This document shows positions 1 through 24,976 of a stretch of 24,976 nt of DNA, piece by piece. The stretch is from a virus, in the IMG/VR virus record IMGVR_UViG_3300030451_000535, positions 1-24,976 of that record; one strand, 5' to 3'. The notes beneath the pieces were generated by a model that was not told where the DNA came from, did no database searches, and saw nothing but the letters and a program-made list of their open reading frames with translations. Each line of letters starts with the position of its first letter. Position 1 is the first letter of the stretch. A program made the translations under genes and the position numbers.

Positions 1-455
1 CTCATGTCTCCTAATCTTTGACACCATTCGTATGCCATTTGTACAATCAATCCAATGTTTCTATATTTAAAATCAGAATAAGCTAAATCTAAAAACTTCT
101 TGACATCTTGCTTTGTCCACACAACTTTTCTTGGTTGAGGTGTTCTTCTTTTTATATTTGAAAAAGGATTAACCTCAGTATACTCCATGTGTATGGCATA
201 ATTAAAAATAATTCTTGTAACAGACATCACATGGTTTGCCATATGAATGCCTTTTTCACACCATTTTTCGTAGCACAACTTAGCAATCTTTGTAGTGATA
301 TCAGAAAAGTTGATACTGCCTAAAGTTTTAGCAGTACCAACCTCTGTGTTTATCGCTACATCAAGAAAGTATTTATATTGTACTTTAGTTTCATCACGTA
401 AGTTGTTGAAATCATACGATAAATAGTATTCTTGTAGTAACTTATTTAGTTTCAT
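1..455 (-). CDS. int: Tyrosine recombinase / phage integrase, N-terminal part (runs off the left edge)
   Basis: This gene encodes the first 151 residues of a probable phage integrase, which would catalyse site-specific recombination between phage and host attachment sites. Visible are an N-terminal SAM-like core-binding region (about residues 15-100) and the linker segment NPFSNIKRRTPQPRK. The catalytic domain begins with WTKQDVKKFL, and the fragment ends at QRLGDM, where the first catalytic arginine of the family (here in QRLGD) is expected. The remaining catalytic residues (R-H-R-Y) lie beyond position 1. The start has GGAG upstream and overlaps the preceding stop by ATGA, so it is co-translated with the 51-residue gene before it. 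The family call rests on the layout and the arginine motif; the missing C-terminus would settle it. Confidence 0.8.
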   Translation of the reverse strand, partial: MKLNKLLQEYYLSYDFNNLRDETKVQYKYFLDVAINTEVGTAKTLGSINFSDITTKIAKLCYEKWCEKGIHMANHVMSVTRIIFNYAIHMEYTEVNPFSNIKRRTPQPRKVVWTKQDVKKFLDLAYSDFKYRNIGLIVQMAYEWCQRLGDM

Positions 456-607
456 TTTAGCTCCACTTCCACTACAAATTCTTCAATAACAGAGTGATCT
501 CCCTCTTCTCCATTTTTGTAGTTTTCTTCTGCCTCTTGTTTGTTTTTAGCCTCAACAAGATATTGTTTTTCTATAGTTCCACTAACTGTAACTAAATATG
601 TTTTCAT
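452..607 (-). CDS. Small hypothetical protein, 51 aa
   Basis: This small acidic protein starts MKTYLVTVSGTIEK and ends in an acidic EEFVVEVELK tail. A good ribosome site (GGGAG) lies 7 bases upstream, and the stop overlaps the integrase start (ATGA). The N-terminal beta-strand pattern followed by an EAKNKQEAEENYKNG helix resembles many short phage proteins of unknown function. Its coupling to the integrase suggests co-expression; whether it acts as an excisionase is unknown, and it lacks the basic character expected of one. Confidence 0.6.
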   Translation of the reverse strand: MKTYLVTVSGTIEKQYLVEAKNKQEAEENYKNGEEGDHSVIEEFVVEVELK

Positions 608-609
608 AA

Positions 610-786
610 TTAACTCCCTAACTTCCAATTAGTGTTTGATCTGCCTAATCCAAAGTTGCTCAACATATCTCCTCTAGCATGGTGAAAGCCTCTTTTCAGA
701 GACTTTCTTTGCTTAGATTGAGATAAGTGCATATGCTTCTTTTTGTGTCTATTGATAGCATATTTTCTTTTGAAGATCGCTTTCAT
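610..786 (-). CDS. Small basic hypothetical protein, 58 aa
   Basis: This lysine/arginine/histidine-rich protein begins MKAIFKRKYAINRHKKKHMH. The start was chosen because its ATG shares a base with the DUF932 stop (TAATG), the usual coupling in this arm; an upstream start would read into the DUF932 gene. No family is recognised. The charge is compatible with nucleic-acid binding, which is inference only. Confidence 0.55.
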   Translation of the reverse strand: MKAIFKRKYAINRHKKKHMHLSQSKQRKSLKRGFHHARGDMLSNFGLGRSNTNWKLGS

Positions 787-1640
787 TATGCTGCCAACAA
801 TGATTGAAACTGAGGTGTGGATATCCACTTAGCAACTTGTTGCTCTCTCTTCCACATAGTCTCAGCTTGAGTATCAAAACCAGTCTCTCTGATCTTGAAA
901 CCATTTCTCTCATCAGCATACGATGCATAGTTAGTGAATGCAGAGTAAAGAGCAAACACATTCTTGCCACGCTTGGTTATCTCTTCACAAGCTAGAGCAT
1001 ACATCTTCTTAGCCAATGTCTCTGACTTGATGATACTCGCTAGGAATGTCTTGCCATCTACATTGAGTGGTGTATCTGCCCACTTCTGCAGTCTGTTACA
1101 ACTATTGTCAAAGGTAAGCCTAGCCTCTTTTACTTCATTGATATAGTTTGCTAATACAAACCCACTCGTATTCTTACGTTTGATGGATTCGTATGAACCT
1201 GTAATCAATCCGTTGGTACAGTAGAAATCAATACCACCTGTGTATACTTGATTAGAACAAGAACCATCTACACCATGAAGAGCGACAAGACGCTCATTGA
1301 TCTTGGTCTGATGTTTGCTAGTCGTTATCGTAAACTCAACATTAGGCAACTTGATATCCAAGAGAGCAAAGGCTTTGTTTCTAGCAGTTTGTATCTTAAC
1401 TACTGCACCTTCTAACTCGTGAGGAAGTCTGTTGTCTTGTGTTGCTTTTTTGATCCCATTGAAAAAGTCAATGTGATTGGCTGCCTTGAACTTGCTACCT
1501 ACGATGCCTATGACATCTCCAGTAACAGAGTTGTGGACATATTTTTTACCTGACATTTTAGTTGGTGAATACCTAATCTTAAAGTCAAGGTCTGTTCCCT
1601 CTAAATCAAATAGAGGATTTGTTACAAAGTCTAATGGCAT
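786..1640 (-). CDS. DUF932 family protein
   Basis: This 284-residue protein resembles the phage and plasmid DUF932 family: an N-terminal DFVTNPLFDLEGTDLDFKIRYSP region, a central ARNKAFALLDIKLPNVEF segment, and the family-like stretch GSCSNQVYTGGIDFYCTNGL (about residues 125-144). The C-terminal helical part contains KTFLASIIKSETLAKKMYA. The family is widespread in phages and sometimes described as anti-restriction related, but its biochemical role is not established. I chose the ATG at 1640 because AAAGGAG precedes it at ideal spacing; a start 7 codons upstream would place that ribosome site inside the coding sequence. It is the longest gene of the left end apart from the methyltransferase. 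Confidence 0.75.
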   Translation of the reverse strand: MPLDFVTNPLFDLEGTDLDFKIRYSPTKMSGKKYVHNSVTGDVIGIVGSKFKAANHIDFFNGIKKATQDNRLPHELEGAVVKIQTARNKAFALLDIKLPNVEFTITTSKHQTKINERLVALHGVDGSCSNQVYTGGIDFYCTNGLITGSYESIKRKNTSGFVLANYINEVKEARLTFDNSCNRLQKWADTPLNVDGKTFLASIIKSETLAKKMYALACEEITKRGKNVFALYSAFTNYASYADERNGFKIRETGFDTQAETMWKREQQVAKWISTPQFQSLLAA

Positions 1641-1673
1641 AATAATATCTCCTTTCTCCATTGTTGTTTGTAA

Positions 1674-1760
1674 TTACGTTATTATTCCGAAGTATCCTGC
1701 GATAAATGATAATGCAGATACTCCAAGTATAATCCATATTATATCTTCGTTATTAAACAT
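1674..1760 (-). CDS. Tiny membrane protein, 28 aa
   Basis: This short open frame (MFNNEDIIWIILGVSALSF...) is almost entirely one hydrophobic helix, so it would be a single-pass membrane peptide. AGGAAAG is correctly placed upstream, inside the end of the preceding membrane-protein gene. It is too short for a family call. The ribosome site and its place in a row of coupled genes are the main support. Confidence 0.4.
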   Translation of the reverse strand: MFNNEDIIWIILGVSALSFIAGYFGIIT

Positions 1761-1761
1761 A

Positions 1762-1920
1762 TTATTCTTTCCTATACTCTATAATAATCCACGCTATTAG
1801 CATGGGTATAAACAATATAACATATAGTATATAAGCAAGCCAAGAATAAACATTATTTTGTTTAGAATATTCTTCCCAATCTAATATGTATTCTTGCTTT
1901 TCTTTTTTATTCTTTTTCAT
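1762..1920 (-). CDS. Small membrane protein, 52 aa
   Basis: A charged N-terminus (MKKNKKEKQEYILDWEEYSK) is followed by one membrane helix (about residues 26-47, SWLAYILYVILFIPMLIAWI) and a short basic tail. It overlaps the preceding gene by 14 bases and is directly followed by a 28-residue membrane peptide. The function is unknown. Clustered membrane micro-proteins in an early arm are often superinfection-exclusion or host-takeover factors, but nothing here proves that. Confidence 0.55.
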   Translation of the reverse strand: MKKNKKEKQEYILDWEEYSKQNNVYSWLAYILYVILFIPMLIAWIIIEYRKE

Positions 1921-2062
1921 TTAGTTCTTCAAAATGTTTAACTAACATATCTAAACCATAGCACACACCTCTATGCTCTGCTTTTGTGTGGCTATCATTT
2001 ACCCACTCGTCATCAGCTTTGATGTCTGCAACTGCATTTTTTAATCGTTCTAATGTAATCAT
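1907..2062 (-). CDS. Small hypothetical protein, 51 aa
   Basis: This soluble, mostly helical protein runs MITLERLKNAVADIKADDEW and ends LVKHFEELNEKE. It has a strong ribosome site (AAAGGAG), and its ATG overlaps the preceding stop (ATGA). No family is recognised. Confidence 0.6.
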   Translation of the reverse strand: MITLERLKNAVADIKADDEWVNDSHTKAEHRGVCYGLDMLVKHFEELNEKE

Positions 2063-2187
2063 GATAATAACTCCTTTGCTACTTGAAATACTGCATATGC
2101 ATACAGTATTATTATTATTAATTTTAACGTCTTGTTGAATGAATCATCAGACATAACTTCCCAATGGGGTTTAACTTTTTTAGGCAT
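2059..2187 (-). CDS. Small membrane protein, 42 aa
   Basis: A hydrophilic N-terminus (MPKKVKPHWEVMSDDSFNK) precedes one predicted membrane helix (about residues 21-36, LKLIIIILYAYAVFQV). The gene overlaps its upstream neighbour by 8 bases and its downstream neighbour by 4 (ATGA). The ribosome site (GGAAAAG) is moderate. The function is unknown. Confidence 0.5.
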   Translation of the reverse strand: MPKKVKPHWEVMSDDSFNKTLKLIIIILYAYAVFQVAKELLS

Positions 2188-2422
2188 CTTTCTTTTCCTT
2201 TTTAATAAACCTATAATCTCTATACCTGTTAGAATAATTATGTTCGCACTTAGGTAATTCTAACTTAAATACTTCAGATAAAAAATATTCCAATCCATCA
2301 AGTTCTATAAGTTTATGATACTCTAATGGAATGCTATCTCTTATGTCATTATTTAAGTCTTTAAGATTATTAATATTTTTAAGTAATCTTTCTTTTTGTA
2401 CTTCAGTTATTTTTATATTCAT
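2180..2422 (-). CDS. Hypothetical protein, 80 aa
   Basis: This helical, asparagine/lysine-rich protein starts MNIKITEVQKERLLKNINNL and has a single HxxY/C-containing C-terminal segment (KCEHNYSNRYRDYRF). The ATG at 2422 is chosen over the start 14 codons upstream because AAAGGAAA lies just before it. It follows the methyltransferase by 13 bases and is probably in the same transcript. No family is recognised. Confidence 0.6.
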   Translation of the reverse strand: MNIKITEVQKERLLKNINNLKDLNNDIRDSIPLEYHKLIELDGLEYFLSEVFKLELPKCEHNYSNRYRDYRFIKKEKKDA

Positions 2423-2435
2423 GTTATTTCCTTTC

Positions 2436-3629
2436 TTAGTTGTAAACAAAATATCCTTTTTCATAATTATCAGACTTTATTTTTTTTGGGAGCAGCATCT
2501 CACCTAGTATGTGAGCAACCACATCAACTGTCCAACCATTACCAATCATCTTGTATCGTTGTGTCTTTGATACACCTTCTGTGTAATTGTCAGGCAGAGT
2601 CTGTAATCTCTCGCACTCGATAGGTGTTAACTTTCTCCATGTCATACCTTCTACCACGATATTATCTTTTTGTACAGTAGTTAGACAGTTAGTCTTGTCA
2701 TCACCTCGTACTTCTATCTGTGGTGTGAGAGGTAAGTTCATCTGATAATCTTTGCGAACACCATTCTCATCAAGCCTACGATTAACAATGCGACCACCTT
2801 TAGCTGAATACGTGGCAACCTTTGGTTCTCTGTTACCACCTTGCATAGTGAGTAACGTAGGTGCTTTGCCATTCATGTGATACACTCGCTTGGCTTGACC
2901 ATGTTTGTAATGTGCATACTTATCAGCATAGCCTACCTCTACTAATCTATCGACAATCGTCATGCCATTGTTACCTGCACCTTTGTGCATGGTGGCAGTA
3001 GTACATAAGGCTTTCTGATCTACTGACCGATGATGCCTAGCATTGCGTTCATTGATAGGAACAGGTGGCTCATCATGATCTTCTTGCAGTATATCTTTTA
3101 ACACTAAGCCTTTGTCTTCCATAGGTGGTATGATTATCTGTTCATACTTGCCATTGATTAGCACACCAAACCAATAGTTTCTCCATCTGTTTTGTGGAGA
3201 TAGACTGCTTGAGTTTAGTAACTGTGGTGGAAATCCCATGTGTTCTGTAATCACATCTTCAAACTGTTTCTTCATTCGTACATTCTCAAGCAATACATAT
3301 TTTGGTTTTAACTCATTCATAATTCTTATGAACTCAAAGAATAACTTAGAACGTGGATCATCAAATGCCAACTGATCTCCCGCAAAAGAAAATCCCTGAC
3401 ATGGCGAGCCACCCATAAGTAAATCTATCTTGGGAAATTTATTATGTTTCCAAAACTTTAATATGTCTTGCACATCTCCTAAGTGTAATGTGTTGGGAAA
3501 GTTCTTTCGTGCTATTTCTATAGCATACTTGTCAATCTCTGATGCATAATAATTATCCACAGATACATTGGCACGTTCTAAGGCAAGTTGCCCACATGAC
3601 ATGCCATCAAATAAACTTAATACATTCAT
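2436..3629 (-). CDS. dcm: DNA (cytosine-5-)-methyltransferase
   Basis: This 397-residue enzyme would transfer a methyl group from S-adenosylmethionine to carbon 5 of cytosine in phage DNA. The family motifs appear in order: motif I LSLFDGMSCG (residues 4-13), motif IV GGSPCQGFSFAG with catalytic Cys77, motif VI ENVRM (115-119), motif VIII QNRWR (146-150), a target-recognition region rich in basic residues, and C-terminal motifs IX-X (CERLQTLPDNYTEG, MIGNGWTVDVVAHIL). The motif X glycine-asparagine is present, with tryptophan where serine is usual. The ATG at 3629 has GGAGG upstream and sits at the normal distance before motif I; an extra 13 codons upstream would overlap the previous gene. No partner endonuclease is visible, so this looks like an orphan, self-protective or regulatory methylase. 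Confidence 0.93.
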   Translation of the reverse strand: MNVLSLFDGMSCGQLALERANVSVDNYYASEIDKYAIEIARKNFPNTLHLGDVQDILKFWKHNKFPKIDLLMGGSPCQGFSFAGDQLAFDDPRSKLFFEFIRIMNELKPKYVLLENVRMKKQFEDVITEHMGFPPQLLNSSSLSPQNRWRNYWFGVLINGKYEQIIIPPMEDKGLVLKDILQEDHDEPPVPINERNARHHRSVDQKALCTTATMHKGAGNNGMTIVDRLVEVGYADKYAHYKHGQAKRVYHMNGKAPTLLTMQGGNREPKVATYSAKGGRIVNRRLDENGVRKDYQMNLPLTPQIEVRGDDKTNCLTTVQKDNIVVEGMTWRKLTPIECERLQTLPDNYTEGVSKTQRYKMIGNGWTVDVVAHILGEMLLPKKIKSDNYEKGYFVYN

Positions 3630-3630
3630 A

Positions 3631-3855
3631 CTATACCTCCAATCTGTAATGTTTATTTGTTTGTCCATGCTCTACAATTAGATAAGCAGAGGATGGTGGT
3701 CTATCTTTGTAAACATGATTGTTAGGAAACTTTATGCCTACTAAAAGATATCCCATGTGACGAGCAGTATACTCTAACTCCTCGAAACTAGTTTTTCTGG
3801 TGTGTACAAACTCGTAGAACACATCCTTTAATTTTAATGAATTTAAAACTTTCAT
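3631..3855 (-). CDS. Hypothetical protein, 74 aa
   Basis: This protein starts MKVLNSLKLKDVFYEFVHTR and ends HGQTNKHYRLEV. Its stop lies 1 base before the methyltransferase ATG, so the two are coupled, and its own ATG overlaps the preceding stop (ATGA). No motif or family is recognised. Confidence 0.6.
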   Translation of the reverse strand: MKVLNSLKLKDVFYEFVHTRKTSFEELEYTARHMGYLLVGIKFPNNHVYKDRPPSSAYLIVEHGQTNKHYRLEV

Positions 3856-4010
3856 GTCTTTAACTCCTCTAATGGTTTTAAATTAAATGCACCCAATTCC
3901 CCACACGCTACATCAGACTCCAATTGCCTTAGTAATATTCTGTATGCATCTTTCTCTGAGTTTGCGTATATAACGTCACAATACGTGACAATATATGGTT
4001 TACCTTCCAT
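3852..4010 (-). CDS. Small hypothetical protein, 52 aa
   Basis: This protein reads MEGKPYIVTYCDVIYANSEK and then a helix DAYRILLRQLESDVACGE. Both ends overlap neighbours (TAATG at its start, ATGA at its stop), which supports its being real despite its length. No family is recognised. Confidence 0.55.
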   Translation of the reverse strand: MEGKPYIVTYCDVIYANSEKDAYRILLRQLESDVACGELGAFNLKPLEELKT

Positions 4011-4234
4011 TACTTAATCTCCATCTTTGCAGTTGTAGGCATACACCCCACGTGGAGTATATGTGATTTATTGATTCTAGGTCGTATGATAGTATATATG
4101 CTCTTATCAATACTCTCTTTGTTATTGTTATAATGTGCATAACATGCTTGTTCTGTTTCAAAGAACTTTTTCTCTGCTATATGCTGCAGAGTGCGATCTT
4201 CTGCCATAAACAATACATACAATACCCAAGTCAT
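4010..4234 (-). CDS. Hypothetical protein, 74 aa
   Basis: This protein begins MTWVLYVLFMAEDRTLQHIA and ends PTTAKMEIK. I set the start at 4234 because that ATG overlaps the preceding TGA and has GAGG upstream; an earlier start at 4288 would overlap the neighbour by 58 bases. The alternating-strand N-terminus with a central helix (KKFFETEQACYAHYN) resembles short phage proteins of unknown function. Confidence 0.55.
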   Translation of the reverse strand: MTWVLYVLFMAEDRTLQHIAEKKFFETEQACYAHYNNNKESIDKSIYTIIRPRINKSHILHVGCMPTTAKMEIK

Positions 4235-4545
4235 TTTGCCCTCGGTAATCTTTGATGTGTGCCTCTCCAATGTAACTTGTCCATACAAGTTAATTTATTA
4301 TTAAGTCTATTCAACTGAGTTGCTAGTCTCATATATTTTATGTACCATTTTCTTAGGTCAGGACAAAGACCTTTATCTACTTTGTAGAAAGGTATCCTAC
4401 CTACATCTATAGTTCGTAAAGATAATTCATCATTACCAGTTTCCATATCTTCTACATATAAATTTAAAGCATCTGTAATCAAATCTAACTCCTCTTGACT
4501 TACAGTTAGCTTTATATTTTTAATTACAATATTTGATTTAGCCAT
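4231..4545 (-). CDS. Hypothetical protein, 104 aa
   Basis: This protein starts MAKSNIVIKNIKLTVSQEEL. A helical middle (LDLITDALNLYVEDMETGND) is followed by a basic C-terminus (LHWRGTHQRLPRAK). The ATG at 4545 has an excellent ribosome site (AGGAG, 6-base spacer) and overlaps the upstream stop as TGATG; a TTG codon directly before it is not needed. No family is recognised. Confidence 0.6.
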   Translation of the reverse strand: MAKSNIVIKNIKLTVSQEELDLITDALNLYVEDMETGNDELSLRTIDVGRIPFYKVDKGLCPDLRKWYIKYMRLATQLNRLNNKLTCMDKLHWRGTHQRLPRAK

Positions 4546-4691
4546 CAAAATCTCCTCTCATCTTTTAATCTTTTGATTGAACATTTAAAGCAGTACAGAA
4601 ACTTGTGAAACATATACATTTCACTAGCTCTGCACTCCTTGCCACACTCTTTGCACTTAGCATTTACTGTGTTGTCTAAGATAATACTCAT
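4545..4691 (-). CDS. Small zinc-ribbon-like protein, 48 aa
   Basis: Five cysteines are arranged as CKECGKEC (Cys13, 16, 20) and CFKC (Cys34, 37), the spacing of a small zinc ribbon or treble-clef knuckle. A basic tail (SIKRLKDERRF) follows. Genes on both sides overlap it by 4 bases or less (ATGA, TGATG). It probably binds zinc, and possibly nucleic acid or a host protein; the target is unknown. Confidence 0.6.
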   Translation of the reverse strand: MSIILDNTVNAKCKECGKECRASEMYMFHKFLYCFKCSIKRLKDERRF

Positions 4692-5179
4692 ACCTTATCC
4701 ACATATACACGTAAACACTTAGACTTGCCGATAGGTTGACCGAACTCATACTTCTTCCAACCTTCTGTCTTCTTAGTCTCGTCATCAAGATACTGACCTT
4801 TGACACGTATCTTGTAACTCTCTTTGTTGAGATACTTCTTGAGCATTCTAACAAAGATTTTACCTATTTGTTTGTTAGGTATATCACAGAACATATAACG
4901 CCAACCTTTAGGCTCTTGTTCTTGGATTAGCTTGTGAATAAATTTATCCTTCTCTTCAATCAAGCCTTCAAGTCTAGCCACCTTGTCATGATGCTCCTCT
5001 GTCTGTTTGACAATCTTACGTAGTAAATGCTCGATGTAGTGATCACCAAGTCTGATGTAATCTTGTCTACCTTTTGACCAAACTTTGTAATTAAGAACAT
5101 CGTTTATGTCGCATGGTCTTTTTCTCTCTGATAATGAGTCTACCATATCGTAGACTGCGTCTAAAGTTAAATTTCTCAT
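4688..5179 (-). CDS. Hypothetical protein, 163 aa, with a central coiled-coil
   Basis: The N-terminal part (MRNLTLDAVYDMVDSLSERKRPCDINDVLNYKVWSKGRQDY) looks helical and could be a small HTH-like domain. A coiled-coil stretch follows (about residues 50-85, LLRKIVKQTEEHHDKVARLEGLIEEKDKFIHKLIQ), then a mixed basic C-terminus. The ribosome site AAAGGAA is well placed. This layout, a possible DNA-binding head with a dimerising coil, would suit a regulator, but that is inference and no family is recognised. Confidence 0.6.
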   Translation of the reverse strand: MRNLTLDAVYDMVDSLSERKRPCDINDVLNYKVWSKGRQDYIRLGDHYIEHLLRKIVKQTEEHHDKVARLEGLIEEKDKFIHKLIQEQEPKGWRYMFCDIPNKQIGKIFVRMLKKYLNKESYKIRVKGQYLDDETKKTEGWKKYEFGQPIGKSKCLRVYVDKV

Positions 5180-5203
5180 AATAATTCCTTTCTGTATATG
5201 AGA

Positions 5204-5229
5204 GGTAGGACACGTGATTGTATCCTACC
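5204..5229 (-). other. Intercistronic RNA hairpin
   Basis: GGTAGGATAC pairs with GTGTCCTACC around a 6-base loop. Read as minus-strand RNA, the 10-bp stem is complete with one G-U pair; read on the plus strand that pair is a C-A mismatch, so the structure belongs to the leftward transcript. No U-tract follows, so it is not a classical terminator. It sits between the 5240 gene and the 5179 start and may be a processing or stability element. A TATAAT (5244-5239, minus) just upstream could mark a weak promoter. Confidence 0.5.
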
Positions 5230-5239
5230 ATAGTTAATA

Positions 5240-5659
5240 TTATAATGCAGTAACCACAGAGTCACTAGGAAACCATCTCTTTGCAGTAGATGTGCCAATC
5301 TTGTAAGTCTGTGATCCACTTGAATTGATATCCTTCATTAGATAAGGAAACTTTGGTGCTTTTGTGTTGTATCCACATAGCTTGAACTCCCTCGTTCCCT
5401 CTTTCCATGTCTTGTTAATATCAATATCATCCAAGTCAGCAAAAGATTTTAGCTGCTTTTCTTCTCTAGTCTTAGCACCTTTTACTCTTACATTAAGTTT
5501 GAACGTAGCATTTGATCCATCTCTTTCGTAGGTACAACTGCCTAATTCAAAGTGATACATGGTAGACATAATCATTTGATTATGACCTCTCATGTCTTGT
5601 AGTGCCTTATCTATAAACTCTCTAAGTGTCTTCAGAGTCTGCTTGTTGTTTAATTCCAT
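5240..5659 (-). CDS. Hypothetical protein, 139 aa
   Basis: This protein starts MELNNKQTLKTLREFIDKAL. Its middle is strand-rich (CTYERDGSNATFKLNVRVKGA) and it ends SSGSQTYKIGTSTAKRWFPSDSVVTAL. It has a very strong ribosome site (AAAGGAGG), and it overlaps the end of the preceding small basic gene by 38 bases. The composition suggests a small soluble alpha/beta protein. No family is recognised. Confidence 0.6.
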   Translation of the reverse strand: MELNNKQTLKTLREFIDKALQDMRGHNQMIMSTMYHFELGSCTYERDGSNATFKLNVRVKGAKTREEKQLKSFADLDDIDINKTWKEGTREFKLCGYNTKAPKFPYLMKDINSSGSQTYKIGTSTAKRWFPSDSVVTAL

Positions 5660-5798
5660 GATAACCTCCTTTCATGTTATTGGTTGATGGAATTGTATTA
5701 TCCCTCTTGCGACTATACTTCTTCTTGTTAGGCACAATCTGTTTTCTCTTGCGATTGTGTGCCATAGCCTTTGCAACAGGATTAATTCTTTTTATCAT
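5622..5798 (-). CDS. Small basic phage protein, 58 aa
   Basis: The N-terminus reads MIKRINPVAKAMAHNRKRKQ and continues with VPNKKKYSRKRD. This INPVAKA...VPNKKKYxRK pattern recurs in short proteins of many phages, whose function is not known to me. It overlaps both neighbours (17 and 38 bases). The ATG at 5798 is preferred to one 6 codons earlier because it gives the conserved N-terminus. Confidence 0.6.
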   Translation of the reverse strand: MIKRINPVAKAMAHNRKRKQIVPNKKKYSRKRDNTIPSTNNMKGGYHGIKQQADSEDT

Positions 5799-5973
5799 TA
5801 CGTAAATCTCTCTCAAAGTTTTTAATGCTCTCGTTTAACTCCATAGCTAAATCTAGACCATCTAAAACACCTAAGTATCTTTCTTTACTTAACTTACCAA
5901 ACTTCTCACAATGCCTAACATATAAACTTCTAAGTCTATCCATCTTTTGGAAATGTGTTAACTTGTTAGTCAT
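5782..5973 (-). CDS. Small hypothetical protein, 63 aa
   Basis: This helical, charged protein runs MTNKLTHFQKMDRLRSLYVR and ends SIKNFERDLRNDKKN. Its start overlaps the end of the preceding gene, and it lacks a clear ribosome site, so it may depend on coupling. A dyad operator (5977-5991) sits directly upstream of its ATG. No family is recognised. Confidence 0.5.
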   Translation of the reverse strand: MTNKLTHFQKMDRLRSLYVRHCEKFGKLSKERYLGVLDGLDLAMELNESIKNFERDLRNDKKN

Positions 5974-6142
5974 TTTTTACCAACTTGGTAAGTTTTTTAA
6001 ATGCATTCGCTTGTACGTTTGTGTAATTACTTTGTATAAATACTAAAGTAAAGTCCTCAAAGTCTAGCGATCTCATGTTTGATACCTTGCATAAACGCTG
6101 ATGCAAATCAAACATATTTAATAAATCATCTACTGTTGTCAT
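5966..6142 (-). CDS. Small hypothetical protein, 58 aa
   Basis: This protein starts MTTVDDLLNMFDLHQRLCKV and ends AFKKLTKLVKND. The ATG at 6142 overlaps the GP88-like gene's stop (ATGA) and has GGAGAG upstream. The last codons (LTKLV) are formed by a copy of the dyad operator, so a protein-binding site is embedded in coding sequence. No family is recognised. Confidence 0.55.
   Translation of the reverse strand: MTTVDDLLNMFDLHQRLCKVSNMRSLDFEDFTLVFIQSNYTNVQANAFKKLTKLVKND
5977..5991. promoter_or_regulatory. Dyad operator copy A (perfect palindrome)
   Basis: TTACCAACTTGGTAA has perfectly matching 7-bp arms around one central base. It lies at the junction of two overlapping small genes, directly before the ATG at 5973, and is the only copy far from the control region. 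Confidence 0.5.
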
Positions 6143-6843
6143 GCCACTCTCCAATTATCTAAATCTCGTACAACAAATCCACTTGTATCATTTTTAGCTT
6201 TGCCTTTGGCAGATAGCCAAACCACAACACCTTTTGGATCAAGGAATCGTAAGTCATCTTTGTCTCCATCAATACAATCTAAACCTCTGAACTTCTTAGG
6301 CATAGGTAAGGTGGACACAACTGCCATGTTTGTACATGTGTCAATAACTGCTCGATATATCTTGTGAGCATAATCCATGTCAGCCTCACTATATGATAAG
6401 GTAAGATGGTAATTAGGTGGTAACTTCTTGTACACTCGCTTGTATGTCTTGGTGTAATCATAGAACTGTATGTCATAGAAGTCATACATAAGGTTAGTTC
6501 GCTCAAACAATATGTCACTCGTACCATTAGGTCTAGCACATGGTTTTACTTTGTTTTTGTGCATTCTGCGTCTAAACATATGCATGTCATGATACATGTA
6601 GTCCATGAACTTGAACTTGTCTGTAAGATACAAGTCTGTCTTACGTTGCCTAGCCTTTTGTACAGTATTAAATACACCTCGCCCTGCAGTATTTAGGCAA
6701 GGATCTTTACACTTTGCCACATCTTGAAAGGGACATATCTTGGTGTTCTTTGGGAATAAATGCATGATGGCAGTCATATATTCTGATCCATCACCTTTTA
6801 CAATCTTGGTATTACTCCCCACTCCAAATAATTTATAACTCAT
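6139..6843 (-). CDS. GP88-family phage protein
   Basis: This 234-residue protein has the features I associate with the phage 'gene product 88' family: GSNTKIVKGDGSEYMTAIMHL, then a cysteine cluster CPFQDVAKCKDPCLNTAGRG (Cys37, 45, 49), then KARQRKTDLYLTDKFKF, PCARPNGTSDILFE and YDIQFYDYTK. The clustered cysteines suggest a metal site. The family is common in tailed phages, but no activity is established to my knowledge. AGGAGG lies 7 bases before the ATG, and the stop is coupled to the next gene. Confidence 0.75.
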   Translation of the reverse strand: MSYKLFGVGSNTKIVKGDGSEYMTAIMHLFPKNTKICPFQDVAKCKDPCLNTAGRGVFNTVQKARQRKTDLYLTDKFKFMDYMYHDMHMFRRRMHKNKVKPCARPNGTSDILFERTNLMYDFYDIQFYDYTKTYKRVYKKLPPNYHLTLSYSEADMDYAHKIYRAVIDTCTNMAVVSTLPMPKKFRGLDCIDGDKDDLRFLDPKGVVVWLSAKGKAKNDTSGFVVRDLDNWRVA

Positions 6844-6852
6844 AAATACCTC

Positions 6853-7242
6853 CTATATATAAATTCTTGGTTTATCTTCATGCATTTCTAGTCGTACTGC
6901 ATACCTCATATTCTTATCGATAGGCTTGTACTGACTCATGTCAGAGAACTTCTGCACCATAAAGAAGTCATCTGTGTGAGGATTATACCTCACTCTTCTC
7001 CATAGCATTTTCTTTGCATAGTCTGAAGACAAGTCATCTGTTATAAGACCACGAACAAAGGCATGGACATTCTTCTGCCCACTCTCCCTTACACGTTTTT
7101 GTCCACTTGGCTGCACAACAAACTCTGCATCTATTATCTCTGCATACCTTACGTGTGTAAACACTTTACCTTTGTGTTCCCCTTCCAAAGCTCGTACACT
7201 ATACTTTTTCTTGGGGATATTCCAATATAATTCAACTCTCAT
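6853..7242 (-). CDS. Conserved hypothetical phage protein, 129 aa
   Basis: The N-terminal strands MRVELYWNIPKKKYSVRALEG and the motif SGQKRVRESGQKNVHAFVRG (about residues 46-65) resemble a recurring phage protein with an N-V-H-A-F/G signature. The C-terminal half has aromatic and basic residues (WRRVRYNPHTDDFF). The leader carries a dyad operator followed directly by a perfect AAAGGAG. The function is unknown; a nucleic-acid role is possible from the charge. Confidence 0.65.
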   Translation of the reverse strand: MRVELYWNIPKKKYSVRALEGEHKGKVFTHVRYAEIIDAEFVVQPSGQKRVRESGQKNVHAFVRGLITDDLSSDYAKKMLWRRVRYNPHTDDFFMVQKFSDMSQYKPIDKNMRYAVRLEMHEDKPRIYI

Positions 7243-7257
7243 AATTTTCTCCTTTTT

Positions 7258-7272
7258 TTAACAAGTTGGTAA
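7258..7272. promoter_or_regulatory. Dyad operator copy B
   Basis: TTAACAAGTTGGTAA is a 15-bp dyad with one mismatch between its arms. It lies immediately upstream of the ribosome site of the 7242 gene; the leader reads TTACCAACTTGTTAA, A-tract, GGAG. It is shared almost unchanged with the leader of the 7688 gene. Confidence 0.6.
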
Positions 7273-7275
7273 GAA

Positions 7276-7464
7276 TTATTTCCATGATGGATCACATATT
7301 GCAATCCAAGCAAAGCCAACACCTGATATAGCCAAACTGATAGTAATTAGCTCTCGCATATAAAAGGGATTAAACAACTCCCTTGTTATATCCCAAAATG
7401 TATAGCTTGTTAATATACAACATAATCCAAATATTGTAATTAAAGTTCTAGCGAATATTATCAT
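7276..7464 (-). CDS. Small membrane protein, two helices, 62 aa
   Basis: Two hydrophobic segments are visible: about residues 3-20 (IFARTLITIFGLCCILTS) and 40-57 (ITISLAISGVGFAWIAIC), joined by a charged hairpin WDITRELFNPFYMREL. The ribosome site AAAGGAG is ideal. The size and topology would suit a superinfection-exclusion or membrane-takeover protein, but no family is recognised. Confidence 0.6.
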   Translation of the reverse strand: MIIFARTLITIFGLCCILTSYTFWDITRELFNPFYMRELITISLAISGVGFAWIAICDPSWK

Positions 7465-7478
7465 TTACTTCTCCTTTT

Positions 7479-7688
7479 TTAATATCGTTGAAATCTTATA
7501 AATGGTTTACCTTCCTCACAATCTTCTGCAAAGTTCTTGCAAGTCTGAATAAAGCAATCATTACATAAAGGAAAACCTATTTTAAATCTTCCATATTCTG
7601 TTTCCCCAAAGGCATAACATGTTACTTTACTGTTTCCCTTGTAATTGCTAAGACAACCACAATCAGCACATTTATTTCTCTTTTCCAT
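7479..7688 (-). CDS. Zinc-ribbon-like protein, 69 aa
   Basis: Eight cysteines include CADCGC near the N-terminus (Cys7, 10, 12), a CYAF, and the pair CNDC (Cys42, 45), followed by Cys50 and Cys57. CxxC...CxxC spacing indicates a zinc-binding fold. The gene sits about 45 bases from a sigma-54-like promoter (7733-7749), with a dyad operator between them, so it is probably regulated separately from the rest of the arm. The ribosome site is AAAGGAG. The function is unknown. Confidence 0.65.
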   Translation of the reverse strand: MEKRNKCADCGCLSNYKGNSKVTCYAFGETEYGRFKIGFPLCNDCFIQTCKNFAEDCEEGKPFIRFQRY

Positions 7689-7702
7689 CTATTTCTCCTT
7701 TT

Positions 7703-7717
7703 TTAACAAGTTGGTAA
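7703..7717. promoter_or_regulatory. Dyad operator copy C
   Basis: TTAACAAGTTGGTAA is identical to copy B. It lies about 5-19 bases downstream of the start site predicted for the sigma-54-like promoter at 7733-7749, a position where a bound protein would block initiation or early elongation. Confidence 0.6.
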
Positions 7718-7732
7718 GAATTAATAATATTA

Positions 7733-7749
7733 TGCAATTTCCATGCCAA
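7733..7749 (-). promoter_or_regulatory. Sigma-54-type promoter S1 (-24/-12)
   Basis: TTGGCATGGAAATTGCA on the minus strand matches TGGCAYR-N4-TTGCW at every position. The predicted transcription start is near 7722, giving a leader of about 34 bases for the zinc-ribbon gene at 7688. Confidence 0.65.
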
Positions 7750-7772
7750 AAACGATAGTTGACAAAAATAAA

Positions 7773-7991
7773 TCACTCCTCAATCGTGGCACGTAATTTA
7801 GCCAAAGCCTCGTCAAGTTCGGTCTGCTCCTTCTGTTTGGTATTTACATAGTCTGCCTTCTGATCAATAGAATGCCAATCAAACTCATGCCTTGATGTAT
7901 GTTTGGCAAGTCTTGACATAGACGATTGTAATTTACCACGTGTAATATGCACACGTATACCATTATCCCAATAGTATGTATTTTTAGCCAT
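7773..7991 (-). CDS. Hypothetical protein, 72 aa
   Basis: This protein starts MAKNTYYWDNGIRVHITRGK and ends in an acidic helix TELDEALAKLRATIEE. The ribosome site AGGAG lies 7 bases before the ATG. It is the only gene between the terminator at 8059-8093 and promoter S1, and no obvious promoter precedes it, so it may depend on read-through. No family is recognised. Confidence 0.55.
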   Translation of the reverse strand: MAKNTYYWDNGIRVHITRGKLQSSMSRLAKHTSRHEFDWHSIDQKADYVNTKQKEQTELDEALAKLRATIEE

Positions 7992-7995
7992 TGCT

Positions 7996-8044
7996 CACTC
8001 CTATATAAAATTTACTCGTCACTCCTCACTCCTCACTCCCCACT
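7996..8044. repeat. Short tandem repeat of AGGAGTG (minus strand)
   Basis: Three adjacent 7-bp units (CACTCCT, CACTCCT, CACTCCC, 8020-8040) are followed by a fourth partial unit; a separate copy at 7996-8002 supplies the real ribosome site of the 7991 gene. On the minus strand this gives a row of Shine-Dalgarno-like AGGAG motifs upstream of the start. Confidence 0.6.
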
Positions 8045-8058
8045 GTGATAGTAGTGAC

Positions 8059-8093
8059 AAAAAAAAATAAAGAGAGTGAAATAAATCACTCTC
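8059..8093 (-). terminator. Rho-independent terminator
   Basis: On the minus strand an 8-bp stem GAGAGTGA / TCACTCTC with a 6-base loop is followed by TTTATTTTTTTTT. It lies 17 bases after the stop of the first leftward gene (8110-8709), so that gene forms its own short transcription unit, at least in part. Confidence 0.85.
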
Positions 8094-8098
8094 AATAT

Positions 8099-8113
8099 TT
8101 AACAAGTTGTTAA
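8099..8113. promoter_or_regulatory. Dyad operator copy D (perfect palindrome)
   Basis: TTAACAAGTTGTTAA has arms that match perfectly around a single central base. It overlaps the stop codon of the 8110-8709 gene and abuts the terminator hairpin. Confidence 0.55.
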
Positions 8114-8709
8114 GAATTACTTGCAACTAATTGCATATCCTTCGCAACTTCAATGTCATGTAATTGCTTAGATTGTTGATCATTTAAAGATTTTTCTGCA
8201 TTATTTTTAGATTGATTATTTGCAATTGCTTCAACTAACTTAACAGTTGAAATATCAAACTTTTTAGTAGTTGAATTGAAAAAATCAGTAATGACTTCAT
8301 CTAAGGTTTTTTCTGCAGGTGGAACATTTAAAAGACTTCCTAAACCTCTTATTGTATCAGCTTTAAAAGGTTTTTTCTTATCCTTACAATCTTTAATTTT
8401 AGCTTCAACAACTTTAACAGAATGTTCAGCATTTTTGCCTAGTTTACGCATTGCACTCTTATGATTAGGAGTACATTTTTTAACAACTTGGTAAAAATCT
8501 TTACCTTGTTTCTGCAACTCCTCATCTATTGCCTTAGAAACTCCCTTATCTAAATTCTTATCTTTTATCTTTTTTTCTGCAATGTAAAACATATTAGAAA
8601 ACCAAATAAAATCTTTGTAAATATCTTGAATAAGAGTGTTACTTGATTTTAAAAAGTTGTTTTCTTTATTAACTAACTTTTCTACATTTTTATAATTTAC
8701 ATTTATCAT
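8110..8709 (-). CDS. First leftward gene, hypothetical protein, 199 aa
   Basis: This lysine-rich, largely helical protein starts MINVNYKNVEKLVNKENNFL and contains AMRKLGKNAEHSVKVVEAKIKDCKDKKKPFKADTIRGLGSLLNVPP in the middle. The C-terminus is low-complexity (NNQSKNNAEKSLNDQQSKQ). AGGAGA is well placed. It is the gene closest to the control region, preceded by stacked promoters and dyads, ended by its own terminator, and carries one dyad copy internally (8480-8494). That position is typical of an early regulator or host-takeover protein, but no DNA-binding fold is recognisable by eye. Confidence 0.65.
   Translation of the reverse strand: MINVNYKNVEKLVNKENNFLKSSNTLIQDIYKDFIWFSNMFYIAEKKIKDKNLDKGVSKAIDEELQKQGKDFYQVVKKCTPNHKSAMRKLGKNAEHSVKVVEAKIKDCKDKKKPFKADTIRGLGSLLNVPPAEKTLDEVITDFFNSTTKKFDISTVKLVEAIANNQSKNNAEKSLNDQQSKQLHDIEVAKDMQLVASNS
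8480..8494. promoter_or_regulatory. Dyad operator copy E (inside a gene)
   Basis: TTAACAACTTGGTAA lies within the 8110-8709 coding region, where it encodes part of FYQVVKK. An intragenic copy could serve as a looping partner or roadblock, or be incidental. Confidence 0.4.
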
Positions 8710-8750
8710 TTATTTTCTCCTATAATTAAATTAAAATGTATTAATCATCT

Positions 8751-8767
8751 TGCAATTGTTATGCCAA
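8751..8767 (-). promoter_or_regulatory. Sigma-54-type promoter S2
   Basis: TTGGCATAACAATTGCA matches the -24/-12 consensus exactly. The predicted start near 8740 gives a leader of about 30 bases for the 8709 gene. Two dyad operators end 4 and 25 bases upstream of its -24 box. Confidence 0.65.
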
Positions 8768-8770
8768 AAC

Positions 8771-8785
8771 TTAACAACTTGGTAA
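8771..8785. promoter_or_regulatory. Dyad operator copy F
   Basis: TTAACAACTTGGTAA is followed by GAATT. It forms a tandem pair with copy G, with centres 21 bp apart, about two helical turns. Confidence 0.6.
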
Positions 8786-8791
8786 GAATTT

Positions 8792-8806
8792 TTAACAACT
8801 TGGTAA
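8792..8806. promoter_or_regulatory. Dyad operator copy G
   Basis: This copy is identical to F, including the trailing GAAT. The same-face 21-bp spacing suggests cooperative binding of two dimers. Confidence 0.6.
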
Positions 8807-8832
8807 GAATTAAACATAACATAGTAGTAATA

Positions 8833-8849
8833 TGCAATTATCATGCCAA
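8833..8849 (-). promoter_or_regulatory. Sigma-54-type promoter S3
   Basis: TTGGCATGATAATTGCA matches the consensus exactly, with a predicted start near 8822. It overlaps the -10 box and spacer of a sigma-70-type promoter on the same strand (8837-8865). Confidence 0.6.
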
Positions 8850-8865
8850 GTTTTATAAGTGTCAA
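8837..8865 (-). promoter_or_regulatory. Sigma-70-type leftward promoter
   Basis: On the minus strand a perfect TTGACA (8865-8860) is separated by exactly 17 bases from GATAAT (8842-8837). The predicted start is near 8830. The -35 box is one arm of a TGTCAA-N4-TTGACA dyad, so an operator would cover it. This is the best ordinary promoter for the leftward arm. Confidence 0.65.
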
Positions 8866-8875
8866 ATTATTGACA
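8860..8875. promoter_or_regulatory. TGTCAA-N4-TTGACA dyad, copy 1
   Basis: A perfect 6-4-6 inverted repeat that overlaps the -35 box of the leftward sigma-70 promoter. A further half-site (TTGACA) lies at 8886-8891. Confidence 0.5.
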
Positions 8876-8897
8876 ATACGAAATATTGACACTCCCA

Positions 8898-8917
8898 ACT
8901 GTCAAAATTTTGACAGT
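8898..8917. promoter_or_regulatory. TGTCAA-N4-TTGACA dyad, copy 2 (20-bp perfect palindrome)
   Basis: ACTGTCAAAATTTTGACAGT is a complete palindrome; its core (8900-8915) starts exactly 40 bp from copy 1. It spans the start site predicted for promoter S4 (about 8913). Confidence 0.55.
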
Positions 8918-8923
8918 GATAGT

Positions 8924-8940
8924 AGCAAGAATCGTGCCAA
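8924..8940 (-). promoter_or_regulatory. Sigma-54-type promoter S4
   Basis: TTGGCACGATTCTTGCT is an exact match with the common -24 form TGGCACG. The predicted start is near 8913, inside the 20-bp palindrome. Confidence 0.6.
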
Positions 8941-8978
8941 AAATGACCATAAAAAAATATATGCTCCTATTTTTCATT

Positions 8979-8995
8979 TTGGCATGAAATTTGCT
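8979..8995 (+). promoter_or_regulatory. Sigma-54-type promoter S5 (rightward)
   Basis: TTGGCATGAAATTTGCT matches exactly on the plus strand, with a predicted start near 9006. It is the only rightward member and faces S6, with the two -12 boxes 2 bases apart. It could feed the late arm through a long leader, or instead serve as a binding site that blocks S6. Confidence 0.5.
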
Positions 8996-8997
8996 AA

Positions 8998-9014
8998 TGC
9001 AAGATTTGTGCCAA
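8998..9014 (-). promoter_or_regulatory. Sigma-54-type promoter S6
   Basis: TTGGCACAAATCTTGCA is an exact match on the minus strand with a predicted start near 8987, inside S5. Operator copy H lies about 73-87 bp upstream of its -24 box, within the usual range for a sigma-54 enhancer site. Confidence 0.55.
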
Positions 9015-9027
9015 GTTACATAAAGAA

Positions 9028-9046
9028 AACTGATACAATATCAGTT
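9028..9046. repeat. Inverted repeat AACTGATA-CAA-TATCAGTT
   Basis: Perfect 8-bp arms flank a 3-base centre. No U-tract follows on either strand, so it is more likely a protein site than a terminator. No second copy was found. Confidence 0.45.
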
Positions 9047-9086
9047 ACTTAACAATAAAAAATGTAATAAAATCAATACATTATTT

Positions 9087-9101
9087 TTAACAACTTGGTA
9101 A
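9087..9101. promoter_or_regulatory. Dyad operator copy H
   Basis: TTAACAACTTGGTAA is followed by AAAATT. It is the copy furthest right and lies upstream of the whole sigma-54-like cluster. Confidence 0.55.
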
Positions 9102-9300
9102 AAATTATTTTTTTGCGTCAATCTTGCCAAAAAACTATCATTTTTTTGCTATGCCATGCGTCAGCCATACCCCGTACACCACGTTGTATCATGTAGAAAT
9201 ACACAGATTAGAAAAATCAAGTGTTAACCACTAAAATAACTGTTAATATATTTTTTAAAAGTATATGAATAAGAGCAGCCGGGCAAACATTTTAACTGTA

Positions 9301-9329
9301 TTGACAAATTAATAAAAATATGGTACAAT
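9301..9329 (+). promoter_or_regulatory. Sigma-70-type rightward (late-arm) promoter
   Basis: A perfect TTGACA (9301-9306) is separated by 17 bases from TACAAT (9324-9329), and a TGG extended -10 directly precedes it. The predicted start is near 9336, where the operator array begins. It is the strongest ordinary promoter in the window and faces the structural arm. Confidence 0.75.
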
Positions 9330-9334
9330 TAGGT

Positions 9335-9397
9335 ACATTTAAAATGTTAACATTTATAATGTTATATACATTTAATATATAATAACATTTATAATGT
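9335..9397 (+). repeat. Tandem ACATTTAWAATGT operator array
   Basis: Palindromic 13-mers occur at 9335-9347 (ACATTTAAAATGT), 9350-9362 and 9385-9397 (both ACATTTATAATGT). A degenerate copy lies at 9368-9380. The start-to-start spacings are 15, 18 and 17 bp. The array covers the predicted start site and leader of the rightward promoter, where a bound protein would repress it. Confidence 0.6.
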
Positions 9398-9443
9398 GTC
9401 TTATCCTGACAACCCCCTACGTAAATATACATTGAACTTGACA

Positions 9444-9650
9444 ATGAGGAAAAAATCCGTAAAACTATATACAGATAATGTGCTTAAAACATTTTATCGT
9501 GCTGTCCGTACTAATAAATTAGATAAATTACATATCCCCCATAGTGATGTTTACTACGTAAGAGCAGCAGTAGAGGCTCGTAGTGGACAAAAGTTTTCGT
9601 TAGCACACGTAGAAAGGATAATGAAAGAAGAGGGATGGAAAGATACGTAA
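9444..9650 (+). CDS. First rightward gene, small conserved phage protein, 68 aa
   Basis: This protein starts MRKKSVKLYTDNVLKTFYRA. The C-terminal half (HIPHSDVYYVRAAVEARSGQ, then AHVERIMKEEGW) is a pattern I have met in short proteins of marine phages; its role is unknown. The basic, helical character could suit a small DNA-binding protein. The start is uncertain: neither this ATG nor an in-frame GTG at 9396 has a ribosome site, and the GTG lies inside the last operator copy, so I prefer 9444. Confidence 0.6.
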   Translation: MRKKSVKLYTDNVLKTFYRAVRTNKLDKLHIPHSDVYYVRAAVEARSGQKFSLAHVERIMKEEGWKDT

Positions 9651-9896
9651 ATGTACGAACTATTTGTGTTAGCTTGTCTGATGCATCAGCCTGATATGTG
9701 TGTAACACTCAAAGATTTATATAGTCCACATCCAACTCATGACAAATGTTTATCAAGAGCTTACGAAATAGCACAAGGTATGCCCATACATATGCCAATG
9801 TATTTCCCTAAAAGTTATAAATGCTTGGATATGGCTATAGAAAGTGAAAAATTAAACACAAAATGGCAGCTAAAAAGCGAAAAAAAGGTGGATTAA
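9651..9896 (+). CDS. Small cysteine-containing hypothetical protein, 81 aa
   Basis: A hydrophobic N-terminus (MYELFVLACLMHQPDMCVTL) resembles a signal segment. Four cysteines follow in C-x7-C, KC and KC positions (Cys9, 17, 33, 58), suggesting disulfides or a metal site, perhaps in the periplasm. It begins directly after the preceding stop and overlaps the next gene by 34 bases. No characterised family is known to me. Confidence 0.6.
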   Translation: MYELFVLACLMHQPDMCVTLKDLYSPHPTHDKCLSRAYEIAQGMPIHMPMYFPKSYKCLDMAIESEKLNTKWQLKSEKKVD

Positions 9897-10159
9897 AAGG
9901 TTTTACCCAAAAAAGTGGGGATATGAGACCTACAAAATCAGGTGCAGGTATGACTGCAAAGGGTGTAGCTAAATATAGAAGGCAAAATCCGGGAAGTAAA
10001 CTAAAAACAGCAGTAACTGAGAAGAAACCAACAGGAAAAAGAGCAGCAAGACGTAAATCTTTCTGTGCTAGAAGTGCAGGACAGATGAAAAAGTTTCCAA
10101 AAGCTGCGAAAAATCCAAATAGTAGATTAAGACAAGCGAGAAGAAGGTGGAGGTGTTAA
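9863..10159 (+). CDS. DUF6321-like small basic protein, 98 aa
   Basis: This very basic protein has the run TKSGAGMTAKGVAKYRRQNPG, then the signature RRKSFCARSAGQMKK and a terminal RLRQARRRWRC. The KSFCAR...RWxC pattern is what I associate with DUF6321 of marine phages; the family name is from memory. Conserved cysteines near the end may bind a metal. No function is established. The next gene starts at its stop codon (TAATG). Confidence 0.65.
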   Translation: MAAKKRKKGGLKGFTQKSGDMRPTKSGAGMTAKGVAKYRRQNPGSKLKTAVTEKKPTGKRAARRKSFCARSAGQMKKFPKAAKNPNSRLRQARRRWRC

Positions 10160-10461
10160 TGAAATTAGGCGAAGCTAAAAAAATATTAGAAAATTCTGAA
10201 AAACATAGCAATAGATTAGTTGAAGAAGCTAAAGAAGTTGTTGAAAGATTTTCACAAAGAGGAGAAAAGCCGATGAAGCAAGAAATAGAGCTTAAAAGAG
10301 GTGGTAAAGTTCAAATGGCATATGGTGGTACTGTGATGGGCAAACGTCATATGTATGTGGCAGGAGGTTCTGTTAAAATGAATCCGGGATTAAGGGCATT
10401 ACGTAAATCCAGCCCTGAAGCATTTGCAAAAATTACAAAAGGCAAAAAGGTAACTACATGA
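10159..10461 (+). CDS. Hypothetical protein, 100 aa
   Basis: A helical N-terminus (MKLGEAKKILENSEKHSNRL) precedes glycine-rich strands (KRGGKVQMAYGGTVMGKRHM, then GGSVKMNPGLRALRKSSPEA). Such GG-V/T segments recur in the minor proteins of marine phages, and a similar GG-rich tail ends the 21940 gene. GGAGG and the TAATG overlap define the start. Confidence 0.6.
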   Translation: MKLGEAKKILENSEKHSNRLVEEAKEVVERFSQRGEKPMKQEIELKRGGKVQMAYGGTVMGKRHMYVAGGSVKMNPGLRALRKSSPEAFAKITKGKKVTT

Positions 10462-11081
10462 CAAAGCCAAATTTTAAAAACTTTTCTGATGATGATCTAC
10501 TACAAGTTGTCAAAGTTAAGATTGCAAAATCTAAAGATGTAAAAAAAGCAAATCAAATGATATTAAATCAATTTGAAAAGAATTTAAAGTCTGCTCTTCC
10601 TACAAAAATATCTAAACCTATATTAAGAAAAGTAAAAGATGGAATGCAGTTTGAAGTTCCTGTAAAAAATAATATAGAAAAAAGTCAAAAGCTAATAAAA
10701 AAAGAAATAAAAAGTTTTATCAAAGACATGACAAAACCAACAAAGAGACCTGCCTTAGCTATAATAAGAAGTGATACAAATATAAAGTTAAAATCTCCAA
10801 CAAAAACAAAATCAGGTGTATCAGACACACGTAAAAGATTCAATGCCGCATTTAAAGCTGCTAGAAGTGCAGGTAAGGCAACATTTACTTTTGGTGGTAA
10901 AAAGTATACAACTAAATTAAAAACAGATAAAAAGAAGACATCCTCTTCTTTACCTAAGATGGTAACATTAAGAAGTGGTAAGAAGGGAACAATAGCTCAA
11001 AGATTAAAAGAAATAGACAGAGCAAAAGCAAGTAAAAAAATATTGTCCGATATAAGGACATCTGTGAGAGCCAAAAAATAG
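10458..11081 (+). CDS. Hypothetical protein with a C-terminal 'FTFGGKKYTT' motif, 207 aa
   Basis: This is a lysine-rich protein. Its recognisable part is RKRFNAAFKAARSAGKATFT followed by FGGKKYTTKL (about residues 125-155), a short module that recurs at the ends of viral structural or internal proteins. The N-terminal half (MTKPNFKNFSDDDLLQVVKV) is helical. The gene overlaps its neighbour by ATGA. A virion or DNA-binding role is inferred from charge and position only. Confidence 0.6.
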   Translation: MTKPNFKNFSDDDLLQVVKVKIAKSKDVKKANQMILNQFEKNLKSALPTKISKPILRKVKDGMQFEVPVKNNIEKSQKLIKKEIKSFIKDMTKPTKRPALAIIRSDTNIKLKSPTKTKSGVSDTRKRFNAAFKAARSAGKATFTFGGKKYTTKLKTDKKKTSSSLPKMVTLRSGKKGTIAQRLKEIDRAKASKKILSDIRTSVRAKK

Positions 11082-11090
11082 GAGACTTAA

Positions 11091-11390
11091 ATGGCAAAAA
11101 AATCTGATATAACCCTTACTGAGTTAAGAGCGTTAATAAAAGATTTCTATCCCAATCTTAGCATGAAAGAATTTAATGCTTTAACTAAGGGTGGGATGGA
11201 TGTGAAAAAAGACATGAAAGCGAAAGGCGGGATGTCAATGAAAAAGAAAACAAAATATATGGCTAAAGGTGGAATGAAAAAAACCAAATATATGGCTAAA
11301 GGTGGAATGAAGAAAACAAAGTACATGTCAAAGGGAGGCATGAAGAAAACTAAATATATGTCTAGAGGTGGTGCGGCAAGACGTAGATAA
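11091..11390 (+). CDS. Repeat protein with KTKYMAKGGMK units, 99 aa
   Basis: A helical head (MAKKSDITLTELRALIKDFY) is followed by methionine/glycine/lysine repeats. The C-terminal half is four 11-residue units, KTKYM(A/S)KGGMK and variants. The DNA units differ mostly at synonymous sites, so the repetition is kept at protein level. The ribosome site AGGAG is good. The function is unknown; the repeats would be flexible and strongly positive. Confidence 0.65.
   Translation: MAKKSDITLTELRALIKDFYPNLSMKEFNALTKGGMDVKKDMKAKGGMSMKKKTKYMAKGGMKKTKYMAKGGMKKTKYMSKGGMKKTKYMSRGGAARRR
11247..11378 (+). repeat. Four 33-bp tandem repeats inside a gene
   Basis: Units start at 11247, 11280, 11313 and 11346. 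Each encodes 11 residues, and they diverge mainly at third positions. Confidence 0.75.
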
Positions 11391-12085
11391 TGTCTTACCT
11401 AATAAGTAACGTTCCACACTTTAAGTGTTGGGTAAGAAAAGAGTTTACTTCTAACCACATGAAGTATCATGGTGAATTTCTCCATGCTATTGCTTTCGCA
11501 GTTAATACGATACCAGATAGATCATTAAGTTTCCAAGTTGTCTTTACAGGATGTGACGAAGACGAGAATGTTCATGGTGGTGCAATGTGGGCAAGAATGC
11601 CGATACAAGCACTTGTAGCAGATATACCATTAGATGAATGGGCAGAACCAATGGAAGATCATTTGTGTCAACCTTGGGACTGTGAGTCTAGACATCACGC
11701 AGTTACAGTTATGGATAGAGTTAGTTCCTCTCCGTGGCTATGTAAAATAGACAATGCTTTTTATACTGCTAAATATTTATTTACTGTAGATTATACAGAG
11801 AGTGATATAGCAGATGATCCTGCACAACACAAACAATCACATGTGTTATATTTAACAGATGCAGGTAAATGGACAGGTAATATTGTGGCACTTCCAAATA
11901 ACAGAGTAAGAGCAACAAGTCCTGCTTTATGGGTAACAGGAGAAGGTGCTCCTGACTTTGCACCATCTCAGTGGTTACACTCTGCAGAAGCTCATGAGTC
12001 ATATCTTGATCCATATACGACATTCAATAATTTATATTCCGATGGTAGCCAAACTAAAAACAATAAGAAAAAAAATAAGAAGTAA
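11390..12085 (+). CDS. Conserved hypothetical phage protein, 231 aa
   Basis: The N-terminus MSYLISNVPHFKCWVRKEFT and the block GAMWARMPIQALVADIPLDEW resemble a conserved protein of marine phages; I know no function for it. It has aromatic and acidic features (WDCESRHHAVTVMDR, KYLFTVDYTESD) and a basic tail KNNKKKNKK, unlike its strongly basic neighbours. The start overlaps the preceding stop (TAATG). It looks like a folded beta-rich domain and could be a head or tail accessory protein. Confidence 0.65.
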   Translation: MSYLISNVPHFKCWVRKEFTSNHMKYHGEFLHAIAFAVNTIPDRSLSFQVVFTGCDEDENVHGGAMWARMPIQALVADIPLDEWAEPMEDHLCQPWDCESRHHAVTVMDRVSSSPWLCKIDNAFYTAKYLFTVDYTESDIADDPAQHKQSHVLYLTDAGKWTGNIVALPNNRVRATSPALWVTGEGAPDFAPSQWLHSAEAHESYLDPYTTFNNLYSDGSQTKNNKKKNKK

Positions 12086-12179
12086 ACAAAAGCTAGGTTT
12101 CTCAGAAAGAGCTAGAGCAGTAAATAAAGGACTACTACCAAGTGTTGCGAAAAAAAAGAAACTACAAAAAAGAATATAA
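12042..12179 (+). CDS. Tiny basic protein, 45 aa
   Basis: This protein reads MVAKLKTIRKKIRSKQKLGF and then SERARAVNKGLLPSVAKKKK. It overlaps the ends of both neighbours and lacks a clear ribosome site. The composition matches the other small basic genes of this arm, so it is probably real but not certain. The start is the first ATG that gives a coherent N-terminus. Confidence 0.45.
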   Translation: MVAKLKTIRKKIRSKQKLGFSERARAVNKGLLPSVAKKKKLQKRI

Positions 12180-12402
12180 GAATTACCATAGTAAATCAGA
12201 GCAAGTTAAAAATAGACAAAGTAGAAACAAAGCTCGTAGAATACTAAAGAGTAAAGGTGTGATTGTTAAAGGAAAAGATGTTGCACATAGGAATGGTAAT
12301 CCAAAAGATAATAGGATATCCAATCTTACAGTAAAGTTAGCATCAAAGAATAGGTCTTTTAGCAGAACCCGTAAGTCTAAAAAAAGAAACCCAATGGCAT
12401 AA
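12142..12402 (+). CDS. Small HNH-type endonuclease-like protein, 86 aa
   Basis: The helix YKKEYKNYHSKSEQVKNRQS is followed by GKDVAHRNGNPKDNRISNLT (residues 47-66) and KNRSF, which fits the core of small phage HNH proteins: D-V-x-H, then N, then N-L. The histidine and asparagines for metal binding are present. Such proteins nick DNA or assist packaging when placed near terminases. The start is a GTG at 12142, overlapping the previous gene by 38 bases, so it is uncertain. The total length is normal for the short family members. Confidence 0.7.
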   Translation: MLRKKRNYKKEYKNYHSKSEQVKNRQSRNKARRILKSKGVIVKGKDVAHRNGNPKDNRISNLTVKLASKNRSFSRTRKSKKRNPMA

Positions 12403-12405
12403 ATT

Positions 12406-12693
12406 ATGGCAATAAAAAAAGCTAAAAAAACAATTAAAAAAGTAACATCTAAATTAAAAAAAGCTAGTAAAGCTCATGCAAGTCAAGCAAAAGCATTATC
12501 TGCTATTAAGTTAAGAAAAGGTGGTAGTACAGTAAACAAAGCAGGTAACTATACTAAACCTACAATGAGAAAAAGAATTTTTAATAGAATTAAAGCAGGT
12601 GGCAAAGGAGGTGCTCCGGGTCAGTGGAGTGCTCGTAAAGCTCAGATGTTAGCTTCTGCTTATAAAAAAGCAGGTGGTGGTTACACAAGCTAA
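12406..12693 (+). CDS. DUF5872-like basic protein, 95 aa
   Basis: A lysine-rich head (MAIKKAKKTIKKVTSKLKKA) precedes the conserved block VNKAGNYTKPTMRKRIFNRI, then KAGGKGGAPGQWSARKAQML and YKKAGGGYTS. GGxPGQWSARKAQ is the hallmark I know from DUF5872-type proteins of phages and large viruses. The function is unknown. Its stop overlaps the next start (TAATG). Confidence 0.7.
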   Translation: MAIKKAKKTIKKVTSKLKKASKAHASQAKALSAIKLRKGGSTVNKAGNYTKPTMRKRIFNRIKAGGKGGAPGQWSARKAQMLASAYKKAGGGYTS

Positions 12694-12998
12694 TGCCTAA
12701 GAAAAAGAAAGACCCTAAAGTTGGCACAGGTAAAAAACCGAAAGGATCGGGCAGACGCTTATACACGGATGAAAATCCCAAAGACACAGTTAGTATCAAA
12801 TTTGCCACACCAGCAGACGCAAGAGCAACAGTTGCAAAAGTTAAAAAGATTAATAAGCCATATGCGAGAAAGATACAGATACTTACAGTTGGTGAGCAAA
12901 GGGCAAAAGTAATGGGCAAGACTGAGGTTGTTGCCATATTTAAAAAAGCAAAAGAAAGTTTAAAAAGAGCAAATGAGCGAAAAAAGAAAAAGGTGTAA
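12693..12998 (+). CDS. DUF5824-like protein, 101 aa
   Basis: The block KPKGSGRRLYTDENPKDTVS (about residues 15-34) followed by IKFATPADARATVAKVKK is typical of DUF5824 proteins in phages. The C-terminal half is helical and basic (QRAKVMGKTEVVAIFKKAKE). The function is unknown. The cysteine-rich gene overlaps its end. Confidence 0.7.
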   Translation: MPKKKKDPKVGTGKKPKGSGRRLYTDENPKDTVSIKFATPADARATVAKVKKINKPYARKIQILTVGEQRAKVMGKTEVVAIFKKAKESLKRANERKKKKV

Positions 12999-13119
12999 GA
13001 CTTGCGAATGTTACGACTGCGATTGCGAAGAATGCTCATGCGATTGTCATCATAATGATCGAGTTCTTACTGATATTCATGATAGACAAACAAATAGTCA
13101 ATCAGACACAGAGATTTAA
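12973..13119 (+). CDS. Cysteine-rich metal-binding mini-protein, 48 aa
   Basis: Eight cysteines fall within 18 residues (CKTCECYDCDCEECSCDCHH; Cys8, 11, 13, 16, 18, 21, 23, 25), followed by two histidines and a hydrophilic tail. The C-x-C and C-x-x-C spacing is metallothionein-like, so binding of a zinc or copper cluster is likely. The gene overlaps the previous one by 26 bases and the next by 65; the ribosome site is weak (AAGAG). The cysteine codons lie largely outside the first overlap, so they are not forced by another frame there. Confidence 0.55.
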   Translation: MSEKRKRCKTCECYDCDCEECSCDCHHNDRVLTDIHDRQTNSQSDTEI

Positions 13120-13231
13120 AAGTATTGATAGATGTCTGTATTTTGCAGAAAGACTGCACGACCAACCCCAGATACCAACAGAGGATGGAAATAAACGTAT
13201 AACTGCATATTGTAAACCTGTAAGGAAGTAG
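13055..13231 (+). CDS. Small conserved membrane-anchored protein, 58 aa
   Basis: A hydrophobic N-terminus (MIEFLLIFMIDKQIVNQTQR) could be a signal anchor. The rest (FKSIDRCLYFAERLHDQPQI, ending RITAYCKPVRK) has two cysteines and resembles a small protein often found beside the next gene in marine phages. It ends 1 base before the next ATG. It may act in lysis or at the membrane; this is inferred from its position near the holin. Confidence 0.6.
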   Translation: MIEFLLIFMIDKQIVNQTQRFKSIDRCLYFAERLHDQPQIPTEDGNKRITAYCKPVRK

Positions 13232-13232
13232 G

Positions 13233-13676
13233 ATGTTAGCAGAATTAGCAGCGGCAAATGCTGCCTTCGGTGTTATTAAAAGTTTCATAAGTAACGGAAA
13301 GGATTTAGCAAGTTGTGGTAAACAAATTTCTGATTTTGTTTTTGCAAAAGAGAAAATAGAAAAAGAAGTTAGTAAACAAAAAGCTAAAGGAATTGCAGGT
13401 GGTGATCTAGAAGAGTTCATGGCTTTAGAGGAGCTAAGACAAAAAGAAGAAGAACTCAAGCAGATAATGATTTATATAGGTAGACCGGGATTGTGGTCAG
13501 ATTGGCAAAAGTTTCAGGCTCAAGCTAGAAAAGCTAGAAGAGAACAAGAAAGACTAGCACAGAAAAGAAGAGAAGAGATACTTGAATATATAGGTTATAG
13601 TATAGCTTTGATAGCTTTATTAGCATTAGGTGGTATGATACTTTTCTTTGTAGGTAAATGGACAGGTAAATTATGA
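13233..13676 (+). CDS. Conserved protein with a C-terminal membrane helix, 147 aa
   Basis: The N-terminus MLAELAAANAAFGVIKSFIS is an alanine-rich helix. A charged coiled-coil region (residues 58-117, EEFMALEELRQKEEELKQIM and on) leads into one membrane helix (about 118-141) and a short basic end. The segment GRPGLWSDWQKFQAQARKAR looks conserved. The topology, cytoplasmic coil plus tail anchor, would suit a lysis accessory or membrane-tethering protein. AGGAAG lies just upstream. It is not recognisable as a known holin. Confidence 0.65.
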   Translation: MLAELAAANAAFGVIKSFISNGKDLASCGKQISDFVFAKEKIEKEVSKQKAKGIAGGDLEEFMALEELRQKEEELKQIMIYIGRPGLWSDWQKFQAQARKARREQERLAQKRREEILEYIGYSIALIALLALGGMILFFVGKWTGKL

Positions 13677-13768
13677 TACAGTGGATATTAAACATATTTA
13701 AAAAAAGTCAAGGAGACTTATCACAACATAGACTTCATACAACTAAGTATGAAGATTTATGTATGTAA
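13673..13768 (+). CDS. Micro-protein, 31 aa
   Basis: This micro-protein runs MIQWILNIFKKSQGDLSQHR and then LHTTKYEDLCM. The short amphipathic head could sit on a membrane. Its ATG overlaps the preceding stop (ATGA), which is the main support for it. Confidence 0.45.
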   Translation: MIQWILNIFKKSQGDLSQHRLHTTKYEDLCM

Positions 13769-13777
13769 GGATATAAC

Positions 13778-14038
13778 ATGGCACTTAAAAAATCTCAGAG
13801 GTCTTTAGTTGCTTGGACAAAACAAAAATGGAGAACCAAATCAGGTAAACCTAGTACACAAGGGAGTAAGGCAACTGGTGAACGTTATTTACCTTCGGCA
13901 GCGATTAAGGCTCTTTCTCCCAGTGAATATGCCGCCTCTACTGCTGCTAAACGAAAAGCGAAGAGAGCAGGTAAACAGGTATCTAAACAACCCAAAAAGA
14001 TTGCAAAGAAAACATCAAGATTTCGTAAATTCAGTTAA
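13778..14038 (+). CDS. Conserved basic phage protein (KSGKPSTQG...GERYLP motif), 86 aa
   Basis: The conserved run KKSQRSLVAWTKQKWRTKSG KPSTQG is followed by ATGERYLPSAAIKALSPSEY and a basic tail with KQVSKQPKKIAKKTSRFRKF. The same block is found in phage and large-virus proteins, sometimes as part of DUF5872-type proteins. No activity is established. An overlapping frame at 13809-14171 is judged a shadow. Confidence 0.65.
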   Translation: MALKKSQRSLVAWTKQKWRTKSGKPSTQGSKATGERYLPSAAIKALSPSEYAASTAAKRKAKRAGKQVSKQPKKIAKKTSRFRKFS

Positions 14039-14085
14039 AGCTAAAGAATTAGAAAGAGCACAAAGGTTACAGGAAAAAATAAACA

Positions 14086-14478
14086 ATGATACAAGCACTA
14101 ATAGGACCAATAGCAAATCTCGCAGGAACATGGTTTCAAAACAAACTAGAAAAAACAAAAGCAGAAGGTAAGGCAAAAGTAGCAGAAGCAAAAGCAAGAG
14201 CCACTGTAGCAGAGAAAGTAGCTACAGGACAAATAGAATGGGAAGGCAAAATGGCTGATGCCACAAATGATTCATGGAAAGATGAATTTGCTTTAGTTGT
14301 ATTATTAGCTCCTGCGATATTAGTCTTCATTCCGGGAATGAGAGAGTATGTACAAAGTGGATTTGAAGTATTAGCAACGTTACCTGATTGGTATCAATAT
14401 TTACTGTACATAGCAATATCTGCATCTTTTGGTATTAAAGGTGTAGGTCAAGCAGCAAAAATGCTAAAGAAAAAATAG
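14086..14478 (+). CDS. Holin-like membrane protein, 130 aa
   Basis: The amphipathic N-terminus (MIQALIGPIANLAGTWFQNK) is followed by an alanine/lysine-rich coil (residues 21-60), the motif SWKDEFALVV, and two membrane helices (about 68-84 and 103-118) with IPGM between them. The protein ends in a basic MLKKK. This matches the holin-like proteins of marine phages, which would permeabilise the inner membrane so that the signal-less lysozyme encoded 750 bases downstream can reach the wall. AGGAAA precedes the start. The holin role is inferred from topology and context. Confidence 0.65.
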   Translation: MIQALIGPIANLAGTWFQNKLEKTKAEGKAKVAEAKARATVAEKVATGQIEWEGKMADATNDSWKDEFALVVLLAPAILVFIPGMREYVQSGFEVLATLPDWYQYLLYIAISASFGIKGVGQAAKMLKKK

Positions 14479-14486
14479 AGGTTATC

Positions 14487-15113
14487 ATGGCAGAAAAAAA
14501 GTCTAAAGTAAAAGCACATAGAGGATTTATACACATTCCTAAAAGAAGAGGACCTAGAAGACCCATAAGAAGAAATCCTGTAAATTTAAAAAATTTAGGA
14601 TACTTTGGAAGATTACCAAAAGGTATGCAGGATTTATTATTAAGAGGAAGACGCAGACCACCTAGAATACCACCTGACTTCAGACCACAACCTTATCCCA
14701 TGCCTATAATTAGAAGATCACCTCAAGTACCTATAAATAATGCCACGATTACTCAAATAAATAAAAGTTTAAAACAATTACGAGAAACTGCTAGGGGGAG
14801 GGGTCTTAGTATCCCACGATTTCCAATAGGCGATCCTCCACCTAATATTCGCAGAAATCCTCAAAAAATGAAAGAGTTTAGAAGAAAGCAACTAATAAGT
14901 CAATTAAGAAGAACTCAAAATTTTATAGACAGGTCTAGTAGACCACGTAAGACGATTTTAGAATCAGCACGTATGGGTAACAGAAGACAAACTGCAGCAC
15001 CTGTTCAACAAGCAGTAAGAAATCCTAACACAAGAAGAAGAATACCAAACAGATTACGAACAAGAGTACGAACAATGGTAGCTAAAGGTGGAACAGCGAA
15101 GAAAAAGAAATGA
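14487..15113 (+). CDS. Arginine/proline-rich basic protein, 208 aa
   Basis: The composition is extreme: runs such as PKRRGPRRPIRRNPVNLKN and GRRRPPRIPPDFRPQPYPMP, a helical middle (ITQINKSLKQLRETARGRGL), and a tail RTRVRTMVAKGGTAKKKK. It is probably disordered and strongly DNA- or RNA-binding, and may neutralise or condense packaged DNA; no family is recognised. It lies between the holin-like gene and the lysozyme and overlaps the next gene by 4 bases. GAGG lies 6 bases before the ATG. Confidence 0.6.
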   Translation: MAEKKSKVKAHRGFIHIPKRRGPRRPIRRNPVNLKNLGYFGRLPKGMQDLLLRGRRRPPRIPPDFRPQPYPMPIIRRSPQVPINNATITQINKSLKQLRETARGRGLSIPRFPIGDPPPNIRRNPQKMKEFRRKQLISQLRRTQNFIDRSSRPRKTILESARMGNRRQTAAPVQQAVRNPNTRRRIPNRLRTRVRTMVAKGGTAKKKK

Positions 15114-15235
15114 GTTTGAAAACATTGACATTTTTAAAGTTGTCTGATATAACAAGTAAAATATCTGTATACTTTTGGCACAAACATGTGCAAGAAATCC
15201 GTAAACAACAATACAAACAAGGACTCCGACCATGA
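15110..15235 (+). CDS. Micro-protein between the basic protein and the lysozyme, 41 aa
   Basis: This micro-protein starts MSLKTLTFLKLSDITSKISV and ends with a basic EIRKQQYKQGLRP. The head is amphipathic rather than truly membrane-spanning. It overlaps both neighbours by ATGA, which places it in the lysis module and supports its being translated. Confidence 0.5.
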   Translation: MSLKTLTFLKLSDITSKISVYFWHKHVQEIRKQQYKQGLRP

Positions 15236-15690
15236 ATATAGATGTGTTAAGAAAAGAAATAGAAGCTGACGAGGGATGTAAATACGAAACTTACCATTGC
15301 AGTGAAGGGCATTTGACCGGGGGAATCGGACATTTGATTACTGAGTGGGATGAAGAAGTATATGCAAAACCTATTGGAACACCTATATCTGAGGAACAAG
15401 TGAAAGAGTGGTTTGAAAAAGATGTACAAACTGCTATAAATGACTGTCAAGATATATTTAATGATTTTGATTCTTTACCTGAAGACATACAACACGTATT
15501 AATAAATATGGCATTCCAACTTGGAGGTCCTCGTTTACGTAAATTCAAAATGATGATCGCTGCCGTAGAGGTAGAAGACTATCGTGAAATGGCTTTGCAG
15601 ATGGAAGACAGTAGATGGTTTAAGCAAACTCAAAACAGAGCACAACGTTTGATTGACAGAGTTCTTACACATGGAGTTCCAATTGGCTAG
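15232..15690 (+). CDS. Endolysin, T4-type lysozyme (GH24-like muramidase)
   Basis: This 152-residue protein aligns with T4 lysozyme around the active site. ADEGCKYETYHCSEGHLTGG corresponds to T4 residues 9-28, with Glu14 (T4 E11), Cys23 (T4 D20) and Thr29 (T4 T26), then GIGHL. It is thus the E-8-C-5-T form; T4 lysozyme with the same D-to-C change is reported to stay active. The C-terminal domain continues with QHVLINMAFQLGGPRLRKFK and SRWFKQTQNRAQRL, as in the family. It would hydrolyse peptidoglycan glycan strands. There is no signal peptide, so it needs the holin. It follows the 41-residue gene by an ATGA overlap. Confidence 0.9.
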   Translation: MNIDVLRKEIEADEGCKYETYHCSEGHLTGGIGHLITEWDEEVYAKPIGTPISEEQVKEWFEKDVQTAINDCQDIFNDFDSLPEDIQHVLINMAFQLGGPRLRKFKMMIAAVEVEDYREMALQMEDSRWFKQTQNRAQRLIDRVLTHGVPIG

Positions 15691-16042
15691 AGAATTAACA
15701 GATAGACAAAAAAAGTTTTTAGAAGTTTTATTTGATAAAGCAAACGGAGATGTTACACAAGCAAAACTACTTGCAGGGTATTCCGAACATTCTTCGACAT
15801 CAGATATTGTAAAGTCACTCAAAAAAGAGATTATGGAAGCAACCGAAGCATACATGGCAAGAAATGCACCAAAGGCAGCAGTGGCTATGGTTAGTGGTGT
15901 AGATGAACCTACACAGTTAGGCATTAGAGATAAATTATCTGCATCAAAAGAATTACTTGACAGAGTGGGATTAATTAAAACTGAGAAAGTACAAGTAGAA
16001 GCGTCAGGTGGTGTTATGTTGTTACCACCAAAGAAGAAGTAA
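15671..16042 (+). CDS. terS: Terminase small subunit (probable)
   Basis: The N-terminus MEFQLARELTDRQKKFLEVL, then KANGDVTQAKLLAGYSEHSS, fits the TerS-type HTH: a helix ending before NGDxTQAxxxAGYS. The second half is a coil (KKEIMEATEAYMARNAPKAA) with LGIRDKLSASKELLDRVGL, also typical. TerS recognises the packaging site and regulates TerL. The start at 15671 is the first ATG that leaves the domain whole; it overlaps the lysozyme end by 20 bases. Its stop overlaps the next start (TAATG). Confidence 0.8.
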   Translation: MEFQLARELTDRQKKFLEVLFDKANGDVTQAKLLAGYSEHSSTSDIVKSLKKEIMEATEAYMARNAPKAAVAMVSGVDEPTQLGIRDKLSASKELLDRVGLIKTEKVQVEASGGVMLLPPKKK

Positions 16043-16443
16043 TGGATAGAAGTTTAGGAAAGTGGAAGTTACCACAACCAACAGATTTAAAAGACGAAGA
16101 AGAAAAAGAGTGGATACAAATACCACGGATAGCTAGAACAATACCTTTTGGTTACGTGATAAACAAAGAAGACTCTGAATTACTTGATCCTGTACCTTAC
16201 GAGTTAGAAGCGTTAGATTTAGCAAGGAAACATGTGAAACAGTTTTCTTATCGTGAAGTAGCTAATTGGCTAACAACTAAGACAGGTAGAAATATATCTC
16301 ACGTAGGATTAAGAAAAAGATTAATGCATGAGCAACAACGTAAGAACAAGGCTAGAACTCTTAGAAAATGGTCCGAATATGCCGAAAAGGCAATCCAAAA
16401 AGCGAAAACCATCGAAGAAAGTAGAGTCGGAGCAAAAGCCTAA
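16042..16443 (+). CDS. HTH-type protein upstream of TerL, 133 aa
   Basis: The middle contains QFSYREVANWLTTKTGRNIS followed by HVGLRKRLMHEQQ (about residues 67-100), a helix-turn-helix like those of resolvases and small regulators. The N-terminal half (PTDLKDEEEKEWIQIPRIAR) is acidic and probably binds a protein partner. Proteins of this type often lie between TerS and TerL, so it may help packaging-site recognition. TerL starts inside its end. Confidence 0.65.
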   Translation: MDRSLGKWKLPQPTDLKDEEEKEWIQIPRIARTIPFGYVINKEDSELLDPVPYELEALDLARKHVKQFSYREVANWLTTKTGRNISHVGLRKRLMHEQQRKNKARTLRKWSEYAEKAIQKAKTIEESRVGAKA

Positions 16444-17875
16444 GGTATTAGAAGAGGTAGAAAGTATACCTGTTGAAGAACAGAATATTGTTTTTCAACC
16501 TAATGAAGGACCTCAAACAGAGTTTCTTGCGTCACCTGAGAGAGAAGTCTTATATGGTGGTAGTGCAGGTGGTGGTAAATCATATGCTATGTTGGCAGAC
16601 CCACTACGATATATGAATCATCCACAGTTTAGTGGATTATTATTAAGACATACCACAGAAGAATTAAGAGAACTTGTGTGGAAGTCAAGAGAGTTATACC
16701 CTCTCATATACAAAGGCATCAAGTGGTCAGAACGAAAGATGCAATGGGTAGCACCATCAGGTGCAAGACTATGGATGTCATACCTAGATCGTGATGATGA
16801 TGTTCTAAGATATCAAGGTTTAGCATTTAGTTGGATAGGCTTTGATGAATTAACACAGTGGGCAACACCATTTGCTTGGAACTACATGAGATCAAGATTA
16901 CGTTCTACTGCTCCTGATTTACCTGTGTACATGAGAGCAACAACAAACCCCGGAGGTCCGGGACATCAATGGGTTAAAAAGATGTTTATTGACCCAGCAC
17001 CATACGGAAGAGCATTTGATGCCACAAACATTGAAACAGGAAAGGTTCTTAAATATCCTGACGGACACGAGAAAGCAGGTCAGTCATTATTTAAAAGAAG
17101 ATTCATACCTGCTCGATTATCTGATAATCCGTATTTGTCAAGTCAAGGAGACTACGAAGCAATGCTTCTTTCCTTACCTGAACACCAACGTAAACAATTG
17201 CTTGAAGGCGATTGGGATATTAAAGAAGGTGCTGCTTTTACTGAGTTTAACAGGGATATTCATGTTGTTGAACCTTTTGACATTCCAAGAAATTGGGTTA
17301 AGTTTCGTGCATGTGATTATGGTTATGGGTCTTATAGTGCTGTGTTGTGGTTTGCTGTTAGCCCAGATGAGCAACTTATATTATATAGAGAGTTATATGT
17401 TTCTAAAGTCCTTGCCACAGATTTGGCAGAAATGGTACTAGACTTAGAGCATGAAGATGGTAATATAAAGTATGGTGTTCTAGATAGTTCTCTTTGGCAT
17501 AAACGTGGAGATACAGGACCTTCACTAGCAGAACAAATGATACAAAGAGGATGTCGTTGGAGACCATCAGATAGAAGTAGAGGTAGTCGTGTGGCAGGTA
17601 AAAACGAAATACATAGAAGATTACAAGTAGACGAGTTTACAGATAATCCAAGAATGGTATTTTTTAATACTTGTACAAATACAATATCACAGATACCTGC
17701 GATACCTCTAGATAAAAAGAATCCAGAAGATGTGGATACAAGAGCAGAAGACCATATCTATGACGCTTTAAGATATGGAGTAATGACTAGACCTAGATTT
17801 AGTATATTTGATTATGATCCTATGGGTAGACCTTCACAAGGTATGCCTGTAGCAGATGCAACGTTTGGATATTAA
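16379..17875 (+). CDS. terL: Terminase large subunit (ATPase and nuclease)
   Basis: This 498-residue packaging motor has Walker A GGSAGGGKS (residues 60-68), Walker B WIGFDEL (152-158), motif III ATTNPGG (187-193), and a nuclease domain with acidic residues at ACDYGYG (Asp313), GVLDSSLW (Asp369) and EDHIYDALRYG (Asp458, Asp462). The N-terminus is a basic tail. It cleaves concatemers and pumps DNA into the prohead using ATP. The start is uncertain: the ATG at 16379 overlaps the HTH gene by 65 bases, and another at 16328 would add 17 residues that only re-read that gene. The portal follows 1 base after the stop. Confidence 0.95.
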   Translation: MPKRQSKKRKPSKKVESEQKPKVLEEVESIPVEEQNIVFQPNEGPQTEFLASPEREVLYGGSAGGGKSYAMLADPLRYMNHPQFSGLLLRHTTEELRELVWKSRELYPLIYKGIKWSERKMQWVAPSGARLWMSYLDRDDDVLRYQGLAFSWIGFDELTQWATPFAWNYMRSRLRSTAPDLPVYMRATTNPGGPGHQWVKKMFIDPAPYGRAFDATNIETGKVLKYPDGHEKAGQSLFKRRFIPARLSDNPYLSSQGDYEAMLLSLPEHQRKQLLEGDWDIKEGAAFTEFNRDIHVVEPFDIPRNWVKFRACDYGYGSYSAVLWFAVSPDEQLILYRELYVSKVLATDLAEMVLDLEHEDGNIKYGVLDSSLWHKRGDTGPSLAEQMIQRGCRWRPSDRSRGSRVAGKNEIHRRLQVDEFTDNPRMVFFNTCTNTISQIPAIPLDKKNPEDVDTRAEDHIYDALRYGVMTRPRFSIFDYDPMGRPSQGMPVADATFGY

Positions 17876-17876
17876 T

Positions 17877-20027
17877 ATGGCTGAAGAAGATATTCCTGTA
17901 GAAATAGAATCAGTATCTTTAGAAGATACTGATGACACTGTAGAAGCAGATGCAGGTGCAAATAATATAATACCTTTTATAATGGAAAAGTATTATCGTG
18001 CAGATGATTATCGTGAACAAGATGAACAACGATGGTTGAGAGCGTATAGAAACTATAGAGGCTTGTATGGTTCAGATGTGCAATTTACTGAAGCAGAGAA
18101 GTCTAGAGTATTTATAAAAGTTACAAAGACAAAAACGTTAGCGGCATATGGACAAATTGTTGATGTGTTGTTTGCTAACAATAAGTTTCCGTTGAGTATT
18201 GAGCCAACGGAGTTACCTGAAGGAGTAGCAAAAGATGTTTCGTTTGACCCCCAAGAACCTGAAGAAATTGCCAATAAAACTATGGAATCGCCTTATGGAT
18301 TTCGTGGCGATGGTAACGATTTACCTAAGGGAGCGACTGAGAGAAGTCTACAAGAAAAGCTCGGACCTTTGCAAGAAAAGTTATCAGAGGTTGAAAGTCT
18401 TAAAGAGGAAACTGGTAAAACGCCTACTGCCATAACTTTTAGTCCTGCCATGATTGCAGCGAAAGCTATGGAAAAAAAGATAATGGATCAGCTAGAAGAG
18501 TCAGGAGCAAATAAATCTTTAAGAAGCACTGCATTTGAGATGTCTTTATTTGGCACAGGTGTCATGAAAGGACCCTTTGCAGTAGACAAAGAATACCCTA
18601 GTTGGGGTGATGATGGTGAATATGATCCTTCATTCAAAACAATACCTCAAGTTTCTCATGTTTCTGTGTGGAATTTTTATCCTGATCCTGATGCAACAAA
18701 CATGGATGATGCACAATATGTAATTGAAAGACATAAAATGTCTAGATCACAGTTACGTTCATTAAAGAAGAGACCACACTTTAGACCACAAGTTATAGAA
18801 GAAGCTATAGAGGCAGGTGAAAACTATAGCAAAAAGTCTTGGGAAGATGATTTAGCAGATTATGCACCTGAAAATCATATAGAAAGATATGAAGTATTAG
18901 AATATTGGGGTAATTGTGATGTAGACATGTTATTGCAACAAGACATTGAGATACCTAAAGAATTACAAAAGTTAGATGAAATACAAGTTAATGTATGGAT
19001 ATGTAATGGTAAACTTATTAGAATGGTTATTAATCCGTTCAAACCTGCAAGAATACCTTATGTAGCAGCACCATACGAATTAAATCCATATTCATTCTTC
19101 GGTGTGGGTATCGCAGAAAACATGGATGATACACAGACATTAATGAATGGCTTTATGAGAATGGCAGTAGATAATGCAGTATTATCAGGCAATTTATTAA
19201 TAGAGGTAGATGAAACTAATTTAGTTCCGGGTCAAGATTTATCTGTATATCCCGGAAAAGTATTTAGAAGACAGGGTGGAGCACCCGGACAAGCTATCTT
19301 TGGAACTAAGTTCCCTAATGTAGCAGGAGAAAATTTACAACTGTTTGACAAAGCAAGACAGTTAGCAGATGAAAGCACAGGCTTACCATCCTTTGCTCAT
19401 GGACAAACAGGTATAACAGGTGTGGGTAGAACTGCATCAGGCATATCTATGTTAATGAATGCTGCGAGTGGTAGTATAAAAACTGTTATTAAAAATGTTG
19501 ATGACTATTTATTAAAGCCATTAGGAGAAGGCTTATTTAAATTTAACATGCAGTTTGATTATGATCCTAATATAAAAGGTGATTTAGAAGTAAAAGCTCG
19601 TGGTACAGAAAGTCTCATGGCTAACGAAGTTAGATCACAAAGACTGATGCAATTCTTACAAGTATCATCTAATCCTGCATTAGCACCTTTTGCTAAGTTT
19701 CAATATATAATACGTGAGATAGCAAAAGCTATGGATTTAGACCCCGATAAAGTTACAAACAATATGGATGAGGCAGCATTACAAGCAGAACTCATGAAAG
19801 ATTTTAGAGCACCCCAACAAGAGCAAGCTCAACCACAAGCACCTGCAGGGATAGACCCAAACGATCCTACAGGATCAGGTGGAGGAACAATAGGTACAGG
19901 AATAGCACCTACACCTCAAGAGCAAGGATTTACAGGAAGGTCACAAGTTGGAGAACAACCACAAGCAAATACTCAGCCGACTCAAGATATTGGTCAACAA
20001 CCCCAAGTTAATCAACAACTTCAATGA
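17877..20027 (+). CDS. Portal protein (head-tail connector)
   Basis: This 716-residue protein follows TerL and precedes the head genes, as portal genes do. It has the acidic N-terminus, PFIMEKYYRADDYREQDEQR, a wing region with VWNFYPDPDATNMDDAQYVI, and the block GVGIAENMDDTQTLMNGFMR, followed by ADESTGLPSFAHGQTGITGV. These are typical of large portals of marine phages (P22-like topology). The C-terminus is proline/glutamine-rich (from about residue 645). Twelve copies would form the DNA entry ring at one head vertex. The ATG at 17877 is the first that avoids overlap with TerL. Confidence 0.85.
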   Translation: MAEEDIPVEIESVSLEDTDDTVEADAGANNIIPFIMEKYYRADDYREQDEQRWLRAYRNYRGLYGSDVQFTEAEKSRVFIKVTKTKTLAAYGQIVDVLFANNKFPLSIEPTELPEGVAKDVSFDPQEPEEIANKTMESPYGFRGDGNDLPKGATERSLQEKLGPLQEKLSEVESLKEETGKTPTAITFSPAMIAAKAMEKKIMDQLEESGANKSLRSTAFEMSLFGTGVMKGPFAVDKEYPSWGDDGEYDPSFKTIPQVSHVSVWNFYPDPDATNMDDAQYVIERHKMSRSQLRSLKKRPHFRPQVIEEAIEAGENYSKKSWEDDLADYAPENHIERYEVLEYWGNCDVDMLLQQDIEIPKELQKLDEIQVNVWICNGKLIRMVINPFKPARIPYVAAPYELNPYSFFGVGIAENMDDTQTLMNGFMRMAVDNAVLSGNLLIEVDETNLVPGQDLSVYPGKVFRRQGGAPGQAIFGTKFPNVAGENLQLFDKARQLADESTGLPSFAHGQTGITGVGRTASGISMLMNAASGSIKTVIKNVDDYLLKPLGEGLFKFNMQFDYDPNIKGDLEVKARGTESLMANEVRSQRLMQFLQVSSNPALAPFAKFQYIIREIAKAMDLDPDKVTNNMDEAALQAELMKDFRAPQQEQAQPQAPAGIDPNDPTGSGGGTIGTGIAPTPQEQGFTGRSQVGEQPQANTQPTQDIGQQPQVNQQLQ

Positions 20028-20166
20028 TTACTTAGATTATAAAATAGAAGAGCAACATAAAATAATGGAACAATCAGATGATTCCATATCTATACATAGA
20101 TCACAAGGTTATGTGATGGCATTGAAAAGATTAAAACTATTAAGAGATGAGGTCAATGCAGAATAG
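19948..20166 (+). CDS. Small conserved protein after the portal, about 72 aa
   Basis: The main block NFNDYLDYKIEEQHKIMEQS followed by ISIHRSQGYVMALKRLKLLR and DEVNAE looks like a recurring small partner gene after the portal in marine phages. The start is unclear: a TTG at 19948 with AGGAAGG upstream gives 72 residues and overlaps the portal by 80 bases, while the first ATG (20065) would remove the conserved part. It is helical, so it may bind the portal or head. Confidence 0.6.
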   Translation: MENNHKQILSRLKILVNNPKLINNFNDYLDYKIEEQHKIMEQSDDSISIHRSQGYVMALKRLKLLRDEVNAE

Positions 20167-21937
20167 TTTAAACAATCAAATGGATACTTTGTTTAAGCCT
20201 AGTAATGTTCAAACGCTAGACGAAACTGTAGATGATTTTAAAGAAATTGGAACAGGATTATTAACAGGAACTTTAGCGATTCCCTCTGACGTAGTAACAG
20301 GTGCAGAAACTGTTAACACTTTTTTAGCTGAAAACTCTTATAGTCCTTTGGCAATGTTAATAAAAGATAATCTGCAAGAGTTTGAAAAAGAGTATGGAAG
20401 AAAAGCATTTGATCAAGGATTTGAAGAAATAACAGGAATAAAGTCTGATCCTACAAATATTAATCAGCTTGTCGGTGAAGTGTTATCTCCTACAGGAGCA
20501 TTCTTAGCACCTGCCAAATTATTTGATAAATTGTCTGATGGTGCTTCTGCATTATATAGTAAGATAAAAAATACTCTATCTAGTAGTGACTTTACAAAAA
20601 ATGATTTAGTTACTGAGGGAGCATATGTTGATCCTATAATAGCTACTGCAAAAAAAGAAGTAGATATAAATAAACCAAAGATAGATTTAAATGTTATAGG
20701 AGAGAACACACCTTTAGGAAAAGAAAGAGCGAGTGCATATAGAACTGCTGAAGCTAAAATGATAAAAGAAGCAGGGGATACACCAACTCTTCAATCTGAT
20801 ATTGATACTATGAAAGTCCCTGCAGAAAAAGCTCCTGAAATAGCATCTTTAAAAAATTATGAAAAGTTGAATCAAGGGCAAAAGGACAAATTATTTCAAG
20901 AAACAGGAGTGTACAGAGGCTCAGATGGTAAGTTAAGAGTAAAAATAAATCCTAGTGAAGCAACATTAAAATTAGAAAATTTAGGATTTGCTCAAGATAT
21001 AGCAGATGGTGTATTAATGAGTAATCAACTAAACTTTGATAAATTAAATAATTATAATGTTAGATTAAGAAATATGTTAAACTATGAAGATTTATATGCA
21101 AACTATGGCGATCCAATTAAAACGTCAGCAGGAACTGTAAAGTTTCAACCAATAGGTAATATATTAATAAAGAAACAAGAAATTGATCCTGATGAAGTGT
21201 ATACAATGGGTAAAACATTAGCTAGTTATGATCCTGTTGAGGATATTATATACTTATCAAGTGGAGATGCAGATAAAGTTAAATCTGCATTAATACATGA
21301 ACTACAACATGCTATACAAAACAGAGAGGGTTTTGAAAATGGTGGTAGTATTCTAGGTATATTAAGAAAAAATGGCTCAGACTACATAGAAAGAAGAAAG
21401 ACAAGTGTAAGAGTAAATGAGCAATTAGTAAATAAATTATTTGAAAAAATTGATTTAGCTGATGAATATATAAAAATGCAAGCTAATAGAATGTCACCAA
21501 GCGAAGCTAAATTATGGGTGCAGGAACAATCTGATCCAACATCTAGAATGATAATGTATACTTTTGCTAAACAAGAGTTTGATACTATGATTAAAAAGTT
21601 AGCTGACAGAGAATATCGGCAAGTAGAGAGTTTAGGTCTTGATAAAATATATTTAAAAGTAGATAGAAATGGTCTTACTGCTGATGCAAATTTTACACCT
21701 ATGGAAGAGCTACTTGCTAATCATTTATCTAGTAATAAAGACTTTATTGAATTTATGAAAGTACAAACAGCGTTTTTGAGACCTGAACAAAAAAGATTAG
21801 ATGAGTTATACAACATAGCAGAGAAAGCCTATGTAAACAAAGGTGGTGAGGCAGAGGCAAGATATGCACAACAACTAATAGAATATGAGAATCTTTTGCC
21901 TGATCCACAAATGTATTATAAAGCAGTAGAGGAATAA
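20147..21937 (+). CDS. Large virion-associated protein with zinc-metalloprotease motif (LPD23-like)
   Basis: This is a 596-residue protein. The central block ends in ALIHELQHAIQNREGFENGG (residues 381-400). HELQH is a zincin motif (HExxH; His384, Glu385, His388), and the EGF-x-GG continuation is what I associate with the large polyvalent protein-associated domain LPD23. The N-terminal part is acidic with short hydrophobic stretches (TGLLTGTLAIPSDVVTG, NQLVGEVLSPTGAFLAPAKL) that could insert in a membrane. The C-terminal part is a helical scaffold. It may be an ejected or head-processing protease. It overlaps the small gene before it by 20 bases; an ATG at 20156 is an alternative start. Confidence 0.7.
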   Translation: MRSMQNSLNNQMDTLFKPSNVQTLDETVDDFKEIGTGLLTGTLAIPSDVVTGAETVNTFLAENSYSPLAMLIKDNLQEFEKEYGRKAFDQGFEEITGIKSDPTNINQLVGEVLSPTGAFLAPAKLFDKLSDGASALYSKIKNTLSSSDFTKNDLVTEGAYVDPIIATAKKEVDINKPKIDLNVIGENTPLGKERASAYRTAEAKMIKEAGDTPTLQSDIDTMKVPAEKAPEIASLKNYEKLNQGQKDKLFQETGVYRGSDGKLRVKINPSEATLKLENLGFAQDIADGVLMSNQLNFDKLNNYNVRLRNMLNYEDLYANYGDPIKTSAGTVKFQPIGNILIKKQEIDPDEVYTMGKTLASYDPVEDIIYLSSGDADKVKSALIHELQHAIQNREGFENGGSILGILRKNGSDYIERRKTSVRVNEQLVNKLFEKIDLADEYIKMQANRMSPSEAKLWVQEQSDPTSRMIMYTFAKQEFDTMIKKLADREYRQVESLGLDKIYLKVDRNGLTADANFTPMEELLANHLSSNKDFIEFMKVQTAFLRPEQKRLDELYNIAEKAYVNKGGEAEARYAQQLIEYENLLPDPQMYYKAVEE

Positions 21938-21939
21938 AT

Positions 21940-23673
21940 ATGACTAAGATAATGGACATGTCAAAGCTAATAGAGGCAGCTAAGAAAATGGGAATAAATG
22001 AAGAAGAGCTAAGAGCTTTATTACCTTTGATGCTTGAAGTTCAAGATGAAAAAACTAAGTCTGATTTAAAAACTATTAAAAAAGCTAAAGGTGGAGACAT
22101 TGCAGAACAGATGGAAATGTTTCAAGATGGTGGTCTTAAAGATGAGGGTGGCACAAAAGACCCTGTGTCAGGAAACGATGTACCTCCGGGAGCTACACAA
22201 GAAGAAGTAAGAGATGATATACCTGCACAATTAAGTGAAGGAGAGTTTGTATTCCCTGCTGATGTTGTAAGATATATTGGTTTAGAAAAGTTAATGAAAT
22301 TAAGACAAGACGCAAAAATGGGTCTCAAGGTTATGGAAGAAATGGGTCAGATGGGTAATGCAGATGAAGCAACAATACCTGATGATATACCTTTTAGTCT
22401 AATAGATATAGACATGGCAGAAGATGATGAAGAAGTAGAAGAGAGAGCACAAGGAGGGGTAATTAGGGCAGCAAATGGTTTTGCAGGTACAACAACCACT
22501 ACAAATCCTGTGCAAAAAAGACAACCTAATGTTGCAGGAACACAGACAGGAATTAAACAACCTTATGTAGCACCTACTATACCATCTGCTACTGCAGCAC
22601 CCGTAGGTGGATTTACATATAAATCGCCTGTAGATTCAACAAAAAGAGCAACTTATACAGGATTGTTTGGTGGAGATGAGTTAGGATTAGGACCTGATGA
22701 ATACAGAACTTTTGTAAACGATGCAGGTGTAGAAATACAAATACCATTTAAAAATGGAGAGTTATTTACAGGATTTACAATACCTGAAGGATTTTCACAA
22801 AAAACAGAGGATACAACTGCAAAGCCTAAAACTGCTAGAGTTCAAACATCTAGAGTTCAATCTGTGTCTTCAGATGATGATAGACCTGATAAAACGCAGG
22901 GAGCAGTTGATTTAACAGGTGCTCCTTTATCCTACAAATCTTTATTTGGTATGGATAAACTAGACACTGCATTGAAGGGCATAGCTGTTAGTCAATTTAA
23001 CTTATTTGATCCAAAGGCTGCTATTACAAGAGGAGTAACAAATCAAGTAGATATAAATAGCGTAAATTTAAGTATGCAAAAAGATTTACTAACAAATTAT
23101 AAAAAAACTTCAGGGTTAGATGTAAACTTTAATTTAGTGGAATTACCTACAGTACAAAGAGATCAATTAGCCGATGGCATGAATCAATTATCTAATTCCG
23201 TTAAAAATGTTTTAACTGACTTTGAAGGAAAGGCAATTAGTATAAATGAACTAGTTACTAAAGCAAATGATTATGGTATTAATATAAATAGACAAGACCT
23301 TAATGAAAAAGGAACTAATATATTATCTAAAAAACAAGTTAATGAATTAGCTAAAAATGTTGTTAAGGCAGATTTTGAAAGAAAGAAAGAAAAAGAAGAT
23401 ATAAGACAACAGGTAGTGCGAACAGGTGAAGCTATATCAGATCAAGTACAAAAAGATAAAGGATTTGATTTTGGTGCAGGAATATCAGATGCACAAATAG
23501 ATGACACCTCTGATAGATCAGGAAGTCAAGAGTCTTATGAATCGGAGGCTACAGGTTCTCAAGATTTTAGCCAAGATGCATTTGACGATCCTCTAATGAA
23601 ACAAGGTGGACTCGCAAAGAAAAAAGTTAAACCTAAGAAGATGAAGCGAGGTGGATTAGCTTCTAAAAAATAA
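21940..23673 (+). CDS. Conserved virion-type protein, 577 aa
   Basis: The N-terminal third holds a helix (MDMSKLIEAAKKMGINEEEL) and the conserved block DIPAQLSEGEFVFPADVVRY followed by IGLEKLMKLRQDAKMGLKVM (about residues 94-132) and MGNADEATIPDD. I have seen this in the structural operons of marine phages, without known activity. The middle is threonine/proline-rich and probably disordered. The C-terminus ends in two KxGGL repeats (KQGGLAKKKVKPKKMKRGGL). GAGGAA lies before the ATG. A head or internal role is inferred from position. Confidence 0.65.
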   Translation: MTKIMDMSKLIEAAKKMGINEEELRALLPLMLEVQDEKTKSDLKTIKKAKGGDIAEQMEMFQDGGLKDEGGTKDPVSGNDVPPGATQEEVRDDIPAQLSEGEFVFPADVVRYIGLEKLMKLRQDAKMGLKVMEEMGQMGNADEATIPDDIPFSLIDIDMAEDDEEVEERAQGGVIRAANGFAGTTTTTNPVQKRQPNVAGTQTGIKQPYVAPTIPSATAAPVGGFTYKSPVDSTKRATYTGLFGGDELGLGPDEYRTFVNDAGVEIQIPFKNGELFTGFTIPEGFSQKTEDTTAKPKTARVQTSRVQSVSSDDDRPDKTQGAVDLTGAPLSYKSLFGMDKLDTALKGIAVSQFNLFDPKAAITRGVTNQVDINSVNLSMQKDLLTNYKKTSGLDVNFNLVELPTVQRDQLADGMNQLSNSVKNVLTDFEGKAISINELVTKANDYGININRQDLNEKGTNILSKKQVNELAKNVVKADFERKKEKEDIRQQVVRTGEAISDQVQKDKGFDFGAGISDAQIDDTSDRSGSQESYESEATGSQDFSQDAFDDPLMKQGGLAKKKVKPKKMKRGGLASKK

Positions 23674-23680
23674 TCCACGT

Positions 23681-23725
23681 ACTAGCTACTTATCCCCCGA
23701 AAGATGGCTACGATAACCCTAGGAG
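23681..23725 (+). other. Structured leader of the scaffold-like gene
   Basis: TAGCTA (23683-23688) can pair with TGGCTA (23705-23710), and CTT with AAG inside, around the loop ATCCCCCGA. Alternatively TTATC (23690-23694) pairs with GATAA (23712-23716), which would make a pseudoknot or a switch with the first stem. AGGAG (23721-23725) follows directly as the ribosome site, so folding could tune translation. Confidence 0.4.
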
Positions 23726-23731
23726 TAAAAA

Positions 23732-24613
23732 ATGGCAGAAGAAGCTAAAAAAATGGTGGTTGATGCAACACCTGAAAAAAAAGCATTCATGACTAAACGT
23801 TCTACTCATGAAGACAGAATTAAAAAAGATGAGGAAGAATTAAAAGAGCTTATGAAAGAAGCAAAAGGTGAATCTGAAGAGCCTACTGAAGAGAAGAAGG
23901 AAGAAGAAGAAGAACCGAAGAATGCTGAAGAAAGAACTTTTAAGAAGCGTTATGGTGATCTGCGAAGATATAGTCAAGAGAAAGAGAGAGACTTTCAAAA
24001 GCAGATAGACGAATTAAAAAGTCAACTAAGTCAAGCTACACAAAAAGAGATGAAGTTGCCTAAGTCAGATGAAGACATAGAGGCATGGGCAAAAGAATAT
24101 CCTGATGTAGCTAAGATTGTAGAATCTATTGCAATGAAAAAAGCAAAAGAGCAATCTACAACTCTAGAAAAGAAGTTGAAAGAGATAAATGAGTTCAATG
24201 AAAAAACTGTAAAAGAAAGAGCAGAAGTTGAACTTATGAAGATACATCCTGATTTTGATACCATCAGAGATAGTGATGACTTTCACAATTGGGCAGAAGA
24301 ACAACCACAGTGGGTGCAGAAAGCGTTATATGAAAATGACAATGATGCAAAATCAGCGGCAAGAGCCATTGACCTCTACAAGGCAGATAGAAATATCGGC
24401 AGAGAGGAGAAGGGCAAGAACAGTAAAAGTGCTGCTACACAAGTTAAGACAAAAGGTGAAAAGACTACACCTACTGTAGAAAGTAACAATAAGATATTAG
24501 AGTCGGAAGTTCAGAAGATGTCTGCAAAAGAATATGAAAAAAAGTCAGACATAATTATGGAAGCAATCCGATCAGGGAATTTTGTCTACGACATATCAGG
24601 CTCTGCTAGATAA
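23732..24613 (+). CDS. Scaffold-like head-assembly protein
   Basis: This 293-residue, highly charged helical protein has a KKDEEELKELMKEAKGESEE acidic stretch, a coil ERDFQKQIDELKSQLSQATQ (about residues 83-103), further helices (EELKAA type) and a C-terminal GNFVYDISGSAR. The composition, length and place directly before the major capsid gene are typical of scaffolding proteins, which guide prohead assembly and then leave or are degraded. AGGAG precedes the ATG within a folded leader. The call rests on position and composition, since scaffolds diverge quickly. Confidence 0.75.
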   Translation: MAEEAKKMVVDATPEKKAFMTKRSTHEDRIKKDEEELKELMKEAKGESEEPTEEKKEEEEEPKNAEERTFKKRYGDLRRYSQEKERDFQKQIDELKSQLSQATQKEMKLPKSDEDIEAWAKEYPDVAKIVESIAMKKAKEQSTTLEKKLKEINEFNEKTVKERAEVELMKIHPDFDTIRDSDDFHNWAEEQPQWVQKALYENDNDAKSAARAIDLYKADRNIGREEKGKNSKSAATQVKTKGEKTTPTVESNNKILESEVQKMSAKEYEKKSDIIMEAIRSGNFVYDISGSAR

Positions 24614-24617
24614 TCAG

Positions 24618-24645
24618 TTGACAAAATGTTGTTTATAGGTATAAC
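24618..24645 (+). promoter_or_regulatory. Sigma-70-type promoter upstream of the capsid gene
   Basis: TTGACA (24618-24623) is followed after 16 bases by TATAAC (24640-24645). It lies just after the scaffold stop and would give the capsid gene its own strong transcript with a leader of about 180 bases. Confidence 0.6.
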
Positions 24646-24833
24646 TATAGATAACTAAAAATGTGACCTCTCCACGTGGACAACTCACATATAATCAAAC
24701 ACTTGGAAGCCTACCTTATAGTACGAGCCTATGTTTGACTAGCTATTAAACATACACCTCAGATACTATTAGCCGATGACGAGTAAATATAGCACATTCG
24801 TGCATTTGTTTTATTTTCAAAATGGAGATGAAA
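24646..24833 (+). other. Long leader of the major capsid gene
   Basis: About 190 bases without a gene. ATGTGA/TCACAT arms enclose the palindrome TCCACGTGGA (24670s). A second hairpin has TATGTTT (24730-24736) pairing with AAACATA (24748-24754) around a loop with CTAGCTA. The words TCCACGT and ACTAGCTA also occur in the scaffold leader (23675, 23681). A good ribosome site, GGAG, precedes the ATG at 24834. Confidence 0.45.
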
Positions 24834-24976
24834 ATGGCATTTAAAACTGCAGCAGGTTACGGAAATCTGCCTAATGGTAATTTCTCCCCAGTTATTTACT
24901 CTAAGCAGGTTCAGTTAGCCTTTAGGAAGAACTCCGTTGTTGAAAACATCACCAACTCAGATTACTTTGGTGAGAT
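24834..24976 (+). CDS. Major capsid protein, N-terminal part (runs off the right edge)
   Basis: The first 47 codons read MAFKTAAGYGNLPNGNFSPV, then IYSKQVQLAFRKNSVVENIT and NSDYFGE. The pattern AGYGNLPNGNFSPVIYS...VQLAFRK.SVV..IT.SDYFGEI is one I know from major capsid proteins of marine phages. It forms the HK97-fold head shell together with the scaffold. The ATG at 24834 has GGAG at 6-base spacing; in-frame ATGs at 24822 and 24828 overlap that ribosome site and are rejected. It has its own promoter and long leader. Confidence 0.85.
   Translation, partial: MAFKTAAGYGNLPNGNFSPVIYSKQVQLAFRKNSVVENITNSDYFGE

Follow-up and report, generated by a model that had tools for sequence, protein, structure and literature searches.

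Dyad Repeats and Promoter-Like Sites in the Early Arm

Judged from its sequence, the window, the whole 24,976-bp stretch of viral DNA analyzed here, represents part of an HMO-2011-type podovirus genome. Its terminase was 80% identical to the homologues of HMO-2011 and CRP-1, and it shared genes and the bidirectional early/late layout with phages of this type. An integrase was found in all 15 contigs that held a DNA polymerase, among 27 contigs. A host search with the terminase across genome contigs returned nine loci, none of them usable (eight metagenome-assembled and one weak 25% match). Two Methylophilales phages had one short stretch in common with the window, and a sigma-54-like site was not found in the Methylophilales phage MEP402.

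The exact dyad pattern TTAMCAASTTGKTAA matched eight times in the 24,976 bp, with starts at 5977, 7258, 7703, 8099, 8480, 8771, 8792, and 9087, and gave no match in 300 dinucleotide-preserving shuffles of the window. A sequence-only reading of this DNA had reported eight copies confined to one part of the window; every copy was recovered, and all matches lay within 5977–9101. It had also described the copies at 5977 and 8099 as perfect palindromes, which holds except at the middle base, the site being of odd length. The remaining six were asymmetric (TTAACAA-S-TTGGTAA) and had the same orientation.

The placement described in that reading, in leaders, at a stop codon, inside genes, and beside sigma-54-like sites, was confirmed as well. 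The copy at 5977–5991 (TTACCAACTTGGTAA, an exact match with an equivalent copy in L208, L209, and L210) overlapped the 3' end of the open reading frame 5966–6154 and adjoined the start of 5782–5973. The copy at 7258–7272 (TTAACAAGTTGGTAA) lay in the leader of gene 6853–7242, and that at 7703–7717 in the leader of gene 7479–7688, at approximately +6 to +20 of a sigma-54-like promoter (7733–7749). The copy at 8099–8113 (TTAACAAGTTGTTAA) overlapped the stop codon of gene 8110–8709 (minus strand, 199 aa), the first early gene, hereafter gene1, and stood directly before an intrinsic terminator-like hairpin on the minus strand (8093–8072), just past gene1 and its terminal dyad. Within gene1, the copy at 8480–8494 coded for FYQVVK, and six of six codons there were identical in three relatives; in the comparison of gene1 between the window and L294, codon identity was 6/6 in the dyad versus 60/90, which is only suggestive. 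Upstream of gene1 were the copies at 8771–8785 and 8792–8806, the latter at approximately +17 of a promoter-like site (8833–8849), and the copy at 9087–9101 lay in the divergent region at approximately +3 of a weak sigma-54-like site (9114–9130).

A looser dyad search (up to three mismatches, both strands) gave 20 matches versus a shuffle mean of 8 and a shuffle maximum of 17; the dyad count was less clean once more mismatches were allowed.

A motif scan placed conserved sigma-54-like sites on the minus strand at 8998–9014 (TTGGCACAAATCTTGCA, of the −24/−12 type), 8924–8940 (TTGGCACGATTCTTGCT), 8833–8849 (TTGGCATGATAATTGCA), and 8751–8767 (TTGGCATAACAATTGCA, the closest to gene1), and on the plus strand, towards the late arm, at 8979–8995 (TTGGCATGAAATTTGCT). 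Also on the minus strand were the site at 7733–7749 (TTGGCATGGAAATTGCA) and the weaker one at 9114–9130 (TTGGCAAGATTGACGCA), which was degenerate in L283 and L285. A TGTCAA-N4-TTGACA palindrome, a possible enhancer site, was located at 8860–8875 and conserved in L281, L283, L285, L287, L289, and L294; sequence comparison identified a second at 8900–8915, and these palindromes held upstream positions. The sigma-54-like scan covered 49 of the 80 anchored loci, seven of which had clusters of four to six sites per locus. In homologous sites, TTGGCA and TTGC were invariant and the GG/GC spacing at −24/−12 was fixed. Near-consensus sites of this type together with TGTCAA-N4-TTGACA characterized the early region of the window's subclade and were absent from most relatives. 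A sigma-70 reading of the promoter-like sites was rejected: a TTGACA-17-GATAAT match was present at 8865–8837, the −10 part was lost in L285 and L287, and GG and GC were invariant.

Palindrome Sets in Related Phages

Palindrome families of four to nine copies were detected in 20 of the 25 loci tested, where the shuffle maximum was three, and the palindromes stood at places comparable to those in the window. In these 20 loci, 145 of 146 sites lay in the early arm and one in the late arm. Those near promoters mostly began 0–18 bp past the predicted start. The palindrome version differed lineage by lineage, mostly around a CAA-(1 or 2 bp)-TTG core, and in nearly all relatives the dyads were perfect or near-perfect, the co-orientation of asymmetric copies in the window not being general. 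In the close relative L214, TTAACCAAGTTGGTTAA was found at six of six sites. Loss of the sites from relatives with a conserved neighborhood would have spoken against the sequence-only reading, and the opposite was observed: relatives retained the sites at their positions, and L214 has a complete set of different sequence.

The palindrome layout was entered by 59 of the 80 anchored loci, six of the 59 being skipped because the upstream part was too short. The scans required GC ≥ 3, so very AT-rich or strongly gapped sites would escape; the HMO-2011 set (AGTCCG-N4-CGGACT, five copies) was missed by the ungapped scan and recovered with a gapped scan. L325 had only two copies in the shuffle test, yet four 12-bp sites in the locus layout. 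No palindrome set was detected in L326, L328, L331, and L311 in the shuffle-tested scan. A strict link between palindrome set and integrase was rejected; the set does not accompany every integrase, because CRP-2, CRP-3, CRP-207, CRP-212, CRP-235, CRP-603, and CRP-738 have an integrase, and a comparable palindrome set was not found in these seven isolates.

Co-Variation of the Palindromes with Gene1

In the set-bearing phages whose layout was determined, a first early gene of approximately 190–260 aa occupied the position of gene1. Sites stood before, in, and after gene1, and a palindrome copy was located within its coding sequence in 15 of 22 phages. Between L214 and the window, the gene1 products were 27% identical over 68% of their length, whereas the products of neighboring genes were mostly 72–99% identical (gp88, 96%; the 4688–5179 product, 99%). 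In L214, the gene1 counterpart is at 8109–8744. Operator distance was correlated with gene1 distance in a Mantel test of 21 phages (r = 0.43, p = 0.0002), also when the anchor protein was controlled for in a partial Mantel test (r = 0.38, p = 0.0002). This set excluded L320 and L310, in which the automatic choice of gene1 looks wrong, near-duplicates, loci with no palindrome set, and L303, L304, and L326. The spacer was 2 bp with the homologous gene1 group E and 1 bp with other groups. In L290 and L291, the operator was nearly that of the window, and gene1 was not recognizably homologous. The sites, their early-arm confinement, their conserved placement, and their joint change with gene1 are features of the sequences themselves.

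Because the operator version and gene1 change together, the gene1 product is the probable reader of the palindrome. The sequence-only reading had named two candidate binders, and this co-change with the site set favors 8110–8709 as the predicted one. In HMO-2011 and CRP-1, the matching candidates are gp74, for AGTCCG-N4-CGGACT, and gp01, for GTCCAA-N2-TTGGAC. The second candidate of that reading, 4688–5179, was rejected as a binder, because its product was 99% conserved in L214, whose operators differ.

The gene1 product was predicted to be all-helical, and two AlphaFold models were both helical (mean pLDDT, 77.9 and 73.6). No known DNA-binding family was matched by gene1 proteins in sequence or fold, Foldseek searches with the AlphaFold models gave no match at E ≤ 0.001, and a gene1 homologue was not found among solved structures. 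The best VIA rows, with Z of 5.1 and 4.2, may be common helical arrangements. Common ancestry of the gene1 groups was not supported by hhalign. The best reading is that the predicted gene1 repressor belongs to no recognized family.

Proposed Function of the Dyads

We propose, with a probability of roughly 0.6, that the dyads are operators and stoperator-like roadblocks of a dimeric, self-regulating early-arm repressor, most likely the gene1 product. What we infer is binding, dimerization, and repression, together with roadblocking and some part in lysogeny or immunity, as follows. A dimeric phage protein, most likely from gene1, would bind the dyads and repress the early arm. Immediately downstream of promoter starts, dyads would prevent polymerase from initiating or from escaping the promoter; in leaders, at stop codons, and within genes, they would obstruct it during elongation, in the manner of stoperators. 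Those before, in, and after gene1 would curb its own expression. The protein and its operator set would change together in each lineage, like the immunity specificities of temperate phages. The integrases and the absence of an HTH_3 match in 28 records speak for this proposal; the missing family match of gene1, the near-window operator of L290 and L291, and the integrase-bearing isolates in which no comparable set was found speak against it.

It is possible, though not the probable outcome, that the same protein and sites serve to switch off early genes at a set time in the lytic cycle and not to maintain lysogeny or immunity. Gene1 opens the early arm and has a promoter-like site and a terminator to itself, and the sites at gene1 would make it self-limiting, as Cro-type regulators are. 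However, an integrase was found wherever a contig reached the DNA polymerase, and diversification of operators by lineage is known from immunity groups, according to the account in PMC6550527. It is unlikely that the palindromes are bound by the product of gene2 (7773–7991, minus strand, 72 aa) in an otherwise similar system. Where both genes exist, gene2 distance tracked operator distance as well as gene1 distance did (r = 0.51, n = 14), the Mantel test did not separate the two, and gene2 had diverged in L214 (47% identity); but L305, L308, L312, L316, L321, L324, L329, and CRP-1, all with palindrome sets, gave no gene2 match, and it is gene1 that specifically has sites before, in, and after it.

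The sequence-only reading had offered a repressor with stoperator-like sites or an enhancer-binding protein. The former is best supported by the early-arm confinement, the set-wise change, and the co-change with 8110–8709, while the latter is disfavored because equally rich palindrome sets persist in relatives lacking the sigma-54-like cluster. Several dyads do adjoin sigma-54-like sites, but many lie 0–18 bp downstream of predicted starts or inside coding regions, no sigma-54 activator (PF00158) was found in 27 phage records, and TGTCAA-N4-TTGACA, a separate palindrome, is better placed, so that a role of the dyads as enhancer sites of such an activator seems highly improbable. Partition (centromere-like) or replication sites would recall N15-like plasmid-prophages, some of which have dispersed palindromes near early genes. 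We consider this very unlikely, since 28 records, many of which were fragments, yielded no ParA (AAA_31, PF13614), the integrase is present, and the dyads track promoters, leaders, and gene ends. The CAA-N-TTG core common to most lineages might suggest a host protein as the binder; this also appears most improbable, since the sites of L214 all differ whereas its anchor protein is 97% identical to that of the window, and close relatives probably share hosts.

The operators of a self-regulating repressor, as proposed here, would resemble those of lambda-type CI and Cro, which are dyads bound by dimers in autoregulated systems; the likeness lies in the dyads and in the proposed dimer and autoregulation. 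Unlike in lambda, the sites are spread over kilobases instead of grouping at two promoters, and a search of 28 records, many of which were fragments, gave no HTH_3 repressor. In cluster A mycobacteriophages (L5, Bxb1), many repressor sites are dispersed across the genome, at promoters and in short gaps between genes, and the site motif varies with the repressor between related phages (PMC6550527, PMC9283540). Similarly, the window's group has repeated early-arm sites at promoters and gene boundaries, with a motif that diverges with gene1, the presumed repressor. The L5-type sites are asymmetric 13-mers, 20–30 per genome, recognized by a monomeric protein that has two DNA-binding domains (PMC6550527, PMC9283540), whereas the window's group has dyads of 14–17 bp, 4–11 per contig, often within the presumed regulator gene.

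The early promoters that would be repressed in the window's subclade look sigma-54-dependent, as predicted from the GG/GC spacing and near-consensus TTGGCAYR-N4-TTGCW shared with sigma-54 promoters. The TGTCAA-N4-TTGACA palindromes fit the TGT-N10-ACA spacing of NifA sites. The window's sites differ from known sigma-54 promoters in that they would drive phage early genes, with no activator gene found in the phage records. Such early promoters would be unusual for a phage, and no description of them was found in the titles and abstract openings covered by literature searches.

HMO-2011-type phages have been described as dominant in the ocean (PMC9038755). A term search of three papers on these phages (PMC9038755, PMC6918029, PMC8528129) gave no mention of promoter, repressor, or palindrome. 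We suggest tentatively, at somewhat less than even odds, that this group, among the most abundant of marine phages, has an undescribed, fast-diversifying repressor–operator system, with operators within the repressor gene, that sorts its members into immunity groups, and that the early genes of one subclade are driven by host sigma-54 polymerase via sites for a host enhancer protein, so that a stress or nutrient signal of the host would bear on the early switch. If the proposed repressor reading holds, a testable early switch would be named for HMO-2011-type phages, a protein family whose DNA code can be read would be available in more than 10 natural variants, and mutual exclusion among these phages could be predicted from their palindrome type.

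Palindrome sets in the window and its relatives

The eight dyad copies that the sequence-only reading had placed at 5977, 7258, 7703, 8099, 8480, 8771, 8792, and 9087 were confirmed at these coordinates, and the two described as perfect palindromes (5977 and 8099) were symmetric about the central base; the other six were asymmetric and all co-oriented. The pattern TTAMCAASTTGKTAA had eight exact matches in the window, all within 5977–9101, and none in 300 dinucleotide shuffles of it.

The window terminase showed 80% identity with those of Puniceispirillum phage HMO-2011 and Roseobacter phage CRP-1, and early and late genes were common to the three. The window represents part of an HMO-2011-type podovirus genome, with leftward early genes from approximately 9.1 kb and rightward late genes from 9.4 kb. 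Two early genes are mycobacteriophage-related: the GP88-family gene (PF17338) at 6139–6843, with tblastn matches in 186 Mycobacterium phage records, and HMO-2011 gp02 (locus L362, 1550–1951), annotated as similar to L5 Gp82. Stoperators too belong to cluster A mycobacteriophages.

Relative loci (L-numbers) were gathered via the terminase, the GP88-family protein, the 199-aa protein, and the small late gene at 9396. The window motif was kept at equivalent positions in the close relatives L208, L209, and L210. Other loci carried their own palindromes: TTAACCAAGTTGGTTAA in L214/L283 (six copies), TTACCAAGTTGGTAA-type in L103/L294 (seven), CGTCATAGACTATGACG in L216 (seven), TTCCTAACTTAGGAA in L302 (seven), GTTACCTACTAGGTAAC in L293 (six), GTTCCCAACTTGGGAAC in L298 (five), TGTCCCAACTTGGGACA in L324 (11), GTCCAA-N2-TTGGAC in L300 (seven) and in isolates CRP-1 and CRP-345 (five), GTCCGA-N2-TCGGAC in L329 (five), CCCCGA-N2-TCGGGG in L308 (nine), and AGTCCG-N4-CGGACT in isolate HMO-2011 (five). 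A palindrome family of 4–9 was found in 20 of 25 loci tested, against a maximum of 3 in 40 shuffles per locus. Scanning with each locus's own consensus gave 146 sites over 20 loci, near-duplicates such as L290/L291 and L321/L324 included, and one of the 146 lay in the late arm.

The more distant, higher-GC relatives L338, L350, L355, L359, and L360 had another repeated dyad, TTCCTTTCAGGAA, in 4–7 copies. Two other HMO-2011-type isolates, CRP-603 (L392, 4904–5013) and CRP-13 (L385, 6278–6353), had three to four closely spaced TGTGATCACA-type sites near the record end, which we take to resemble host Crp-family sites.

Association of the operators with gene1

Gene1 (8110–8709, minus strand, 199 aa) is the first gene of this size in the early arm. 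Of 20 loci, 14 had a site at most 120 bp upstream of the gene1 start, and 13 had one that overlapped its stop or lay within 150 bp past it; 15 of 22 gene1 coding sequences contained one. In homology groups D and E of the gene1 proteins, the internal site was at 0.61–0.76 of the gene, coded S/P-N/D/Q-V-G, and looks to fall in a protein linker; the operators of the two groups differ and their gene1 sequences are unrelated. The internal site of group A was at 0.36–0.40. Past the terminal site in the window lies a terminator-like hairpin, so gene1 would be a separate unit.

Most neighbouring proteins of the window and L214 shared 72–99% identity (gp88, 96%; product of 4688–5179, 99%; product of 9396–9650, 97%). 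The gene1 products shared only 27%, over 68% of the length, and those of gene2 (7773–7991, minus strand, 72 aa) 47%; no counterpart of 7479–7688 was found in L214. Distance between operator half-sites, hand-transcribed from palindrome scans, correlated with gene1 distance among 21 phages (r = 0.43, p = 0.0002), also once the anchor protein was controlled for (r = 0.38, p = 0.0002; 17 dereplicated phages, r = 0.30, p = 0.003), and the anchor protein distance added no correlation after gene1. The 2-bp-spacer operators accompanied one homologous gene1 group, E (L296, L300, L308, L312, L316, L325, L329, CRP-1 gp01, and CRP-345 gp01), and 1-bp-spacer operators groups A–D. HMO-2011 gp74 also belongs to group E, and the HMO-2011 palindrome has a 4-bp gap. 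Counter to co-variation, L290/L291 have an operator nearly that of the window and a gene1 not recognisably related.

The sites might alternatively be bound by the gene2 product: where gene2 is present (n = 14), its distance correlated with the operator as well as that of gene1, so this test cannot separate the two genes. Gene2 was, however, undetected in several phages with full palindrome sets, which favours gene1 as the binder.

Searches of PHROG, Pfam, and NCBIfam with the gene1 proteins gave no convincing family, all matches being weak and under curated cut-offs where such exist. The AlphaFold models were all-helical, with no clear match in fold comparison, and profile searches of solved structures returned weak, unrelated rows only. 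That the gene1 product would be a DNA-binding protein is therefore suggested by genetics, not homology.

Sigma-54-like promoters

Near-consensus sigma-54-like sites clustered in the early region of the window (8998–9014, 8924–8940, 8833–8849, 8751–8767, and 7733–7749 on the minus strand; 8979–8995 on the plus strand), a cluster conserved in one subclade and absent from most relatives. Scanning 2.6 kb upstream of the anchor in 49 loci (at least 27/30 on our own consensus scale) detected 4–6 sites in seven loci, two in one, one in three, and none in 38. Precisely these seven (L281, L283, L285, L287, L289, L294, and L302) carry a group-A gene1. Homologous sites kept TTGGCA and TTGC, and the remainder drifted.

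A pair of perfect TGTCAA-N4-TTGACA palindromes, at a spacing of 40 bp, is conserved in the window and in six of these seven loci, all but L302. Since the nearer lies 10 bp ahead of the -24 box, it may be an activator site or another operator. L302 has AATGATTATC/GAGAATCATTATC repeats, resembling Fur-type sites, at approximately 9390–9570, where relatives have TGTCAA palindromes. A collection scan for the palindrome-promoter arrangement gave 17 stretches. One lies in L404 (3930–4001), a phage of GC 54% in which homologs of six window proteins were undetectable; there, TGTCAA-N4-TTGACA-type palindromes preceded a sigma-54-like TTGGCACAAACTTTGCT, with another sigma-54-like site in the opposite direction. 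Most other new matches were one identical recurring stretch without a -12 element. A search of 27 phage records for a sigma-54 activator gene found none, so an activator would have to come from the host.

Lysogeny genes and proposed mechanism

All 15 contigs (among 27) that extend as far as the DNA polymerase have an integrase, as do 11 of 14 isolates. CRP-3 has been shown to integrate (PMC6918029); scans of CRP-3 found no palindrome set. Neither an HTH_3 repressor nor ParA was found in 28 records, many of them fragmentary.

The best account of these sites is that gene1 would make a dimeric repressor acting at operators just downstream of promoter starts and, along the early arm and within gene1 itself, at roadblock sites; binding, repression, and immunity are what we infer. 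Its mode of action would resemble that of the cluster A mycobacteriophage stoperator system (PMC6550527, PMC9283540), but it lacks the asymmetric site by which that family is defined, and no homology was detected.

Follow-up and report, generated by a model that had tools for sequence, protein, structure and literature searches.

Clustered sigma-54-type elements in the control region of a marine podophage and related arrays in other viruses

The control region of an HMO-2011-type marine podophage contains six exact matches to the sigma-54 (-24/-12) consensus, and there is strong support for reading them as a functional, protein-recognised element of the sigma-54 type. The support comes from a conserved core around a variable spacer, placement with respect to genes, an operator-like repeat at a predicted start, and recurrence of the consensus in unrelated phages. 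That the element is real and read by a protein is all but certain. The core points to RpoN (sigma-54) as the best-fitting host factor, and I consider it quite probable that RpoN is the recognising protein. I also favour, with somewhat less assurance, the view that all six sites are recognised by the host sigma-54 polymerase and that sites 1 and 2, the leftward ones closest to genes, most likely act as promoters of the leftward early genes, as do their counterparts in relatives. Early transcription in phages is believed to depend mostly on sigma-70 or on polymerases of the phage. If perfect sigma-54 boxes are widespread, they would tie infection to nutrient, stress or motility signals of the host, or would reveal titration of a global regulator.

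Six exact sites and their conservation

The stretch analysed, hereafter the window, is a virus record of 24,976 nt and a fragment of the podophage genome. Scanning all of it with the pattern TGGCAYR-N4-TTGCW gave exactly six matches, which lie within 7733-9013, and none outside this interval, while the reversed pattern, used as a control, gave none in the window. Dinucleotide shuffles of the window (n = 100) yielded 0.05 matches on average and three at most, none reaching six, which rules out a chance origin of the cluster. The scan thus bears out the sequence-only reading, which had found six exact sites in or beside the control region and had seen no others in the window.

7733-7748, minus strand: site 1, TGGCATGGAAATTGCA (pattern scan); predicted start at about 7722, ATG of ORF 7479-7688 44 nt on
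8751-8766, minus strand: site 2, TGGCATAACAATTGCA (pattern scan); ATG of ORF 8110-8709 41 nt on
8833-8848, minus strand: site 3, TGGCATGATAATTGCA (pattern scan and alignment)
8924-8939, minus strand: site 4, TGGCACGATTCTTGCT (pattern scan and alignment); predicted start overlapped by a dyad
8980-8995, plus strand: site 5, TGGCATGAAATTTGCT (pattern scan); faces site 6 head-to-head across a 2-bp gap
8998-9013, minus strand: site 6, TGGCACAAATCTTGCA (pattern scan and alignment)

All six sites read TTGGCA, an invariant T preceding the motif; the sites of the sequence-only reading are one base longer because this T was counted in. In sigma-54 numbering, the GG at -25/-24, the GC at -13/-12 and the 10-base spacing are exact, within the TGGCAYR/TTGCW context by which sigma-54-dependent promoters are recognised. 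Given their head-to-head geometry, with 2 bp between them, sites 5 and 6 should be unable to initiate simultaneously. A restriction or methylation target is ruled out, since the sites are oriented and clustered in control regions.

Relatives were fetched using two genes, and the window was aligned with six of them. Across these seven genomes, identity averages 98% at the ten fixed positions of the core, 84% in the spacers and 85% in the flanks; the motif is kept while the four bases of the spacer change. The Y and R positions vary exactly as the sigma-54 consensus allows. The cores of sites 4 and 6 are exact in all seven genomes. Site 1 is exact in L013, L014 and L017 at an unchanged distance from its gene, site 2 is kept in L013 and L017, and the core of site 3 is exact in L013, L014, L017 and L030, with differing spacers. 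Site 5 is the exception, being inexact in L017 and L030. Sites recur in the same region of L008/L013, L009/L017, L012, L014, L018, L029/L030 and L031; the other HMO-like contigs are without them, save for a single isolated site in each of two distant contigs.

Genes, operator-like repeats and dyads around the sites

From about 8709 the genes are read leftward and from about 9444 rightward, with the composition skew flipping there. A C5 cytosine methyltransferase, encoded at 2436-3668, belongs to the leftward set, as do a GP88-family protein and an L5 gp82-family protein. Ahead of the rightward genes, window positions 9335-9397 hold AT-rich palindromic repeats, TAACATTTATAATGT, in two exact copies 35 bp apart, which are also found in relatives. 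No known RNA family was matched in the window. The features next to sites 1 and 2 are:

8110-8709, minus strand: first leftward gene, 199 aa, behind site 2; no family match, relatives found
7479-7688, minus strand: 69-aa gene behind site 1, with paired cysteines, putatively zinc-binding; no family match
8069-8096, minus strand: terminator-like hairpin after the 199-aa gene, read from the sequence, GAGAGTGATTTATTTCACTCTC followed by a T-rich run

The ATGs at 7688 and 8709 each have AGGAG, a ribosome-site motif, ahead of them, and sites 1 and 2 stand 44 and 41 nt upstream on the right strand, so that the sensible gene distances first claimed for these two sites hold. In the window, L013, L014 and L017, gene-proximal leftward sites end 41-70 nt before an ATG preceded by a Shine-Dalgarno sequence. 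L014 carries one extra gene, and three of its ATGs have gene-proximal sites at distances of 43, 54 and 70 nt; the equivalent of site 3 is the one 54 nt before the extra 80-aa gene, and the 70-nt distance is that to a 211-aa gene. In L030, one site is found 59 nt ahead of a 79-aa gene. Sites 1 and 2 and their counterparts are thus placed as promoters would be, and promoter use is the best reading of the gene-proximal window sites. The remaining sites do not share this placement: site 3 and, at 214-288 nt, sites 4 and 6 stand 123-288 nt from a gene, and site 5 has no gene near it. The distance of sites 4 and 6 and the face-to-face arrangement of sites 5 and 6 are a counterpoint to reading all of them as promoters.

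A 15-bp near-palindrome, TTAACAA[CG]TTGGTAA, has seven copies in the region, at 7258, 7703, 8099, 8480, 8771, 8792 and 9087, one of them with a one-base change. These repeats and three dyads are interspersed with the sites:

7703-7717: operator-like repeat copy, TTAACAAGTTGGTAA, covering about +5 to +19 relative to the predicted start of site 1, 30 bp downstream of that site
8771-8806: the operator-like repeat twice more, between sites 2 and 3
8860-8875: dyad, TGTCAAATTATTGACA, at a constant 27-bp offset from site 3
8900-8915: dyad, TGTCAAAATTTTGACA (TGTCAA-N4-TTGACA), overlapping the predicted start of site 4, at an offset of 24-26 bp in four genomes
9028-9046: dyad, AACTGATACAATATCAGTT, upstream of site 6, exact in the window, L013 and L014 and variant in L012 and L031

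The 30-bp offset between site 1 and the repeat downstream of it is common to the window, L013, L014 and L017, and in L014 a repeat also begins 30 bp downstream of site 3, just past the predicted start. The L014 copies, at 2806, 4488, 4910, 5596, 5911 and 6196, read TTAACCAA[CG]TTGGTTAA in place of the window sequence, having switched together from TTAACAASTTGGTAA to TTAACCAASTTGGTTAA. Because the repeat differs in L014, a trans-acting factor of the phage seems to have changed specificity. The pattern would fit a stoperator-like system, served by a putative repressor, of which L014 carries an immunity variant. I take the repeat to resemble the stoperators of mycobacteriophage L5, which are likewise dispersed, mostly one-directional and switch sequence together between relatives, and L5 gp82-family and GP88-family genes lie near the window's repeats; the sequence is different, and the comparison is confined to the operator repeat and does not extend to the sigma-54-like sites.

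The dyads, although conserved, also vary between relatives. They sit close to the promoters, nearer than typical enhancers, and no enhancer-binding site for an AAA+ activator was identified near the sites. In L030 (9300-9560) another repeat, CCCACTTGCGAATGA, occupies the place of the dyads between sites 3 and 4, and both sites stay exact despite this replacement. Since operators and dyads change across the seven-genome alignment with the sigma-54-like core unchanged, the core is presumably read by a conserved host factor rather than by a phage protein.

What is seen directly is the sequence of the sites, their conservation, spacing and placement, and the fixed position of the operator. From these I infer RpoN binding, activator dependence and promoter use, along the following lines. 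Host Esigma54 would be recruited to the perfect -24/-12 element of the gene-proximal sites and would wait there in a closed complex for a host AAA+ activator to open it; the phage operator just downstream of the start would shut the promoter off. The clustering of extra perfect sites, taken much further in other phages, probably also serves to capture or titrate host sigma-54, which is the least certain step.

Arrays in other viruses and competing readings

The sequence-only reading knew of no phage with such an array. That part of its sigma-54 interpretation has to be abandoned, unlike the protein-recognised element itself, which the conserved core, the promoter-like placement and the operator uphold. 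In IMG/VR, a scan for a single variant of the site found at least 120 loci, many having clusters; a tandem-pair pattern returned at least 120 contigs (none for its reversed control) and a triple pattern at least 120 loci, all three counts being lower bounds. The one-site scan is the less biased, since fetching by pairs or triples selects arrays for spacing. Whole records often have their sites in just one or two places: an 82-kb contig has 10 within 3.6 kb, a 147-kb contig 17 within about 10 kb, a 56-kb contig 10 within 290 bp and a 64-kb contig 8 within 240 bp. None of the four contains the reversed pattern.

The arrays follow a regular geometry. The pitch of tandem sites is most often 25-29 bp and forms a second group at about 35-36, head-to-head gaps measure 2-5 bp and tail-to-tail gaps 8-10 bp, so the 2-bp gap between sites 5 and 6 is an instance of a recurrent arrangement. 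In the alternating lattices the head-to-head gap is mostly 3-5 and the tail-to-tail gap 8-10; L243 (8236-8447) and L250 (5936-6146) each hold nine largely alternating sites in about 210 bp of a divergent intergenic region and, with the alternating lattice of L178 (346-523), have eight or nine exact sites per 180-210 bp or so. The densest lattices reach 9-10 exact sites. Of the 53 unidirectional arrays whose neighbours are known, 23 lie in a divergent context, more than in any other.

Between adjacent array sites, whose cores are exact, the share of identical bases averages 57% in the spacers and 39% in the DNA between sites, which rules out recent tandem duplication for most arrays. The best in-register neighbours in tandem arrays are exact in 679 cases and carry one or two mismatches in 19, the rest being at background, a sharpness that comes partly from fetching the arrays by exact patterns; the few deviant neighbours nearly always retain GG and GC. 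Exact or background neighbours amid diverged spacer and inter-site bases argue for strong selection on the core. Three or more sites within 500 bp occur at 182 loci, which shared proteins link into one large component of 157 and 24 small ones. Many phages, with 31-64% G+C, have the consensus, and no gene family common to all array phages was found. One array portal had no close cultured relative, and the cultured Zobellviridae relatives of L335 and L344 are without clusters. No tandem pair was found in 274 Gammaproteobacteria genomes, so this packing sets the array phages apart from the bacterial genomes searched. Bacterial -24/-12 promoters resemble the window sites in sequence, spacing, tolerated positions and, for the gene-proximal sites, in lying 40-70 nt before genes; the window sites differ in being all perfect and clustered, with no enhancer identified.

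A similarity search with concatenated arrays matched Vibrio T5-like phages (Vibrio has RpoN) and one Pseudomonas phage, with weak E-values; matches in Enterococcus and Synechococcus phages, in coding sequence at E of about 7, look like chance. In Vibrio phage Thalassa (MG649967.1, 128 kb) exact sites occur only at 501 and 3562 and in the terminal-repeat copies, and in VPT02 (MN954399.1, 120 kb) only at 762, 3075 and 3330. By analogy with T5, the terminal region in which they lie would be the pre-early DNA that enters first. The two phages (Ermolyevavirinae) are close to the window in restricting exact sites to control DNA, in their case early-entering, and unlike it in having two or three dispersed sites in a terminal repeat and in belonging to another phage family. 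Sequences of the form TTATCCACA, DnaA-box-like, lie near the site in the Thalassa terminal repeat. For coliphage T5, all classes are described as sigma-70 transcribed (PMC7472727). Phage use of sigma-54 is itself not new: Pseudomonas phage YuA has been reported to depend strictly on host sigma-54 (PMC5053324), as proposed here for the window, and its relative M6 (Yuavirus) has, unlike the window, no exact site, two one-mismatch sites and no cluster. No paper describing such arrays was found in open-access text.

It is difficult to see dense lattices as sets of independent promoters, and not all of their sites can be promoters; such lattices would be best explained by titration or polymerase capture, and promoter use and titration may be one strategy at different densities. 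Tentatively, and with odds somewhat against it, the perfect-box arrays of unrelated phages, packed near the footprint limit in main divergent control regions, capture host Esigma54. If so, they would titrate the host sigma-54 regulon, park polymerase for activator-triggered expression, or both, a general takeover device undescribed before. A rival reading makes the cluster mainly a decoy that binds or titrates host sigma-54 or Esigma54, reprogramming motility, nitrogen and surface genes, with a secondary or absent promoter role. Near-perfect consensus in every site, the absence of tandem pairs from the 274 bacterial genomes, the indifference of the L243 and L250 lattices to orientation and the first-entering location of the Vibrio phage sites all speak for it, as does packing at the pitch and gaps given above, near the size of a closed-complex footprint. 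I nevertheless hold it unlikely. In the window, five of the six sites face the leftward genes at spacings of mostly 74-91 bp, not packed, and two are as far from a gene as promoters would be, one of these having an operator at its start; six sites are also few relative to host promoters unless replicated.

Still less probable is that the sites are operators of a phage-encoded regulator whose motif coincides with the sigma-54 consensus. The fixed spacing grammar, the use of both orientations, the lattices in divergent control regions and the frequent lack of sites in cultured relatives with RpoN-bearing hosts would suit such a regulator, but one motif recurs across several unrelated lineages and matches sigma-54 in fixed and variable positions alike, no gene family unites the array phages, and operator-like repeats, unlike the motif, diverge between close relatives. 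That TTGGCA serves as the -35 box of sigma-70 promoters is very improbable: a weak -10-like hexamer follows it by about 17 bp at sites 1-3, but is missing at sites 4-6 and unconserved in L014 and L017, and the invariant TTGCW falls where a sigma-70 spacer could vary freely. I give least credence of all to a replication, partition or packaging element, iteron-like or terminase-binding; arrays do lie at divergent control regions, often ahead of endolysin-terminase operons, but the window terminase is 7 kb off and the motif occurs in lineages with differing replication and packaging genes. Recognition by host sigma-54 is the reading preferred, and hundreds of other viruses with similar, often much denser clusters suggest that recruiting or soaking up host sigma-54 is a common, little-noticed viral trick. 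The idea can be put to the test in laboratory strains.

Phage group and candidate hosts

A phage-encoded sigma-54 is rejected, with no PF04552 match in 31 records, and so is a phage-encoded AAA+ activator, with no PF00158 match in 25 HMO relatives or 30 array records. Widespread boxes of this kind would also be a sequence marker limiting the candidate hosts of uncultured marine phages to RpoN bacteria. The window has a G+C content of about 35%; the HMO-2011-type group includes low-G+C subgroups infecting or predicted to infect SAR11, and subgroup X (34-39% G+C), for which Roseobacter is the predicted host (PMC9038755). SAR11, a possible host, has sigma-70 and sigma-32 only (PMC10117780), which counts against the sigma-54 reading. 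Nine loci lie in genome contigs, and they are uninformative on the host since eight of them are in apparently misbinned metagenome-assembled genomes of mixed phyla. No tRNA gene was found as a host clue in seven relatives.

Assignment to the HMO-2011 type follows from the group's terminase and portal and from the conserved gene order around the control region; the gene for the DNA polymerase, which in this group has a DnaJ-like domain inserted, lies beyond the window. The terminase is 79-80% identical to those of Puniceispirillum phage HMO-2011 and Roseobacter phages CRP-1 and CRP-345, and the 68-aa gene to the right of the control region matches the same three at the DNA level. These cultured phages share the terminase, the 68-aa gene and a conserved block beside the control region with the window and, unlike it, are without clustered exact sites, as are the cultured HMO-type phages of SAR116, RCA roseobacters and SAR11 that were examined, an absence that weighs against the sigma-54 reading. 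The block, TACACAGATTAG...GTGTTAACCAC, is non-coding, lies at about 9204-9232 in the window, is kept in HMO-2011 (L092, about 1693-1724) and CRP-1 (L091, about 553-584), and is possibly a replication origin or another core control element.
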